DNA from: an uncultured Pirellulales bacterium
GTDB lineage: Bacteria > Planctomycetota > Planctomycetia > Pirellulales > Thermoguttaceae
Reading direction: 5' to 3'
Assembly (NCBI GenBank): GCA_938015445.1
Contig: CALLPE010000009.1
Location: 62,001 to 126,000 of the forward strand
DNA length: 64,000 bases
Of the stretch, positions 1 through 64,000 are shown one piece after another. Made by a program: the position numbers and the translations under genes. Position 1 is the first letter of the stretch. Each line of letters opens with the position of its first letter. The notes beneath the pieces were generated by a model. It was not told the origin of the DNA and ran no database searches. It saw only the letters and a program-made list of their open reading frames with translations.

Positions 1-1036
1 ATCCAATGCAAATGTACACATGTATACATCATTTATAGTGTACACTTGTATCGTATTATCGTCAAGCACGCAGCAAGGCTTAGCCAAAAATTGAGGAAGG
101 CTTTGCCGAAAAGCTGTCCATCGCCCAGCTATCACATCATGGCCGCGCCGGTGCACTGTTTTGGGCATCTATCCAAAACCGTGTTTGCCGGTCTTGACTG
201 CCGAAAAGCGAAATCCGGCAAAGTGGGTAATCCGAGGTGATTGCCGGCGGCACCAGCCCTGCTGTTTGGCACCCGAGGGGCATTCAGCCACAAGCGTCAC
301 CTCCGGGTTGCGAGCATATTAACAACAATGTTTCGTGGCAGCCGAGCACCTTCGGGCGGGTGAATGTGGGAGGACGATTGCCGGTCAGCGGGCCGGCTGC
401 GCCGGCATGGCGTGTGTAGACGGGCTGCTTTGCGGAGCCTGCGTATTCGGCGCAACCGGTGAAGCCGTTGTTATCGTTCTGACCGTTGCGATGCGACAAA
501 GATTCTAAAGTATCAAGCCCGCACCAATCGAAGCTAATAATCGGAAGGCAAATCCTGCCGCAGACAGATTGTAGTTGCGCGGTGGGTGGAACACAGGGGG
601 GATCTGCCGTAGAAGGTTTCGCCGGGGCGACCCGTGGCGACTCTCCACGACGGGTGGTCTGGTCGGCTCTCCCCGACCGTCTGTAACTGGCCGGGCAATC
701 GGGAATGTGCGTAATACGGGAGGGATTCGCTATAGGTTGGTAAGAACGCACCTTCTCTATTTTGCGGATTTTCTCTGGTTTCCGGTTGCCGGGATTGCCG
801 ATGTAATAATTGCGGCGCGGGTCAGAAGGAGCTGAACCACAGCCAGTTAGTACAGCGCGTTTTGGAACACCCCGACCCAGATGCCCGTTGGCTGCCGGCC
901 GCAAGCACGCCGGCCTGAAGGAACGAACAGCGGCCGAGCCGCAGCGGGCAAGGGGTGCGAAAATGTTTTGAGTCGCGGCCCAAACGTCGCCTCAAAACGC
1001 AACTTTGCACACGTTGAGATATTCGGAGAGCCTGCG
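1..1036. other. Gene-free left edge with short direct repeats and hairpins
   Basis: No reading frame here resembles a known family. A 206-codon minus-strand frame (284-904) is low-complexity and has no credible start. Visible structure: a 13-bp direct repeat at 13-25 and 39-51 (TGTACACATGTAT and TGTACACTTGTAT), a related pair at 75-90 and 97-112, and two adjacent small inverted repeats at 630-655 and 661-678. The stretch just before 1037 holds the ribosome binding site of the next gene. Confidence 0.5.
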
Positions 1037-1609
1037 ATGAAGGTCTTCACAACTGGTCAGGTCGCCAAAATCTGTAAGGTGGCCCCGCGCACCGTGAGTA
1101 AATGGTTCGACTCGGGCCGGCTGAAAGGCTATCGCATCCCCGGTTCCCAAGACCGCCGTATTCCCCGAGAGTACTTGATCAAGTTTCTCAAGGAACACGG
1201 GATGCCGTTGGGCGACCTGGAAGACGAAGCAATGGGCAAAGTGCTCATAGTCACCCAGGACCAAGTCCTGGTAGAGAACCTAAAGCGCGAATTGCCCATC
1301 GAAAAGTCTTTCAAGGTCGCCGCTGCCTCCAGCGGTTTCGACGCGGGGATCCAAGCCGAGAGTTTCCATCCCGACTGTATTATCGTCGATTTCTCCATCG
1401 GTCGCACTGAGGCCCTGCAAATCTGCCAGAACCTCCGTCGAAATAGCGAGTTCGCGGAGGTAATCTTGATCGCCCTGTTGCCCGACGACGGCAGCTCCTT
1501 GAGCTTCGACCGCTCGGCGATCAACGAGACTTTTAAGAAACCGTTCGACGTGGCCTTGCTGGCCGAGCGTCTCAAAACGCTCATCGGCGCCAAGAAGGAA
1601 CTGGTCTAA
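1037..1609 (+). CDS. HTH (MerR/excisionase-type) protein with receiver-like domain
   Basis: A 190-aa predicted cytoplasmic regulator. Residues 1-55 form a MerR/excisionase-type helix-turn-helix (TGQVAKICKVAPRTVSKW). Residues about 68-187 look like a CheY receiver fold, with the phosphoacceptor-position Asp at 118 (IIVDF) and the conserved Lys in KKPF (167-170). The acidic pair expected near the first strand is missing (IVTQD at 71-75), so phosphorylation may be weak or absent. The ATG at 1037 is preferred over an upstream in-frame start at 881 because it has GGAGAG six bases upstream and begins at the HTH. It is monocistronic, with an intrinsic terminator 60 bases downstream. The DNA target cannot be told from the sequence. 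Confidence 0.8.
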   Translation: MKVFTTGQVAKICKVAPRTVSKWFDSGRLKGYRIPGSQDRRIPREYLIKFLKEHGMPLGDLEDEAMGKVLIVTQDQVLVENLKRELPIEKSFKVAAASSGFDAGIQAESFHPDCIIVDFSIGRTEALQICQNLRRNSEFAEVILIALLPDDGSSLSFDRSAINETFKKPFDVALLAERLKTLIGAKKELV

Positions 1610-1669
1610 GTTCCCGCCGGCGCGATCAACGCCTGACAATCCAATTAAGCCATCGCCGTCTTACCTAAC

Positions 1670-1707
1670 CCGTCGCGGCCAGACCCCCGCGACGGATAAT
1701 TTTTTTC
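1670..1707 (+). terminator. Rho-independent terminator
   Basis: A perfect 9-bp GC-rich stem (CCGTCGCGG at 1670-1678 and CCGCGACGG at 1687-1695) with an 8-base loop, followed after three bases by an AT-rich run with seven consecutive T from 1700. It lies 60 bases beyond the HTH-receiver gene and is the cleanest intrinsic terminator in the window. Confidence 0.85.
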
Positions 1708-1922
1708 TTGAGCCCCGCCGCGCTTTTCAGCACACGCGTTGTCCGGCAAACCCCGTAGGCATCTCAAACGCTGCCACAACATAGCCACCAGCGCCAGCTA
1801 CCGCCTTTGGCTTGCGGCATCCAGTGTGAGCAGTGGGGCTTTCGGACTCCTTCGCCGCGCATTACCATGGCCGTTGTGGCATCCCCGGCGCGGTGTGTGA
1901 GACGGTGTCGGGTACGGTATCG

Positions 1923-1974
1923 GATATGCGCCGCATAAAGCGCAATTTGATATGCGCCGCATAAAGCGCATTTT
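1923..1974 (+). repeat. 26-bp tandem duplication directly upstream of dnaB
   Basis: Two adjacent 26-bp units (1923-1948 and 1949-1974) differ at one base. The second ends 18 bases before the dnaB start and 3 bases before its AGGAG. Each unit carries an inverted repeat, perfect in the second (ATGCGC at 1952-1957 and GCGCAT at 1966-1971). The placement fits an operator or a 5' leader hairpin, but no function is known. Confidence 0.8.
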
Positions 1975-1992
1975 CTCAGGAGCACGGATCGC

Positions 1993-3432
1993 ATGGCCAC
2001 TGCACAGCGTTTGGATAGTTCGCACGGTGCGCGGGTAACGTCGGAAATACTGGATCGAATGCCTCCGCAAAACCTGGAGGCCGAGCGGGCGGTGCTCGGC
2101 AGCCTGTTGCTCGACGCCAGGCTCTGCGACGAACTGGCCCTGATCCTCAAGCCCGACGACTTTTGTGCCGATTCGCACGCCAAGCTCTACGAACATATTC
2201 TGACGCTTTACGACAAATGTCGCCGCGTCGATTTGTTGCTTTTGGTCGAACAGCTTAAACAGGCCGAGGAGTTGGAGCTGGTCGGCGGACATGCCTATCT
2301 GGCCGAGTTGATGCAGTCGGTCCCCTACGCGTACAACGCGGTGTATTATGCGCGGATTGTGCGTAACAAAGCGATGCTGCGAGCGCTGATCGATGCTTGC
2401 ACTGCCAATCTGCGCGACGCTCACGACGAGTCCATCGAACCGGAAAAATTGCTCGACCTAGCCGAGCAACGAGTGTTCGCTGTCCGCGACGCCCGCAGCA
2501 ACGACCAGATCACCAGCGCACACGACCTGATGTTGCAGGCTTTTCAGCGGATCGATGCCCGGCTTCAAGGCGCGGAAGGTCACGGCATTCCCACGGGTTT
2601 CAAAGACGTGGACCGGCTTACCGGCGGGTTGCACGAGTCGGAGCTGGTAATATTGGCTGCCCGGCCAAGCATGGGTAAGACGGCTCTGGCCACCAACATT
2701 GCCGAGTATGTGACCATCGAGTGCAAGCTGCCCACGTTGCTGGTCAGCCTTGAGATGGCCAAGGCCGAGGTGGCCAACCGGCTGCTTTGCTCGCAGGGGA
2801 AGATCGACGCGCACAAGTTTCGGGCGGGCTACCTGTCGCAGGATGACCGCGACAAGCTGGCGGAGGCGTCGGCCAGGATCAGTCAAGCGCCGCTTTTCGT
2901 GGATGACACGCCCGCGCGGAGCGTCACCGAGATTGCCGCTTGTGCCCGGCGGCTGCGCAACCGCGAGAACTTGCGGCTGCTGATAATCGACTACTTGCAG
3001 CTCATCCAACCCGATAACCCCAAAGACCCCCGCCAGGAACAGGTGGCCAAAATCACCCGGCGGCTGAAGCACCTGGCCCGCGAGTTGCAAATTCCCGTGC
3101 TGTGCCTGGCGCAGTTGAATCGGCAGGTGGAGGCGGGCAAAGAGGGGCACCGGCCGAGGCTCAGCCACTTGCGCGAGTCGGGAGCCATCGAGCAAGACGC
3201 CGACGTGGTGCTGTTCATCCACCGCGAGGAAATGTATCACACCCGCGAGGAAGCCCGCGAAAAAGGTATCGCCGGCCAAGCCGATTTGATAATTGCCAAG
3301 CAGCGCAACGGGCAGGCCAACGTCGACGTGAAACTGACCTTTTTGGAAAAGTTCATGCGCTTCGAAGACGCTGCCCGGGAACAATATGGCGAGTTCCAAG
3401 CCTACGACGACCCCATGGCCGAACCCTTCTGA
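1993..3432 (+). CDS. dnaB: Replicative DNA helicase DnaB
   Basis: Hexameric 5'-3' helicase that opens the replication fork and contacts primase. The length, 479 aa, is normal for the family. The N-terminal DnaB domain (about 20-125, PPQNLEAERAVLGSLL) is followed by the RecA-like motor domain: Walker A RPSMGKT at 224-230 (Lys 229), Walker B LLIIDY with Asp 333, and the LSHLRESGAIEQDADVV region near 395-410 typical of DnaB. No intein is present, although inteins are common at this Walker A site. Start: ATG at 1993 with AGGAG at 1978-1982. It stands alone behind a tandem repeat, with no ssb, rplI or priA nearby. Confidence 0.97.
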   Translation: MATAQRLDSSHGARVTSEILDRMPPQNLEAERAVLGSLLLDARLCDELALILKPDDFCADSHAKLYEHILTLYDKCRRVDLLLLVEQLKQAEELELVGGHAYLAELMQSVPYAYNAVYYARIVRNKAMLRALIDACTANLRDAHDESIEPEKLLDLAEQRVFAVRDARSNDQITSAHDLMLQAFQRIDARLQGAEGHGIPTGFKDVDRLTGGLHESELVILAARPSMGKTALATNIAEYVTIECKLPTLLVSLEMAKAEVANRLLCSQGKIDAHKFRAGYLSQDDRDKLAEASARISQAPLFVDDTPARSVTEIAACARRLRNRENLRLLIIDYLQLIQPDNPKDPRQEQVAKITRRLKHLARELQIPVLCLAQLNRQVEAGKEGHRPRLSHLRESGAIEQDADVVLFIHREEMYHTREEAREKGIAGQADLIIAKQRNGQANVDVKLTFLEKFMRFEDAAREQYGEFQAYDDPMAEPF

Positions 3433-3557
3433 TGACCGCCTAGCGCCATGGCGCCTTGGGCTTTGGTGCTTCTGAGCCAAACATGGCTGTAATACTTGTC
3501 AAAGCCACAGGGCCGCTATAGACTTCAGCATTATTTACCCTACTGGATGCCATTTGC

Positions 3558-4235
3558 ATGAGCGCTTCGTTCGATTATTCGCCCCCTCGGCAATCTAAAC
3601 CAAGCACCGCGCCATGCTGTTGCGGATGCATCATGGCGGTGGCAGTGCTTGCGGTGGCAGCCGGGTTGGCCATCCAGGCGGGGGTGGGATTTCAACGATT
3701 TTTGGATTGGGTGCGGGCGCACGCCTTCCAGCAACATGCGGCTGTAGGAAAGCAACTGGACCGCACCGCTTTGTTGAAGCTGGAACCGCTGACCGGGGCT
3801 GCTGCCCCGTTGGATGACGAAGACGTCAATAATCGTGTGCTGCTAATCAATTTTTGGGGAACATGGTGCCCGCCTTGCCTGGTCGAGCTTCCGCACATAG
3901 CCGAACTGGAGCGCAAGTACCGGCACGATCCGCGCGTGCGCGTTCTGGCGGTATCCTGTGCCGCGGGCCTTGGCCCTGGAATGGGTGAGGATATTGAAAA
4001 GCTCAAGGAGGAAACCGAAGCCACGCTGGCCGATCGCAAGTTGGACCTGCCCACTTATGCCGACCCGCGACACAGCGTCCGTACAGCGGTGGACGCCGTG
4101 GCCGGCTTCGAGGGATATCCGACCACGTTGATACTCGACCGCCAGGGTGTCATCCGGGGTATGTGGGTGGGTTACACGCCGGGAGCGGAGCGGCAAATGC
4201 AACGCTTGATCGAGCAATTGCTGGCCGAACATTAG
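3558..4235 (+). CDS. Membrane-anchored TlpA/ResA-like thioredoxin
   Basis: A 225-aa redoxin. A Cys-rich N-terminus (CCCGC at 20-24) leads into one transmembrane segment (about 25-45), which should anchor the domain outside the cytoplasmic membrane. The thioredoxin-like domain (about 75-220) has the active site WCPPC (Cys 104, Cys 107) and the conserved cis-Pro region (GYPTTLILDRQG). The TlpA/ResA family reduces disulfides in exported proteins, for example during cytochrome c maturation; the substrate here is unknown. It lies 125 bases after dnaB and upstream of lutA and is probably independent of both. The unusual feature is the four-cysteine cluster just before the membrane segment. Confidence 0.85.
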   Translation: MSASFDYSPPRQSKPSTAPCCCGCIMAVAVLAVAAGLAIQAGVGFQRFLDWVRAHAFQQHAAVGKQLDRTALLKLEPLTGAAAPLDDEDVNNRVLLINFWGTWCPPCLVELPHIAELERKYRHDPRVRVLAVSCAAGLGPGMGEDIEKLKEETEATLADRKLDLPTYADPRHSVRTAVDAVAGFEGYPTTLILDRQGVIRGMWVGYTPGAERQMQRLIEQLLAEH

Positions 4236-4370
4236 GCCGGTGCACAGCTTGGCGGCGACGATGGCCCGATCGGCACCAGCCTTCCCGTGAAATGGACAGA
4301 AGCCACTCGGCGCCGCCAAACAGAGCTGCGAAAACTGCCGTTGGTGATTGCATCGGGGAAGTTAAATACT

Positions 4371-5147
4371 ATGCGTTCGAGCGGTTGGCCGCATGCACCA
4401 CGCGAAGACTCGCCCCCCTACCAGCGCGGCCAGACCGTCGCCCTGTTCATCCCCTGTTACGTCGATCAGTTCTATCCGCAGGTGGCGATGGCCACCGCCA
4501 AACTGCTGCGGCGCCAAGGTGTGCCAGTCGTGTTTCCGCAGGAGCAAACCTGTTGTGGGCAGCCGGCGTTCAATTCCGGTTATTGGGACCAGGCTCGCCG
4601 GGTGATACACCATTTCTGCCGCGTGTTCCGCGATTATCGGTGGATCGTTTGCCCGTCCGGTTCGTGTACTGCCATGTGCCGGGTGTTCTTCGAGCATGTC
4701 GATGCCCGGCAAGAGATCGTTAGCGTGGGCCGGCGGGTGTTCGAGCTGACCGAGTTTTTAGTGGACATCCTGAGCGTGACCGACACCGGGGCCACGTTTC
4801 CCCACAAGGTCACCCTGCACAGCGGCTGCCATGGCCGCCGCGAACTAGGATTGCTCGAAGCGCCGCTGACGCTGCTGCGAAACGTACGCGGAATGACTTA
4901 CTGCGAATTGCCAAACATCGAAGAATGCTGCGGGTTCGGGGGCACCTTTAGCGTGAAGATGCCGGGCGTTTCGCTGGCGATGGGGCGGAAAAAGGCCGAC
5001 AACATCGTACGCAGCGGCGCCGAGGTGGTTGTTTCCAACGACGTCAGTTGCCTGATGCACATCGGTGGCATCTTGCAGCGCAATCCGGCTACCCGGCACA
5101 TCCGCACCATGCATATTGCCGAAGTGCTAGTTGCCGGAGTGGATTGA
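4371..5147 (+). CDS. lutA: LutA-like (Fe-S)-binding subunit of lactate oxidation complex
   Basis: A 258-aa CCG-domain protein. Two Cys-rich modules are visible: QTCCGQPAFNSGYW in the N-terminal half and SGCHG...EECCGFGGTF in the C-terminal half, as in LutA/GlpC-type proteins that bind iron-sulfur clusters. With LutB and LutC, members of this family oxidise L-lactate to pyruvate. The ATG at 4371 is chosen over the in-frame ATG at 4287 because GGGGAA lies about ten bases upstream and the earlier 28 residues are not family-like. It is followed, after 176 bases, by lutB-lutC on the same strand. Confidence 0.88.
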   Translation: MRSSGWPHAPREDSPPYQRGQTVALFIPCYVDQFYPQVAMATAKLLRRQGVPVVFPQEQTCCGQPAFNSGYWDQARRVIHHFCRVFRDYRWIVCPSGSCTAMCRVFFEHVDARQEIVSVGRRVFELTEFLVDILSVTDTGATFPHKVTLHSGCHGRRELGLLEAPLTLLRNVRGMTYCELPNIEECCGFGGTFSVKMPGVSLAMGRKKADNIVRSGAEVVVSNDVSCLMHIGGILQRNPATRHIRTMHIAEVLVAGVD

Positions 5148-5323
5148 GCCGTACCAATTCGGCAGTGTACCACAATTTAGCCGCCGGGTGTTGAGGACAT
5201 CGAGGTGTTGGCGTAGACCATGGGGTGGGCCGGATACGAGGAGCGGTGCCGGGTCGCTCAGCGACAGAGGCTGCGACGGAAGACGAAAAATTGCGCCTGT
5301 GTGGGAGTGAAGGCCGATAAGTC

Positions 5324-6730
5324 ATGTCCGAGCATATCCAGCACCTAAGCGGCGCAAAATTCCACGCCCAAGAAACCAAAGGGCTTTACGAGCCGGTTGC
5401 GCCGCCGGCCTTGGGTGCTACCGCCGAGCGCTCGAGCAAACACAATATCGCCGAAGCAGCCAAGATCCCTTACTTTCAGCAATGGCGCGAGGCGGCACAC
5501 CAGATCAAACGGTATGCCATTTCCAACCTCGACAAGCTCTTAGTGCAGTTCGAGCGCAACCTTTCGGCCAAAGGCGTAACGGTTTTGTGGGCCGAAGATG
5601 CCGCTGAGGCCAACCGGTTGGTGCTGGAGATCGCCCGAGAGCACAAAGTCCGCTCGGTGGTCAAATCGAAGTCGATGCTCAGCGAGGAACTGGAACTCAA
5701 CCAGGTTTTGTCCGATGCGGGCATCGAGCCGGTGGAGACCGACTTGGGCGAGTACATCGTGCAATTGGCTGGTCAACGCCCGGTACACATCGTCACCCCG
5801 GCCATTCACATGTCGGCCGAAGACGTGGGCCGGTTGTTTGCTGCACGGCTGGGCGAGCCGTTCACCGCCGAACACGAGCAGCTTACCGACATCGCCCGCC
5901 GCCACTTGCGCCAGCGGTACCTCGAGGCCGATATGGGCATATCTGGTTGCAACTTCGGCATAGCCGACACGGGGACGATAGTGATCGTGGAGAACGAGGG
6001 AAACGCGGGCCTATCGACGGCTACGCCTCCGGTCCACTTGGTGATGATGGGCATCGAGAAGATTCTGCCCAGCATCACTTACCTGCCGGTGTTCCTGAAC
6101 CTTTTGGCGCGCAGCGGCACAGGTCAGAAGCTTACCACATATACCCACTTGATCCACGGTCCGGCGCCAGGACGAAGGATGTACGTGTTGCTGCTGGATA
6201 ACGGGCGCACCAATGTGCTGGCCGATATGGCGGCGTTGGCGGCGCTGTTCTGTATCCGCTGCGGCGCGTGTTTGAACGCTTGTCCGGTGTACCGCTGCGC
6301 GGGGGGGTGGGCATACGGCTGGGTCTATCCCGGCCCGATCGGAGCAATCCTCACGCCGCACTTGGTCGGCCTGAAGCAGGCGGGAATATTGCCGTTCGCC
6401 AGCTCGCTGTGCGGGGCGTGCGGCGAGGTCTGCCCTGTGAAAATCGACATCCCCCACCAGTTGGTTCACATGCGTCACCGGGCCGTCAGCGAGCCGTCGC
6501 CGGCCCGCAGCCTGACCGAGCAGTTTACCTGGATGCTATGGTCGTGGTTTATGTGCGGGCCGAGACGATACCGGCTAGCGATGTGGGCGGTGCGGCTGGG
6601 CGTACGCCTGGCCGCTTGGCTGCCCTGGCATCCGGGGAAGTTGGGGGCGTGGACTCGAGGACGGCAGTTGCCGCGTCCGCCGAAAGCCGCCTTCCGCCGT
6701 TTGTGGAGACAAGTGGAGAGCGATGAATAG
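5324..6730 (+). CDS. lutB: LutB iron-sulfur protein, lactate oxidation
   Basis: A 468-aa LutB-type protein. The N-terminal DUF162/LUD domain (about 60-290) is followed by a ferredoxin-like segment with two 4Fe-4S motifs: C310-I-R-C313-x2-C316-x3-C320-P and C363-x2-C366-x3-C370-P. In Bacillus LutB works with LutA and LutC in the cytoplasm to convert L-lactate to pyruvate. GGAG and GAAGG lie 12-20 bases before the ATG. The stop overlaps the lutC start by 8 bases, indicating translational coupling. Length is usual for the family. Confidence 0.93.
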   Translation: MSEHIQHLSGAKFHAQETKGLYEPVAPPALGATAERSSKHNIAEAAKIPYFQQWREAAHQIKRYAISNLDKLLVQFERNLSAKGVTVLWAEDAAEANRLVLEIAREHKVRSVVKSKSMLSEELELNQVLSDAGIEPVETDLGEYIVQLAGQRPVHIVTPAIHMSAEDVGRLFAARLGEPFTAEHEQLTDIARRHLRQRYLEADMGISGCNFGIADTGTIVIVENEGNAGLSTATPPVHLVMMGIEKILPSITYLPVFLNLLARSGTGQKLTTYTHLIHGPAPGRRMYVLLLDNGRTNVLADMAALAALFCIRCGACLNACPVYRCAGGWAYGWVYPGPIGAILTPHLVGLKQAGILPFASSLCGACGEVCPVKIDIPHQLVHMRHRAVSEPSPARSLTEQFTWMLWSWFMCGPRRYRLAMWAVRLGVRLAAWLPWHPGKLGAWTRGRQLPRPPKAAFRRLWRQVESDE

Positions 6731-7409
6731 CACCGCGATGAATAGCCGCGAAAAGATTTTGCAGCGCATCCGCAGTAGTTTGGCACAGCCTCGGCCGGCG
6801 GGCAACCTCTTATTCGAGCCCCCCGCGGTTTGCGAAGTATGGCCTCGCAGCAATCCGTCGGTGATAGAACTGGCAGCGCGTTTCGAAAACGAGTTGGCGG
6901 CGGTGCACGGCCAGACCATCCGCTGCCCCACAGTAGCGGACGCTGCTAACAAGTTGAACGACTTGGTGCGCTCTGCCGGTTGGCACACTCTGGGAGCGAT
7001 CGACTCGCGGCTGGCTAGGCAAGTCGGCGCTGCTTTGCCGGCCGAGGCGCTGACATGGGTGGCCGACGATTGGTCTGCACAGCAGATTGCCGCTTTGCCC
7101 GTCGGATTACTGACAGCCCAGTTGCTGCTGGCCGATACCGGAAGCTGCGTCATCGGTTGTCCGACGGCTGCTGCGCGGCTAATGTGCTATCTGCCGCCAG
7201 CGTGCATCGTAGTTGCCGAAGCCGAGCAATTGCGCGAGCACATGCCGGCGGGCTGGGCCGAGATTTCGGCAGCCTGCGCCGACCGCGACTCGCGGGGCGA
7301 ATGGGTAATTGTGACCGGCCCCAGCCGCACCGCCGACATCGAAAAGATATTGATCTTGGGCGTACACGGGCCGAGGCGACTGGTGGTGCTGCTAATTGGC
7401 TTGCCGTAA
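6723..7409 (+). CDS. lutC: LutC / LUD domain protein, lactate utilization
   Basis: A 228-aa LUD-domain protein, the third member of the lactate utilization cluster. The family signature near the middle is ADTGSCVIGCP, where most relatives have DTGS(I/L)V. The C-terminal end (VTGPSRTADIEKILILGVHGP) is the highly conserved LutC/YkgG tail. The start at 6723 overlaps the lutB stop by 8 bases; a second in-frame ATG at 6738 is possible. Production with LutB is therefore likely coupled. No lactate permease or LldR-type regulator is in the window. Confidence 0.92.
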   Translation: MNSTAMNSREKILQRIRSSLAQPRPAGNLLFEPPAVCEVWPRSNPSVIELAARFENELAAVHGQTIRCPTVADAANKLNDLVRSAGWHTLGAIDSRLARQVGAALPAEALTWVADDWSAQQIAALPVGLLTAQLLLADTGSCVIGCPTAAARLMCYLPPACIVVAEAEQLREHMPAGWAEISAACADRDSRGEWVIVTGPSRTADIEKILILGVHGPRRLVVLLIGLP

Positions 7410-7505
7410 TAGGAATTATTGTGCGATAATCCATTCGTCTGCCGCGTGTTAACTGCCGCCCCGGTTGTTTTAGACCGCGGCTCGGTCGGCTGTCCGGGTT
7501 CTGTA

Positions 7506-7928
7506 ATGGCTATTGCCTGTTTTACGATGGCTATTGCCTGCCCGCGATGCGGGACTGGGTTTGACGTGACACTTTTTCAGTTCGGCCGCTGCGTCCGTTG
7601 CGACTGCGGGGCCTGGGTCGATCTGAGAAGCGGGCATACCGCTGCGGATCGTTTTTCGCAAGGGGAGCTGGTCATGGCAGAAATCGAAATTGGTAAGGTG
7701 ACGCACTATTTCGGAAAGATCGGGGTGGCGGCCATCGAGATTACCAACGGGACGTTGTCGGTCGGCGACACGATTCACATCAAGGGCCACACTAGCGACT
7801 TCGTCCAGACGGTCGAGTCGATGCAGTTGGACAACCAGCCGGTGCAGCAGGCGACCGTTGGCCAATCGGTAGGCATCAAGACCGTCGAGCACGCCCGAGT
7901 ACACGACGTGGTCTACAAAGTTCAATAA
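7506..7928 (+). CDS. Zinc-ribbon plus EF-Tu domain-2-like small protein
   Basis: An in-frame combination of two modules in 140 aa. An N-terminal zinc ribbon (CPRCG...CVRCDCG within about 12-40) is followed by a beta-barrel resembling domain 2 of translation elongation factors (MAEIEIGKVTHYF to the end). It has no GTPase domain. The start is uncertain. A 21-bp duplication gives two equivalent ATGs (7506, 7527) without good ribosome sites, whereas the ATG at 7674 has a strong AGGGGAG (7661-7667) and would give only the 84-aa barrel. Both products could be made. Small EF-Tu-like barrels of this sort are known as uncharacterised proteins; the ribbon fusion is the odd part. Confidence 0.65.
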   Translation: MAIACFTMAIACPRCGTGFDVTLFQFGRCVRCDCGAWVDLRSGHTAADRFSQGELVMAEIEIGKVTHYFGKIGVAAIEITNGTLSVGDTIHIKGHTSDFVQTVESMQLDNQPVQQATVGQSVGIKTVEHARVHDVVYKVQ

Positions 7929-8405
7929 CTAAATAGCTATAGTTATATATAGCCGACGGTGTTAAGTAGCTGAGTGCACAAGTTTCTAGTTTTCAGTTTT
8001 CGCAGATGGCAAAAAGCCTTCACCTTCAACTTCAGGGCACTAGACCATGTAAAAGAAGTTTGAAGTTCGGTCGCCGCACACCCTCATACATGCTGGAATT
8101 GTTTTGGATTCGTCTGACTACAGGTGGGAAACTCCGCGCCGGACGCTGGTAACATACCCAGCCAACGGTTTCGCCGGGGCTTGCCCAGGCCGCACGATTT
8201 TTTTGCGAAAGTTTTTCGGCCTTTGGGCAACAATTTCATGGCGTGCGTCGTCTAAAATTGTTGACGCGGCTATCCCTGACGCGGCTATGATAGGTACGGC
8301 GCAGGTGTCGCATGCTGATTCACTTATGGTCCGCCAGGGATACAGTGAGTGTTAGGGTTTCGATGGGCTTAATGCAGTTTTTTGCAAGATGTGGAGGACT
8401 TGGCT
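7929..8405. other. Spacer with a small direct repeat
   Basis: No gene supported; an 83-codon frame at 8104-8355 lacks any family resemblance. A 12-bp direct repeat TGACGCGGCTAT occurs at 8262-8273 and 8277-8288. TTGACG at 8261 followed 19 bases later by TATGAT (8286-8291) could be a weak sigma-70 promoter for the next gene. GGAGG at 8393-8397 is that gene's ribosome site. Confidence 0.4.
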
Positions 8406-9584
8406 ATGTTGCAGCGTCCGGCTGTGTGGGCAATGGTTTTGCTGATTGTGACTTTTGGGGTCCTGTGCGGGCGGGGTCTTGCGGGGGAACAAACCGCTGC
8501 ACCACTGTCGGCCGAAGTCGATAAATGGATCGGCCAACTGAACGCCGAGCGGTTCGCCGATCGGCAGGAAGCCAGCCAAAAACTGGCCGAGATCGGTAAA
8601 CCGGCCGTGCCAGCTCTGGCGAAGGCGGCCGTAGGCGACAGTTTGGAAGTGACGATTCGCTCGATAGAGATTCTGAAGAAGTTTTATCAGTCTTCGGATG
8701 AATCGCTGAAGACGGCGGCCAAAGAGGCGCTAGAGCAGATCGCCGCCAGCAGCAAAGCAGCCGCAGCACGCCGCGCCAAAGAGATCCTCACTCCCAAGCA
8801 GGAGCCGCAAACCGACCCGAATGCACCCAATCAAGGCATAATCATCGGCAACGCGCAGGGAGGCATCATTCAGGGAAGAATCCAGATCGGCGGTGCTGGA
8901 AAGAGGGTCACCGTCAAGGGCGTCAACAACGTTAAGGAAATAGAGGCTGAAGAAGACGGCAAGAAAATCCGCATCGTCGATGACCCGCAAAAGGGAATCA
9001 AGGTCGAGATCACCGAAAAGAACAAGGAAGGGAAGGAAGAGACCAAAACCTACGAAGTTAACAACGCCGAGGAGTTGGAGAAGAAACATCCCGAGGCGTA
9101 TAAGGTTTACAAAGAGTATTCCCAAGGCCAAATGGGCGGGATTGCCCAAATTCAGATTGCACCCAACATCGCGCCCATTCCCGCGCAGCAGGTCCCAGCG
9201 CAGATCGCGGTGGCCAGGGCCAGAGCTTCGGTTGACCTGGCCAACGCGATGATTCGCTCCCTGGTGCTCCGGCTGAAGGAAGCCAACAGCGACGAAGCGA
9301 TGCGCAACGCCACGCCGGAATCGAAAGAGCAGTTGCGCAAATCGCTCGAGGAGCTGAAAAAGGAAATCGTCGAGTTAGAGAAGCGGCTCCAGGAAGACGC
9401 CAAGAAGCCGGCCGAGGCGACGCCCAAGAAAGAAGATGCCGCTCCCAAGGCAACCGACCAAAAGCCGGCCGACAAAGCAACCGACAGCGCAAAGAAGGCA
9501 GAGGATAAGGCCGGCGCCGCGCCTGCCGCGCGAGCCGTTCCCGCTGCCGCTGGGGAACGATTGCGGCCCATCGAACTTCATTGA
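8406..9584 (+). CDS. Secreted protein with HEAT-like N-terminus and coiled-coil tail
   Basis: A 392-aa exported protein of unknown function. A signal peptide (about 1-25, ending ...RGLAGE) precedes an alpha-helical stretch (about 30-125: FADRQEASQKLAEIGKPA) like HEAT repeats in other planctomycete secreted proteins. Next come a Gly/Ile-rich segment (IIIGNAQGGIIQGRIQIGG), a Lys/Glu-rich region, a predicted coiled coil (about 290-330) and a low-complexity Lys/Ala/Asp tail. The start is the ATG at 8406, with GGAGG eight bases upstream, rather than a TTG at 8382. I do not recognise a named family; a role at the cell surface or periplasm is inference from the signal peptide. Confidence 0.75.
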   Translation: MLQRPAVWAMVLLIVTFGVLCGRGLAGEQTAAPLSAEVDKWIGQLNAERFADRQEASQKLAEIGKPAVPALAKAAVGDSLEVTIRSIEILKKFYQSSDESLKTAAKEALEQIAASSKAAAARRAKEILTPKQEPQTDPNAPNQGIIIGNAQGGIIQGRIQIGGAGKRVTVKGVNNVKEIEAEEDGKKIRIVDDPQKGIKVEITEKNKEGKEETKTYEVNNAEELEKKHPEAYKVYKEYSQGQMGGIAQIQIAPNIAPIPAQQVPAQIAVARARASVDLANAMIRSLVLRLKEANSDEAMRNATPESKEQLRKSLEELKKEIVELEKRLQEDAKKPAEATPKKEDAAPKATDQKPADKATDSAKKAEDKAGAAPAARAVPAAAGERLRPIELH

Positions 9585-9993
9585 CCTTTCTGCCAAACTG
9601 CTGGCTGCGGATTAGCCGCAGTGGTGGCGCATGGGTGTTTCGGCACTTGCGCCATCTTGGCGGGCGGCTGCTGACGCAGCGGCGGAACTATTGGACGACG
9701 ATAGCCTTGCTTACTTTTTGCCGCGCTTCGGCAAAACGCCGCTCTTTACACCCTTTATCAACCGCACGGCAGCGCAGTAGTTTTGTTTGCGTGCCGCACT
9801 CTTTTTTTTGTTTTTTGTTTGCGTGCCGCACTATATTGGCGGTCTGCACAGCGGTAGTTTGACGGCCGGACCGGCTATCAGTAACCGTCGCCCAATCGGT
9901 TGATACCCTTGGTTACCAATCAACTGCGCTTTGTCCCGGCCGTTACCGATCAACTGCCATACGGGTCGGTATCAACTGTCATACGGGTCGGAT
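9585..9993. other. Spacer between convergent genes, repeat-rich
   Basis: No gene. It contains small inverted repeats just after the upstream gene (CTGCGG/CCGCAG near 9605-9620), a 20-bp exact direct repeat (9781-9800 and 9813-9832), and the start of the 22-bp triplicate at 9951-10016. These are listed separately. Confidence 0.6.
9781..9832. repeat. Exact 20-bp direct repeat, 32-bp period
   Basis: The 20-mer beginning TTTTGTTTGCGTGCC occurs at 9781-9800 and again at 9813-9832, separated by a T-rich 12-mer. It lies in the convergent spacer. No coding or known-element context. Confidence 0.8.
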
Positions 9994-10016
9994 TCAACTG
10001 CCGTACGGGTCGGTAG
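9951..10016. repeat. 22-bp tandem triplicate reaching into a gene end
   Basis: Three adjacent units at 9951-9972, 9973-9994 and 9995-10016 (core CAACTGCCRTACGGGTCGG), differing at a few bases. The third unit encodes, on the minus strand, the last codons and stop of the polyferredoxin gene (TDPYGS-stop). The other two are therefore copies of a gene's 3' end placed just downstream of it. Confidence 0.85.
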
Positions 10017-11724
10017 AGGCGGGCGGGGCCAGCTCGGGCTGGTTCTTGCGGTGCCGGGTCTCGTTGGCGCTTTGCACGCGGATGGCCGGACGGTCGCGGA
10101 AGACGCAATCGTGCTCGCAATTGCCGCAGCCGATGCACTTCTCGATGTCGATCCGCGGCTGCATCACTTCAGTGGCGTTGCCGTGGCGGTCGACGACCGT
10201 GACTTTTTCGGTGTAGATGGCTTTCTCCGGTAGCGGGCACACCTCCCAGCACACCGTGCAGTCGCGGCCGTACGCATAGGGAATGCAGCGTGTGACATCG
10301 AAAAACGCCAGGCCGATTCGCACCTGCTGCTTTTCCTCGATGCTTAGCGGCTGGATGGCTCCCGTCGGACACACCTGCCCACACAGGTTACAACTGTACT
10401 GGCAGTATCCGATCTGCGGCACGAGCCGTGGCGTCCAGATGCCTTCCAGGCCTGCTTCGCTGAGCGTCGGTTGCAATCCGCCGGTGGGGCAGACCTTCAT
10501 GCATAGTCCACAAGCGGTGCAGCGTGCCAAGAACTCTGGTTCGGGCAGCGCGCCGGGAGGACGAATCAATTGCGGGTGGAACACGGTTTGGCGGGCTTGC
10601 GGAGCGACGCGCATCACGGCCAGCGCGGCAACCCCTCCCACGGCCGAACCCAACAGTGCACGGCGGCGCAAGTCCACGGTTTCCACCTGTGGTTGGTGCC
10701 GCCAAGGCCAGACGAGCGTAAATCCCAGTGCCTGCCGGTTGCACGAGGCGGTGCAATTCAGACAGCCCAGACACTCGGAAGGCTTCCAGCCGCTGCCGGC
10801 TGCCGTGGACGCTGCGCCGTGACAGGCCTGCCCGCACAGGTCGCACTGATTGCAGTATTGCTCCTGGGTCTTGCGCCGCAACAAGGGCCGCCAAGCCAGC
10901 AGCCCCAACAGTGCTCCCAGCGGGCACAAATACCTGCACCAGAATCGCCGCCTGACAGCGTTCAGGCCCAGCAGGACGACGAATACAGTGGCGATCAGCC
11001 CTGCACCCAAGAAACTTTGCCGTTGCACCACGAAGATGTTGTCCTTAAGGAACCTATGAACTGGGTTGGTGACCGCGGCGACGGGCCGGGCAAGCCGGTT
11101 CTTCAAAGTTGCGGATGACTGCTGCTGGACTTGCCCGGCCGCGTCTTCCTCAGCCCATTTGGGGCGCAACGGCTGATCGACGACCGCTGCTTCGCGCACC
11201 GCCGCGGCCGTATGTTCGATGGATAACTGGGCGGCGGGCCACAGGGCCACGGTGGTGGTGCGATAGAGCAGGACCAGCGGGTCCCAGATGGCCACCCAAT
11301 GGCCGCCCAGCAGGGCCATCGCCAAGAATGCTGCCAACAGATAATACTTTGTCTTCTGCCACGCTGACCAATGATCGCGCTGCGTGCGGCGCTGGAACCA
11401 GTCTAGCAGACGGCCTGTCAGGTCGTGGATGGTTCCCAACGGGCAGGCCCAGCCGCAAAATACCCGGCCGAGCATGATCGTCAGCGCCACGGTCACCAGC
11501 GACAGCAACAGCAATTTCGGCACTGCGCCGGCGGCCAGCAGCGTGGAAAGCAGGATCAGCGGGTCGAGCAGAAAGAACAGCTTCAACCAACTGCTCTGAC
11601 CTTCGCGCAGCACGCCTCCGGCCAGTATCAGCAGGGCGAAGAACAGCAGCAACAGCGCGATTTGCACGCCGCGGCGCACCCCCACGGTGCGCCAGTTGCG
11701 CGGCCAGCGTCGCCCGCGTGTCAT
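9994..11724 (-). CDS. Membrane polyferredoxin (NapH/CcoG-like 4Fe-4S protein)
   Basis: A 576-aa integral membrane iron-sulfur protein. The N-terminal part has several transmembrane helices (first near 19-37) and the NapH-type motifs CGWACPLG and CRYLCPLG. The C-terminal part has a Tat-like RRRALLGSAVGG segment and multiple 4Fe-4S motifs: CNQCDLCGQAC, CLGCLNCTASC, CTACGLCMKVCP, CNLCGQVCP and CIGCGNCEHDC. It probably carries electrons across or along the membrane; donors and acceptors are not identifiable. Its ATG overlaps the stop of the upstream DUF362 gene (ATGA), so the two are coupled. Its last codons lie inside a 22-bp triplicate. Confidence 0.88.
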   Translation of the reverse strand: MTRGRRWPRNWRTVGVRRGVQIALLLLFFALLILAGGVLREGQSSWLKLFFLLDPLILLSTLLAAGAVPKLLLLSLVTVALTIMLGRVFCGWACPLGTIHDLTGRLLDWFQRRTQRDHWSAWQKTKYYLLAAFLAMALLGGHWVAIWDPLVLLYRTTTVALWPAAQLSIEHTAAAVREAAVVDQPLRPKWAEEDAAGQVQQQSSATLKNRLARPVAAVTNPVHRFLKDNIFVVQRQSFLGAGLIATVFVVLLGLNAVRRRFWCRYLCPLGALLGLLAWRPLLRRKTQEQYCNQCDLCGQACHGAASTAAGSGWKPSECLGCLNCTASCNRQALGFTLVWPWRHQPQVETVDLRRRALLGSAVGGVAALAVMRVAPQARQTVFHPQLIRPPGALPEPEFLARCTACGLCMKVCPTGGLQPTLSEAGLEGIWTPRLVPQIGYCQYSCNLCGQVCPTGAIQPLSIEEKQQVRIGLAFFDVTRCIPYAYGRDCTVCWEVCPLPEKAIYTEKVTVVDRHGNATEVMQPRIDIEKCIGCGNCEHDCVFRDRPAIRVQSANETRHRKNQPELAPPASTDPYGS

Positions 11725-12665
11725 GAAACCGCAATCTCCCGCAGCGCCAAAGACCGATAGTTCGTCTTGCCCAGGCCATTCTTTTCGGCCGCCGGCACGT
11801 GGGGCACATCGTCGAGCTTTCGGTCGATCAGCTCCACGCCCAGTGCGTCCAGAGCCACGATGTCGGTGCTGGCCGCCACGGTCAGCTTAAGGCGAACGTC
11901 TTCCAGCCTGCCGCCGGTCGGCCCGCTGGCCACCAAGACGCGCACCGCGTCGAGCACGCTCAGCCTGGGGCGCATAAAGCGGGTAATGTCGCTCAGGCAG
12001 GTATTGAAGTCCTGATGGAACACCCGGCGGTTCTCGATTACCCCCATGTAGTTTTTCATGGCCAAAGTGGCCGTGGCTAGCACGTGGTGCTTAGCAATGG
12101 GGACGTTAATCATCAGGTCCACATCGAGCATGTCGGGATATATGGGGATCGACTTTACCCGCTGGCCCTTGATGTCCACCTCTTTGAACCGTTCTTTGTC
12201 CAAATAGACCACTTCGGCGCCGGCGGCCTTGGCGGCTGCGGCAATCCCGCTGGCTTCGTAGCTCTTCTTTGCCTGATGAACAGGATTGTCGCCCACCTTG
12301 ACGCGCTTAGCGCCGGCCTCGAAACACAGGCGGATCAGGGTGGATACCACTTCGGGGTTGGTGTTGGCGGCTTGCTCGGGAGTGCGGTCCCAGGCGATGT
12401 TCGGCTTGACCCAAACCACGTCGCCCTGTTTGACGAAGCGCTTCATGCCGCCGAGTCCCTCGATGGCTTGCTCCGTAAGTTTGACAGCGATCTGTTTGAT
12501 CTGCTCGTCGGTGGGCTTTGGCACGCCCGCCCACTTGGCGATGGTCATTTCCACCGGTTTGTCCTGCGCTAGCGCAGCGCCAGAAAATCCGCTGGCACCC
12601 AGCGCCATCGCCCCGGCAGTCGCAGCCGACCGGGCCATGAACTCTCGGCGAGATTGACAGTGCAT
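11721..12665 (-). CDS. Tat-exported DUF362 protein
   Basis: A 314-aa DUF362-domain protein with an N-terminal Tat signal (SRREFMARSAATAGAMALG). DUF362 proteins are often found with ferredoxin-like partners and are presumed metal- or cluster-binding; their reaction is unknown. The start at 12665 is decided by AGGAGG (minus strand, about 12671-12677) and by placing the twin-arginine motif near the N-terminus. A longer frame to 12746 adds no signal-like sequence. The stop overlaps the start of the membrane polyferredoxin, so this exported protein and the membrane electron carrier are likely one functional unit. A degenerate 29-bp triplicate lies 51-137 bases upstream. Confidence 0.9.
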   Translation of the reverse strand: MHCQSRREFMARSAATAGAMALGASGFSGAALAQDKPVEMTIAKWAGVPKPTDEQIKQIAVKLTEQAIEGLGGMKRFVKQGDVVWVKPNIAWDRTPEQAANTNPEVVSTLIRLCFEAGAKRVKVGDNPVHQAKKSYEASGIAAAAKAAGAEVVYLDKERFKEVDIKGQRVKSIPIYPDMLDVDLMINVPIAKHHVLATATLAMKNYMGVIENRRVFHQDFNTCLSDITRFMRPRLSVLDAVRVLVASGPTGGRLEDVRLKLTVAASTDIVALDALGVELIDRKLDDVPHVPAAEKNGLGKTNYRSLALREIAVS

Positions 12666-13332
12666 TGCGTAACCTCCTCTGGCGGTAAAACGACTACTGG
12701 ACCTAAACCTCATCCACGCAGATCCGCAACTGTACACCTTACACACACAAACGCGCGCTGGTATACGCTATCTACGCAAATGCGCACTTGTACTACGCCA
12801 AATCGAACCTTCCACCAACTCCCCAGGCGGCAGCGGCTAGCGACATACACGTAAATGGCCGCCCAACGAAATGGATTTACTGGCTGTGGGTGGCAACATC
12901 GGGTGAACTCGACAGCGGGAGTACGCGCACCGCGGCTTGGAGTCGTACGAAAACCGCAATCTCGAAAACGCATTGTAATGCTGGCGTGGCGGTCCAACAA
13001 GAGTTGGCGATCGCTTTTTCGCTCTGCTGACCAGCGCCGCGATGGCCTTTTTCGCATGGAAAGATTTGTTTTTTACGCAGTACGCAGCAGCGCGTTGCTT
13101 ACGTGCGGTGTGCTTACTTTGCCGCGCTCTCGCACGAACCATCGCGTCAGGAACGGGGGCCACCCTATCGTTTCGGTCGAAAACGGCGCTTTGTGCCCAA
13201 GATTCAGATGCGGTGACAGGCCTCCGCACAAGCAGCCATTACAAAATATACAAAAATCGCCAGCGCGGCGTGCGGCAGTAATTGCCGCGAGCAGGCAGCG
13301 GGGGTATGCACCGCGAGCGGTTACCGGGGGGG
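12666..13332. other. Long spacer upstream of the DUF362 gene
   Basis: 667 bases without a supportable gene. Overlapping frames on both strands (for example 12855-13349 plus and 12837-13229 minus) are low-quality. The only clear structure is the 29-bp degenerate triplicate at 12716-12802. Confidence 0.55.
12716..12802. repeat. Degenerate 29-bp tandem triplicate
   Basis: Units at 12716-12744, 12745-12773 and 12774-12802 align as ACGCA-GATCCGCAACTGTAC, ACACA-AACGCGCGCTGGTA and ACGCA-AATGCGCACTTGTA. They lie 51-137 bases upstream of the minus-strand DUF362 start, in promoter position. The divergence between units suggests an old duplication. Confidence 0.65.
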
Positions 13333-13971
13333 TTACTCTTTGGGCCTGACCAGTCCATAGCGCGCGATCCGCGCGTAAAGCGTGGTACGGCTGAGTTTCA
13401 AGCGTCGGGCAGCCTTGGCGACGTTCCAGCCGGTGGCTTGCAGAGTGCGACAGAGCAGTTCACGCTGCTCGTGCCACGAGGCCGCGCCCATCCCACCGCT
13501 CTGCGAACCCGATGCCTGCTGTGCAGAGGGGCCCGCGGCCTCCCAAGGGCCGAGCGTGTCGGTGCGTTTTTCGGGTCGAAGTGCTGCGGATTCTTGGCGC
13601 GCTGCGGCTAACACCAATACCACGAGCTGTGGCTGACCATCGGGCCGAAAGATCGCCCGCACGCCACAGACGACCTTGTTCGTCCTATCACCACCAGGCA
13701 GTTCCATATCCAGGCGGTCGATTTTGCACAGCTCTTCTGCGCTTGCCGGTAGCGGAGATAGGTTTACTGCCGATTGCTTCGTTCTTAGCTGCTTCCAAAC
13801 CAATTGCATTGCTTGGTGGCGATCAATGCCCAGAATTCCGCAGGCCGCTTTGTTAACCAAGAGAATGCGGCCTTCCGGCGAAAGGATCAGTATGCCTTCG
13901 GCCAGCGCATCGACGATGAGTTCTATGTCGGCCGGTGTAAGTTCGCCGAGCCAGCAGCTCTGGGCGTTCAT
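13333..13971 (-). CDS. PAS domain plus Fis-type HTH regulator without AAA+ domain
   Basis: A 212-aa predicted cytoplasmic regulator. An N-terminal PAS fold (about 12-120, VDALAEGILILSPEGRILLVN) is joined by a Gly/Ser/Ala-rich linker (about 128-165) to a C-terminal Fis/NtrC-type helix-turn-helix (WNVAKAARRLKLSRTTLYAR). The central sigma-54-interacting AAA+ domain usually found between these modules is absent, so it cannot remodel sigma-54 polymerase itself. It may bind enhancer-like sites or act with another activator. The start at 13971 is chosen because GGAGA lies eight bases upstream; the extra 60 codons before it are not domain-like. Confidence 0.82.
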   Translation of the reverse strand: MNAQSCWLGELTPADIELIVDALAEGILILSPEGRILLVNKAACGILGIDRHQAMQLVWKQLRTKQSAVNLSPLPASAEELCKIDRLDMELPGGDRTNKVVCGVRAIFRPDGQPQLVVLVLAAARQESAALRPEKRTDTLGPWEAAGPSAQQASGSQSGGMGAASWHEQRELLCRTLQATGWNVAKAARRLKLSRTTLYARIARYGLVRPKE

Positions 13972-14308
13972 TAGCAGTCTCCACAGAACCAGAAAAGACG
14001 AGATACTCGATAGACAAGAGTCGCCGGAAAGCTCCTGCCCGGCGCATCGCACCGGGTCAGCACAAGCGGCGCTATAAGCCGGCCGCCTGAAACGTGGCCG
14101 GCAAAGGATTAGTCCATGGCGAAAACACAGGCCACTTGCCCCGCCTTGCAAGCATCCGACAAACTGAGAGCATTTTAGAAAGCAGCGGCGCGGTCGTCCA
14201 GCGCCCGGCTTGGCAAATCAGCGCCATTCGGGGGCGGCGGAAGATGCAGTAGCATTGTGGCGTTCGACTGCGCCGCTTTGGGCAGACTCCCTATCGAGGC
14301 TCTCCAGT
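13972..14308. other. Divergent promoter region
   Basis: 337 bases between the leftward PAS-Fis gene and the rightward yjbQ. Promoters for both must lie here, but I see no convincing -35/-10 pair or sigma-54 (GG-N10-GC) site. GAGG at 14296-14299 serves yjbQ. Confidence 0.45.
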
Positions 14309-14734
14309 ATGGCATATCAACAGCAGTTGCGTTTTCAGACTACCGGGCACCGCCATATGCGCGACATAACCGCGGAGGTGGCCGAAGCGGTGGCACGCTC
14401 CGGCGTTCGTACCGGCGTGGCCCATGTTTTCGCCGTGGGAAGCACGGCCGCGGTTGGATTGATCGAGTTCGAGCCGGGACTGGTACACGACCTTCCCGAG
14501 CTGCTCGATCGGCTCATCCCTCCCAGCCGACAGTATGGCCACGAGCAAACCTGGCACGACGGCAACGGGCACAGCCATTTGCAGGCCACGCTGTTGGGGC
14601 CATCGGTCGGCGTGCCGGTGAGCGAGGGGCGGCTGGTGCTGGGAACCTGGCAGCAGATATTCCACATCGAATGCGACATCCGCCCGCGACAACGCACAGT
14701 AGTGGTGACCGTTCTGGGAGAAAAAGACCTCTGA
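14309..14734 (+). CDS. yjbQ: YjbQ/UPF0047 family protein
   Basis: A 141-aa member of the UPF0047/YjbQ family; some members show weak thiamine-phosphate synthase activity. Recognisable are the N-terminal TGHRHMRDITAEVAEAV, the VFAVGSTAAVGLIEFEPGL strand-turn, and the C-terminal half (GHSHLQATLLGPSVGVPV, LVLGTWQQIFHIECD, RPRQRTVVVTVLG) that carries the conserved His residues. Length is typical (about 135-140). The ATG at 14309 has GAGG nine bases upstream; a TTG at 14210 is an unlikely start. The physiological role is uncertain. It is followed by a probable bidirectional terminator. Confidence 0.92.
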   Translation: MAYQQQLRFQTTGHRHMRDITAEVAEAVARSGVRTGVAHVFAVGSTAAVGLIEFEPGLVHDLPELLDRLIPPSRQYGHEQTWHDGNGHSHLQATLLGPSVGVPVSEGRLVLGTWQQIFHIECDIRPRQRTVVVTVLGEKDL

Positions 14735-14760
14735 TCCCAACTCAATTACTGGGGTCTTTT
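14722..14760. terminator. Possible bidirectional terminator
   Basis: AAAAGACC (14722-14729) pairs with GGTCTTTT (14753-14760), flanked by A on the left and T on the right. It lies between the convergent yjbQ and the NtrC-type regulator and overlaps the yjbQ stop. The loop is long (23 bases) but has an internal CCCA/TGGG pairing. Confidence 0.5.
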
Positions 14761-14810
14761 GTTGTGCCAGGTGCGCCGACTCTGCTAATGCGAACAACAG
14801 GCAGCATCTG

Positions 14811-16154
14811 TCAAGCCAAACCGTACTTGGCCAGCTTGTCGCGAAAGGTGGAAGGTTTCATGCCCAGTGCGGCGGCGGCAGCAGTCTTATTTCCCCCTGA
14901 GGCCCGCAAAGCGCTTTCGAGCAGTTCGCGCTCGGTCTTCTCGATGGCCGACTGGAAGTCGGTGGGAAATTGCGGTGGCGGCGGTTTGCGGGCGGCGATG
15001 CCAGTCATTTCTGCCTCCAGCAGCTCGGCGGTGATGCGACCGCTGCCGGCCAGATACGCCCGCTGCAACGTATGAGCCAGTTCGCGCACGTTGCCCGGCC
15101 AACTGTGCTGCCGGAGGCGGTCCAACGCAGCCGGTTCGACGGTGTACTGCCGTCCGGGGGCAATCCGCTTCAGCAAATGATCTACTAATAAGGGGATGTC
15201 TTCCAAGCGATCTCGCAGCGGCGGGATGTTGATTCGTAGTACGTCGAGGCGGTAATAGAGGTCCTCCCGGAATGTGCCCTGGGCCACTAATTCCAGCAGG
15301 TTCTTCTTGGTCGAGGCGATAATTCGCACGTTGGCCTTGATGGGGACCGTGCCGCCGACGCGCTCGAATACCTTTTCTTCAATCGCCCGCAGCAGCTTCG
15401 CTTGGTGTTCCAGGGGGATGTCGTCCACGTCGTCCAAATACAGGGTACCGCCTTCGGCCAGATCGAAGCGTCCTTTGCGCTGCTGGTCGGCGCCGGTAAA
15501 CGAGCCTTTCTCGTGGCCGTAAAGTTCGCTCTCGATCAGTTGCGGCGGGAACAAGGTGCAGCCGACCTTGACCAGCGGAAATGCGTGCCGGTGCGAATGG
15601 CGGTGGATCGTCTGGGCGATCAAGTCCTTGCCTACCCCCGTCTCGCCGCACAGCAGCACGTTGGCATCGGTGCGCGCGCAAATCTCCACCATGCGTTTTA
15701 CTCTTCCCATGGCGGGCGAGTTTCCCACCACCGCATGGTCCACATCGGCCGCCGTGAGTTGGCGGGTGCTGGCCTGCGTGTCGGCCGAGGCGTACCGGTT
15801 GCGCTGTATGCGGGCCAGCAGCGGGAAAAGGTCTTCGTTGCGAAAGGGCTTCGTCAGAAAGTCGAACGCGCCGAGCTTTATCGCCTCGACCGCCACGGGA
15901 ATGCTGCCGTAGGCGGTCATCATGATGACTTCGATATCAGCGGTCGGCCCCTGCTTGATTCGCTTGAGCAGCTCGATGCCGTCGATTCCCGGCATCTTCA
16001 AGTCGGTGACCACCACGTCGAAACGGCCTTGGGCCAGTTTTTCCAGAGCCTCGCTGCCGTCGGCGGCGGTAACCACTTCGTGTCCCTGGGCCGCCAGGTC
16101 GTCGGCCAAGGTGACGCGCTTGATCTTCTCATCGTCGACTATCAATATCCGCAT
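14811..16154 (-). CDS. NtrC-family sigma-54-dependent response regulator
   Basis: 447 aa in three modules. The receiver (1-120) has phosphoacceptor Asp 51 (VVTDLKMPG) and TKPF at 101-104. The AAA+ sigma-54 interaction domain (about 142-375) has Walker A GETGVGKD at 170-177, the sigma-54 loop as GSFTGA at 217-222 (usually GAFTGA; the Ser variant is tolerated in the family), Walker B GGTLYLDDV near 235-243, and RLRQHSWPGNVREL. A C-terminal Fis-type HTH follows (GGNKTAAAAALGMKPSTFRD). It should activate sigma-54 promoters on phosphorylation by the kinase encoded just upstream (85-base gap, same strand). Target genes are not evident in the window. Confidence 0.95.
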   Translation of the reverse strand: MRILIVDDEKIKRVTLADDLAAQGHEVVTAADGSEALEKLAQGRFDVVVTDLKMPGIDGIELLKRIKQGPTADIEVIMMTAYGSIPVAVEAIKLGAFDFLTKPFRNEDLFPLLARIQRNRYASADTQASTRQLTAADVDHAVVGNSPAMGRVKRMVEICARTDANVLLCGETGVGKDLIAQTIHRHSHRHAFPLVKVGCTLFPPQLIESELYGHEKGSFTGADQQRKGRFDLAEGGTLYLDDVDDIPLEHQAKLLRAIEEKVFERVGGTVPIKANVRIIASTKKNLLELVAQGTFREDLYYRLDVLRINIPPLRDRLEDIPLLVDHLLKRIAPGRQYTVEPAALDRLRQHSWPGNVRELAHTLQRAYLAGSGRITAELLEAEMTGIAARKPPPPQFPTDFQSAIEKTERELLESALRASGGNKTAAAAALGMKPSTFRDKLAKYGLA

Positions 16155-16239
16155 TACCGCAACGCTGCGAAGAAAAAGCCGCTAGCTGCACGAGGCTCGG
16201 CTGCCAATTAATCCATTATAAAGTCGCGAAGCTGTTTGG

Positions 16240-17547
16240 TCAGGTTCCGGAAGTGCCGACGGGAGTTGCCGGCGAGGCTGGGTTGAGAATCACGGTGAAA
16301 GTAGTGCCTTGCCCTAGCGCGCTGCGAACTTCTATCCGCCCGCCCATTTCCGAAATCAGCATCCTGCACAGCCCCAGTCCCAGTCCGGTGCCGCCGGAAT
16401 CGGCGCGGGTAGTGAAGAAAGGCTCGAAGATTTTGTCCAGATTTACCCGCGGAATGCCTACCCCCGTGTCAGTCACCTCGATCGCCACCGATCCCATCTG
16501 ATCTTCGTCTTTGCTGCCCAGCGAGAAACTGCGCAACGTTAGCGTGCCGCCCTGGGGCATGGCGGCGATGGCGTTGGTACACAGGTTGAAGATGACTTCT
16601 TGGAGCGTGTAAGGGTCTCCTTGCACCGGCGGCACGTTGCCCAGCTCTTTCTCCACCCGGATGCGCCGCCCAAAACTTCCGCTGAGCATCTCTAGCGTAG
16701 CCTCGATGGCCTGGTTGACGTCGGTGCTTTGCAGAGTGATGCCGTGGGGTCGAGCGAAGGCCTGCACGCGCTTAGCCGTCCGTTCGATGCGCTCCAGCGC
16801 TTCGGCCATCATCCGCACGTATTCGGTCAGGCGGGCGTCGTCCTTGACGCTTTCGCCGATCCGCTGTAGGCAGTTCTGAACACCATCCAGCGGATTAGCG
16901 ATCTGGTGGGCAATTCCGGCGACCAACTGGCCGATGCCCAACATCTTCTCCTTCTGCCGGATCTCCGCATGGGCACGGTCCACATAACGGCGGATGGCAG
17001 TGGTGAAGTAAACCGTGATCCACACGGCACTGCAAAACGCTACGAAGATCGCCACCAGCTCCAGATGGTGCAGCCCGGGACGCATTTCGGCCGCAGCCGA
17101 ATACCGCAAGGGAAAGCGCGGAATGAAGCCCAAGTACTCCGACAGCATCACGCCGCCGACCATCGCCGAGGCGATCGCCGCCACCACGTACGGCACCCGA
17201 CCGCGCAGGTACATCCCGGCGATGATCATGTGGAACACGTAATACACTATGAACGGGTTACGCGGCAGATCGGTGAAGTACAGCAGCAGCGTTAATGCCA
17301 TCAGATCGCAAACAATTTGCAGAAAAATGTTTTGTTCGACGTTTGCTTCGCCAGTCCATACCGCGCGCTGGCTGAGCCAAAAAACGAAGTTGTAAGCCAG
17401 CATCGCGCAACCGACCAAATACAGCAGCGCGGCGTTGGCGGCGATCTGCCACACGGTCGAGCTGACAAAAGCCGCAGCCAAGACCGCCGCACAGGCGATC
17501 CAGCGGAGGCGAACAAGCCATCGGGCGCCTTCAGGCGGTAATTTCAT
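16240..17547 (-). CDS. Membrane sensor histidine kinase, partner of NtrC-type regulator
   Basis: 435 aa. The N-terminal half has about six hydrophobic segments (roughly 14-180), enough for an integral membrane sensor without a large periplasmic domain. The kinase core has the H-box GIAHQIANPLDG (His 214), the N-box NLCTNAIAAMP, G1 DTGVGIP, the F-box FEPFFTT and G2 GTGLGLGLC. It probably phosphorylates the response regulator gene 85 bases downstream. The start is uncertain: the ATG at 17547 (MKLPPEG) begins just before the first membrane helix, while an ATG at 17625 would add 26 residues. The signal sensed is unknown. Confidence 0.9.
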   Translation of the reverse strand: MKLPPEGARWLVRLRWIACAAVLAAAFVSSTVWQIAANAALLYLVGCAMLAYNFVFWLSQRAVWTGEANVEQNIFLQIVCDLMALTLLLYFTDLPRNPFIVYYVFHMIIAGMYLRGRVPYVVAAIASAMVGGVMLSEYLGFIPRFPLRYSAAAEMRPGLHHLELVAIFVAFCSAVWITVYFTTAIRRYVDRAHAEIRQKEKMLGIGQLVAGIAHQIANPLDGVQNCLQRIGESVKDDARLTEYVRMMAEALERIERTAKRVQAFARPHGITLQSTDVNQAIEATLEMLSGSFGRRIRVEKELGNVPPVQGDPYTLQEVIFNLCTNAIAAMPQGGTLTLRSFSLGSKDEDQMGSVAIEVTDTGVGIPRVNLDKIFEPFFTTRADSGGTGLGLGLCRMLISEMGGRIEVRSALGQGTTFTVILNPASPATPVGTSGT

Positions 17548-17682
17548 AGCTCTTGCCGGAAGACCTACAGAATACTCGGAATCCTCTGACGAATTATATG
17601 TCGCCCCGCTGCGCCCCCGTAGCATCGCCCCTGCTTGAGCAGGCCCGCGCCGCCGGCCGGTGCGGGCGCCGTGGCTGCCGCC

Positions 17683-18645
17683 CTATTTGGTGCCGTAGAG
17701 GCGCCAGCCTGGCTCGGTAACCGGCCGTTTTCCAGGCGGCAGCGGCTCGCACAACTTGGCGTACAGGTCCGGTCGGCGGGCGCGGATGTACCGCCGGCCG
17801 CTGCAAAGTTCCAGCTTTTCAGGCGTACACAGGGCCACTGCCACGTCGTCGTCCAGGGCTGCCGATTCCGCCAGCACCTCGCCGAACGGGTCGATGATCA
17901 TCGCCCCACCGGGCTTGATCGTGTCGTGGTCCACACCCACCATGTTCGAGAACACGTAATATAGCCCGTTTTCAAATGCCCTGGCTGGCAGCCAGCGCAT
18001 CAGCCAGCCGCGGCCTTTCGGACCCTGGAACTCCAGTCGCAGAGGCACCGGGTCGCGATGGCGGTTGTGCCACAGTTTGTGGTCAATGGTTCCCCTCCCT
18101 GGCATGGGGCTGGGCAGTCCCCCAGTAACGTGGGGGGCGAAGACTACTTCTGCCCCATGCAGGGCCACAATGCGCGGGTTCTCCACCAGATTGTTGTCAT
18201 AGCAAATCAGAATGCTGCACCGCACCCCGCTTAGCTCAAACAGCACGTACTGGTCGCCGGGAGTCAGTGCCGGGTGTATGAACGGATGCAACTTGCGAAA
18301 CTTCGCCACGAACCCATCCGGCGAAACTGCCACGTAGCTGTTGTGCAGTCGTGGGCCGTCGCATTCAATCAGCCCGGCCAATATCGCCAACCCAAGCCTT
18401 TGCGAGATTCCAATTAGTCGCTGGGTGCTGGGGCCGTCGGGAACTGCTTCGGCCAGCGCCCGAAGTTCCTCCTCACTGAGCGTTTGCAGGAACGTATACC
18501 CCGTAATGCAGCACTCGTGGAAGCTGACAATCTCGGCCCCTTGGGCGGCGGCTTGTGCGGCCAACTGCTCGATTCGTTGGAGATTGTAGCCCTTGTCGGC
18601 GTCCCGAGATTCGAACTGCGCCGCGGCAATGCGGATGTCGCGCAT
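17683..18645 (-). CDS. Carbon-nitrogen hydrolase (nitrilase superfamily)
   Basis: A 320-aa amidase/carbamoylase-like enzyme. The nitrilase catalytic triad is visible: Glu 44 (SFHECCITGY), Lys 118 (FRKLHPF) and Cys 148 (LICYDNN). Other family landmarks are IRIAAAQFE at the N-terminus and RAFENGLYYVFSN. It is presumably a cytoplasmic soluble hydrolase cleaving a non-peptide C-N bond; the substrate cannot be predicted. GGAG lies about eight bases before the ATG at 18645. It is transcribed leftward in the same direction as the downstream kinase-regulator pair, but the 135-base gap leaves co-transcription open. Confidence 0.9.
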   Translation of the reverse strand: MRDIRIAAAQFESRDADKGYNLQRIEQLAAQAAAQGAEIVSFHECCITGYTFLQTLSEEELRALAEAVPDGPSTQRLIGISQRLGLAILAGLIECDGPRLHNSYVAVSPDGFVAKFRKLHPFIHPALTPGDQYVLFELSGVRCSILICYDNNLVENPRIVALHGAEVVFAPHVTGGLPSPMPGRGTIDHKLWHNRHRDPVPLRLEFQGPKGRGWLMRWLPARAFENGLYYVFSNMVGVDHDTIKPGGAMIIDPFGEVLAESAALDDDVAVALCTPEKLELCSGRRYIRARRPDLYAKLCEPLPPGKRPVTEPGWRLYGTK

Positions 18646-18931
18646 CAGTTAGCTCCGGCAACTAACAGCCTCCTTCGGACCGCCTCCTCTGAACGGGCTA
18701 TTGCGGGCCATTAAGCGCGCACGCCTACGTACCTAACGCCATCGACGTGGCCAGGGTTGCTCGGGCCGGCCGACGGCAATCGCACGAGGAGGCCCAATGT
18801 GATGATTAGACCGTACCAGCCAACTGGTTGGCAACGCCGCTTGCCGGCAGATTGCACTCGCGCCCGCCGTGCGAACGAATCGGCAGACGCGGCCATCCAA
18901 GATTTAGGGTTTCTGGTATTAAAGTGGTAAC

Positions 18932-18946
18932 CAGTGTAACACACTG
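18932..18946. promoter_or_regulatory. Small palindrome upstream of pheA
   Basis: CAGTGT-AAC-ACACTG is a perfect 6-bp inverted repeat with a 3-bp spacer, a spacing typical of dimeric repressor sites. It lies 122 bases before the pheA start. No binding protein can be assigned. Confidence 0.35.
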
Positions 18947-18972
18947 TGCGGGTTCCATGCCATAATAGGTGC

Positions 18973-19001
18973 CATACTATACCACCAATAGGTATGGTAT
19001 G
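18973..19001. promoter_or_regulatory. 11-bp inverted repeat upstream of pheA
   Basis: CATACTATACC (18973-18983) and GGTATGGTATG (18991-19001) form an 11-bp inverted repeat with one T-G wobble and a 7-base loop. It ends 66 bases before the pheA start. It could be an operator or a leader hairpin. There is no T-run after it and no leader-peptide-like Phe-rich frame beside it, so classical attenuation is not supported. Confidence 0.45.
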
Positions 19002-19067
19002 ACAGCCCGTAACTCCCACCTGTACAAGCTCTATTTTTGACTCATAATTGTTTTACAGAGGGCCATT

Positions 19068-20207
19068 ATGGAGAAAGCACGCGGAAAGCGGAAAGCGGCC
19101 GAAGGCGGCGAGCGATCGGCTGCCAGGCGTCGGGCAGGGCCCGAAGCCATTCTGGACCGCCTGGCACGCTTGGACGAAGAACTGTTGCGCCTGATCGACC
19201 AGCGCGCCCGGCTGGTCATCGAATTGGGTAAGTCGGGCCGCAGTCTATCGAGCGCAGATTTTGCCGCCGGGACTGCTGTGGCTGCCATCGAGCAGTTGGC
19301 CGAGCGAAACGCCGGCGCGCTGCCCAAGCAAGCCTTGGTTGCCGTGCTGCGCGAATTGTACTCGGCTTGCCGGGGTTTGGTGCGTCCGTTGCGGGTGGCA
19401 TATCTAGGGCCGCCGTACAGCTTCAGTCACTTGGCGGCGATCGAACGTTTTGGCCGCGCAGTGGACTTCAACCCCGTAGGCAGCATCGCAGCGGTTTTTG
19501 AGGAAGTATCGCGTGGGCAAGCCGATTACGGACTGGTGCCGCTGGAGAACTCGACCGACGGGCGCGTGGCCGACACGCTCGACATGTTCTCCCGAATGCC
19601 CATGCGCATCTGTGGCACCGTCGAGATGCGCATCCACCATGCGTTATTGGGGAAATGCCCACGCAGCGAAGTGCAGGAAGTGTACAGCCGCCCCCAGGCG
19701 TTGTCGCAGTGCCGCAACTGGCTTTCCCGGCACATGCCTGGTGCAAGGCTGGTAGAGGTCACCAGTACCACCACGGCTGCCCAGTTGGCCGCCCAAAAGC
19801 CCGGTGCAGCGGCAGTGGCCAGCGTGCAGGCGGCGGTAGAATACGGCTTAGACGTGCTGGCCGAGAACATCGAAGACAATCCTTGGAACACCACCCGCTT
19901 CGCTGTTATCAGCCGCAGCGACGCCCCACCGCGCACCGGCAACGACCGCACCGCCATCCTGTTCCAGGTGGAACATCGGCCCGGCGCGCTGGCCGAAGCA
20001 ATGAACATCTTCAAACGCAATCGGGTGAACTTGACATGGATCGAGTCGTTCCCCATCCCCGGCTCTGATCGGGCGTATCTGTTCTTCGCCGAGATGGAAG
20101 GGCATCAGGCCGATTCGCGGCTCCGGCGGACCTTTGCCGCGCTGGGACGCAAGGCGCTGCGGATGGAAGTGCTAGGCTCTTTCCCGGCTGCCACAAGCAT
20201 CGGCTAA
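19068..20207 (+). CDS. pheA: Bifunctional chorismate mutase / prephenate dehydratase
   Basis: A 379-aa P-protein for phenylalanine synthesis. An Arg/Lys-rich N-terminus (1-25) precedes an AroQ-type chorismate mutase helix bundle (about 25-100, LARLDEELLRLIDQRARLV). The prephenate dehydratase domain (about 107-283) has the catalytic NTTRF motif at 274-278, followed by an ACT domain (about 295-372, HRPGALAEAMNIF). The Phe-binding ESRP motif reads ESFP (326-329), so feedback inhibition may be altered. It acts in the cytoplasm, converting chorismate to phenylpyruvate. Start: ATG at 19068 with AGAGGG nearby. It is monocistronic behind two inverted repeats. Confidence 0.95.
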   Translation: MEKARGKRKAAEGGERSAARRRAGPEAILDRLARLDEELLRLIDQRARLVIELGKSGRSLSSADFAAGTAVAAIEQLAERNAGALPKQALVAVLRELYSACRGLVRPLRVAYLGPPYSFSHLAAIERFGRAVDFNPVGSIAAVFEEVSRGQADYGLVPLENSTDGRVADTLDMFSRMPMRICGTVEMRIHHALLGKCPRSEVQEVYSRPQALSQCRNWLSRHMPGARLVEVTSTTTAAQLAAQKPGAAAVASVQAAVEYGLDVLAENIEDNPWNTTRFAVISRSDAPPRTGNDRTAILFQVEHRPGALAEAMNIFKRNRVNLTWIESFPIPGSDRAYLFFAEMEGHQADSRLRRTFAALGRKALRMEVLGSFPAATSIG

Positions 20208-20328
20208 CCGCAGGCCAGCGACGGCGGGTTGATATCGGCCGACAAATTTTCTCTCTCCTGGGCTGTCCGATTCTTTTTCCTTGGGTGTGCGAGTGGTCTG
20301 TAAACCGAGCCGTCGGCCAGATGCGCCG

Positions 20329-20772
20329 CTAGTGACAGCCATCGCCGGCGGCCTTGGCGTACTGCCCGCTGCGCCGCCGTTGTTCAGAAAGCATGCTGAT
20401 CCGTGTCCCCTCGACTACCGCAACCCCAGTACGGTGGATTAGCGTCTTGAGGTATTCGAGGTGCGGGCAGGGCGGGCCGTGGAAGTTCTCGTGCGTCAGG
20501 CAAGAGGCCAGATGCACCACCACGTCTTTCGGGCCGAGCTGTTCGTGCTTGCGAAGCTGCCGCAGCAAATGCGTAAGTTTACGCTGAAGCCCCCGTCCGC
20601 AACATCCCCCGCAGGTCATGTAAAGGCTGCGCAGCGGCTGCCCAGCAGGATAACCGGCGAACCCGCCCTCGCGGCGATCAAAAGACAGTTCGCAAAAATA
20701 CCCAGAACAGCGCTGCACTACCAAATGGCATTGCACCACGACGACATACCGCTGGTTGGCTTGTCCGGTCAT
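20329..20772 (-). CDS. CGGC domain protein (putative metal-binding)
   Basis: A 147-aa CGGC-domain protein. The namesake cluster TCGGCCGRGLQRKL is preceded by CSGYFCELSF and followed by LASCLTHENFHGPPCPHLEYLKTLI, all conserved in the family. The many Cys and His residues suggest metal binding; the biochemical function is unknown. It is convergent with pheA, 121 bases away. The ATG at 20772 is the only plausible start; the first eight residues precede the conserved strand. Confidence 0.88.
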   Translation of the reverse strand: MTGQANQRYVVVVQCHLVVQRCSGYFCELSFDRREGGFAGYPAGQPLRSLYMTCGGCCGRGLQRKLTHLLRQLRKHEQLGPKDVVVHLASCLTHENFHGPPCPHLEYLKTLIHRTGVAVVEGTRISMLSEQRRRSGQYAKAAGDGCH

Positions 20773-21188
20773 TGGCTAGTTCCGGCTCTCACGCGGTGCA
20801 ACCGCAGAAGCTCAAACGCTCGGCGGCGGGCTGTGAGGGAATAATAGGCTGCACGATGCCTACAGGCAATCGCCTTCCCCTGTTTTTGTAGGCTGGCATC
20901 GACTCTTCTTTTTGTACGCCGGCCTCGAGTCTGTCGTAGGCCGACATCGAGTTGGTAGCGCTGTAGGCGGAAGAACCATGCAGAGCTGTGGTGCCGGCAT
21001 CCTGTTGCGCATGTAGCTTATAGGGCGAAGTCTTATTGTTGAGTGGTTTTGCCCTGCCATCCCGCATCCTCCGACGCTATCTGGTGATACAATCAGAGTA
21101 GCTGGTCTGGCGTTTTCGCACGCGGCAGCGCAACCGGGAGCTTGCCCCGGATTGGACTGCGGCAGACTTCCAGTGTAACCGTACCGTT
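20773..21188. other. Divergent spacer with tandem repeat
   Basis: 416 bases with no supportable gene between the leftward CGGC gene and the rightward pseudouridine synthase gene. It contains a 26-bp tandem repeat at 20883-20934 with a third, shortened copy to about 20956. Confidence 0.55.
20883..20956. repeat. 26-bp tandem repeat, two full copies and one partial
   Basis: Units at 20883-20908 and 20909-20934 share TTTTTGTA(G/C)GC(T/C)GGC(A/C)TCGA. A third copy from 20935 (CGTAGGCCGACATCGAGT) lacks the T-run. Imperfect and non-coding. Confidence 0.65.
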
Positions 21189-22220
21189 ATGGCAGAGCAG
21201 GGGACGAAACAACCGCCGTTCGAGAACTATCACGTCGGCCCGGAACACGTGGGGCTGGCGCTGATCGCCGTGTTGCGCCAGCTCTTGCCCGGTCAGTCGT
21301 GGTCGAAATGCCGTCGGCTGATTCACAACCGCCACGTGCAGATCAACGGTACGCTTTGCGTCGACGAAGGACGCCGCATCGCTGCCGGCGACGTGATCAA
21401 ATTGTGGCGGGAGCCACGCGATCCGCCGCCTAAACTCGACGATGTGAAAATCTGCTATCTGGATTCTCATATCCTCGTGGTGGAAAAGCCTGCCGGCATA
21501 ACCACTACGCGCCACGCCGAAGAGCGCCACTGGCCCGACCGTCGCCGTCAACTCCAACCTACCTTGGACGAGATGCTTCGCCAGTTACTGATGCGTCGGG
21601 CCGCAGCGCACAAGCGCGGCGCCAAAGGCAATCGCCAGCCGGCCGGGCGAAAACACCGCTCGCCGTTCCTTCGGGCCGTGCATCGCCTGGACCGCGAAAC
21701 TAGCGGGCTGATGGTCTTCGCCCGCTCGCAAACCGCAGAGCGCCGGCTGGTGCAACTTTTCCGCAAACACGCAGTGGAGCGGGTGTATCTGGCAATCGTC
21801 AACGGATACGTTACCGCACAAACCTTCGACACCTATCTGGTACGCGACCGGGGCGACGGACTGCGCGGCAGCACCGACACGCCGGGGCTGGGCCGACGCG
21901 CGATCACGCATGTCAAGCCCATCGAGTACCTGCCCGGCTACACCCTGTTGGAGTGCCGTCTGGAAACCGGGCGAACGCACCAGATTCGCATACATCTGGC
22001 CGAGGCGGGACACCCGGTCTGTGGCGAAAAACTGTATTGCCGCCGCCTGCACGGCCCGCCGCTGGTGGACCTCAGCGGCGCTCAGCGCCACGCCCTGCAC
22101 GCGGCGGTGTTGGGCTTTCCGCATCCGATAACCGGCCAACAGTTGCGGTTCACAATGCCCATGCCGTCGGATATGCAGCGGCTATTGCAGAAGTTGCGCA
22201 ACTCGGCATCTAAAAGCTGA
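21189..22220 (+). CDS. RluA-family RNA pseudouridine synthase
   Basis: A 343-aa RluA-family enzyme that isomerises specific uridines in rRNA or tRNA. An S4-like RNA-binding segment (about 30-75) precedes the catalytic domain with HRLDRETSGLMVFAR, catalytic Asp 168, and the C-terminal LECRLETGRTHQIRIHL motif. A basic insert (about 137-158, with RRAAAHKRGAKGNR) lies before the catalytic motif. The paralogue (RluC, RluD or other) cannot be decided from sequence. The ATG at 21189 lacks a good Shine-Dalgarno but begins close to the S4 region. Confidence 0.93.
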   Translation: MAEQGTKQPPFENYHVGPEHVGLALIAVLRQLLPGQSWSKCRRLIHNRHVQINGTLCVDEGRRIAAGDVIKLWREPRDPPPKLDDVKICYLDSHILVVEKPAGITTTRHAEERHWPDRRRQLQPTLDEMLRQLLMRRAAAHKRGAKGNRQPAGRKHRSPFLRAVHRLDRETSGLMVFARSQTAERRLVQLFRKHAVERVYLAIVNGYVTAQTFDTYLVRDRGDGLRGSTDTPGLGRRAITHVKPIEYLPGYTLLECRLETGRTHQIRIHLAEAGHPVCGEKLYCRRLHGPPLVDLSGAQRHALHAAVLGFPHPITGQQLRFTMPMPSDMQRLLQKLRNSASKS

Positions 22221-22667
22221 TGATCAGGGGTATCGCCCTATCTGACAGCAATTTACATGCGTCATTTGTGCAGAGCTGCATGCGTTATCGGACAGCGCCA
22301 GCAGCCGCGCCATCGCGGCGAACTTTGGGAACTTGCGGCTTGGCGATTGCGTCTGTTTACTGTGCGGGTCGATAATGTCCCGTCACGCGCGGGATCGCTT
22401 GGACAGGGCAAACCCAATGCGGAGCTACACGCGCCTGCGGGTGTTCGCGGCGGCAAGATGGACCACTCGAGCGGGGAATAAACCTGGGAGCGTTTTGCGT
22501 GGTAATTTTGGCCAGCTCGCTCGCGGCCAAACCGCTTTACGAAAAAAGGTAAGACCCACCATTGCGGTGGTACTGACCCAGCCTCGAACGACAAACTGCT
22601 AACATCTTGCTGGGATTTTTTAGACCCACTCGCGGCTCAACCGGGGCCATCGAGGAGGAACCGGATC
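22221..22667. other. Spacer upstream of the carrier-like gene
   Basis: 447 bases with no gene and no clear repeat. A strong AGGAGG sits about ten bases before the start at 22668. I looked for a cobalamin-riboswitch-like element because a B12-type enzyme lies downstream, but saw none I could defend. Confidence 0.45.
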
Positions 22668-23528
22668 ATGGACACAAACGGGAAGCTTACCGGGCCGCAG
22701 TTGATGGCAGATAGGCCGGCGGAGCAACCAGCAGCGCGTACCACCATTGTCGGAGGTAGACCACCGGGCAGCGGGCAGCCGCTCGGTGATATCCCCAGGG
22801 GGATCGAAGTGCTGGTCAAGAAGGCCGCGGTGGACCCGGAGTTCAAGGATTTGCTGCTGGCCCAGCGCGCGGCAGCGGCTGAGGCGATAGGGATGGGGCT
22901 TTCGCCGGCTGAAAAGGCAATACTAGCGGCGGTCAGCACCGAGCAATTGGAGCAGATCATCGCCCAGACGATCGTGCCGGAGGCGCATCGTCGCGCATTC
23001 TTGGGCAAGGCGGCTGCGGCTATGCTGGCAGCGTTAGGCGCGATGACGGCCGGCCTACCAGGAGCTGAATCTCCTCCCCCCACCCGAGGCATCTCCCCAG
23101 ATAGGCCAGCCACTTTTGGAATATTTCCGGACGTGCCGCCCAGGCCAGGCGAAGGGATGGTGGAGCCGGCGCAATTGAATATGGAGCAGAAGATTATGCA
23201 GTTACTGGCAAAGCGGTACAGGATCGACGCCTCGAAGATCACCCGCGATATGTCGTTCGTCAAAGACCTAAAGGCCGACGCGGTGGACATTGTGGGGATG
23301 CGCCGCCAGTTCGAGCGACAGTTCGGCATTACTTTGCCAGCCAAGCAGTGGGCCAGCGTCAAGACGGTCGGCGACGCCATCGACCAGGTGCAAGAAGCGG
23401 TGCAGCAGAAAAGCCAGAAACAGACGCTTCCCAGCAAACAACAACAGAAAACTCCTGGCACGAAAGAACAGCCACAGCCGGCTCCTTTCCAAGGGCCGTG
23501 GGGGTTGGGCGGAGTGCGTCCGGAGTAA
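22668..23528 (+). CDS. Leader-like plus degenerate acyl-carrier-like protein
   Basis: A 286-aa protein of unknown function with a mosaic layout. Residues 26-34 are TIVGGRPPG. About 45-128 is an amphipathic helical region (VDPEFKDLLLAQRAAAAEAIG, then EAHRRAFLGKAAAAML) like the leader regions of Nif11- or nitrile-hydratase-type peptide precursors. About 134-160 is Pro-rich with two GI(S/F)PD(R/V)P motifs. About 168-245 resembles an acyl carrier protein (SFVKDLKADAVDIV), but the serine that would carry phosphopantetheine is Ala 205. A Gln/Lys/Pro tail ends GGVRPE. AGGAGG precedes the ATG. It is 98 bases upstream of a radical SAM gene, probably its partner. The domain interpretation is by eye. 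Confidence 0.7.
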   Translation: MDTNGKLTGPQLMADRPAEQPAARTTIVGGRPPGSGQPLGDIPRGIEVLVKKAAVDPEFKDLLLAQRAAAAEAIGMGLSPAEKAILAAVSTEQLEQIIAQTIVPEAHRRAFLGKAAAAMLAALGAMTAGLPGAESPPPTRGISPDRPATFGIFPDVPPRPGEGMVEPAQLNMEQKIMQLLAKRYRIDASKITRDMSFVKDLKADAVDIVGMRRQFERQFGITLPAKQWASVKTVGDAIDQVQEAVQQKSQKQTLPSKQQQKTPGTKEQPQPAPFQGPWGLGGVRPE

Positions 23529-23626
23529 GCGGGCAGGTGTTGGGCTTGGCCCGCGGGAGCAGTGCCAGCGCGCCCCGCTAAACTTCAGCAACGCTCGACC
23601 AGACCGCACTTGCTGGCGGTGAGCCA

Positions 23627-25096
23627 ATGGCCGACATCACGCTACTGAATCTGAACATGCTGTTCATGCGTTACGGCGAGGGGGTGGAGCGCGAGCTGCA
23701 CGTCCCGCTGGGACCGCTGTACCTGACCCGCGCGCTGGAAGCAGCCGGTTTCGAGGTCGACTTCCGCGACTATCAGTGCGTCGAGGCCGATGACCCGTTC
23801 GAAATGTCCGTGCTGCTGGACTTCCTCCGCGAGCCGGCGCCGGTGGTCGGCCTGAGTTGCATGGCCAATCTGCTGCCGTTTACGATTCTTGCGGCCCGGG
23901 CGATTCGTGAAGCTTATCCCGACCGCATAGTGGTGTTGGGCGGGGTGGGTTCCAAGGCGGTCGAGGAGAAGATTCTTACCCGCTTTCCCTGGATCGAAAT
24001 CATCGCTCGCGGCGAAGGCGAGCGCAGTGGCCCGCAGCTCCTGGCTGCTTTGCGCGGCAAAGTAGATATTGCGGAAGTTCCCGGCATCTCATATCGCTGT
24101 GACGGCGGGGTGTATCACAATCCTGACCCTCCCCGGATCAAGAACCTCGATTCGATCCCCTTTCCCGCCTTCGAGAAGATCGACCTGCGCCGTTACGCCG
24201 GGTACGGGATGATGACCAGCCGGGGATGCCCCTATCCCTGTACCTTCTGCTCGGTGGCACCGGTGTGGAACCTGGAGAGTTACTCCCGCAGCCCCAAAAA
24301 CATCGTCGACGAAATGGAGTTCCTCCACCAAGCCGCAGGTGTGGATTTGTTCCTGTTCCAGGACGAGTTCTTCGTTTCCGGAAAACGGCAGATAATGAAC
24401 TTCTGCCGCGAACTGGCCAGTCGCAACCTAGACGTACAGTGGAAAGCCTTCGGCCGGATCAACTTGGTGGACGAGGAAATGATGCAGGCCATGGCCGATG
24501 TGGGGTGCGTGGAACTACGCTTTGGCGTGGAGTCTGGCTCCGACCGCGTGCTGAAGGAAATCCGCAAGGGATTTACCGCTGCCCAGTCGCTGGAGATCGT
24601 TCCCAAGGCCGTGCAGTTGTTTCCCCGTGTGGACACATTCTTTGTATGGGGATTTCCCTTTGAGACGATGGAGGACTTCCACCAGTCGCTGTTCCAAATG
24701 GTGTCGTTCCGGATGATGGGCGCACGCATTCTCCCTAGCCTGCTATCGTTGCTTCCTCAAACAGAATTGTATCGTCAATGGTCCCGACGTGCACGGTTGG
24801 AGTTCTGCCCGTATCTGTTCCCCGAGTTCGTCTTCACCGGGCATGAAATATGCCGGGGCGGACAAATCGAATTGCCCGAGAAGCACCGCGATTACTTCGA
24901 CCTGATCATCGCCAATCCCGACGTGTTTCCTGGCTTCTTCCACATCGACTTGGAGCACAACGTACTGCCGAAGCTGGAACTGTTGCGGCAATTTGGGTTT
25001 TATCCGGAGCCGCAGCCGCAGCAGGCAGAAAGTTGCGGGGCGCATTCGCCGCGGATCGAGCCGCAGGAGTTGGCTACCCGCGCGGCGCGTGGCTGA
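23627..25096 (+). CDS. B12-binding-type radical SAM enzyme
   Basis: A 489-aa radical SAM protein. The N-terminal Rossmann-like region (about 1-150) resembles cobalamin-binding domains of the BchE/methyltransferase class, but the DxHxxG motif for base-off B12 is not seen. The radical SAM core carries SRGCPYPCTFCS, with Cys 201, 205 and 208 binding the 4Fe-4S cluster, followed by FQDEFF and ELRFGVESGSDRVLKEIRKG. Relatives methylate or rearrange unactivated carbons on lipids, antibiotics or peptides. The gene directly follows the carrier-like protein on the same strand, which may be its substrate or scaffold. The ATG at 23627 has only a weak ribosome site. Confidence 0.9.
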   Translation: MADITLLNLNMLFMRYGEGVERELHVPLGPLYLTRALEAAGFEVDFRDYQCVEADDPFEMSVLLDFLREPAPVVGLSCMANLLPFTILAARAIREAYPDRIVVLGGVGSKAVEEKILTRFPWIEIIARGEGERSGPQLLAALRGKVDIAEVPGISYRCDGGVYHNPDPPRIKNLDSIPFPAFEKIDLRRYAGYGMMTSRGCPYPCTFCSVAPVWNLESYSRSPKNIVDEMEFLHQAAGVDLFLFQDEFFVSGKRQIMNFCRELASRNLDVQWKAFGRINLVDEEMMQAMADVGCVELRFGVESGSDRVLKEIRKGFTAAQSLEIVPKAVQLFPRVDTFFVWGFPFETMEDFHQSLFQMVSFRMMGARILPSLLSLLPQTELYRQWSRRARLEFCPYLFPEFVFTGHEICRGGQIELPEKHRDYFDLIIANPDVFPGFFHIDLEHNVLPKLELLRQFGFYPEPQPQQAESCGAHSPRIEPQELATRAARG

Positions 25097-25367
25097 GGCG
25101 CCCTGCGCTTGCTCTATCGAGGCGATATCTGTTCGGTTGTCGCCCAAGTGCTCGGCTGGTTTGGCGGCATCGGGATGATGCCGGCCGCCTTGAACTGTGC
25201 AAACCGAGTATCGCTGTGGATAAAACTGCCCGTTAGTGTATACTCTTAAAGCAGGAATCCGGACGCTTCTGCTGCGCATGGGCTGGGTGGGGCCAGCCTC
25301 TATTGCACGTGGCGGCGCGGTTGGTAAGTCATCTGGTGGTACCACAACGTTTGACGAGGAGCACAGA

Positions 25368-26567
25368 ATGAACCTATCGGCGGCGAAAAAGGGATGGTGT
25401 GAGGGGGCACTGTTTTGCCTTGGGGTGGTGTGTTGGCTCGGTGCAGCGGAAGCCTCTGAGTTTGTCAGCGACGGGCGCACCCAGTGGCTGCACCTGTCGA
25501 GCACCACAGGCGATTTGCCTGCGGCGGACGTCGGCCGTCAGGTTGCGGCGCTAGTGGCAGACTTGGACAAGGACGGCGTGAACGATTTCATCATAGCCAG
25601 TTACGAGAAGATGGTGTGGTTTCGCAGGGGCAAAGAGGGCTGGACGCGCTACCCGGTCGAAAACGGCTCCCCCCAGGTCCGCATGGAAGCCGGTGGCGAC
25701 TGTTGGGACATCGATGGCGACGGGGATTTAGATGTGCTCATGGGCGCGCAGTCCAAGGAAGGAGAAATCTGGTGGTGGGAGAACCCGCATCCGCATTTCG
25801 CGGCCGAGAAGCCTTGGACGCGCCACAAAGTAATATCCGTCGGCGGCACCCATCACGACCAAATTTTCGGCGACTTCGACGGCGACGGCAAACCGGAACT
25901 GGTGTTCTGGTATAACGCGGGAATGCAGTTGTTCCTGGCCCGCGTCCCCCAAGACCCCAAGAAACCTTGGCCGTTTTGGGAGATCGCCAAACTCTCGGCC
26001 GGCAAGCAGAAGCCGGAAGGGCTGGCCAAGGCCGACATCGACGGCGACGGCAAGCTGGACATCGTCGGCGGCGGCTATTGGTTCAAGCACATCGAGGGTA
26101 ATCGTTTCCAGGCCCATCCGATAGACGACGAGTACCGCTTCAGCCGTTCGGCGGTGGGGCAGATTGTCGTCGGCGGTCGGCCGGAGGTGCTCATCGGCTC
26201 TGGCGATGCGGCAGGGCCATTGAACCTGTACCAGTGGGACGGCAAGTCGTGGCAAAAACGCACTTTGATCGACCGCGTAGTACACGGCCACACGCTTCAG
26301 CTGGGCGACATCGACGGCGATGGCAACCTGGACATCTACACCGCCGAGATGCACACGCCCGGTGCAGGCGACCGCTGCCGGCAGTGGATTCTTTACGGCG
26401 ACGGCAAGGGAGGTTTCGACATTCGCGTATTATCGACCGGCATTGGTTCGCACGAGTCGAAACTGGGCGACCTGGACGGCGACGGGCGGATCGACATCTT
26501 GCAAAAGGATTTCCAGAAAGACCGCCGGGTGGATGTGTGGCTCAATCGCGGGCCGGCGCGGAAATAA
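25368..26567 (+). CDS. Secreted FG-GAP/VCBS repeat protein
   Basis: A 399-aa exported beta-propeller-type protein. The signal peptide is at about 1-30 (CLGVVCWLGAAEA). At least six FG-GAP/VCBS repeats are marked by Ca-binding loops: DLDKDGVNDF, DIDGDGDLDVL, DFDGDGKPELV, DIDGDGKLDIV, DIDGDGNLDIY and DLDGDGRIDIL. Such proteins are common in planctomycetes and likely bind ligands or calcium outside the cell; no catalytic motif is visible. The ATG at 25368 is chosen because GAGGAG lies seven bases upstream and the signal peptide begins there; an ATG at 25236 adds 44 unrelated residues. Confidence 0.88.
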   Translation: MNLSAAKKGWCEGALFCLGVVCWLGAAEASEFVSDGRTQWLHLSSTTGDLPAADVGRQVAALVADLDKDGVNDFIIASYEKMVWFRRGKEGWTRYPVENGSPQVRMEAGGDCWDIDGDGDLDVLMGAQSKEGEIWWWENPHPHFAAEKPWTRHKVISVGGTHHDQIFGDFDGDGKPELVFWYNAGMQLFLARVPQDPKKPWPFWEIAKLSAGKQKPEGLAKADIDGDGKLDIVGGGYWFKHIEGNRFQAHPIDDEYRFSRSAVGQIVVGGRPEVLIGSGDAAGPLNLYQWDGKSWQKRTLIDRVVHGHTLQLGDIDGDGNLDIYTAEMHTPGAGDRCRQWILYGDGKGGFDIRVLSTGIGSHESKLGDLDGDGRIDILQKDFQKDRRVDVWLNRGPARK

Positions 26568-26585
26568 TTAGCGGTGCTGGCCGGT

Positions 26586-26954
26586 TCAATTGCTGGCGGC
26601 CAATTGCTCCAGGGCGTCGATCAGCGCTTGTTTGTCGAAGGGTTTAATCAGGAAGTCGGCCGCGCCGAGCCGGAAGGCCTCTTTCAACGTGGCCTTTTGC
26701 TCTAGGGCGCTTACGACGAGCACCCGGGCGTTTGGGTCGCACGCCATTATGCCGCGCAGCGCGTGTAACCCATCGTAGCCTGGCATTACCAAATCCAGTG
26801 TAACGGCGTGGGGACGCAGTTGGGCATACTGGTCGATTGCTTGCTGGCCGTCGGCGGCTTCGCCAGCTATCGTCCAACCGGCGCCGGCGGCTACGTCTTT
26901 TATCATGTGCCGGATGATCAGCGCGTCGTCGACTACCAGCAAAGTGCGAGACAT
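26586..26954 (-). CDS. cheY: CheY-like response regulator, last gene of che cluster
   Basis: A 122-aa single-domain receiver. The acidic pair is at 9-10 (VVDDA), the phosphoacceptor is Asp 54 (LDLVMPG), and Ser 83 (VVSA) and the Lys in IKPF are conserved. It likely takes phosphate from the CheA of the same cluster and acts on the flagellar or pilus motor or as a sink. AGGAAA lies eight bases upstream of the ATG. It is the last gene of the leftward cheR-cheA-cheC-cheD-cheY run. A second cheY-like gene lies at 33789 on the other strand. Confidence 0.92.
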   Translation of the reverse strand: MSRTLLVVDDALIIRHMIKDVAAGAGWTIAGEAADGQQAIDQYAQLRPHAVTLDLVMPGYDGLHALRGIMACDPNARVLVVSALEQKATLKEAFRLGAADFLIKPFDKQALIDALEQLAASN

Positions 26955-27054
26955 GACAATGTTTCCTGCGTACCTCTGCGCCGGAATGTCCAGAATAAAT
27001 GTTTGATGTAACAGGGGCTCGCCCGACGGATATAGTGGTTGTAGCCGTGTGTCT

Positions 27055-27102
27055 GGTTGTAGGCTGCGCCGGATATATGGTTGCAGGCAGCGCCGGATAC
27101 AG
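27055..27102. repeat. 24-bp tandem duplication between cheD and cheY
   Basis: Units 27055-27078 and 27079-27102 share GGTTGYAGGCWGCGCCGGATA. They lie between the cheD stop and the cheY start, 101-148 bases upstream of cheY. Non-coding. Confidence 0.75.
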
Positions 27103-27105
27103 GGG

Positions 27106-27588
27106 TCACAAGGTCTTGCGGGGCATTCCTACGCAGTCGATGTGCAGTTCGCCGGTGCCACAATCCAGTTCCACGCGCCGTCCTTGTGTGCCGCCGGTGT
27201 CCTGACCCGCAATGCGCAGACCTGCTTGCTGAAGAACCTCCTTGACGACCTCCGCATTGGCGTCGCCGATTTGCAACGGCCCACCTTTGCCGAACATGCA
27301 CGCACCGCCGGCTATCTTGATTATCAATTCGCTGCGGACTGCACCTTTACGTTCCATAAGTCCGAGCAGGTGAGGCACGGCGGTATCGGCGAACTTCCCA
27401 GGGTTGGCCACGGCGCCGTTGGCTCGCGGCAGCACGACGTGAGCAAGCCCGCCTAGCCGCAGTCTGGGGCTGTACATTGCCACGCCCACACAGGAGCCAA
27501 GCACGGCGGCCAAGCGAACGGGGGCCTGGGCGACGACGATTTCGCCCATGCCCACGTTCTTCTGCTCTCCGATAGCGGCCAGAACCAT
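27106..27588 (-). CDS. cheD: CheD, chemoreceptor glutamine deamidase-like
   Basis: A 160-aa CheD-family protein. The nucleophile Cys 33 (LGSCVGVAM) and His 50 (GGLAHVVLP) are present with the same 17-residue spacing as in Thermotoga CheD (Cys 27, His 44). The third putative triad residue, a Thr six positions before the Cys, is Ala 27 here, so activity may be reduced. CheD deamidates receptor glutamines and partners with CheC, whose gene is directly upstream. AAGGAC lies about ten bases before the ATG at 27588. Confidence 0.92.
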   Translation of the reverse strand: MVLAAIGEQKNVGMGEIVVAQAPVRLAAVLGSCVGVAMYSPRLRLGGLAHVVLPRANGAVANPGKFADTAVPHLLGLMERKGAVRSELIIKIAGGACMFGKGGPLQIGDANAEVVKEVLQQAGLRIAGQDTGGTQGRRVELDCGTGELHIDCVGMPRKTL

Positions 27589-27766
27589 GGTTGCCGGTCC
27601 TTATCGCAAAGTGATGGGTGAAAGTGTTTGTTGTTATGCGGCGATTTTCTTTGGATTGCAGCGGCTTGCCGACGTTCGGCATTCTGCTGAATATGATGCC
27701 CACACACCCACCGCCCCTGGTAGCAAAACTATAGTGCAGTCGGCGGCAGGAGGTGCCTGTGCTGTG

Positions 27767-28441
27767 TCAGGTGGTGTGGTTGCATAGGTTTACCTCCGGT
27801 TTGAGGGCAGGAGCTTCTGGTGGTTCGGACTGCCAGGGCATGGCATTTTCCATCGCTACGCGCAAGGTCTCGTTGGGTACGAACAGGATGTGCCAATTCA
27901 GGTCCACGCCATGGCGGTGAAATCCGGTACGGCAAACCACCGCTTTGTCGCTGGTTATCGCCTGTGCAATCAGCGCCTGTTGCAGCACGCTGGCCCCGTA
28001 GTCTTGGATGAAATATGGCGCAGATGGGACCAGCTCTTGGTTTATCAGGCGGCTGATGGCGTTCATGTACGCGCAGCCAAGAATATTGCCCGTCTCCGTA
28101 AGCGCCGATTGCTCCAATTCGCTCCACTGTGGCGAGTCGCTGACGGGGCAGTTCAGCAACGCGGCGGCCAATTGCCGTGCGTTGACTTCGTCGAAGGCCA
28201 GGATCATCACTCCGCCCAGTTCCTTGTCGATGGTCAACACCACCATGGTCAACAGCTCGTCGCCGATGCCCAGGGTGGGGCAGACTTCGGGCAAGGGGAT
28301 TTCACGCACCTCATCGAGCGTCAAGCTGATCAGGCCGCTGGTCCAGCGGCACATGGCCACCGAGGCATCGTTAGTCGCCGAGGCCAGTAACTGATGAAGA
28401 ACGGCGAGCTTTGGGTTTTCTAAGCAGGCGTTGGTCGTCAT
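27767..28441 (-). CDS. cheC: CheC-like phosphatase/scaffold protein
   Basis: A 224-aa CheC/CheX/FliY-family protein. The phosphatase signature S-x3-E-x2-N is seen once, in SALTETGNILGCAYMNAIS; a second copy, usual in CheC, is not evident. Early parts (LGIGDELLTMVVLTIDKELGGVMILAF) match the CheC fold. CheC dephosphorylates CheY-P and binds CheD, encoded next. The ATG at 28441 has AAAGGTG upstream and is preferred to an ATG nine codons earlier (28468). The C-terminal part after about residue 190 is longer than in typical CheC (about 205 aa). Confidence 0.85.
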   Translation of the reverse strand: MTTNACLENPKLAVLHQLLASATNDASVAMCRWTSGLISLTLDEVREIPLPEVCPTLGIGDELLTMVVLTIDKELGGVMILAFDEVNARQLAAALLNCPVSDSPQWSELEQSALTETGNILGCAYMNAISRLINQELVPSAPYFIQDYGASVLQQALIAQAITSDKAVVCRTGFHRHGVDLNWHILFVPNETLRVAMENAMPWQSEPPEAPALKPEVNLCNHTT

Positions 28442-28583
28442 CACGGGCACCTTTCTGGCATTCTGCAAGGCGTCAATAGTGATTCAAAACAAGTCGTGGC
28501 CGTAATCGTAAGAACAACTCGTTGCTGTGATCTTGCACACAAGTTGCGGCGTATTTTTGCGCTGCTCCGTGGCGTGGTGGTTG

Positions 28584-31500
28584 TCAAACTCCGACAGCTT
28601 GTTTGTTAGTAACGAAATTCGGTTGTTTGCTGGTATTGGCAGATTTTTGTCGGGCGCCGCCGAGCGAAGCCATGTCGATCAGGGCTGCCAAGTCCAATAT
28701 CAGCGCCACCCGGCCATCGCCGAGGATGCTAGCGCCGGCGATGCCCGGCACGTTGCGGTAGTTTTCGGCCACCGACTTGATGACGATGTCTTCCTCGCCA
28801 ATGACCCGATCGACGGCCAGCCCCAGTTCGCGCTGTTGTTCGCCGACGATCACCAGAGCGGCGTCGCCGCAGTCGGCCGATTGTCGGTCGCGTGCGGTGT
28901 TTTGGCGTGCCCAGTGATACACGTCGCGCAGATGGACAACCGAGATCACCCGCCCTCGCACCCGCGCCGTCAGCACGCCGTGTACAGTTTGCAGCTCTTG
29001 GCTATTGAGGCGGACGATTTCCACCACTCCTTCAATCGGCATGGCCAACACATCGCCGTCGATTTCCACCAGCAGGCTGGGGAGGATGGCCAGGGTTAGC
29101 GGCAGCTTGATGGTCAGGCAAGTGCCTTTGCCGGGTTGACTGTCTAGCTCCACCGTGCCGTTGAGCTGCTCGATCTTCGAGCGGACGATATCCATGCCCA
29201 TCCCGCGGCCGGAAACTTCGGTCACTTTCTCTGCGGTGCTCAGCCCTGGTTCCCAGATCAATTGGTATATTTGTCGCCGGGTCATCTTCTCCAAGTCGGC
29301 CTCGGTCACCAGTCCCTTTTCTAGGGCTTTGCGGGCTATTCTGTCGGCGTCGAGGCCCTTGCCGTCGTCGCTGACTTGAATGACGATGCTGTTGCCGCGG
29401 TGGAAGGCATCCAGCGTCACCGTTCCGTGGGGAGGCTTGCCGGCGGCGACGCGCACTTCCGGCGGTTCTATTCCATGATCGACGGCGTTGCGCACCATGT
29501 GGATCAACGGATCGTTCAACTCGTCGATCATTCGCTTGTCCAGCTCGGTCTTCTCGCCGTTGAGCACTAGGTTGACCGTCTTGCCGCTGGCCCGGCTCAG
29601 GTCGCGCACTACCCGCTTGAAACGATGGAACAATGGTCCGATGGGCAACATGCGGGTGTCCATCACCGTGTGTTGCAAGCTGTCGGTGACCAGCTCCAAC
29701 TGATGGACGGTTTCCACGTAGTCGTTCAGGGCCGAGCGGGCCAGGGCCAGCGACTCTACGTCGCGTTGTACTACCTCCAGTTCGTTCTGTGCCCGACGCA
29801 CTTCGGCGCGCAAGTGTTCCAGCTCGAACTGTGCTTCTTCTGCGCCGCGGACCGTATCGCCGTTAGCGATCTTCTCTAGAATTCCCAGCACGTTCCGCAT
29901 GGCCTGCGATGATTGTCGCGCAGCCAAGGCGTTTTTCAGTCGATCGCCGATGCGCGTGAAGCGGGCCTTGTTGATCACCAACTGCCCGGCCAAGTTCATC
30001 AACTGATCCAGCCGCTCGATGTCCACGCGAAGGGTTTCGGCGGCTTTTGGAACCGCTTCGGGCTGCCGTCCCCTGGCGCTGGCCGGCGCGCCGGCGGGCA
30101 CAGCGTCGGCCATGGCGCTGGCAGGTGCTGTGCCGGGCGCCGCGCCAGCCCCTGCACCGCTGGCTGCACCAAATACTGTGCTGGTCTGGGCGGTGGTCGC
30201 TGCTCCAGCCTGTCCACGAGTCGGTGCGCCAGTCGGCCAATCGGTCTGTGCGCCGGTCTGGGGGCCGCTGGCTGCTGTGGCGAGTGCCGCCTGCTCCGAG
30301 TTTGCGCAGCCGATCGTCGCCGTGGCGGTCGGTGCTTGTGCAAGGTCGGTGACTGCTGCGCCGGTGTGGGCGCTTTCGGTGGATGTAAGTACGTGCGCAG
30401 AAGTCCTATCCACCTGCGGCTGCGCCGAGAAGGCCAAAGGTTCGATCAAAATCTGGCGGACACCGGCCACACGCAGCTTGCTTTGTACCTCGGCTGCGGG
30501 CCGTTCGGTGACGACGCCGAAGGCTACCCATTCAAGCTCTTGTTGTTCCTCGACCTTATCGGCCGGAGGGTCGAAGTAGCATACCTCTCCCATCCGGGCG
30601 AGCTTCTCGTAAACCAGCCGCGCTTTTAGGCCTGCCAAGGGCAACCGGGCTTCGAACTGCAACAGGCCCACATAAGTCTTTGCCGGGTCGCGGCTCCCTT
30701 GTGCCACACTGGCGCGAACCTGTTCGATCATCTCGGGCTTGTGATGCAGGACCGGGGCGGCCTGGGTTGGCGGCGCAGAAGCGGACGTTTGGGCGATCGC
30801 TGCTGTTTGGTCTTCCGCGGACGCAGCTAGCAGCTCGTGCGTCAGATAGTTGAACCGTTCGGTAGACGGTCGGCCGCGCTTCAGCCCATCTATGTACTGC
30901 CGCAAGCCGTCGGCGCACATCAGCAAAGCGTCGGTGATCTTGGGCGTCAACTGCTGATTGTTATTGAGCAATTTTTGCAGCAAGTCTTCCATCAAGTGGG
31001 CCAGCTTCGCCGGCCGGTTCAGTCCTACCGAGGCAGCCGAACCCTTGATGCGGTGGGCGATGATCATCACTTGCTCGACGGTTTCCCGGCTGGGAGCTTC
31101 CTCCAGCGCCAATAGCGTTTCGGTAAGTTGGTCGAGCGACAGATCCGCCTCGTCGATGAAGATGGCCAGATACTTCGAGGGGGTTTCTGTTTCGTCGGTC
31201 AGGTCGGCGAAGTAATCGACAGCCGGCGGCGTTGCGTAGTTCTCCTCGCTGCCCTGAGATAGGTCGGCCGAGACCGCGGGTTGTGCCGCAGGGTACTGTT
31301 CCGTCGGCCCGCTGGTCTGCTGGTCCATGGCTTGATCGACTGCGCACAGCTCGGCTGATTCGACCGGAGATACCGATTCGACCAGCAAGACCGACTCAAC
31401 TGGCAATGGCGACTCAACTGGGTGTAACGCTTTGGCCGGGCCGCCCGTCTTTTCGTCCGCAGTAGCCGAGTCGGCCGATGGGGCGGAAATAGCGGCTTGC

Positions 31501-32018
31501 ACATCCCCACCAGCGTCGCTAGCCGGTTGTTGCAACGCCCGTTCCGCGTCGGCCTGGCTGGACTGCTGCCTTTCCACCCCGGCTTGGCGCAGCAAGCGGG
31601 CGATTTCCTCTGCCACCGAGCGGCTTTCGACAGGCGGGGCGCCCGGATTTTTCAGAGTTTCGACTAGATGCTCCAGGCAGTCCACGGCGCGGAACACCAG
31701 CTCCACTACATCTTCGGTCACGTGCAGTTCTTTTCGCCGTGCGGCATCCAGCACGTTTTCGACTTTATGGGTGAGGCTGTTGATGTCGCTCAGCCCCAGC
31801 ATTGCCGACAGCCCCTTCAGGCTGTGGGCAGCGCGGAACATCTCGTTGAGCAACTCCTGGTGGCTGGCTTCTGACAATCCGTCGAGGCTTCTGACCAAAT
31901 GATCCAACTGGAGCAAGTTCTCGTTAAGCCGACCGAGAAGTTGGCTCGACTCATCGAGAAAATCTCCCAGCAGCGAGTCGAACAGTTCGTCGTGTGCAGG
32001 AACGGCAGGGTCTGACAC
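28584..32018 (-). CDS. cheA: CheA histidine kinase with two HPt domains
   Basis: A 1,144-aa CheA, longer than the usual 650-700. HPt 1 has His 65 (RAAHSLKG) and HPt 2 has His 322 (IAHRIKGSA), separated by a linker with four VES repeats (201-222). An Ala/Thr/Gly-rich low-complexity linker (about 570-660) precedes the dimerisation helices, the HATPase (HMVRNAVDHGIE, DDGKGLD, GRGMGMDIV) and a C-terminal CheW domain (about 1000-1120). It phosphorylates CheY proteins in response to receptors. The start is GTG at 32018 with AGGAGG about six bases upstream. No separate cheW, cheB or receptor gene is in the window. Confidence 0.95.
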   Translation of the reverse strand: MSDPAVPAHDELFDSLLGDFLDESSQLLGRLNENLLQLDHLVRSLDGLSEASHQELLNEMFRAAHSLKGLSAMLGLSDINSLTHKVENVLDAARRKELHVTEDVVELVFRAVDCLEHLVETLKNPGAPPVESRSVAEEIARLLRQAGVERQQSSQADAERALQQPASDAGGDVQAAISAPSADSATADEKTGGPAKALHPVESPLPVESVLLVESVSPVESAELCAVDQAMDQQTSGPTEQYPAAQPAVSADLSQGSEENYATPPAVDYFADLTDETETPSKYLAIFIDEADLSLDQLTETLLALEEAPSRETVEQVMIIAHRIKGSAASVGLNRPAKLAHLMEDLLQKLLNNNQQLTPKITDALLMCADGLRQYIDGLKRGRPSTERFNYLTHELLAASAEDQTAAIAQTSASAPPTQAAPVLHHKPEMIEQVRASVAQGSRDPAKTYVGLLQFEARLPLAGLKARLVYEKLARMGEVCYFDPPADKVEEQQELEWVAFGVVTERPAAEVQSKLRVAGVRQILIEPLAFSAQPQVDRTSAHVLTSTESAHTGAAVTDLAQAPTATATIGCANSEQAALATAASGPQTGAQTDWPTGAPTRGQAGAATTAQTSTVFGAASGAGAGAAPGTAPASAMADAVPAGAPASARGRQPEAVPKAAETLRVDIERLDQLMNLAGQLVINKARFTRIGDRLKNALAARQSSQAMRNVLGILEKIANGDTVRGAEEAQFELEHLRAEVRRAQNELEVVQRDVESLALARSALNDYVETVHQLELVTDSLQHTVMDTRMLPIGPLFHRFKRVVRDLSRASGKTVNLVLNGEKTELDKRMIDELNDPLIHMVRNAVDHGIEPPEVRVAAGKPPHGTVTLDAFHRGNSIVIQVSDDGKGLDADRIARKALEKGLVTEADLEKMTRRQIYQLIWEPGLSTAEKVTEVSGRGMGMDIVRSKIEQLNGTVELDSQPGKGTCLTIKLPLTLAILPSLLVEIDGDVLAMPIEGVVEIVRLNSQELQTVHGVLTARVRGRVISVVHLRDVYHWARQNTARDRQSADCGDAALVIVGEQQRELGLAVDRVIGEEDIVIKSVAENYRNVPGIAGASILGDGRVALILDLAALIDMASLGGARQKSANTSKQPNFVTNKQAVGV

Positions 32019-32079
32019 GGCGTCCTCCTGTGGTGGATAACCAATCCTGTGGTCGATGATTCGATGTCGCTAATCCGAT

Positions 32080-32958
32080 TCAGTGAGCTGTTGTTTGAGG
32101 CTTGCGGTATAGCCACGGCTGCACGCGGATGAAGTCTCGCAGCAGCTCGCCGACGCCTTCGGCTGCACCGCACACCAGCAGTCCGCCAGGCCGGATGACC
32201 TCGCGCACGTTGCTGACTACGCGACGCTTGGAATCGGCGTCGAAATAGATCAACACGTTCTTCAAAAACACCAAGTCCTGGGCAGGCTCGCGCAAGCGGT
32301 CCAACAAGTTGTGCTGGCGGAAAGTCAACATGGCGGTTATGACCGGTCGCGCCTGCCAGACGTTGGCATCTTTGGCCTTTTGGAAAAAGCGGGTACGATA
32401 GCTTTCCGGCACCAGACGCATAGCTCGTTCGCCGAACACCGCCGTGCGGGCTTGCTCGATCGCCCCAAGCCCGATGTCCGTACCCAGAATCCGTATCCTC
32501 CACTGGTTGAAGTTCGGCAGACAGGCGGCAATGCAACAAGCGGCAGTTACAGCTTCGTCGCCCGTGCTGCACGCGGCCGACCAGATGCGCAGAGTTCTTT
32601 GCTGCGGGGTACGGGCCTCGGCCGCCAGGGACGGCAAATATTCGCGCGAAAACCACTCCCACTGCTTCTCGTCGCGGAACAGATAGGTCTCGTGCGTAGT
32701 GATTTCCTGCAAGAACGCGTCCCATTCCGGGTCGTTGTTCGGCAAGCGCCGCAGATACTCATAGTATTCGCCGAAATCCTTAATGCCCGTATCGCGCAGG
32801 CGCCGCCGCAAGCGGTTGGAAAGCAGCGTCTTCTTTTGTGGCGAGATGCGTATGCCCGTCCGCTGGTAAATCAGCGTGCCGAACTTCGTCAATTGCTCGT
32901 CGGTGACCTGTTCCAGCGCGTTGGGAACGACGATCGGTTTTACTGTTTCGAATTGCAT
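32080..32958 (-). CDS. cheR: CheR chemoreceptor methyltransferase
   Basis: A 292-aa CheR. The N-terminal alpha-helical domain (about 15-80) is followed by the SAM-dependent methyltransferase core, with TTHETYLFRD (family TTNET-F-RD), motif I WSAACSTGDEA and the DLVFLKNVLIYFD segment. It methylates receptor glutamates, opposing the missing CheB. It is the first gene of the leftward cluster; the gap to cheA is 61 bases. The ATG at 32958 lacks an obvious Shine-Dalgarno. Confidence 0.94.
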   Translation of the reverse strand: MQFETVKPIVVPNALEQVTDEQLTKFGTLIYQRTGIRISPQKKTLLSNRLRRRLRDTGIKDFGEYYEYLRRLPNNDPEWDAFLQEITTHETYLFRDEKQWEWFSREYLPSLAAEARTPQQRTLRIWSAACSTGDEAVTAACCIAACLPNFNQWRIRILGTDIGLGAIEQARTAVFGERAMRLVPESYRTRFFQKAKDANVWQARPVITAMLTFRQHNLLDRLREPAQDLVFLKNVLIYFDADSKRRVVSNVREVIRPGGLLVCGAAEGVGELLRDFIRVQPWLYRKPQTTAH

Positions 32959-33027
32959 TGCTGGTCAAAGCATGAAACCGATGGAGTCCAAGCGACGATG
33001 GATTTATCGACGGACAACTGTCAAATC

Positions 33028-33061
33028 AACGTGTCGCTATAGTTAACGCGTCGCTATAGTT
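33028..33061. repeat. 17-bp tandem duplication upstream of cheR
   Basis: AACGTGTCGCTATAGTT (33028-33044) and AACGCGTCGCTATAGTT (33045-33061) differ at one base. They lie 70-103 bases upstream of the minus-strand cheR start, in promoter position. Confidence 0.8.
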
Positions 33062-33441
33062 TTCGTCCACGACTTTGCGAACGCCGGTAACAATCGCACT
33101 TTTCCGGACGCCGGCAACGATAACTCCGTTCCGATTGCCGGCGACAATCTTGGGCAGGCGATACCTTGTTGTGTCGTTTGGTCTGCAAAACTATCGGTGT
33201 TGTGTAAGTACCGTTTTGCCGTTGCCCGCGCAGGGCAAACGCTGCTGCACCGTCTGCCAACGCGCAGGCGGACGTGGCAAGCTGCCCGGCAGGTTGCCTT
33301 ACCACAGCGCGGCATAATCGGGCAGCGCGCGTGCAAGATGCCTTTTAGAGCCTCCGGCAAACTATAGATTGCGGCTTGGCATCGTGCTGTGGCAGGCATA
33401 ACTGTTTTGGCTCATAAAGATGAGTGAGCCAGTCGAATACA

Positions 33442-33486
33442 TAGCCGGTTTTTGCCCATTAAAATAGCGGTTTTTCCCCATTAAAG
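33442..33486. repeat. 22-23-bp tandem duplication
   Basis: Units 33442-33464 and 33465-33486 share TAGC(C)GGTTTTT and CCCATTAAA. Non-coding spacer sequence. Confidence 0.7.
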
Positions 33487-33618
33487 CCGTTGCAGCTTCG
33501 TATGGTTCATGCCGGCAATAGGGGTTATTTCGACTGCAACGAGTCGTTACCATCGTACTTGCGCCTAGGCAGCGCATTTACTCGTGGGGGCGAGCCAAGG
33601 GCGTTAATGCAAATGGTT

Positions 33619-33672
33619 TAGCTCAACACGAAATTACGACTGGCCTAGCTCAACACGAGATTTCGTCCGGAC
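33619..33672. repeat. 27-bp tandem duplication upstream of cheY2
   Basis: Units 33619-33645 and 33646-33672 share TAGCTCAACACGARATTWCG and end 117 bases before the cheY2 start. Non-coding. Confidence 0.7.
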
Positions 33673-33788
33673 TGGCATAACGCAAGTTTGCGACTTGCCT
33701 GCCTAGACGCGAGCAACCGCAATTGTTTGACTACCCCGACCGGCAACCTACTTTTTCTTGTAAACGCCAGCGATGAGGGGAACCGCGT

Positions 33789-34151
33789 ATGGCAGCACGA
33801 GTACTGGTAGCCGACGATTCGAGCACAATGAGGAAAATCATTCTCCGCTCGCTTGCAGCGGTGGGCGTCAACGAGGCCACCGAGGCCGCCGACGGCGCAG
33901 AAGCCATCGCGCTGTTCAAGCCCGGTGCTTTCGATCTGGTGCTTACCGACTGGAACATGCCCAACAAGTCTGGCCTGGAGGTGGTGCAAGCCATCCGCGC
34001 CCAGGACCCGAAGGTGCCGATCATCATGGTCACCACCGAAGCGGAAAAAGGCCGGGTGTTGCAGGCGATCGAAGCTGGTGTGTCTGACTATTTGGTAAAG
34101 CCTTTTACCGCCGACACGCTTCGCGAGAAGCTCCAAAAGCACGGCTGCTGA
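33789..34151 (+). CDS. cheY: CheY-like response regulator (second copy)
   Basis: A 120-aa single receiver closely matching chemotaxis CheY. The acidic pair is at 9-10 (VADDSSTMRK), the phosphoacceptor is Asp 54 (LTDWNMPNKSG), Thr is in MVTTEAE, and the Lys is in VKPF. The STMRKII and DWNMP signatures are more CheY-like than those of the copy at 26586, so this may be the motor-binding CheY. GAGGGGA lies about nine bases before the ATG. It is divergent from the che cluster across an 830-base spacer. Confidence 0.94.
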   Translation: MAARVLVADDSSTMRKIILRSLAAVGVNEATEAADGAEAIALFKPGAFDLVLTDWNMPNKSGLEVVQAIRAQDPKVPIIMVTTEAEKGRVLQAIEAGVSDYLVKPFTADTLREKLQKHGC

Positions 34152-34250
34152 CCGTGGTTGCCGGGCAAACGGACAAGCGTTCGCGCCGGAGCGGGCACGC
34201 CTCTGCCTGTCGCGATGTTTCACAGAGCCAGCGTCCGGTTCTCGGTTGCG

Positions 34251-35393
34251 CTATAGTTTCGGGCCGCGCGACGCAGCCGTTATTTCCACTGTATGCCCGG
34301 TCCGTTGCACCACCAGTCCGGTCGATTTGACCATTTCCGCCAGCAGTTCATCCACCGTAACGCCGCTGACGCTTACGCTTACCGGCTGTTCCAGCGAGAT
34401 GCCGGCTGCTGCTATGCCCGCCCGGTCGATATTCAATTTAAGCCCGAACCTAGCGGCGATGCTTTCCAGCGCCTTGCCTAGCGGTATGTTTTTGATGGTA
34501 AGCCGCTCGATGCGCACCAGTTCAATGTCCTGCGGTTGGTCAGGTTCGGGCTGTTTGCTTGGTCGCGGCGGCGCAGTGATACGCTCGTGATCCTCCAGCA
34601 AGCCGCGCACCACCACTTTTCCGCCCGATACGCTGATCTGGGCCTGTGGCGCCAATGTTGCATACCGTTTTGCCAGTGCTTCGGCTTGGCGGCCACCATC
34701 GTAGCTTCGCACGATTGCTACGTCCTCGGTAAGCGGGGCAAGCGTGGCTGTGTTGCCGTCGTCGGCGATGGTAAAGGTCAGATCGAACTGGATGGCTATC
34801 GCACTCAGTCGTTCTACGAGCGACATAGGCGGTAGATCGGCTCCAGCCCATAAGTCGTGTGGCACAAGCTCCAGCCCTTGTAACTGTATTCCGGCATCGC
34901 GCGCAAGCTGGGAAAGCAATTGGCGCGGCTCGGCCAAATCAGGCCACACAAGGGGCTTTTGCCGCGTCCACGCTTTGGCGGCCTCGGAGGGCAGCGCTCT
35001 GGCTTCCGCAGTGCGAAGGTAAACCAGCGTTCTCAGTCGCTTGGCCGCCGCCGAAGGCCCGATGTACACCACCGGCCCCATCACGCACGCGCCGGCATTG
35101 CGGTGCTGGGCGATTTCGGCCAAAGCTTCGGCCAGCGACTTACCGCTTATGGCCAGGTCGACGCGGGCATCTGGATCTATGCGGCGATCGAGCAGGATGG
35201 CGACTTTCTCGGTCTGCGATAAGCTGGCCAATGCCGCCCGTAACGGCTTGCCCCACCAAACGACGTCGATCGCTGTATCCAGCCGTTTGGCCAACGCCGG
35301 CCCGGTCAGCCAGACGCTTTGCGCAGCGGTGGTGTCGTGGACTGCTTCTGCTGCAAGTAGCAACGCGCCCACCACAAAGCAACTGTTAATCAT
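34251..35393 (-). CDS. Exported STN (secretin/TonB N-terminal)-like domain protein
   Basis: A 380-aa protein. An N-terminal signal-like segment (FVVGALLLAAEAV) is followed by two regions resembling STN/secretin short domains: RVDLAISGKSLAEALAEIA near 75-95 and IERLTIKNIPLGKALESIA near 290-310, the latter followed by QPVSVSVSGVTVDELLAEMV. The middle has a Pro-rich stretch (PPRPSKQPEPDQPQ). No secretin pore domain follows, so it is not a full secretin; an accessory role in outer-membrane transport is possible but unproven. The ATG at 35393 has AAAGGA upstream and is preferred to a TTG two codons earlier. Confidence 0.7.
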   Translation of the reverse strand: MINSCFVVGALLLAAEAVHDTTAAQSVWLTGPALAKRLDTAIDVVWWGKPLRAALASLSQTEKVAILLDRRIDPDARVDLAISGKSLAEALAEIAQHRNAGACVMGPVVYIGPSAAAKRLRTLVYLRTAEARALPSEAAKAWTRQKPLVWPDLAEPRQLLSQLARDAGIQLQGLELVPHDLWAGADLPPMSLVERLSAIAIQFDLTFTIADDGNTATLAPLTEDVAIVRSYDGGRQAEALAKRYATLAPQAQISVSGGKVVVRGLLEDHERITAPPRPSKQPEPDQPQDIELVRIERLTIKNIPLGKALESIAARFGLKLNIDRAGIAAAGISLEQPVSVSVSGVTVDELLAEMVKSTGLVVQRTGHTVEITAASRGPKL

Positions 35394-35634
35394 CGGCAAC
35401 AGTCCTTTGCCGTTCGGAAGACTGACCTCGAACCATTCCCAATTGTGGCTTACCAGGGACTTCTGGAAAACCGCCTCCGGCTCGAAACCCCTGCTGTTTA
35501 CTGCGAAAAAAGCTACGTCTTCTTCTTATGCGTTATTTGGACGCAATTGCAAGAAAAGCCATTCCGTTTTCTTGCACTTTCAGCAGGCGTCTGACTACAA
35601 TGGACGAAGACGCCAAACCAATTCGGCGCGCTAG

Positions 35635-36534
35635 TTGGCCGATTGTGCCAGCTCGCGCCGCAGGCCGGGCCGTGCGGGCGGGGTAAAGGCCGCCGTATTG
35701 GTGTGGCCAGCAGACTATTGGCGGTGCGGTAGGCGACCAGGCAGGCTGGCGTCCGGTTTCAAGTGCCGCGATGGTCGGCAGATTTGCGTCTTTCGGGGGG
35801 AATTGGCCCCAGGGGACAAGCCCGTTGAGGGATCGATCGTTCGTTTGACTGCCTGCGCGAGGGTTGCATCGGTGGGCGGAACGTTTTTGCGTAAACCTTG
35901 CCTGGCTGAACTATACCAGAAATACCTGGACGACCAGGACCTCTCGGCGTTCGTCCAAGGTGTGGCGGCGCGTTATTGCCCAGCAACCCTGGAGCGGCTG
36001 GCGGCTTGTCCGGAGCGTGAGGTACGTCGGGCCGCGGTGCTGGCGTTGGGCTTCCTGGGCGATTACCAGAATAACCAAGTGCTCGGGCAGGCATTGGTGG
36101 ACGAAGATCGCATGGTGCGCATGCTGGCCGACAACGCCATCCGCTCGGTATGGTTGCGGGTCGGTACTGCTGCACAACGCCAGCAATTGGGGGTCATAGC
36201 GCGGCTGGTGGTCGGACAACGTTACGAGGACGCGATCGCCCGGGCGACCAACCTGCTCAATGAAGCCGAATGGCTGGCCGAGGCGTGGTACCAGCGCGGC
36301 GTGGCCGAGTTCCATCTGCGGCGATTTCCCGAAGCCGTCCGCGACTGCCACGAAACCCTGGAGCTTAACCCGTACCACTTCTTGGCGGCGGTTATCATGG
36401 GTCAGGCTTACCTGGAGCTAGGTAACCGCAGCTCGGCTCTGGAGGCCTTCCGACGGGCTTTGAAGCTGAACCCGGACCTGGAAGGCGTGCGCCAGCAGAT
36501 CGCCCGACTCACTCAACGCACTGAAGACCACTGA
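35635..36534 (+). CDS. HEAT-like and TPR repeat protein
   Basis: About 299 aa, start uncertain. The first 85 residues are Arg/Gly-rich and atypical, and the frame opens with TTG without a ribosome site. The true start may lie nearer the conserved part beginning around residue 88 (CLAELYQKYLDDQDLSAFV). A HEAT-like segment (about 95-180, VRRAAVLALGFLGDYQNNQVLG) precedes TPR repeats (about 195-295, AEAWYQRGVAEFHLRRFPEA, then SSALEAFRRALKLNP). It has no enzymatic motif and is probably a protein-interaction scaffold. Neighbouring genes give no further hint. Confidence 0.72.
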   Translation: MADCASSRRRPGRAGGVKAAVLVWPADYWRCGRRPGRLASGFKCRDGRQICVFRGELAPGDKPVEGSIVRLTACARVASVGGTFLRKPCLAELYQKYLDDQDLSAFVQGVAARYCPATLERLAACPEREVRRAAVLALGFLGDYQNNQVLGQALVDEDRMVRMLADNAIRSVWLRVGTAAQRQQLGVIARLVVGQRYEDAIARATNLLNEAEWLAEAWYQRGVAEFHLRRFPEAVRDCHETLELNPYHFLAAVIMGQAYLELGNRSSALEAFRRALKLNPDLEGVRQQIARLTQRTEDH

Positions 36535-36867
36535 GCCTGATTTTCCCGCTGCTGGGGCACGGCCTCATTCAGTCAGTACATTCAGTCAGTACATTCAGGC
36601 GGTGCAGTGTCGGTGCGCAGCGGTGTTATTCCTTTCGCAGCGCAGTACCGATATGCCCTGTCAAACGGACGTGGCCGCTTGGAATCCGGGTTTTGCGCCA
36701 AGCGCAAGCCTGTAGCTTTGCCGGGGCGTAGTGGCAGCGACCGCGGGGAATCCACCGTTTGCGCCCGGGCTGGTTACGCTCCTTCCGGCTGGGCACCACG
36801 GAGTGATATGCGCGCCACATCTGCGGAGGCCGGCCGTCGTTGAAATGGCGTTCAATTGGCCGTAGTT
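36535..36867. other. Convergent spacer with 13-bp tandem repeat
   Basis: 333 bases between the HEAT/TPR gene and the thioredoxin-YHS gene. It holds CATTCAGTCAGTA repeated in tandem at 36566-36578 and 36579-36591, with a 7-base partial third copy. No gene. Confidence 0.6.
36566..36598. repeat. 13-bp exact tandem repeat, about 2.5 copies
   Basis: CATTCAGTCAGTA twice exactly (36566-36578, 36579-36591) plus CATTCAG (36592-36598). It begins 32 bases after the HEAT/TPR gene. Confidence 0.85.
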
Positions 36868-38523
36868 TCAGCGCTGCCAGTTATGGGGCGTGGCTGCCGA
36901 GCGGGTAGCGGCCAGCGCTTGGGCGGCGTAATGATGTGGATTCTGGCTGAACTTTTGCAAAGAGGCTTCGTCGGCGAACAGATACACGCGATTTCCGAAG
37001 TAAACCCCGTGCCGCCGGTAACCCGGCACCAACTTGCCCGACTCCAGCGCGTACACCACATCTTGGCCCGACATGACCGGCGCGTACCTATCGGGATCGG
37101 CGAAGAACTTCGCCCGATCTTCGGGGCTGTCGAACAAGTAAGTGCGTCCCCTGTGGATCACCCCCCAAGCCCGGTCCCCCAGCACCCACTTCTGCTTTTC
37201 GACCAAGCAGACGGGGCAGTAACCATCCAGCCCCAGCGGTGGGTTGCCCGGAGGGATGCTAATCGGCACTGTGGCAGCCGCGCTGGCCGGTTGCTGTTGT
37301 GTGCTTGGCTGAGCGTATGCGGGGGCAGGCCCGCCGGTGCCTGCCATCGGCGTTCCGCCTGTTTGTGCAGCGGTGCTGGTCGGTGTGCCAGTGGCTGCAT
37401 GGGGGGTATGCGGCGGCAAACCACCACTCGGGCTGGTTGATGCCCAATTGTTGGTCCAGCGTGCGTATACAGAGCTGGAAGCCGTCACAGCGCCGGAGAC
37501 GGCCGACGCATCGGGAGCCGGGTAGCTCGGGTTGTTTCGGACAGGTTCGGAAAGGCTGGCGGCGCCGGGTTGCTGGGGCAAGCGTGCGGAATCCCAATTG
37601 TCGCCCGAGTTCCATGGTCCACCGCCCGCCAGCGGTCTATGCTGTGTCGTCGGTTGTGCGGTGGGCCAAGCTGCACCTTGCGGAGCGCTGGGCGGTATGG
37701 CCGGCGCACTGCGCGAGGTGAGATTCGATGGCGCCGGCTGGCCCGCCCAATCACGCTGCGCAGGCGGCTGGAAAGTGGCCTGGCCGGCCAACTCCGGGGT
37801 GTGGCGAGAAAAAGGGTCTACCGGCGGCGCTCCGCCCGGTAGTGGCCGTTGCGCTAGTTGCGGGTTAAACGGGGCTGAAGTCGGGGGCGCAGCCGGCCCC
37901 ATATTCCCGCTCGTTGCGACGCCGTACTGTTGCCTTGGTTGTTCGGTCGGGCGTTGGGTTAGTGCGCCAGGGTCGGCAGGCGCACCACCCAAATTGGTAG
38001 CAGGCCAGTTTCGGGCAGCCTGTGCCGGGGCTGCGCGGCGGGCGTCCAGTGCAACTTGATTGAGCCGAGCGACGTACTTCGGGGCGTCCAACCGCCCTCT
38101 GATTCCGTCAATAGCTTGGCCCTGTGGCGTGATCACCACCGTGGTTGGCAGTCCGGTGACGCCGTACTGTTTAGCAGTAGCAGGAAAGAAATCGGCGTTT
38201 ACTTTCACAGGCACATAGTACTGCTGCAACTGGGCCATTGCCCCGGAGGCAGACAGTTCCTCGTCCATCGTTCGGCACGCTGGACACCAATCGGCGTAAA
38301 AGTAAACCAGCACCAGTCGGTCGGTCCGAGCGGCCACCTGCCGAGCGGCATCAAGTGTGGGCTGCCAGATGCTCGGCGCCCCCGCTTGCGTTAGAGCCTG
38401 CGCCGAAGCAGAACTTCCAGGCGGTAGATATGCCCCACTGTCTTGGGGAGTCTGCGCGCCGGCGGTGCAAGATAGTATTGCGCATATCGCAACCAAACTG
38501 CCAAATCGCCCTATAGCTCGCAT
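36868..38523 (-). CDS. Exported thioredoxin with long disordered linker and YHS-like repeats
   Basis: A 551-aa protein. The N-terminal signal (about 1-23, ILSCTAGA, possibly a lipoprotein Cys 19) precedes a thioredoxin domain (about 50-165) with active site WCPAC (Cys 80, Cys 83) and GLPTTVVITPQG. A long Pro/Gln/Ser/Ala-rich linker (about 170-430) is followed by two tandem YHS-like units (YCPVCLVEKQKWVLGD... and VVYALESGKLVPGYRRHGVY). YHS domains often bind metal through Cys. A periplasmic redox or metal-handling role is plausible. The ATG at 38523, with AGG ten bases upstream, is preferred to a GTG five codons earlier. Confidence 0.82.
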   Translation of the reverse strand: MRAIGRFGSLVAICAILSCTAGAQTPQDSGAYLPPGSSASAQALTQAGAPSIWQPTLDAARQVAARTDRLVLVYFYADWCPACRTMDEELSASGAMAQLQQYYVPVKVNADFFPATAKQYGVTGLPTTVVITPQGQAIDGIRGRLDAPKYVARLNQVALDARRAAPAQAARNWPATNLGGAPADPGALTQRPTEQPRQQYGVATSGNMGPAAPPTSAPFNPQLAQRPLPGGAPPVDPFSRHTPELAGQATFQPPAQRDWAGQPAPSNLTSRSAPAIPPSAPQGAAWPTAQPTTQHRPLAGGGPWNSGDNWDSARLPQQPGAASLSEPVRNNPSYPAPDASAVSGAVTASSSVYARWTNNWASTSPSGGLPPHTPHAATGTPTSTAAQTGGTPMAGTGGPAPAYAQPSTQQQPASAAATVPISIPPGNPPLGLDGYCPVCLVEKQKWVLGDRAWGVIHRGRTYLFDSPEDRAKFFADPDRYAPVMSGQDVVYALESGKLVPGYRRHGVYFGNRVYLFADEASLQKFSQNPHHYAAQALAATRSAATPHNWQR

Positions 38524-39362
38524 ATTGCCCAACCTCACACAAGAGCGGCAATCGGACCCTGTGGTAACAGGTCTGTTATCGGTAAGAGTCGGCTACTCAA
38601 TGGCACAAAAATTGCCGATTATGCGGGTTTTGCCGACGTGCGATGGGCCGTTGCAGTCCGCGATGCGATTGCCCCTGGGGCAATTAAGCCAAAATATCCG
38701 CCAACTCTTTGTGGATTCCGACCGATTTTGTCTATCGGCGAACCTTTCGTGTATCGCGCGAACCGTCCTCCGTGTACCAAGCAAAGCGGTTATTGGGGCG
38801 ATTTTTGTGTATCAATCGCAGCGGTTATCGGGCCGTCAGAACGGTTGGAAGGCCGAATCGTTGCAGGGATGGATACAATGGCGCTAAAGTGGCGATAAAC
38901 TCCAGGCTAGTCGAAAGCCAGGGCTGGCATGTGGCGCCGCTAAAATCCCATGTATTGCACCGCCCAAAGCTTCGCCTTGCAAAGCTGGCAAACTTTGGCT
39001 ATACAAAGCGCGCGTCGACGAAAGCCGGGTCTGCTGTTACGCTGTAACTGCGGGCCGATAACGATCCGAGTCTTAGGCAGCCTCCGCATGACGTTGCGGG
39101 CCAAGAAGTGAAGCACAGGGCTTTCCGCTTCATTCAAGCGCCGACAGGAAGAGTGGTTTCCCGATGCGCAGCTAAACCCGATGTGCGTCTGCCGGGCGCT
39201 GCTGTTAGGGTTTGTATCCGTCGTCGTGGAGCAGTCTTTGTGCCGTGCAGTGGGTTCATGGGCCCAGCGGGCTGGTTACTGGCAGTGCAGCCTGAGGCTG
39301 CCGCCTGAGGCGCGGGTACCGTGCGGGGACGGATTTTTCTGCGGGTTTAAGGCAAGTAAGCC

Positions 39363-39390
39363 TTGACATAACGTAACGGTTGGGTAAGAT
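39363..39390 (+). promoter_or_regulatory. Sigma-70-type promoter, probably for rho
   Basis: A perfect -35 TTGACA (39363-39368), a 16-bp spacer, and -10 TAAGAT (39385-39390). It would give a leader of about 400 bases before the rho start. No other rightward gene lies between. Confidence 0.5.
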
Positions 39391-39702
39391 AACATAGGAG
39401 TGGTTCTGCTGATTCAGTGGCGCATTGGCCCACCATCTTGCAGTCGCAGGGCCTGCCCGCAGAACGGCTACGAGTCTATGCGGGAGCGTGATACTCGCTT
39501 TTCGACCCTCAACTGGCGCGTCTGACCGCGGCGCGGTCGATAATTGCGAATTGGGATTGGTCGAATAGCCCCAACGAAGCGAGTTGTTCCAACGGCGATC
39601 GCTAGCACGCTTTATTTGGCTTGCCGCACATAGGCGGTCGCTGGAAAAAGGGGCACAGCGGTTATTGTCGCTTGATGGCATTTGATTTCTTGGTCGCTTG
39701 GT

Positions 39703-39722
39703 GATGCGCTTTTAGGCGCATC
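39703..39722 (+). promoter_or_regulatory. Hairpin in the rho leader
   Basis: GATGCGC (39703-39709) and GCGCATC (39716-39722) form a 7-bp perfect stem with a 6-base loop, extendable by three pairs including one wobble. It lies 81 bases before the rho start. There is no T-run, so a regulatory rather than terminating role is more likely. Confidence 0.45.
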
Positions 39723-39803
39723 GCCCGCTCTGGAGCCTGGGAGCCATCTCGGGTTTTGCGCTGCGCGTGCGCGCCGGCGCAACTCCAATTCTGTAGGTGC
39801 ATC

Positions 39804-41072
39804 ATGGGAAAACGCAAGAAGGGGCGCCTTCAGGGGCGTGCCACGCTTGGCCGGCCGGGCGGTAGTCTGAATCGCCCTAAGGATCTCGTGCCGCGAAATC
39901 ACGCCGAAAACGTCAAAGTGGTCGAATCGGCCGACAATGGCGAAATCGGCCCGTTGGAGCCAGGCGGTGGCGTGTTGGAACTCCACCCCAACGGATACGG
40001 GTTCCTGCGCGACCCGAAAAAACACTACATGCGCGAGTTGACCGATCCGTTCGTGCCGGGGAGCATGATCGAAAAGTACGGATTACGCGAGGGGGTCGGC
40101 GTCTCGGGCATGATCCAGCCGGCACGCCGCAACACAGGCCCACGACTGCGGGAAATCATCGACATCGACGGCATGCCGCCCGAACAGTACAAGTCGGTCA
40201 AATCCTTCGATGAACTGACCCCTATTAATCCGGAATACTGGCTCCGCCTGGAAGTCGGCCCCGAACCGCTTACCACGCGAGTCATGGATTTGTTGACGCC
40301 GCTGGGCAAAGGCCAACGGGCGCTGATAGTCGCCCCGCCTCGCACCGGTAAGACTATCCTCTTGCAACATATCAGCCTGGGAATCTCCACTAACTACCCA
40401 GACATCAAGCTGATTGTGCTGCTGATCGACGAACGCCCGGAAGAAGTGACCGACATGATCCGGGCCGTCAACGGCGAGGTAGTGGCCAGCAGCTTGGACC
40501 GTGACATCGAAAGCCACGTCCGGCTGTCGCAACTGGTGGTCGAACGCTGCAAGCGGTTGGCCGAAATGGGCAAAGACGTGGTGCTGCTGCTGGATTCCAT
40601 TACCCGGCTGGCCCGCGCGTTCAACAAATGGGTGGGCAACACCGGCAAGACCATGACCGGCGGCGTGGATGTCAAAGCAATGGACATCCCGAAAAAACTC
40701 TTCGCTACAGCGCGGCTATTCGAGGAAGGTGGTTCGCTGACCATCGTTGGCACTGCTTTGATCGATACCGGCAGCCGCATGGACGAGCTGATCTTTCAGG
40801 AGTTCAAGGGCACCGGCAATATGGAACTGGTGCTGGACCGCAAACTGGCCGATCGGCGCGTCTGGCCGGCGATCGACATCTCTCAGTCGGGCACACGGCG
40901 CGAAGAAAAGCTGCTGCCGCCAGACGTGCTCCGCGCGGTCACCATGCTGCGGCGCACGCTTTCCACTATGCACCCAGTCGACGCCATGGAGCAACTGACC
41001 GCCAAGCTGGCCAAGTTCAAGTCGAACCAAGAGTTCATCGACCTGATCTCGGGCGCTAAGAGCCTCGATTGA
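39804..41072 (+). CDS. rho: Transcription termination factor Rho
   Basis: A 422-aa RNA-dependent ATPase that terminates transcription as a hexamer. A Lys/Arg-rich N-terminus precedes the cold-shock-like RNA-binding domain (about 50-125, GVLELHPNGYGFLRDP). The motor domain has Walker A APPRTGKT (about 176-183), VLLIDERPEEVTDM and LLDSITRLARAFN, and the Rho C-terminus (HPVDAMEQLTAKLAKFKSN) is intact. The length matches E. coli Rho (419). The ATG at 39804 has TAGGTG a few bases upstream. It is preceded by a long leader with a hairpin, which fits autoregulation, although that is not shown here. Confidence 0.97.
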   Translation: MGKRKKGRLQGRATLGRPGGSLNRPKDLVPRNHAENVKVVESADNGEIGPLEPGGGVLELHPNGYGFLRDPKKHYMRELTDPFVPGSMIEKYGLREGVGVSGMIQPARRNTGPRLREIIDIDGMPPEQYKSVKSFDELTPINPEYWLRLEVGPEPLTTRVMDLLTPLGKGQRALIVAPPRTGKTILLQHISLGISTNYPDIKLIVLLIDERPEEVTDMIRAVNGEVVASSLDRDIESHVRLSQLVVERCKRLAEMGKDVVLLLDSITRLARAFNKWVGNTGKTMTGGVDVKAMDIPKKLFATARLFEEGGSLTIVGTALIDTGSRMDELIFQEFKGTGNMELVLDRKLADRRVWPAIDISQSGTRREEKLLPPDVLRAVTMLRRTLSTMHPVDAMEQLTAKLAKFKSNQEFIDLISGAKSLD

Positions 41073-41388
41073 CCGCAGGCGGTTAAGTAAACTTTGATTT
41101 ACGACCCTCACGCTGTTGGGACGACACTCGCCATACAGGTTGCACCGGGTAGTGGCTGCGCGTCAGTTTTTAGTGCGCCTTTTTAGTGCGTCGCGAAAGC
41201 GGTCGGTGAGCTTTCGTATTGTCCGCAAAGGCGCATCATGTTCTGGGCAGAGTCGCGTCAGACAGCGGCCCCGCGAGTCCGGCTGACCATGGGTTGCGCT
41301 AAATGGGTTTCCGACTTTAAACAATATCGGCACTCGCCTTGTTTCGGCCCGATCGTTTTAAAACCAAGCTAAGCCAGAGGACTCGACA
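41073..41388. other. Spacer with 13-bp tandem duplication
   Basis: 316 bases after rho. TTTTTAGTGCGCC (41167-41179) is followed at once by TTTTTAGTGCGTC (41180-41192). No gene and no intrinsic terminator for rho are visible. AGAGGA before 41389 is the next ribosome site. Confidence 0.55.
41167..41192. repeat. 13-bp tandem duplication after rho
   Basis: Two adjacent 13-bp units differing at one base (C/T). Non-coding. Confidence 0.8.
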
Positions 41389-41760
41389 ATGACCTGGGCG
41401 CTATGTCTGAACTGCGGCGAACTGAAGTTCGGTGCTTTCTGCGAGTGCGAACAATGCGGGATTTCATCGACGGGCGACATGCAACTGGATATCGCGTTCA
41501 GTGACCATTTTTATGAGGTCGAGACGCTAAAAGAACTAGGCTCTGTCGTTAAAGAAATTCACACTCATTCCGAAGACCCAGTGACTTGCTTCTGGGCATT
41601 CATCTCATACGTGTCTTCCAATCATCCCACGATTCTCAGTGCGGAACTTTCGGGCGACATAAAAATTAAGGTGGAGGAACTGCTGCGGCAATGCACTATG
41701 CCCTCAGTCACCCTGCGCCCCAGCGCTCCAATCGACTGGGAGTCGGGCGAACGTTCCTAG
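41389..41760 (+). CDS. Small zinc-ribbon protein of unknown function
   Basis: 123 aa. Four cysteines at the N-terminus (CLNCGE...CECEQCG within 6-24) form a likely zinc ribbon, followed by STGDMQLDIAFSDHFYEVETLKELG, an arrangement I associate with an uncharacterised bacterial family beginning MTWALC. The rest is a helical domain without known motifs. AGAGGA seven bases before the ATG supports translation. It stands alone between rho and a cupin gene. Base composition is slightly more AT-rich than its neighbours by eye. Confidence 0.75.
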   Translation: MTWALCLNCGELKFGAFCECEQCGISSTGDMQLDIAFSDHFYEVETLKELGSVVKEIHTHSEDPVTCFWAFISYVSSNHPTILSAELSGDIKIKVEELLRQCTMPSVTLRPSAPIDWESGERS

Positions 41761-42237
41761 AACTTTCCCAGACAACGCGGCAGGGTGGCACGGCTGGGCT
41801 TGCCCCCCGTGCTGTCGGCCGACGGTGCTAAGCTGTTAGTTAGAGATATAACGCAAATCATCACCCACCGCCGCACAACGCGGCAGCGCTATTCAAACCA
41901 AGAAATTGGCAATAGGCTCTAGCAGCAAACAAATCTGCATAGGTTGAACCAGCAGCTCTGCCCGGTACACAGTACCGGCAAAAGTCGTTTTGTTAGAACC
42001 AGGCATACAACCCCGGCGGCGCCGTTACTCTGAAGTCAGTCCAATCGCAGTTGCAGGGAACCGGCTGATAACCGACAGCGAGAACGCCCGGTCTGCTTCC
42101 AACCGACCACCGACTCGCCATGGATGTGCCGCCGAAAGCGTTTATGCGCGGCCGTATGCCGGGATATACGGCAAGATGTCTTTCTTGGATGGCGTGTTGG
42201 GCGAAGTGATCAAGAAGCGACTCAAGCCGCCGTGGTG
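41761..42237. other. Spacer without recognisable features
   Basis: 477 bases between the zinc-ribbon gene and the end of the leftward cupin gene. Frames on both strands (for example 41990-42358 plus) overlap the cupin gene or look random. I see no repeat or hairpin worth naming. Confidence 0.5.
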
Positions 42238-42645
42238 TCAACCCTGGCGCAAGCTCCGCCATGGTTCTTCGGCGGAGACGTCGATTGGCCCCGGGCCGTC
42301 CAACCGGCCAGGCGAGAGAATCGCCAAAAACACCAGCGTACTTTGGAATGGATTGTAAGTGGCGTGGACCATGTTGATGGGAATATGAGCGATCTCGCCG
42401 GGCTGGAGTATCTGCTTGTCTTGCTCCACCCATTGTTCCGCCTGGCCCTCGACGACGTAAATGATTTCCTCCATATCCGGATGACGGTGGAAGCCGTGCC
42501 CCGTGCCCGGGGGCATGTGTACCCGAACCAAAGCGAGCAAATCGTTATCTACCAGCCCAGGTCGGCACAACCAATGATGCGGCCCCCAGGGGAGGTTCTC
42601 TATCTGCACATCCTGTTTCTTGACAAAGCGGCGGCAGGTGCTCAT
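42238..42645 (-). CDS. Cupin-domain protein
   Basis: A 135-aa single-cupin protein. Cupin motif 1 is seen as GHGFHRHPDMEEIIYVVEGQAE (G-x5-HxH-x3,4-E-x6-G type) and motif 2 as PGEIAHIPINMVHATYN. The His and Glu residues would bind a divalent metal. The family covers dioxygenases, isomerases and sugar-binding proteins; nothing here narrows the function. GGAGAGGA lies just upstream of the ATG at 42645. It is an isolated leftward gene. Confidence 0.9.
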   Translation of the reverse strand: MSTCRRFVKKQDVQIENLPWGPHHWLCRPGLVDNDLLALVRVHMPPGTGHGFHRHPDMEEIIYVVEGQAEQWVEQDKQILQPGEIAHIPINMVHATYNPFQSTLVFLAILSPGRLDGPGPIDVSAEEPWRSLRQG

Positions 42646-43017
42646 TGAAATCCTCTCCAGTGTGTCTCAGGCGATTGCTTGCATTGGGCCACAAGCGCTC
42701 GATAGCCGGTATTGCGTCATCGCAGATGTGGCACGCGCGCAGCGCCAAAGCTGCCCTTTGCGCTGATATTCAAGCCGCTGTCGGACCCTTACGTGGTACC
42801 CCAGTAGTGTACCTGCCACCGGTCGACAGGTAAACGACTATCCCCGAGTAGCATCTGCCCGCCAGCGGCATGCAAGCGCGGTGTGCTACCTCAACACGCT
42901 CGCGCAGATTACCGATGGTACTCTGCCAGCGCAGATTTCGGCCGGTAAGGTACCGGCGGCAGGCTGTTACGGCTTGCTTGTCCGGAGGCGTATCTGACGA
43001 TGATGGCATGGCTGGCT

Positions 43018-43059
43018 AGTCGAGCCCTACATCTTACTTGTCGAGCCTTACATCTTAGT
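43018..43059. repeat. 21-bp tandem duplication
   Basis: Units 43018-43038 and 43039-43059 share GTCGAGCCYTACATCTTA. Confidence 0.8.
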
Positions 43060-43088
43060 AGCCGATGGTAAGCCGTAAGCGAAATCAT

Positions 43089-43126
43089 AACAGCACTGCC
43101 GGACAACAACAGCACTGCCGGACAAG
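43089..43126. repeat. 19-bp tandem duplication
   Basis: AACAGCACTGCCGGACAA occurs at 43089 and again at 43108; the 19-bp units differ only in the last base. Confidence 0.85.
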
Positions 43127-43152
43127 TTAGCAGTTCTACCCGGAGGTTTGTT

Positions 43153-43214
43153 CAGCACTGGGTGATCTGGGGCGGCTGGAAGTCAACACTGGGTGAACTC
43201 CAGCGGCTAGAAGA
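43153..43214. repeat. 31-bp tandem duplication, diverged
   Basis: Units 43153-43183 and 43184-43214 share CACTGGGTGA and GCGGCT(G/A)GAAG. The second unit ends 136 bases before the isomerase-like gene. Confidence 0.65.
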
Positions 43215-43350
43215 TTGACAGCTATCAATTTGCCAACCAGAATGAGTGCGTTCTGTGTTTTTCGCAAGCAGCGGGGGTTTGAGGCTGCTATCGTAGTTAT
43301 CGTACAACTGGTCCTCATCGTGTGGGAGCAATTTCAGGGGAGAAACGGTC

Positions 43351-44268
43351 ATGCGTAATACTATTGGACGTCGGGATTTTTTGGCTTGCGCTGCGGGCGC
43401 TGCGGCTGGGGTTTCGTTGGGCGGACTGTCGACCGCGGCGTTGCCGGCTGCCGACAGCCCAGGGAAAGTCAAGAGCAGCTCGCCTACCGCAGCTAAGATG
43501 GGTTGGTTGATAGGGTGCCAGCTTTACACCTACCGCCGCTATAGTTTCTACGAAGCATTGGAGCATATCGCGGCGCTGGGCATCGCCCACGTGGAACCGT
43601 GCTTCTTCCTATCGTTAGACAAAGCGCGTCCGGAACTGAAAACCAACGAAGACCTGCCTGCCGACGTGCGCAAAGAGCTGAAAAAACGGCTTGATGACCG
43701 AGGCATGGCCATGTCGGCGTTCTATGCGAACCTAACCACCGACCAAGACCGGGCGGTGAAGATCTTCGATTTTTGTGCCGAGATGGGTGTGGGCACTATC
43801 GTGTCGGAACCGCCGGCCGAGGCCTTCGACATGCTCGACCGGTTGTGCCAAAAGTACTCCATCAATCTGGCGGTTCACAACCACCCGGAATCGCCCCAGT
43901 CGAAGTACTGGAAGCCGGAAAACGTGTTGGCCGTCTGCAAAGACCGCAGCAAGCGGATCGGCGCTTGTTGCGATACCGGCCACTGGGTGCGCTCCGGACT
44001 TGACCCGGTGGAGTGCTTGAAAAAGCTGGAGGGGCGCATCCTGGGCTTTCACTTGAAGGATGTGGCTGAAAAAGGCAATCGGCAGTCGCGCGACGTGCCG
44101 CTGGGACAGGGACAGGCCAACTACTCGGCTGTGCTAGAGGAGTTGCGTCGCCAGGGGTACCGGGGAGTGATGACCATCGAATACGAGCATGACTCCCCTG
44201 CGCTGAACGAAGATGTGGCCAAGTGCGTGGCCTTTGTAGAAGAAGCGGCTAAGAAGTTTCAGGCCTGA
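43351..44268 (+). CDS. Tat-exported sugar phosphate isomerase/epimerase-like protein
   Basis: A 305-aa xylose-isomerase-like TIM-barrel protein with a Tat signal at the N-terminus (GRRDFLACAAGAAAG). Landmarks of the AP-endonuclease-2/IolE-like fold are GCQLYTYRRYSFYEALEHI, LAVHNHPES, GACCDTGHWVRSG, ILGFHLKDV and GVMTIEYEHD; the His, Glu and Asp residues would bind metal. Exported members are common in planctomycetes and probably act on sugars outside the cytoplasm, but the substrate is unknown. AGGGGAGA precedes the ATG. The gene is preceded by three tandem duplications. Confidence 0.9.
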   Translation: MRNTIGRRDFLACAAGAAAGVSLGGLSTAALPAADSPGKVKSSSPTAAKMGWLIGCQLYTYRRYSFYEALEHIAALGIAHVEPCFFLSLDKARPELKTNEDLPADVRKELKKRLDDRGMAMSAFYANLTTDQDRAVKIFDFCAEMGVGTIVSEPPAEAFDMLDRLCQKYSINLAVHNHPESPQSKYWKPENVLAVCKDRSKRIGACCDTGHWVRSGLDPVECLKKLEGRILGFHLKDVAEKGNRQSRDVPLGQGQANYSAVLEELRRQGYRGVMTIEYEHDSPALNEDVAKCVAFVEEAAKKFQA

Positions 44269-44307
44269 GACCTGGCCGATTCGCCCAGCGACCGACAGGC
44301 ACGAATC

Positions 44308-44985
44308 TCATGGAGCTGAAAGGTCCTCCGGCCAACCTTCTGCCCCGACTAATGGCACAAAACGGCAGGGGCAGAGGTCTTCCGAATACGCCTGTCCGCC
44401 GATCTTGCGAATCGCCTGGAGCATTTGGCAATCCGGCATTCCCAGGGGAATCACCAAGATGCCGCCTTCGGCCAGTTGTTCCCAAAGCGGCTGAGGAACT
44501 CTCTGCGCCATAGCGGTAACGATGATTCGCTCCGTGGGGGCTTCGTCCGGTGCGCCGAGCGTGCCGTCGCCGACTAAAAACTTCACATTGCGATAGCCCA
44601 GCGCGGCCAGCCGGTTTTGGGCCTGCTGCGACAGCAGCGCATGTCGTTCCACGGTTATTACCCGTGCTGCCAGTTCGGCCAGGATCGCGGTTTGATAGCC
44701 GCTGCCTGTGCCCACTTCCAGAACGGTCTCGCTGCCGGTCAATTCCAGCGCCTGGGTCATCAGGCCCACGATATATGGCTGGCTGATGGTTTGCCCGCAG
44801 TCGATCGGCAAAGCCCTGTCGGCGTATGCATCGGCGCGGACAGCCGGCGGCACGAACAGTTCGCGGGGGACTTTGCCCATGGCCGCCAGCACCCGGCGGT
44901 CGTTTATGCCCCTAGCCTGAAGCTGGGTGCGCACCATTTGCTGCCTGGCCAATTGGTAGTCGTTTTGGTGGTCAACTTCGTTCAC
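44308..44985 (-). CDS. pcm: Protein-L-isoaspartate O-methyltransferase
   Basis: A 225-aa SAM-dependent repair enzyme that methylates isoaspartyl residues in damaged proteins. The N-terminal ARQQMVRTQLQARGINDRRVLAAM is family-typical. SAM motif I is VLEVGTGSGYQTAILAEL, and PYIVGLMTQALEL and the later VPQPLWEQLAEGGILVIPLG also match. The start is uncertain: GTG at 44985 fits family length, while the frame extends to a TTG at 45084; neither has a good ribosome site. It is convergent with the isomerase-like gene (39-base gap). Confidence 0.93.
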   Translation of the reverse strand: MNEVDHQNDYQLARQQMVRTQLQARGINDRRVLAAMGKVPRELFVPPAVRADAYADRALPIDCGQTISQPYIVGLMTQALELTGSETVLEVGTGSGYQTAILAELAARVITVERHALLSQQAQNRLAALGYRNVKFLVGDGTLGAPDEAPTERIIVTAMAQRVPQPLWEQLAEGGILVIPLGMPDCQMLQAIRKIGGQAYSEDLCPCRFVPLVGAEGWPEDLSAP

Positions 44986-45327
44986 GATTAACGTTATCTG
45001 ACAAGTGGCTGAGGTGTTCGCTTGCACGACTTGGCGCAGTGGCCGCCAGCGCACCCCGGGCAATTGAGTTGGGTGGCGTTCCAAAAGCTTGTGACAAAAC
45101 CACCTTTTCTGGCACTGTACCGTTAGTAGGGGCCATAGCGAAAGTTTTTACAGGTTCCGTTTTGTCAGAGCCTGGAAAAAGTTTTGTACCGCTGCCTGGC
45201 CGGCGGCAAGGCTGATGGGCGATATGGTAGGGTCAGTGCCTAGAGTTATCAAGCCGAGCGGGAAAACAGCGCCGTTGTAAAATCCGCGGCCCGATTCATC
45301 CGAAGCCCAACAGATGTATTCCGCCAT
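44986..45327. other. Spacer between recJ and pcm
   Basis: 342 bases. recJ ends at the right edge and pcm starts at the left, both leftward, so this should hold the pcm promoter; none is obvious. No repeat seen. Confidence 0.45.
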
Positions 45328-47091
45328 TTATCCGCAGGCTGCCGATGCTGCCGGTCTGGTGGGCCTCCAGTCGATAAGCCGTAGCTCCACGCTTTGCCTG
45401 CCGGCAAAGGTGTTGATCATCGGCTGAAAGGCCACGTCGATCCGCTGCTGCATTGCAAGCTGCTCGGCCCAGTCTGCCGCGCCGAAGGCGATCGCCCGCA
45501 ACTTCACCCCATGCTGGGCAAGTGTTACCGAGAGATGGTGTCCGTTTGCGCCGATGGATTTGGGCTTTTCGGCCAGGCATACGCCGGTGGAGCACAGCAC
45601 GGGACGGCGATTGCCGTAGCCGAACGGGCCGAGGCGTTCGATCTGCCGCACTGCTTCCAGGGTGAAGGCGCACAGCGGCGCTTCAGCGTCGATTTCCAAT
45701 TCGGACGCAAGGCGTTCGGCGCCGAGTTGGCGTTCGGCCGCTTCGCAGAACGCGGCGCGAAAGGCGTCCAGTTTGTCTTCGGCGATTTTCAACCCCGCCG
45801 CGGCCGGATGCCCGCCGTGAGAAATAAGCAGCTCGCTGCAAGAGCGTAAAGCGGCTTGGAGGTCGAAGCCCGGCACGCTGCGCCCAGACCCAATGCCCGG
45901 TCTGGCGCCCAGCGGGTCCCAAGCGATGAGTATCACCGGTCGGTCGTATTTTTCGGCTAGCCGGCCGGCGACGATGCCGATTACGCCGGGATGCCACTGG
46001 CGGTCGGCCAGAACGATGGCCGGCTCGTTCCGCGGGTCGCACTGCTGTTTGAGCTGTTTGTGGGCCGACAGATAGACGCTGCGTTCCAGCGTTTGCCGGG
46101 TGGCGTTGAGTTGATCCAGGTACTGAGCCAGCTCTACGGCTCGTTGCGGTCGCTCGGTAGTCAGCAACTCCACCGCCAATTGGGGTTGGCACAGCCGTCC
46201 GGCGGCGTTCAGGCGCGGGGCCAGGGTAAAGCCCAGGTCCTCGGCATCCAGACGCTTTTTGTCGGCCAGACCGGTAAGCTGGAGCAGTGCCGAGATTCCC
46301 AGCGTCGGTCGCTCGACCAGCGCCGACAATCCGTGATGCACCAGCACGCGGTTTTCGTCCACCAAGGGCACAACGTCGGCCACCGTTCCCAGCGCGGCCA
46401 TTCCTACCGCCTGGAGGAGGAAGTCTTTCATCGGTTCGGCAACGCGCGCGGCGCCTGTGGCCCGACGACACAAAGCCCAAGCCAGTTTCAAGGCCACCCC
46501 CGCCCCGCTAAGCTGCCCGAACGGATAACCGCCCCCCGGCAATCGCGGATGAACAACCGCCGCAGCCGGTGGGAGTTGGTCTGCCGGTTGGTGGTGATCG
46601 GTGACGATGACTTCGGCTGCCAACTGTCGGGCAAGCTCCACCTGGCGGAAGCTGGTGATACCGCAATCGACCGTAACGATCAGCTCGGCTTTGTCGGCGG
46701 TCAGGGTACGAAGGGCGTCTTCGTGCAGTCCGTAGCCTTCGTCGATTCGATGGGGAATGTAATAACCGACGTTAGCCCCCAGCAGTCGCAGGCACGAATA
46801 CAACAGCGCCGTGCCGGATACCCCGTCTACGTCGTAATCGCCGTAAACAACGATCCGTCGGCCGCTTTGGATCGCATGGTGGATCAGTTCAGCCGCTTGG
46901 GCACAACCGGGAAGAAAATCGGGGGGATGAAGTTCGGAGAGTTTTGGGTGAAGAAACTGCCGGGCGGCGTTGGCGTCGGTCATGCCCCGGCAGAGTAGCA
47001 ATTGGGCTACCACGGCCGGAATGCCCGCCGAGCGTTCCAGCGCCATCACCCGAGCCGGATCGTGCGGATGAATCCGCCAGCACTTCGCCAT
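45328..47091 (-). CDS. recJ: Single-stranded-DNA-specific exonuclease RecJ
   Basis: A 587-aa 5'-3' exonuclease of the DHH superfamily used in recombination and repair. Motifs in order: IVVYGDYDVDGVSG (motif I), IVTVDCGI (II), VIVTDHHQP (III, DHH), the DHHA1 domain (near 345-450) with SHGGHPAAAGLKI, and a C-terminal OB-fold region (ELEIDAEAPLCAFTLEAV onward). Length is usual for RecJ. The start at 47091 (MAKCWRIHPHD) lies 35 bases after the rpmG stop, so the two could be co-transcribed. Confidence 0.96.
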   Translation of the reverse strand: MAKCWRIHPHDPARVMALERSAGIPAVVAQLLLCRGMTDANAARQFLHPKLSELHPPDFLPGCAQAAELIHHAIQSGRRIVVYGDYDVDGVSGTALLYSCLRLLGANVGYYIPHRIDEGYGLHEDALRTLTADKAELIVTVDCGITSFRQVELARQLAAEVIVTDHHQPADQLPPAAAVVHPRLPGGGYPFGQLSGAGVALKLAWALCRRATGAARVAEPMKDFLLQAVGMAALGTVADVVPLVDENRVLVHHGLSALVERPTLGISALLQLTGLADKKRLDAEDLGFTLAPRLNAAGRLCQPQLAVELLTTERPQRAVELAQYLDQLNATRQTLERSVYLSAHKQLKQQCDPRNEPAIVLADRQWHPGVIGIVAGRLAEKYDRPVILIAWDPLGARPGIGSGRSVPGFDLQAALRSCSELLISHGGHPAAAGLKIAEDKLDAFRAAFCEAAERQLGAERLASELEIDAEAPLCAFTLEAVRQIERLGPFGYGNRRPVLCSTGVCLAEKPKSIGANGHHLSVTLAQHGVKLRAIAFGAADWAEQLAMQQRIDVAFQPMINTFAGRQSVELRLIDWRPTRPAASAACG

Positions 47092-47126
47092 CGAGCAATC
47101 CGTTGCCTATTTGGGCCAAAGGACCG

Positions 47127-47291
47127 TTATTTCTTCTTTTCCACGTGTTCGGTGTGCTTACGGCAGTGGGGACAATACTTGCTGAGCGTAAGTTTCTCGC
47201 CGCCGGGCTTGCGCCGCAAGGCGTAGTTGTAGTGATCTGATTCCTTGCACACCAGAAATACGGTTTCAGCCTTTTTCTTGCCTTTTGCCAT
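47127..47291 (-). CDS. rpmG: 50S ribosomal protein L33
   Basis: 54 aa, normal length, with the L33 core (ETVFLVCKES...YNYALRRKPGGEKLTLSKYCPHCRKHTEH). Of the two CxxC pairs in zinc-binding L33 proteins, the second is intact (CPHC) while the first reads CKES, so one ligand is lost and zinc binding is doubtful. The ATG at 47291 is chosen because the sequence from there matches L33 exactly; a longer frame to 47384 is spurious. It lies upstream of recJ on the same strand. Confidence 0.95.
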   Translation of the reverse strand: MAKGKKKAETVFLVCKESDHYNYALRRKPGGEKLTLSKYCPHCRKHTEHVEKKK

Positions 47292-47982
47292 ATTTGCGAC
47301 CTGTCGAGTATCGTACGGAGCTTGATGCTCCGGCCATGGCCACAGGCGCGAAGGCCGCACCCCGCCCGGCCGGTCGGCATTCACCAGTCAAGGTTTACAT
47401 ATCGTTTGCTATCAGAGTTAGCACGGCTATGCAATAGCAAATAGCCTACCCTAAGTCGGCCTGGGTTGGAAGGGCTACAGTCGGCGCGGCGTCGGGGAAT
47501 CCTCGGTGGGCATTAGCAAGCCGTTTCCCACCCGAATTATCTGCCCTTAGTGCCCCGGTAACACGTAGCAGCGCCTCAGTAATGCAATCCCCAGCAGTTT
47601 GGCGGGAATAAATACTTAGCCGCCTGGCGAAAAGCGTAATGGAGCGATGAGCCAACGGCGGACCAAGCACAGCGGAACCGGGTTTTGCCCGCCTGCGTCG
47701 GCACATTCCCAGCAGAATAGTAGCGTAAGACGGCTTGCTCCGGGGAAGCATGGTCTACTGAAGTCAGTGCAGGGGGCACAGCAACCTTCGGCAGCCGGCT
47801 GGAAGGCAAGAAAAGAGGCCGAAACTGTCTTTCCGGTGTGGCTTGCACGGCTAGGTCTGACCCATCCGCGCCGAGTCGAGTATAATAAGGTGTGCGGCGT
47901 TGTGCTTGCCCGAAACTGTGCGGCAATATAGGCTGAAAAACAGCATAACTCGCGGCTAGTTGGATAGCGCAGGAGAGCGGAA
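47292..47982. other. Spacer between rpmG and the squalene-cyclase-like gene
   Basis: 691 bases between divergent genes. Frames of about 100 codons on the minus strand (47446-47751, 47576-47926) look random. I searched for a tRNA near rpmG and found none. Confidence 0.5.
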
Positions 47983-49632
47983 ATGGCGGACGAGCCGATC
48001 AACCAGCAGCAAAGCGATACACCAGTCAAGGGGACCGCGGCCTCGAAGCCTGAGGCCAAACCGGCGGCGGGCAAGGCAGCCGCTGCGTCCGGATCGCCTG
48101 CCGGCGCGCGGCCGGCGTCTGCGGCGGCGCGGCCCCAGCAACAAAAGGCCGTGAAGGCAGCGGTCGCACCGGCCGCGGCTGTCGAGGCCGAGGAAGCCGA
48201 GTCGGACGACTTCTGGCGCAGCTTCTTGATCATGGCCCCCAGTTGGCTGGTAAGCCTGGTGGTGCACATGATACTAATCCTGGTGTTGGCCATGATTTAC
48301 ATGACCACCGATGCCGACCAGGGTGCCGCCCAAATCGTGGCTGCCCCTCCGGAGGAAGTGGCGCTTGACGACTTGGAAGACCTTATCAATGAAGAAAAAG
48401 AGCTGGACGTTACCGATACCACGCTCGGCGACCCCAGTTTCGATGTGACCGACACCGTAATGGTATCGCCGGCCAACGATCTGGACGCCGCCGCCCAGAT
48501 GGTCGATCTAGATCCGGCAGGTACCGAGTTTGCTCCAAGGAATCTTACCCAGACGATCGGAGCATACACGGGCACGGGGCTTTCCGGGCGTGGTTCAGGC
48601 GTAAAGGGGGCTTTGCTGGCGCGCCGCGGCGGGAACATCCATAGCGAAAAAGCCGTTGCCGCCGCGCTGGAGTGGCTCAAACGGCATCAATTGCCTGACG
48701 GCGGCTGGGACTTCGATCATACCAAGGCTCCCGGTTGTAGAGGCTGCCGCAATATCGGAAGAAACCAGTCGCGCAACGCGGCTACCGCATTGGCTCTGTT
48801 GCCTTTTCTCGGCGCCGGACAAACCCATAAGGAGGGCAAGTACCGCGATGTGGTTTACCACGGGCTGAATTTCCTCGGCCGCCGTATGAAGCCTGACGGA
48901 GCGCTGAACGACAGCGGCAATATGTACGCCCACGGCCTGGCGGCCATCGCATTGTGCGAAGCGTTCGCCATGACCCAGGACAAGTCTTTGCATCCGGCTG
49001 CCCAGCGCAGCCTCGACTTCATCGTTTACGCCCAAGACCCGGTGGGCGGCGGATGGCGCTACCAACCTAAGCAACCGGGCGATACCTCGGTGGTCGGCTG
49101 GCAGATAATGGCGCTGAAGAGCGGCCACATGGCATATTTGCGTGTGCCGCCGGCGACGGTCAAGAAGGCGTTCGACTTCCTGGACCATGTGCAGGCTAAC
49201 AGCGGCGCGAATTACGGCTATACCGGTCCCGGCCAGGGCGAGGCCACCACGGCCATCGGGCTGCTGTGCCGGATGTATCTGGGCTGGAAGAAGGATAACC
49301 CCGCCTTGCAGCGCGGCGTGGAGTGGCTCAGCAACCGCGGTCCCTCTAAAAGCAACATGTACTACAACTACTACGCCACGCAAGTGCTTTGCCACTGGGA
49401 AGGCGAAGAGTGGAAGAAGTGGAACAGCGTGATGCGCGATTACCTGATCAACACCCAGGCTAAGGAAGGCTGCGAGAACGGAAGCTGGTTCTTCGGCGAA
49501 GGCCACGACCATGGCCGCGAGGCCGGCGCCCGACTGTACTTCACCGCACTGGCGGCAATGACCTTGGAAGTGTACTATCGGCACATGCCCATCTACCGCT
49601 CGCAAAGCGTGGACGAGGACTTCCCGTTGTAG
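47983..49632 (+). CDS. Membrane-anchored squalene-cyclase/prenyltransferase-repeat protein
   Basis: 549 aa. An Ala/Pro/Lys-rich N-terminus (1-75) is followed by one transmembrane helix (about 84-106, SWLVSLVVHMILILVLAMIY), an acidic linker (about 120-185) and an alpha/alpha-barrel of squalene-cyclase/prenyltransferase-type repeats: AVAAALEWLKRHQLPDGGWDFD, GLAAIALCEAFAM, SLDFIVYAQDPVGGGWRY and GEATTAIGLLCRMYLGW. Families of this design are expanded in planctomycetes with unknown function. The classic DxDD cyclase motif is not seen, so a cyclase reaction is not implied. The start has only a weak AGGAG-like site (GCAGGAGAG, about 47970). Confidence 0.86.
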   Translation: MADEPINQQQSDTPVKGTAASKPEAKPAAGKAAAASGSPAGARPASAAARPQQQKAVKAAVAPAAAVEAEEAESDDFWRSFLIMAPSWLVSLVVHMILILVLAMIYMTTDADQGAAQIVAAPPEEVALDDLEDLINEEKELDVTDTTLGDPSFDVTDTVMVSPANDLDAAAQMVDLDPAGTEFAPRNLTQTIGAYTGTGLSGRGSGVKGALLARRGGNIHSEKAVAAALEWLKRHQLPDGGWDFDHTKAPGCRGCRNIGRNQSRNAATALALLPFLGAGQTHKEGKYRDVVYHGLNFLGRRMKPDGALNDSGNMYAHGLAAIALCEAFAMTQDKSLHPAAQRSLDFIVYAQDPVGGGWRYQPKQPGDTSVVGWQIMALKSGHMAYLRVPPATVKKAFDFLDHVQANSGANYGYTGPGQGEATTAIGLLCRMYLGWKKDNPALQRGVEWLSNRGPSKSNMYYNYYATQVLCHWEGEEWKKWNSVMRDYLINTQAKEGCENGSWFFGEGHDHGREAGARLYFTALAAMTLEVYYRHMPIYRSQSVDEDFPL

Positions 49633-49924
49633 TGACCCTCGCTGGGCGTAGCGTGTGTCGCCGGGTATTGCGCGTCTGCACTCTGCTAATCGCCGGAGGC
49701 AAAAACTAGCCGAGGACCGACAATCGCCGGACACTGGCTGGGCACAGCCTGCTGCAATAGGCAAACAAGGGTACAGCCGTTTGCAGCGGCCCGCAGCATC
49801 ATCGGTTGTGGGCTTGCGATCGAACAAAATACGGACGCAGCCACTACACGGCGGCCAAAAGCCGAATCCACCCCAGACCATCACCGGCGCAGGCACAGCG
49901 GCACGAGCGTTCACTAGTCGAGCT

Positions 49925-50881
49925 TTAGCGGTTGCCCAGCAGCAGCCACAGCACGGCCATCCGCACTGCCACACCGTTGGTGACCTGGTCGAGGATGGCC
50001 GATTGCGGGCCGTCGGCAACGTCGGGCGTGACTTCCACACCGCGGTTTATCGGCCCCGGCGCAAGTATCAGAATGTGCGGTTTGGTGCGGGCCAGCCGTC
50101 GGTTGTCCATGGCGTATAGCAGAGCGTACTCGCGCACCGAAGGGAACGGACGCCGACTCTGCCGCTCGAACTGGATGCGTAGCAGATTGAGGACATCTAC
50201 CCGAGGCAGGATGTCGTCCAGGCTGTACGAGGTTTCCACGCCCAGCTCGCGCCATCGCACCGAGACCAGCGTGGACGGACCGCAAACGATCACGTGCGCT
50301 CCGAGTTTCTTCAGGCCCCAAATGTTCGACCGGGCGGTGCGGCTGTGGGCGATGTCGCCCACCAGGGCCACGGTCAGCCCTTCGATCCGTCCAAAACGCT
50401 GCCGCATGGTCAGAATATCTAGCAGTCCCTGAGTGGGGTGTTCGTGGGGGCCGTCGCCGGCGTTGATGACGCTACAGTTCAGATTGTCCGCCAGCAGCTT
50501 GGGTGTTCCCGGTGTGCTGTGGCGAACTATCATCGCATCGACGCCCATGGCCTCGATATTCTTGGCCGTATCGATTAGCGTTTCGCCCTTGGAAAGACTG
50601 CTGGTAGATGCCGAGAAATCGAGCATGTCGGCGCCCAGTCGTCGGGCAGCCAGGGCGAAACTGTTGCGGGTGCGGGTACTATTCTCGAAGAACAAATTCA
50701 CGCACGTCTTGCCCGCCAAAAGCGAAAACTTGCGTTGCCCCTCGGTTATCGCCTGGCGGAAAATACTGGCCTTGTCCAGTATCAGCGTGATTTCCTCTGC
50801 CGTCAGCTCTTCCAGGGTAAGCAGATGACGGCGCTTCCAGAATCCAGGCACTTCGCCCAAATCGATCTCTGCACAGGCCAT
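49925..50881 (-). CDS. pyrB: Aspartate carbamoyltransferase, catalytic subunit
   Basis: A 318-aa enzyme of pyrimidine synthesis condensing carbamoyl phosphate with aspartate. Motifs: [12 protein letters not shown] for carbamoyl phosphate, [24 protein letters not shown] and [11 protein letters not shown]. The length is typical (305-315). The ATG at 50881 (MACAEIDLG) is chosen because the frame upstream to 51220 is unlike the family, and GCGGGA lies just before it. No pyrI or dihydroorotase gene is adjacent. Confidence 0.96.
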
Positions 50882-50995
50882 CGCTCGATTCCCGCAAAGC
50901 GGTGATGGCAGACGACCGGCAAACCGATTCTGCCGGCAAAACTCCTGCGTCGCCGGGGCACCAAGCCGCCGCCCTGCCGGCCGCCTGCTCGAGTA

Positions 50996-51027
50996 GTCGA
51001 TTGCTCGAATCGTCGATTGCTCGATTG
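50996..51027. repeat. 16-bp tandem duplication
   Basis: GTCGATTGCTCGAATC (50996-51011) followed by GTCGATTGCTCGATTG (51012-51027), with two mismatches. It lies 115-146 bases upstream of pyrB. Confidence 0.75.
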
Positions 51028-51174
51028 CTTGCGTGATTCTAGACGCCCGTGTCAATGCCTGCAAGCATGGGTGATTTCCGACGCTCTGGTCTTGCTGGTG
51101 GTCATCCGCTGCAATGCGACCAGCGCGTTTCAGCGCCCGTGAGCCAGCGGCTATGCCTCGGGTTTTGCTGTAAA

Positions 51175-51228
51175 GTGGTGTGAGGTAAGGGAAATCGGCC
51201 CGTGGTGTGAGGTACGGCAATTTAGCCC
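51175..51228. repeat. 27-bp tandem duplication
   Basis: Units 51175-51201 and 51202-51228 share GTGGTGTGAGGTA and a CCC end. The first differs from the second at six or seven bases. Non-coding. Confidence 0.75.
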
Positions 51229-51255
51229 ACAGAGAGCCAATTGCTGCTGGCCGGT

Positions 51256-51786
51256 TTACAGTCCTTTCTTTTCAAACCAGACCAGAAGTCCGATGGAAAC
51301 CACCCAGAACGCGCCGATCACTGGCCAAGGCGGGATGCCCAGCGCGTCTGGCAAGGAAAGCTTCCCGAAATCTTTCATGGCCAACACAGTGGATTTTACG
51401 AAAGGAAACAACTCGGCGAAAACTGCTGCGCCTACCAGCATTCCCAAGAGTGCGAAGACGGCGTGCCAGCGGCCTTCGCCGATGGCTCCCAGCGAGGTGC
51501 CTGGGCAGAAGCCCATGATCGCCCAGCCTGCGCCGAACAGCGCTCCGCCCAGCACCAAGCCGCCGATATTAGCCGATTTGTGGCTAAGGGTGATGGCGCC
51601 CCAGGAGTGCAGAGCGTAAACGCCGATCATGCCGACCATCACGGCCGAGAGCATGAACTTCATGATAGTCATATCCCGCAGCAGCAGTGCTCCAACTTGT
51701 TTCTCGAAACGCAGTACGCGGCCCTTTTGCAGCAGGAACCCGAATATGACGCCAGTGATGAGCCCCAGAATGTGTTCAGTGCCCAT
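51256..51786 (-). CDS. YeeE/YedE-family sulfur transport protein (second half)
   Basis: A 176-aa membrane protein with about four hydrophobic helices. The family motif around the permeation cysteine is visible as [15 protein letters not shown]. Full-length YeeE/YedE proteins (about 350-400 aa) import thiosulfate through conserved cysteines; here the two halves are separate genes. The ATG at 51786 overlaps the upstream stop (TAATG), so the halves are translationally coupled. Start and end are clear; the substrate (thiosulfate or other sulfur species) is inferred from the family. Confidence 0.9.
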
Positions 51787-52325
51787 TATGCAGTCCTCCG
51801 ATAAACCAGCTTCGCCGTCGCTACGCCGACGCCGAAGAACATCGCCAATGCTATGAACCCGCTAAGCGACAATTGCATCAAGCCACTCAGCCCGTTGCCA
51901 CTGGTGCAGCCGTCGGCCAATCGGGCGCCGATCATCGCCACAGCTCCGCCCAGCAAGGCGGCGGCCGCACGCTTGGCGACCGACGGGCCGAAGTATTCCT
52001 GCCACAGGGGCGGGACTGCCTCGAGTTTGAAGCTGCGGTCCAGCACCGCGGCGGCCAGCGCACCAAGAAAGATTCCGGTGACGAGCATGAACTGCCAATC
52101 GATGCGTACTTTTTCTTTGGTAAAGTATTCGTTTTCTGCCACGCGCTGGGCAGCTATGGATTTTTCGGCCAGTCCTGCTGCCCGCACAAACGTCGTAGAA
52201 GCGCCCAAATACGCAGTTTTCCCCAGCCACTTCGTAGTGGCATAAGCAGAAGCTATGGCCAGCAGGCCCACTAGCGCTCCGGCAAAGTATGGGTTCCAGC
52301 CGCCGTCTGATGTTACCAGTCGCAT
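51786..52325 (-). CDS. YeeE/YedE-family sulfur transport protein (first half)
   Basis: A 179-aa membrane protein. It has an early hydrophobic segment (WNPYFAGALVGLLAIASAYA), a soluble loop (about 45-75) and further helices with the family motif ADGCTSGNGLSGLMQLS, whose Cys is the conserved permeation residue. The ATG at 52325 is preferred over a GTG three codons earlier because GAGGGTG lies seven bases upstream. It is followed by the second half with a one-base overlap. Together they make a split version of the one-chain transporter. Confidence 0.9.
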   Translation of the reverse strand: MRLVTSDGGWNPYFAGALVGLLAIASAYATTKWLGKTAYLGASTTFVRAAGLAEKSIAAQRVAENEYFTKEKVRIDWQFMLVTGIFLGALAAAVLDRSFKLEAVPPLWQEYFGPSVAKRAAAALLGGAVAMIGARLADGCTSGNGLSGLMQLSLSGFIALAMFFGVGVATAKLVYRRTA

Positions 52326-52509
52326 TTTATTCACCCTCGCGCTTGTTATTGACTGTATTACACGGTATCGACGCTTGCACTTGTTATTATCCCCCGAGCT
52401 TGTTAATCACCATTTTGGTTGTTGTTGAGCTGCTTTCATTATTGTTCGATGACTTTCAGGGGCAAACAGTTACAACGGATGGTTACAAATCTGTGCGTTG
52501 CCGGTTACA

Positions 52510-53151
52510 ATGCCAGGCATGACTGAGACCGCGATGGACGATCTGGCTCTGGTACGCCGCGCCCAGCAAGGCGATTATACGGCGTTCGAGACGCTGGTAA
52601 GCCGGTACGAGGGGCGGCTTTACGGACTGGCGTTGCGGATCGTCGGCAGTCGCCACGATGCCGAGGATGTAGTGCAGCAGACGTTTGTCAGTTTGATCGA
52701 GCACTTGGAGCAGTTTCGCGGCGACGCAGCCTTTTCCACCTGGTTGACTAGGATCGCCGCCAACCACGCACTGGCGCTACTACGCAAGCGGGGCCGACAG
52801 CAGGCCGTCGGCACCGTGCAGGAGCACGGCGAAGAGGGTTACGCCGACGTGCCGCATCCGGACTACATTGCCCAGTGGCGCGAAACGCCCGAGCAAATCG
52901 CCTCGCGTAACGAAACGCAGCGACTACTGGCGGAAGCACTGGACGAGTTGGACGAAAAGTACCGCCTGGTTTTTCTGTTGCGCGACGTGGAGGGGTTATC
53001 GACACAGGAGACCGCCGAAGTGCTGGGCATCAGCACGGCGAACGTGAAGGTACGATTGTTGCGTGCTCGGCTGATGCTTCGGGAACGGCTGACGCGGATC
53101 TTCGGCGACGAGTCCACCCGCGTCGTGCCCCACCACCATCATCACCAATAA
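52510..53151 (+). CDS. ECF-type RNA polymerase sigma factor
   Basis: A 213-aa sigma-70 family protein of ECF type. Region 2 (about 10-85) has YEGRLYGLALRIVGSRHDAEDVVQQTFVSLIEHLEQF, and region 4 (about 140-195) has LDELDEKYRLVFLLRDVEGLSTQETAEVLGIS. The C-terminus is PHHHHHQ, a short natural His run, probably disordered or metal-binding. There is no anti-sigma factor beside it. The next gene, a DUF4962 enzyme, starts 39 bases downstream. The start is uncertain between ATGs at 52510 and 52519. Confidence 0.93.
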   Translation: MPGMTETAMDDLALVRRAQQGDYTAFETLVSRYEGRLYGLALRIVGSRHDAEDVVQQTFVSLIEHLEQFRGDAAFSTWLTRIAANHALALLRKRGRQQAVGTVQEHGEEGYADVPHPDYIAQWRETPEQIASRNETQRLLAEALDELDEKYRLVFLLRDVEGLSTQETAEVLGISTANVKVRLLRARLMLRERLTRIFGDESTRVVPHHHHHQ

Positions 53152-53190
53152 CCACACCTACTTCCCGACATACCTGCAAGGGGATTGATC

Positions 53191-55641
53191 ATGCGCAAGC
53201 AACTCGAAGCATCAGTGCGCTTTTTGGTGGCAGCCGTTGTGTGGGCGTCGGCGGCGGAGTTGTCGGTCGCACTAGCGGCGCCGAAAACTGCACCCAAATT
53301 GGACGAGCAGCCGCCGGTCGAAGGCCAGTGGGGTTATCGGCCCGCCGACGGCAGCACCACGGCGGTCAACCCGCCAGGGTTTTGCTGGCGCCCGCAAAAA
53401 CAGCTAGTTGCCTGGCAGCTCGAAGTCGGCCGGGGCGACGATTTCGGGCAACTGGAGTATCGGGCCGAGGGGATAACCCTTCCTGTGCATTGTCCGCCGA
53501 GGACTTTTCCGCCCGGGAAGTACGTGTGGCGGTATCGGGGCGTTGACAAGGCGGGCAACATGACCCAATGGAGCCAAGCGCGCCGGTTCGTCGTGCCCGA
53601 CGAGGCCGTAAAAATGCCCATGCCCACCCGCGAAGAGCTGCTTGCGCGCGTGCCCAAGCGACATCCTCGGCTTTTTGTCCGGCCTGAGGACTTGCCCAAG
53701 CTACGCCAATTGGCTGCCGGTCCGATGAAGGATCGCTACGAGCAGCTTGTCCGCCGGTGCGAGAAACTGCTGAAACAGCCCCCGCCCACCGCCGAACCGC
53801 AGAAGTATCCGCCTGGGATGAAACAGGGCAGCGAAGAGTGGCGGGTAATATGGTGGGGCAACCGGATGTACACCATCGAAGCCCTGGATAGCGCTGCCAC
53901 GCTGGCCTTTACTCGATTGCTTGGCGGCAAGGAAGAGTACGGGCAACTGGCGCGCCGCATCCTGATGGACTGTGCCAAGTGGGACCCCAAAGGAGCAACC
54001 AACTATCACTACAACGATGAGGCCGGAATGCCTTATGTGTACTTCTTCGCGCGCACTTACACGTTCGTCAACGATTTGCTGACTGAAGAAGAACGGCGGC
54101 AATGCCGCGAAGTGATTCGCTTCCGCGGCGACGAGATGTATCGGCACCTTTGCCCCAGGCACCTATGGCAGCCTTACGCCAGTCACAGCAATCGCGCCTG
54201 GCACAAGCTGGGCGAAGCGGCCATCGCGTTTTTGGGCGAAGTCGAAGGCGCCGACGATTGGCTGTGGTTCGCCATGAACGTCTTCTACAACGTCTATCCG
54301 GTATGGTGCGACGACGACGGCGGGTGGCACGAAGGCGTCAGTTACTGGAGCAGTTACATCGGCCGGTTCTCCTATTTTGCCGATGTGATGCGGTCGGCCC
54401 TGCAAATCAACGCCTTCGAGAAGCCGTATTTCTCCCAGGCCGGCTACTACGCCATGTATCTGTTGCCCCCGGGCAAGAAGGGGGGCGGTTTCGGCGACGG
54501 CGCCAAACGCTTCCGCGCAGAAAACAGCGTGCCGCTAGTAAGCCAACTTGCCGCCCAGGCCGGAAACGGACACTGGCAGTGGTACGTCGAGCAGATGGGC
54601 GGACCGCAAGGCGTGGGCGGGTACATCGGGTTCGTCCGCGGCTCGCTGCCCAAAGTACAATCGCGGCCGCCAGAGGATCTGCCCACCTCCAGACTGTTCC
54701 GGGGTACAGGGCAAGCTTATCTGCACCATACGCTGCGCAACGCCGCCGACGATGTGCAAATCACGTTCAAGTCCAGTCCCTTCGGAACCCAGTCGCACGG
54801 TAACGAAGCCAACAACTCGTTCAATCTCGACGCCTACGGACAGAAACTGCTTGTCAGCAGCGGACACTACGACCTGTACGGCAGCGAGCATCATCGCAAT
54901 TGGGTGTGGAGTACCCGCTCGGTCAACAACATTACCGTCGACGGCCAGGGACAATTGCCGCGCTCTGCGTTGGCCAAGGGACAGATTGTGGCCTTTCACA
55001 CTACGCCCGGACTCGACGCTGTGGCCGGCGAGGCGGGCGGAGCTTACCTGGTCCCCGATAAGGACGGAAAGTACGTCTCCCTGCTGCACCGCTTTACCCG
55101 CACCATATTGTTCATCAAGCCCGAACTGGTGGTGGTGTACGACCGCCTGATTGCTCGACAACCTTCCACGTACCAGTATTGGCTTCATGCGGAAAAGAAG
55201 TTCGAGTTGACCGACCAGCGCGACATCCGCTTAGAGGTCGCGGACGTGCGGTGCCACATGTCGTTGCTTGCGCCGGCAGGCCTGAGTTTCACCCAGACCG
55301 ATCAATACGACCCCAACCCACGCGAGAGAATTAAAGACCGCGAATGGCATTTGACGTTTACTACCGCGCAAAAAACCGCCGAGGTCGAGTTCGTGCTATT
55401 GTGCCGACCGCATCGGGCCAGTCAGCAATTGCCTAGCGCTGCGGAATTGAAAGCGGTAAAAGGGGGTTACGTGCTGACGGCCGCGCTAAGCAACGGCCAA
55501 GCCGTCGCCTTGCTGCCGACGGATGACCACACGATGCTATCGGCCGAGGGACTTACCACCAAGGGGAAGGTGGTGGTGTCGCGGCGCGGCAAAGACGGTT
55601 CCGCGGTGCAAACCCTGGTGGTTGAACCGCTGACGCCGTGA
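53191..55641 (+). CDS. Exported DUF4962/heparinase II/III-like enzyme
   Basis: An 816-aa exported protein. A signal peptide (about 1-28, VWASAAELSVALAA) precedes a fibronectin-like N-terminal part with GYRPADGSTTAVNPPGF (DUF4962 start). The alpha/alpha-toroid (about 150-470) has WHEGVSYWSSYIGRFSYFADV and SHSNRAWHKLGEAAIAFLGE. The beta-sandwich domain (about 500-800) resembles heparinase II/III (SFNLDAYGQKLLVSSGHYD, LVVVYDRLIARQPS). It probably cleaves a uronic-acid-containing polysaccharide. The ATG at 53191 has AAGGGGA upstream. It follows the ECF sigma gene closely and may be its target or co-transcribed. Confidence 0.88.
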   Translation: MRKQLEASVRFLVAAVVWASAAELSVALAAPKTAPKLDEQPPVEGQWGYRPADGSTTAVNPPGFCWRPQKQLVAWQLEVGRGDDFGQLEYRAEGITLPVHCPPRTFPPGKYVWRYRGVDKAGNMTQWSQARRFVVPDEAVKMPMPTREELLARVPKRHPRLFVRPEDLPKLRQLAAGPMKDRYEQLVRRCEKLLKQPPPTAEPQKYPPGMKQGSEEWRVIWWGNRMYTIEALDSAATLAFTRLLGGKEEYGQLARRILMDCAKWDPKGATNYHYNDEAGMPYVYFFARTYTFVNDLLTEEERRQCREVIRFRGDEMYRHLCPRHLWQPYASHSNRAWHKLGEAAIAFLGEVEGADDWLWFAMNVFYNVYPVWCDDDGGWHEGVSYWSSYIGRFSYFADVMRSALQINAFEKPYFSQAGYYAMYLLPPGKKGGGFGDGAKRFRAENSVPLVSQLAAQAGNGHWQWYVEQMGGPQGVGGYIGFVRGSLPKVQSRPPEDLPTSRLFRGTGQAYLHHTLRNAADDVQITFKSSPFGTQSHGNEANNSFNLDAYGQKLLVSSGHYDLYGSEHHRNWVWSTRSVNNITVDGQGQLPRSALAKGQIVAFHTTPGLDAVAGEAGGAYLVPDKDGKYVSLLHRFTRTILFIKPELVVVYDRLIARQPSTYQYWLHAEKKFELTDQRDIRLEVADVRCHMSLLAPAGLSFTQTDQYDPNPRERIKDREWHLTFTTAQKTAEVEFVLLCRPHRASQQLPSAAELKAVKGGYVLTAALSNGQAVALLPTDDHTMLSAEGLTTKGKVVVSRRGKDGSAVQTLVVEPLTP

Positions 55642-55836
55642 AGTGCGGCGCAAACTGCGGTGGTTAGCCCTTGACGGCGTCAAGTTGTGTGATTGCGTGG
55701 GGTTCGAGCAAGCTGTGCCTGTTATGTCGGCGCCGGTGGCTTCGGCGGCAGCGGCCATTATCTGCCAAACGATGATCTTCGTTCTGTGAGTGACGAGAAT
55801 CATGAGGTTCTGTCCACCAATCGAGGAGCTTCTGCC

Positions 55837-57852
55837 ATGAAGACACTTTTGCTGTTTGCCGCGGTCTTGTTGCCTGTGGCCATGTGCGCCCAGGCCGCTG
55901 CACAAGCCTACGGAAAGCCGGACAGGGGCGAGCCAGGCGACGAAATGATTCAAGCCTACTTGGCCCGGGAAGCCATAGCTCTGGAACGGAGTTTCCTCGA
56001 AGGCATCAAGAGCTTGGAAGACTGGCAACAGCGGCTGCCGGAGTTTCGGGAGCAATATTACTACATGCTCGGGTTGTGGCCCTTGCCGGAGAAAACGCCG
56101 CTCCAGCCCAAGATCACCGGCACGCTGAAGCGTGACGGGTACATTGTCGAGATGCTTCACTTCCAAAGCCGGCCGCGGCTGTACGTGACGGGCAATCTGT
56201 ATCGTCCGGCGGAGATCAAGCCCGGCGAAAAACTGCCCACGATTCTTTACGTCTGCGGCCACAGCAACCAAGGCCGCAACGGCAACAAGACGGCCTTTCA
56301 GTCGTGGGGCATCTGGTTCGCCAAGCACGGTTACGTGTGCCTGATCATCGACACCTTGCAGTTGGGCGAAATTGCTGGCATCCATCACGGCACGTATCGG
56401 GAGAACCGGTGGTGGTGGCACAGTCGCGGGTACACCCCGGCCGGCGTGGAAGCCTGGAACGGCGTGCGCGCGATCGACTATCTGTGCACCCGGCCGGAGG
56501 TCGATCCCCAGCGGATCGCTGTCACAGGCATTAGCGGCGGCGGCGCGGCCACGTTCTGGATTGCGGCCGCCGACCCGCGCGTAGCCGTGGCTGTCCCCGT
56601 CAGCGGCATGGCCGACTACGAGTCGCAGGTGGCCAACCGGGTGATCAACGGCCATTGCGACTGCATGTTCCTGCACAACGCATTTCAGTGGTCCAACACG
56701 ATGATCGCTGCTTTGGTCGCCCCGCGGCCCATGCTGTTTACCAACAGCGATCAAGACCCGATTTTCCCTATGGACGCTAACGAACGGGTAATCAACCGCC
56801 TAGAGCGCGTGTACAGCCTTTTCGGCCGCAGCGACATGGTCGATGCCATGGTGAGCATCGGCGGCCATGCTTATCGCAAAGATCTGCGGCAGGCCATTTA
56901 TCGGTTCATCAATATCCACCTGAAAAACGATCCGCGGATCGTCGAAGACAGCGAAGAGGATTTGGTTACCGGACGCGGCAAAGAGACCGTGTATCCGATC
57001 CCCATCGAGCAGCTTCGGGTGTTTCCTACTGATGACGATCTGCCTAAAGACCAGCTCAACAGCACCATCGACCAGTATTTTGTGCCCATGGCCCAAGTCC
57101 CACTGCCCCAGCCGGAGCAGTTCGTCCAATGGAAAGAGCAACTGCGGGCCGAGTTGCGACGGGTGAGCTTCCGTCCGCTGCCGCAGCGCGTCCAGCCGGC
57201 AAAGCTCGTCCAGCAGGTGGCCGCTGACGACATGAGGCTGGAGACCGAAGCGGGCATCGTCGTACGGTTGCAAACGACCGAGGCCTTCAAAGCGCCCGAC
57301 AACCCCCAGCGCATCATCCTCGCGGTGCGCAACGCCGACGAACAACAGGCGCTGCCGCAATTGACGCGCACCACTCACCAGCCGGGCGACATAGTGTATG
57401 CGCTTGCTCCGCGCGGGGTGGACACCTCGCGCTGGACGCGGCGCAATCCGCCCAACTATGTAGAACGCTCGCACGCCTTGTTGGGCCGCACGGTAGACGG
57501 TGGCCGGGTTTGGGACGTCATCGCCGCAGCCCGCTACCTGCACGCCAAGCACGGTGGTAAATTGCCGGTGTTTGTGCTTGGCGAAGGACCGGCCGCTGTT
57601 CTGGCGGCTTACGCGGCCTTGTGGGAGGAGGACATCGAAGGAGCGATTCTGGGCAGCCCGCCGCTATCGCACATGGAGGATGGCGCCCCGCAATTCCTCA
57701 ACGTCTTGCGGGTGTGCGACGTGCCGGACGTGCTGGGCATGTTGGCTCCCAAGCACCTGCAAATACATGGCATCGTGCCGGCGAGGCTAGAGAAGGTGGT
57801 AAATTGTTACGCGGCCGCCAAGGCGCAGCAGAAGCTCTTGCTGGGGCAATAG
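55837..57852 (+). CDS. Exported acetylxylan-esterase-like alpha/beta hydrolase
   Basis: A 671-aa secreted hydrolase. The signal peptide is at about 1-22 (FAAVLLPVAMCAQAAAQA). The alpha/beta-hydrolase core has RYGPAEIK-like entry (LYRPAEIKPGEKLPTILYV), nucleophile motif GISGGGA (GxSxG), a likely acid in NSDQDPIFP, and His in GGHAY. It resembles planctomycete acetylxylan-esterase and prolyl-oligopeptidase-type enzymes that deacylate plant or algal polysaccharides. The second half (about 430-671) is an additional domain of unclear fold. The ATG at 55837 has GAGGAG eight bases upstream; an earlier ATG (55693) is unlikely. Confidence 0.86.
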   Translation: MKTLLLFAAVLLPVAMCAQAAAQAYGKPDRGEPGDEMIQAYLAREAIALERSFLEGIKSLEDWQQRLPEFREQYYYMLGLWPLPEKTPLQPKITGTLKRDGYIVEMLHFQSRPRLYVTGNLYRPAEIKPGEKLPTILYVCGHSNQGRNGNKTAFQSWGIWFAKHGYVCLIIDTLQLGEIAGIHHGTYRENRWWWHSRGYTPAGVEAWNGVRAIDYLCTRPEVDPQRIAVTGISGGGAATFWIAAADPRVAVAVPVSGMADYESQVANRVINGHCDCMFLHNAFQWSNTMIAALVAPRPMLFTNSDQDPIFPMDANERVINRLERVYSLFGRSDMVDAMVSIGGHAYRKDLRQAIYRFINIHLKNDPRIVEDSEEDLVTGRGKETVYPIPIEQLRVFPTDDDLPKDQLNSTIDQYFVPMAQVPLPQPEQFVQWKEQLRAELRRVSFRPLPQRVQPAKLVQQVAADDMRLETEAGIVVRLQTTEAFKAPDNPQRIILAVRNADEQQALPQLTRTTHQPGDIVYALAPRGVDTSRWTRRNPPNYVERSHALLGRTVDGGRVWDVIAAARYLHAKHGGKLPVFVLGEGPAAVLAAYAALWEEDIEGAILGSPPLSHMEDGAPQFLNVLRVCDVPDVLGMLAPKHLQIHGIVPARLEKVVNCYAAAKAQQKLLLGQ

Positions 57853-57957
57853 CGCAGCCGTGCGCGCCGCTGCGCTAAGTGTGTACGTGTGGACTGTAGC
57901 CAGACGGCAATTGGATGGCACGGCTGGCTTGTCCAGCCGCGCAGTGGTGCTGCTGCG

Positions 57958-59055
57958 CTACTGGTCGCCTGCGCGTTCTAGCGTCGGTTCTATCTGCCAC
58001 ATATACAAGAACGTGGGCAACCGGCTGCGGTCCAAGCCCGGCACACTGAGCGGTAACCAGCGCCCTTGCAAAGGCGTGTTGGGTGTGATCGCATAGGGCG
58101 AACGGGCGGGATCGTCTGGCCGATGGAACATCACCACCTGCCACGACCGCAAAGAACCGTCGTCCGAAACCGCCGGGGTGCGTCGAAGGGCCAATTCGGC
58201 TGCCAGCGTTATCGCCTCGTCCAAGTAGCCCAGCCGATCCACCAGGCCCCGGCGCTGTGCTTCGGCCGCCGTGAATACGCGGCCGTCGAAGTTGCTCGGC
58301 TCCTCGGCGGCAACCGCCTTGCGCCGGCTGAGGACGATGTCGATGAAACGTCTGTGATACTCGTCGGCCATTTGCTGGAGCCACTGCCGCTCCTGCGGCG
58401 TGAGTTCACGGATGCTGCTGCCCATGTCGATGTGTTCGCCAGCGCGGATTGTCTGGCTGAGCACGTTCACTTGTGCCATGGTGTCACGCAGATTGTACAG
58501 GTTCAGCAGCACGCCGATGCCGCCCACTATGGCCGTCGGTTGAGCTATGATCGCGTCGCAACTAGTGGCCAAATAGTAGCCGCCGCCAGCGGCTGTTTCC
58601 ATCAGATAGGCAACGACCGGTTTGCCGGTACGCGACCGGAACCGCTGCAATTCGTGGTCCATCAAGTCAGTGGCGCTGACGCTGCCGCCGGGCGTGTTGA
58701 TCCGCAATACCACTGCGCGGACTTGCGGATCGGCGGCCGCCGCGTCGAGTCGCTGGCGAAGCAGGTCGACGGGATTCTCGCCTGCCGAGTAGGGGCCGAT
58801 CAGGTTGGCGTTGACCAGTAACCCGTCCACTGCCACAAGCGCGATCTTCGACGCAGGGGACGTCGCCGGACCAGCGACTACCCACTGTTCTAGCGGTTGC
58901 ACCTTTTGGCGCGGCTGGAGGTCGGCGGTGACGTTGGCCGCCACCGGGCCGGAGAGCGTGATGCGGCTGTCGGTACGCACGTGCATCGGCTGCCGGCACC
59001 CGATGCACACCAGCCCCAGCGCTGCAATCAAGCAGATTGCTTCCCGAAACAACAT
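57958..59055 (-). CDS. SppA/S49-family protein lacking catalytic residues
   Basis: A 365-aa S49 peptidase-like protein with an N-terminal membrane or lipoprotein segment (ICLIAALGLVCIGC). The fold is clear: VVLRINTPGGSVSATDLMDHEL, AYLMETAAGGGYYLAT, PTAIVGGIGV and DMGSSIRELTPQERQWL. Where active SppA has AASGGYY the sequence is A-A-G157-G-G-Y-Y, and the catalytic Lys position reads Ile 209 (AGEHID). The 52-residue spacing equals that in Bacillus SppA (Ser 147, Lys 199). Both catalytic residues are gone, so it is probably not a protease. The ATG at 59055 is preferred to one 81 codons earlier. Function unknown. Confidence 0.88.
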   Translation of the reverse strand: MLFREAICLIAALGLVCIGCRQPMHVRTDSRITLSGPVAANVTADLQPRQKVQPLEQWVVAGPATSPASKIALVAVDGLLVNANLIGPYSAGENPVDLLRQRLDAAAADPQVRAVVLRINTPGGSVSATDLMDHELQRFRSRTGKPVVAYLMETAAGGGYYLATSCDAIIAQPTAIVGGIGVLLNLYNLRDTMAQVNVLSQTIRAGEHIDMGSSIRELTPQERQWLQQMADEYHRRFIDIVLSRRKAVAAEEPSNFDGRVFTAAEAQRRGLVDRLGYLDEAITLAAELALRRTPAVSDDGSLRSWQVVMFHRPDDPARSPYAITPNTPLQGRWLPLSVPGLDRSRLPTFLYMWQIEPTLERAGDQ

Positions 59056-59409
59056 TGCTCTGAAATGAGTGGCAGTTTTGTGCAATGACGCTGTAGCGTT
59101 AATCTCTGTGTGAGAAATGCCGCCGGTTGATGTCTGTAGCGCCCGCGGAACCTTTGAGCAGCAAAGGTGCTTCGGCTTTGCAACCGCTCGTAAAAGCCCC
59201 ACGATTAGTTTTATCGGTATTGTTGCGAAAATTGTTGTCATTCGATGGGTCATTGCAGCACGGCTTTGCCGCTTGTGACGATTATGACGACCGGGCAAGA
59301 TAGAGCGGTGGTCACCATGCTCGGCTGCTGTCCGTCAGGGCCTGCCTATCCGCTGGTTCTTACCGTTGATGTCGACGCCGCTTTAGGTGGTTATGGTTAG
59401 GTGTTGTGC
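59056..59409. other. Divergent spacer
   Basis: 354 bases between the leftward SppA-like gene and the rightward acyltransferase gene. No repeat or promoter stands out. TAGGTG near 59397 serves the acyltransferase. Confidence 0.45.
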
Positions 59410-60873
59410 ATGACCTCGCCAGACAACAATCTTGCCAAGACCGTCGGACACCGGCACCACTGGCCCGCCGAGTTGCTGCTGTTTCGGGCCGCTACAACTA
59501 CCCAATTGCTCGAACAGATGCAGCAGCAGCGCTGGTTGTTAACCCGCAACGCCACAACCGATTTGGCTCAATTGGCTGCTGCCTGCTGGCGACGTGCTTA
59601 TTACGGGCTATCAGATGCCCGCGCAGCCGGCGGCGCCGATTGGCAACCCACGGTCGCCATTGTGGCATGCACAACTGCCGAGGCGCTCGAGAAACTGGCC
59701 CTGGCCTGCAAGCTGCTGGCAGAGGCCAGCTACAGTTCGACAAGCCGCCGCAGCCCGCGGCCGGATATTTGGCTGCAACGCGCGCAGCGTGCGGTTACCG
59801 CGCAGGGGATATTCTTTGCCGAGGAACCCCTGCTTCCCGATGGCAAACTAGCTGTGCTGTTTCCCGGTCAAGGCATCCACGGACCGGGAATGCTCGGCCA
59901 GTTGGCGTCGGTTTTTCCAGAACTGCGCGAGTCGATGCAGCGCGCTGACCGGCTGCTTGAAGGACGCATTGCAAAACCGCTGTCCGGGTACGTCTGCGCC
60001 GGGCCACAAATAACCGCAGACCAGCGCCGGCAGTGGGCCGAGCTATTCCGGCGCTCGGAGTTGACCCTGCCGCTGATAGCCGCAGCGTGTACGGGCCTTT
60101 TTCGGGTGCTCAGGCGACTGGGATTGCGGCCCGATATGCTGGCCGGTCACAGTTTCGGCGAGCACGTAGCGTTGTGCGCCGCCGGGGCCATCGACTACGA
60201 CGACCTGATACTGTTGGCCTATCGCCGCGGATTAGCGCTGATGGATGCAGCCCGATGCTCTCCTGGCGGGATGCTAGCCGTAGCCGCTGACGCCGACCGG
60301 TGCCGCCGGTTGCTGGCCGGCTGCTGCGAGGTGGCCATAGCCAACATCAATGCCCCGCGGCAAGTAGTGATTGCAGCAACGGAAGACTCGTTGCTGAGGG
60401 CGCGCCAAGTATGCGACGCCAACCGAATCGCCACCGAGCGGCTCGACGTGGCAGGCCCGTTCCACTGCTGGCTGATGTCCAGCGCCCGACCGGCGATCGC
60501 CCACGCTTTGCAGCAGTGCCACGTGGGTGGCATGGCTGTGCCGGTGTGGTCGAACATCACTGCTGCGCCAATGCCAAGCGATCCGGTGCAGATCAAGCGA
60601 ATCCTTCTGGAACATACAACTGCCCCGGTACGATTCGCCGAACAGATCGAGAACATGTACGCCGCCGGGGCGCGGGTATTCGTAGAAGTCGGGCCGCAGA
60701 ATGTGTTGTGCCGTCTTGTGAAGCGAATACTGCGGGGCCGCCCGCACCTGACGGTCGCCACGCACATTAACGGCCGCGACGAACTTGTGCAGTGGCAACG
60801 CGCGCTGGGCCAACTATTGACCGCCGGGGTGCGATTGCGGCTGGAGCGGCTCGAATGGCTGCGCGGAACTTGA
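59410..60873 (+). CDS. Stand-alone acyltransferase (FabD/PKS-AT-like)
   Basis: A 487-aa acyltransferase. The C-terminal two thirds are a FabD-type fold: FPGQGIHGPGM at 151-161, active Ser 248 in AGHSFGEH, and a catalytic His in GPFHCWLM. The N-terminal about 130 residues resemble the linker between ketosynthase and acyltransferase in polyketide or PUFA synthases, implying descent from a larger synthase module. It would load an acyl-CoA onto a carrier protein; no ketosynthase or intact carrier is nearby. The ATG at 59410 has TAGGTG seven bases upstream; a GTG three codons earlier is possible. Confidence 0.9.
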   Translation: MTSPDNNLAKTVGHRHHWPAELLLFRAATTTQLLEQMQQQRWLLTRNATTDLAQLAAACWRRAYYGLSDARAAGGADWQPTVAIVACTTAEALEKLALACKLLAEASYSSTSRRSPRPDIWLQRAQRAVTAQGIFFAEEPLLPDGKLAVLFPGQGIHGPGMLGQLASVFPELRESMQRADRLLEGRIAKPLSGYVCAGPQITADQRRQWAELFRRSELTLPLIAAACTGLFRVLRRLGLRPDMLAGHSFGEHVALCAAGAIDYDDLILLAYRRGLALMDAARCSPGGMLAVAADADRCRRLLAGCCEVAIANINAPRQVVIAATEDSLLRARQVCDANRIATERLDVAGPFHCWLMSSARPAIAHALQQCHVGGMAVPVWSNITAAPMPSDPVQIKRILLEHTTAPVRFAEQIENMYAAGARVFVEVGPQNVLCRLVKRILRGRPHLTVATHINGRDELVQWQRALGQLLTAGVRLRLERLEWLRGT

Positions 60874-60945
60874 CGCAGCTTAGGCTGTACAAGCCATTCG
60901 TAGCACCAATACCCACTGGCTAGCCGCCGACGGCCAGCGGTTTGA

Positions 60946-61395
60946 TCAAGCGGCGCTGGGAGCGGCTGTGGCGCAGACGTTTGCGTCGGAGATGGGCTGC
61001 GCGGTCTGGTTTCGGGGGGGAGCACTGGCGAAGACTATCGCCCCGTCGCTGCGGTGCTCGACGTGCAACAACCCCATTTTTTCCATCTTGCGCACTAGGC
61101 TGTTGAGCATGTCGCAAGCATTCTTGGCCGCCATGTGTACGCCCATTTCGGCCAGAAATTGCCGCTGCACCGAATCCGGGGCGTCCTCAAAAGTCGCCCG
61201 TAAGTTGGCCAGTGCGTCTGCCTCGGTCTGAAGTTCCTCGCGGCAGATGGGCCAACTGCGCGGGGCGTTCAGCCCTAGGATCACGCGCCGGCCGTATGAG
61301 TCCTCTTTGATCTCCAGCACGCGGACTGTGATTTCCGTCCCGTGGGGATCGCGGATGATCACGCTTTCGTCGCGTCTGCGGGAAATTGCTAGCAT
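60946..61395 (-). CDS. csrA: CsrA-like RNA-binding regulator with C-terminal extension
   Basis: 149 aa, about twice the length of CsrA (about 60-75). Residues 1-56 match CsrA (LAISRRRDESVII...APRSWPICREEL), including the Arg of the APR motif that contacts RNA. Residues about 57-149 are an added domain with a helical part (DSVQRQFLAEMGVHMAAKNACDML) and a low-complexity tail. CsrA binds GGA motifs in mRNA leaders to control translation. AAGGAGG nine bases before the ATG is a strong ribosome site. It is isolated, with no flagellar gene alongside. Confidence 0.88.
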   Translation of the reverse strand: MLAISRRRDESVIIRDPHGTEITVRVLEIKEDSYGRRVILGLNAPRSWPICREELQTEADALANLRATFEDAPDSVQRQFLAEMGVHMAAKNACDMLNSLVRKMEKMGLLHVEHRSDGAIVFASAPPRNQTAQPISDANVCATAAPSAA

Positions 61396-61654
61396 TGCCG
61401 CACCCTCCTTGAAAGAAACCGACCGATCTTATTCGACCCCGCTTTGGCAGGAAACTCTCAGCCGTGGCGAGACTTTTCAGCAGTTCGACGATGGCGCAAA
61501 CAACGACTGCCGTGGTAGGCGTGGTAGTCTATCAGAAAGTCGCTATTGGGAAAAGATTGAAAAAAGGCGCAGCGGGCATTGTTTTTCGACCAACGGCCGC
61601 GGTCGGTGCTTCCGAATCATTAGGATCGCTTGCGGGAGGCTGAATGTCTTCAGC

Positions 61655-63400
61655 TCAGCGGGCAGATGCGATGGGTTTATCCCGCTTTTGTCCCCAGATG
61701 GCGCGGCCGTCGTATGTCCGGCCCAGGCCGTCGTGGGGACCGTGTATGTATCCTTGGCCGCCGATGTACCGCGGTACAGCGTCCGGCTTTCCGCGCAGCA
61801 TCGCATCTAGTGAAAGCAGCGCCAGCGGTTCGATGCTATCGAACTTGGCGTTCACGTAGTCCGGCCCTGGCAGGAAAAACCCCTTGAAGAAACGACGCTG
61901 GACGATGTTGTCGCCGATGCGTCGAGCCAGATCGCGATAAGCTGTGGAGTCTACAGTGCGCCACACTTCCAACACGGCAAACAAGGCCGTGGGATCCGCG
62001 TTGGTGGTCGTCAAGTTGACTTGCACGTTGTTGCCCGGCCCGCTACCCAAATCGCCTAATCGGTGGCCGCGGGCAATGTTGCGAGCTGTCTGCCACAGGG
62101 TGTCGTCGCCTGTCAACCGGTGTGCCCAAGCAAACGACCACAGCAGCAACGAGGAAGCGCGCTCCGCCCGCAGAACTGTGCCCGCTTTCCCGTAGTAGCC
62201 GTCGCGTTTCAAGACGTAGCCGGTCAGATCGGTACCGTCGGCCAACATCGGTCGCACCGTGTTGGTTTGAGGATCATATATGTGCTTGGCGCAGGCCAGC
62301 AGGCCTTGACGAGTCCAAGCCAGAAGCTCGCGTCCTTCGTCGCCCAATAATTCGGCCAGATACAACTGGACGATCGCGTTGTGGCCGTAGATCGAGTTGG
62401 GTTCGAGCAGCATGTAGCCTTCTCGGGCCGCTTGGCCGAAATCTGTGCCGAATTGGTTCTCGGCCCGATCGCCGTAGTCGGAGGTTGTAGGCAACGGGCC
62501 GCTGGGCGGCGGTTGTCGTTTTCGGCGTGGTTTGCTGTATTGATAAGCCCCGAGTTGCGTTTGAGGATGTCTGGCCCTGGCGTATTGCTCGGCCAAGCGT
62601 TTGGACCACAGCAGTGCCCCGCGGTCGCCGGTGAATTTGTACAGCATGGCTCCGGCGTAGATCAGATCGGTGCCGCAGTTGATGAACGTCAGGCCGTCTG
62701 CTTCGAAGAAGGGTTCGGGACTGTCGAAGTTGCTTTCCCACAGGGCGCCCAGCTTCTTTCCGTACCGGCCGTGGCGATTCATATCCAGCTTTGCCCAATC
62801 GAGCACATGGGCGTTCCAGAACGCTTTGAGGAACTGCTGGGTGGCCGTGGGGTCGACCTCCCACATCAGCTCGTAGAACGGCAAGGAGAACTTCAGCTCG
62901 TGGCTATTTTGCTCGCCCACGACTTTTTGCGTCCGCAGGTCGATGAAACGGTGTCCGCCCCAGTACAGCAAGCCGCACGGGCTGCGCAAGTGCTGAAAGT
63001 GATAAGCAATGGCCTCTTTGGCAGCTTGCTTGTAGCGGGCCTCGCCGGTCAGATTGCTTAGACCCACTAGACTGCGGAACAAGTTCTGCTGGCTGGCCAG
63101 GTTCGAGGGAATCCATCGTTCGCCGTTGTGCATCCATATCACCGGTTCCAAAGTATCGACGTTCACACCGTCGACAAACAGGCTGGTGGGCTTTGGCCCA
63201 TAGCGGTCGCGTCCGTGGCGTAGCACGTTGTCGGCGAACTGCACGACGGCTTCCAACCGCTTCTGGTCTTCGGCGGTCCGCTGGTGCAGCTCGGCGCCTG
63301 CCAAAGGCTGGCTACCCGCGGGCGCCAGCGCCGCTGCCGCGCTTACGAGGAACCACAGCCAGTTCGCTGCAACAGCAGGCCAATTCGTTCGCTGATCCAT
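61655..63400 (-). CDS. Exported alpha/alpha-barrel protein, pectate-lyase-like
   Basis: A 581-aa exported protein. The signal peptide (about 1-35, LWFLVSAAAALAPAGSQPLAGA) precedes an alpha/alpha-barrel with SNLASQQNLFRSLVGLSNLTGEARY, GLLYWGGHRFIDL, LLEPNSIYGHNAIV and AERASSLLLWSFAWAH. It resembles annotated pectate lyase (PL2-like) proteins of planctomycetes, but I cannot confirm catalytic residues, so the substrate is a guess. The ATG at 63400 is preceded by AAGGTG that lies in the first unit of a 15-16 bp tandem array. The gene is leftward; its promoter must be in or beyond that array. Confidence 0.7.
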   Translation of the reverse strand: MDQRTNWPAVAANWLWFLVSAAAALAPAGSQPLAGAELHQRTAEDQKRLEAVVQFADNVLRHGRDRYGPKPTSLFVDGVNVDTLEPVIWMHNGERWIPSNLASQQNLFRSLVGLSNLTGEARYKQAAKEAIAYHFQHLRSPCGLLYWGGHRFIDLRTQKVVGEQNSHELKFSLPFYELMWEVDPTATQQFLKAFWNAHVLDWAKLDMNRHGRYGKKLGALWESNFDSPEPFFEADGLTFINCGTDLIYAGAMLYKFTGDRGALLWSKRLAEQYARARHPQTQLGAYQYSKPRRKRQPPPSGPLPTTSDYGDRAENQFGTDFGQAAREGYMLLEPNSIYGHNAIVQLYLAELLGDEGRELLAWTRQGLLACAKHIYDPQTNTVRPMLADGTDLTGYVLKRDGYYGKAGTVLRAERASSLLLWSFAWAHRLTGDDTLWQTARNIARGHRLGDLGSGPGNNVQVNLTTTNADPTALFAVLEVWRTVDSTAYRDLARRIGDNIVQRRFFKGFFLPGPDYVNAKFDSIEPLALLSLDAMLRGKPDAVPRYIGGQGYIHGPHDGLGRTYDGRAIWGQKRDKPIASAR

Positions 63401-63768
63401 AAGACACCTTGTGGTAAACGCACCTGGTAGGAAAGCCAGTTGTGGGAACCGCAGATTTTTGGAGACGCAGTTGGGGAAATGGACCTGTAAAGACTCAGCT
63501 TATGGGAAACTTACCTTGGGGGAAAGGTACCTTGTGGGAACGTGGCTTGTTGGAAAGGTGGCTTGTTGGAAACACAGCTTGTGGAAAACTTACCTTGGAA
63601 GAAACGTGGCGTGTGGGAAACGTGGCTTGTTGGAAAGGTAGCTTGTCAGGGTGGACCTCCTGAAAATCGGCATTGTGGGAGTGCACATTGCGCGAATGCA
63701 CATTGCGGAAGACGTAGCTTGCGGAACGGACGGACCTTGTAGAATTGTCGGTATGGCTTGGGCAGTGC
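63401..63768. other. Spacer filled by a 15-16 bp array
   Basis: 368 bases between the ABC-ATPase stop and the lyase-like start, both on the minus strand. Almost all of it (63409-63752) is the tandem array listed separately. A plus-strand frame reading through it is not a gene. Confidence 0.7.
63409..63752. repeat. Degenerate 15-16 bp tandem array, about 22 units
   Basis: Unit consensus on the plus strand is TTGTGGGAAACGTRGC. Unit starts fall at 63409, 63425, 63440, 63456, 63471, 63485, 63500, 63516, 63532, 63547, 63563, 63579, 63595, 63611, 63627, 63643, 63658, 63673, 63688, 63703, 63719 and 63737. Spacing is 15 or 16, except the last at 18. Units vary at most positions, but the TTG and GGAA cores persist. 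The unit nearest the lyase-like gene contains its AAGGTG ribosome site on the minus strand. There are no spacers of unique sequence, so it is not a CRISPR. Confidence 0.85.
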
Positions 63769-64000
63769 TCAGGCCGTAATTCCTTTGGTCAGGGCCATGA
63801 AAGCGGTTTCCAGGTTTACCTCCTCTTCTTTAAAAAGTGTAAGTTTGAATCCGGCTTTCACCAAGATGGTAGCCAGGTCGCTGTAGTCGGCAACTCCTTC
63901 CCGGAGGGTAACCGACAGACGGCTGTCGTGGAGTTCGATCTTTTCGACAAGCTCGGTTTGTTCGAGCACCTTGGCTGCTGCTTCCGCGTTGCCAACCACG
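63769..64000 (-). CDS. ABC transporter ATP-binding protein, C-terminal fragment
   Basis: The last 77 codons of a gene running off the right edge. The sequence (VLEQTELVEKIELHDSRLSV...VNLETAFMALTKG) matches the C-terminal DUF4162-type segment of ABC ATPases such as those of drug or Na+ exporters, after the nucleotide-binding domain. The nucleotide-binding motifs lie outside the window. The stop is at 63769-63771. It is transcribed leftward, upstream of the 15-16 bp array and the lyase-like gene. Confidence 0.7.
   Translation of the reverse strand, partial: VVGNAEAAAKVLEQTELVEKIELHDSRLSVTLREGVADYSDLATILVKAGFKLTLFKEEEVNLETAFMALTKGITA

Follow-up and report, generated by a model that had tools for sequence, protein, structure and literature searches.

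What does a bacterium do with a leader-like protein whose acyl-carrier-like domain lacks the phosphopantetheine serine, and how is it connected with the B12-type radical SAM enzyme encoded behind it? The two genes lie in the window, by which we mean the whole analysed stretch of 64,000 nucleotides. ORF 1 (22668-23528, 286 aa) and ORF 2 (23627-25096, 489 aa) are both on the forward strand and 98 bases apart, in agreement with the coordinates, lengths and spacing of a preliminary description made from the sequence. In that description the enzyme was proposed to modify the GxxPDxP region of the first protein, with the carrier fold as a recognition platform. The features of the locus are as follows.

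22668..23528, forward strand: putative leader-bearing substrate protein, 286 aa, with NHLP leader, export-signal-like segment, GxxPDxP motifs and degenerate ACP domain
22743..22769, forward strand: conserved N-terminal block TIVGGRPPG, residues 26-34; TIVG is present in 84/127 family proteins and near-invariant in A3
22797..22982, forward strand: NHLP-clan (Os1348-type) leader domain, residues 44-105, assigned by profile matches (NF038399, 6lk7) and a confident helical prediction
22989..23066, forward strand: signal-peptide-like segment, residues 108-133, RRAFLGKAAAAMLAALGAMTAGLPGA; the version in relatives often ends in a lipobox Cys
23088..23108, forward strand: motif 1, GISPDRP, residues 141-147
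23118..23138, forward strand: motif 2, GIFPDVP, residues 151-157
23178..23417, forward strand: acyl-carrier-like passenger domain, residues 171-250, with Ala205 for the phosphopantetheine Ser; found in no other family protein
23280..23282, forward strand: codon gcg of Ala205, at the phosphopantetheine-Ser position
23508..23525, forward strand: C-terminal GGVRPE, probable degenerate third motif copy, aligned with GIRPD of L072
23627..25096, forward strand: B12-binding radical SAM enzyme, 489 aa, partner of the leader protein
24227..24250, forward strand: radical SAM cluster motif CPYPCTFC, residues 201-208; its cysteines are invariant in 60 relatives
25031..25051, forward strand: enzyme tail SCGAHSP, residues 469-475, conserved yet predicted disordered

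The two GxxPDxP motifs noticed earlier are present, starting at residues 141 and 151. The motif-like C-terminus is present as well, and its actual end is GGVRPE rather than GGVRP. Its alignment with GIRPD of L072 (Pirellulaceae), the nearest relative, whose enzyme is 79% identical to that of the window, suggests a third motif copy that has degenerated. The N-terminal TIVGGRPPG is a separate conserved block. No riboswitch or other RNA control element is found in the window at Rfam thresholds. Downstream of the pair, chemotaxis-like genes (CheY-, CheD-, CheC- and CheA-like by eye) occupy 26586-32018 on the reverse strand and show no sign of linkage to it.

The pairing of the two genes is found far outside this locus. 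A search with the leader part in 392 Planctomycetota genomes gives nine leader-positive genomes, in which the leader genes often stand in tandem arrays, and seven of these genomes besides that of the window have a radical SAM gene beside the leader genes, 55-74% identical to the window's. Close enzymes, defined here as E<1e-250, occur in 8 of the 392 genomes; all eight are leader-positive, and one further genome has the leader only (Fisher p 7e-16). An independent second phylum, sampled as 193 genomes around a myxococcal locus, behaves in the same way, with the enzyme in five genomes, all five leader-positive, and two leader-only genomes, one of which has the leader at a contig edge (Fisher p 1e-8). 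A scan with the enzyme alignment across 84,980 species confirmed 98 relatives; the 80 loci obtained from it are nearly all from metagenome-assembled genomes or uncultured bacteria. They belong to Planctomycetota, Lentisphaerota, Verrucomicrobiota, Kiritimatiellota, Myxococcota, Thermodesulfobacteriota, Riflebacteria, Armatimonadota, Spirochaetota, Elusimicrobia, Zixibacteria, Coatesbacteria, Chloroflexota, Aminicenantes and others. The leader gene lies directly upstream of the enzyme gene on the same strand in 67/80 loci, with a median gap of 16 bp, and just downstream in two; up to six leader genes accompany one enzyme. Homologues of the two genes therefore occur together and in the order seen in the window, as the preliminary description expected for a functional link, and are not apart in most genomes. 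Pairwise distances of leaders and enzymes are correlated as well (r 0.77, permutation maximum 0.22). Taken together, these comparisons support a conserved functional pair. Chance pairing of two neighbours is ruled out by the genome-level co-occurrence and the locus adjacency.

The leader is undetected at 11 of the 80 loci. Four of these (L077, L100, L110, L120) have too little upstream sequence, another four (L147, L149-L151) form one divergent Desulfobacterales-type branch, of which one is also short of upstream sequence, and three (L081, L133, L141) are unexplained. In L149 (9288-9860), L150 (9245-9886) and L151 (9233-9823) a protein of about 190 aa precedes a divergent enzyme, about 49% identical and without the SCGAHSP tail. 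These proteins start like a signal peptide, lack the NHLP leader and share a conserved C-terminus, VRTPSAVAGVRG or VRTPSAVAAVRG; the branch may be a version of the system that has lost the leader and uses another tag. The leader-only planctomycetotal genome (G266) has at L065 8722-9198 an in-frame fusion of the leader to the final ~50 enzyme residues, ending ESCGAHSPRGQDLATR, apparently the product of an internal deletion in which most of both genes was lost. Among 60 genomes of the window's own family, only G015 (81% complete) has a leader homologue, and the close enzyme is not found in it. Several phyla cohere in the enzyme tree and others are mixed, and the presence of the system is patchy, a pattern that suggests transfer but does not prove it.

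Clustering of all neighbouring ORFs reveals no conserved third gene (protease, transporter or RRE protein). The largest cluster, from 22 loci, looks like antisense reading frames, since all its members lie on the strand opposite to the enzyme and overlap the enzyme and leader genes. Signalling kinases and transport genes, at no constant distance, make up the next clusters. Several loci have peculiarities of their own. L090 (10001-11474) and L140 (10001-11443) contain one stop codon inside the matched enzyme range, from a frameshift, a pseudogene or an assembly error. L162 and L163 (L163 4448-11969), both from Planctomycetota, contain a PqqD-like protein, three B12-type radical SAM enzymes in a row and a HemW-like radical SAM protein, and L163 has two small peptides ending in GCxxGCKDGC-type repeats; they are probably a different RiPP cluster.

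The N-terminal region of the window protein is supported as a RiPP-type leader. Residues 45-97 match NF038399, the Os1348 family, with E 3.7e-8 and 33 bits, slightly short of the 40-bit cut-off; the same profile matches 115/122 family proteins, so the resemblance to peptide-precursor leaders suspected earlier is borne out. Weaker matches are to Frankia_peptide (PF14407) and nitrile hydratase alpha. In a profile search the leader also matches the Os1348 crystal entry 6lk7 at 1e-4, and AlphaFold predicts it as helical with pLDDT 92-97. NHLP leaders are folded and are engaged by enzymes through protein-protein contacts (PMC12455567). It is this leader, not the carrier fold, that appears to be the platform common to the family.

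Behind the leader, the G..PD.P motif occurs 150 times in 127 proteins, as against 2.0 times in shuffled sequences, and its density is 8.7 per 1000 aa, as against 0.034 in neighbouring ORFs of the same loci (~250x). Its presence in the window protein is therefore not due to chance. The extended family consensus is [T/S]-[R/K]-G-I-R-P-D-x-P. Within it the Gly is the most constant position (150/163 ...PD.P), followed by the Asp (150/182) and the Pro (150/202). The first motif lies at a median of 18 residues behind the leader and the last at a median of 19 residues from the C-terminus, so the motifs flank whatever sits between. No recognisable G..[PA][DE] motif is present in 19/127 family proteins. 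In the AlphaFold model of the window protein the linkers around both motifs are of low confidence. As the recurrent motif of the family, GxxPDxP is the best candidate for the target of the adjacent enzyme. Two Myxococcota-type loci, L130 and L132, have five or six leader genes with tails of long DTDTDT repeats, many with a GxGPD-type motif.

Between leader and motifs lies a segment that falls outside the Os1348 domain match. A hydrophobic segment directly follows the leader in 109/127 family members, with an RR-type motif in 51/127 and a lipobox-like Cys in 61/127. Its general form is RRxFLGK, then the hydrophobic stretch and often the lipobox Cys; the window protein has the RR and the hydrophobic stretch, and no lipobox Cys. 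Cysteine is 10x commoner in this segment than in the leader and 4x commoner than in the mature part. At -1 of the segment Cys, 80/89 cases have Gly, Ala or Ser (p 6e-24), and LIVMF residues are enriched at -3 (p 1e-7). The passenger domains of relatives include type II secretion protein G (T2SSG), TonB_C and AgmX/PglI C-termini, a PBP C-terminus, a CarboxypepD_reg beta-sandwich, FG-GAP and a PHB-depolymerase-like esterase, which by their domain matches are typical of the envelope. Because of the Cys and lipobox statistics and these envelope-type passengers, we read the substrate N-terminus as a putative leader plus signal peptide. The preliminary description had overlooked both the running of the leader into an export-signal-like segment and the envelope-type passengers. 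An RR export route is only plausible for the window genome, because TatC has no match in its own assembly (G000, ~88% complete) yet is present in 36/40 relatives; the missing TatC is probably due to incompleteness of the assembly.

The second gene encodes a radical SAM enzyme with a cobalamin-binding domain, as described earlier. It matches B12-binding PF02310 (3e-10) and Radical_SAM PF04055 (3e-18), the cobalamin-binding Rossmann domain preceding the barrel with CxxxCxxC at 201-208; C201, C205 and C208 are the invariant cysteines. The predicted fold has a mean pLDDT of 90. It matches MgmA best, then OxsB, TsrM, AprD4, CysS and TokK, of which OxsB, TsrM and TokK are cobalamin-bound structures. 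C470-S474 of the enzyme tail are >=90% conserved and have pLDDT under 50. The best NCBIfam profile is ApyD (NF050148) with 176 bits, far under its equivalog cut-off of 750 bits, and profile searches give no match of the enzyme to an RRE-type family. B12 radical SAM enzymes also catalyse non-methylation chemistry (OxsB, BchE), and AprD4 is a related fold; the nearest folds of the window enzyme likewise include both methyltransferases and non-methylases. C-methylation, the leading guess, is for this reason a plurality guess, with about even chances of being right.

The acyl-carrier-like domain with Ala205 in place of the serine is also genuine. Residues 171-250 match TIGR00517 (E 5e-14) and PF00550 (above the gathering score), and score below every ACP equivalog cut-off. 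AlphaFold predicts an ACP-like four-helix bundle with moderate confidence, and Foldseek matches it to solved ACPs with probability 1.00 and TM by target of 0.6-0.7. Of 32 stretches aligned from the closest homologous ACP loci, 29 have Ser at the column of Ala205, among them the ACP of the window genome itself. The domain is confined to this one protein. Among 122 family proteins scanned, only the window protein has a PP-binding match, and a phmmer search with the ACP part yields no second case; where the window protein has the ACP, L072 (Pirellulaceae) and the homologue from G015, of the window's own family, contain additional GIRPDRP copies. A comparison of the carrier position with Ser-bearing relatives, suggested earlier, is void, since no family relative has a carrier domain. 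For the same reason the carrier fold fails as a general recognition platform and is ruled out in this role: every other collected member lacks it, the nearest relative included. The serine-less ACP thus appears to be a lineage-specific passenger and not an acyl carrier, and the loss of the Ser fits a protein that would no longer carry acyl groups.

From the architecture, gene linkage, motif enrichment and fold classes of this family we infer a mechanism that is probably the best explanation of the locus. The adjacent B12-dependent radical SAM enzyme would recognise the folded NHLP (Os1348-type) leader of the substrate protein and, still in the cytoplasm, modify the GxxPD(xP) motifs behind it, most likely by C-methylation of a carbon in or beside the motif. 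The export signal fused directly behind the leader would then carry the modified protein through the membrane. Signal cleavage, by signal peptidase II at the lipobox Cys in many relatives and by signal peptidase I in others, would remove the leader too, and therefore no dedicated leader protease or transporter would be needed. The absence of a conserved third gene fits such use of the general export machinery. The cargo behind or between the motifs would be interchangeable: nothing, a pseudopilin-like, TonB C-terminal, esterase or beta-sandwich domain, or the serine-less ACP fold. Each step taken by itself has a precedent: the contacts of enzymes with NHLP leaders, the C-methylation of a RiPP residue by ApyD (PMC10635010) and, for export, the MNIO-modified precursors, which bear signals of the Sec or lipoprotein type and among which protein-sized substrates may occur (PMC12452194).

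The same gene pair could also be a classical RiPP system, in which small secreted bacteriocin-like peptides are cut from modified GxxPDxP-rich tails and the hydrophobic segment is merely part of the leader. NHLP leaders are RiPP leaders, and B12 radical SAM proteins are RiPP tailoring enzymes, with ApyD as the best NCBIfam match here. Tandem leader-gene arrays are present in family loci, tandem paralogous precursors being common in proteusin-like clusters, and many family tails are short and Pro-rich. We nevertheless consider this unlikely: in many substrates motifs stand on both sides of a folded passenger domain, the neighbourhoods contain no conserved protease or ABC transporter, and the segment in question has lipobox statistics and lies beyond the Os1348 domain match.

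Two further readings give the ACP-like domain a larger part, and both seem very improbable. The enzyme may act on another target, such as a lipid, with the leader protein as carrier or membrane anchor and its ACP-like domain presenting the substrate. The ACP fold of the window protein and the lipid-modifying members of the enzyme superfamily (HpnJ, ladderane-type) agree with this, whereas the lack of the Ser and the restriction of the domain to a single family protein do not; several substrates per enzyme (up to six leader genes per locus) and a repeated short motif fit protein modification, and the best fold match is a protein methyltransferase. Slightly less probable still is a specific regulatory or scaffold role of the domain, for example in enzyme binding as in the preliminary description. 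The fold and the surroundings of the Ser position are kept despite the loss of the Ser, so some binding surface may be under selection; however, the absence of the domain from L072 and from the G015 leader homologue rules out a general recognition role. We retain leader-guided modification of the GxxPD motifs followed by export, with the ACP domain, highlighted at first, as incidental. The main interest lies in the export signal and in the spread over many phyla.

As judged by sequence, the gene pair belongs to a conserved two-gene system in more than a dozen mostly uncultured phyla, and this system is apparently undescribed. The NHLP leader, the B12 radical SAM enzyme and the export signal are each of a known kind, and their combination is apparently new; no description of the three joined was found in the literature searched, which was thin on subscription journals. 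That the groups are almost entirely uncultured may explain why the system went unnoticed. Only tentatively do we propose a wider role as a general tagging system for envelope proteins. The leader-guided enzyme might introduce an unusual modification at a carbon of short GxxPDxP tags on either side of folded, exported and interchangeable passengers, and ordinary signal peptidase cleavage would take off the leader at the same time. Rather than natural-product biosynthesis, this would be a post-translational mark on exported proteins in more than a dozen phyla, and the related leader-less branch would keep a signal peptide and a C-terminal AVAGVRG-type tag. With this system, leader-guided radical chemistry would reach beyond small secreted peptides to folded envelope proteins. 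A sharp, testable motif anchors the whole system, and its size of two genes suits a direct co-expression test in E. coli.

Several known systems share parts of this arrangement. The precursors of the Os1348-Franean1_4349 type, reportedly of the NHLP clan of Haft et al. 2010, likewise have a folded helical leader with homology to the N-terminus of nitrile hydratase alpha, and their genes, too, lie beside modification genes. In the window family, by contrast, the export-signal-like segment and the GxxPDxP repeats come after the leader, often together with a folded passenger. The gene next to Os1348 encodes an acetyltransferase, and a radical SAM enzyme is absent from that account (PMC7726476). 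Bacterial ACPs (TIGR00517, PF00550) share fold and sequence with residues 171-250, whereas the window domain has Ala for the phosphopantetheine Ser and stays under the equivalog cut-offs. On the enzyme side, MgmA, the MCR glutamine C-methyltransferase (PDB 9ccb), is the best fold match (E 1e-21) and also acts on a protein rather than a small peptide; however, the identity is 20%, its substrate is methyl-coenzyme M reductase in methanogens, and it has no leader system. ApyD of the aminopyruvatide pathway is again a B12 radical SAM enzyme and C-methylates a residue of a ribosomal peptide (RiPP), but contains an RRE (PMC10635010), for which the window enzyme has no match. No P450, MNIO or ordinary methyltransferase lies beside the window pair, unlike in that pathway, and the substrate leader differs. 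The bufferins and other MNIO-modified RiPPs come close in the design of the substrate, since their precursors have an export signal, some being lipoproteins and some fused to other domains (PMC12452194). They are modified, mostly at Cys motifs, by an MNIO that works with a partner protein (PMC12452194), whereas the adjacent enzyme here is a radical SAM protein with no conserved third gene; and their signal replaces the leader, whereas that of the window family follows an NHLP leader.
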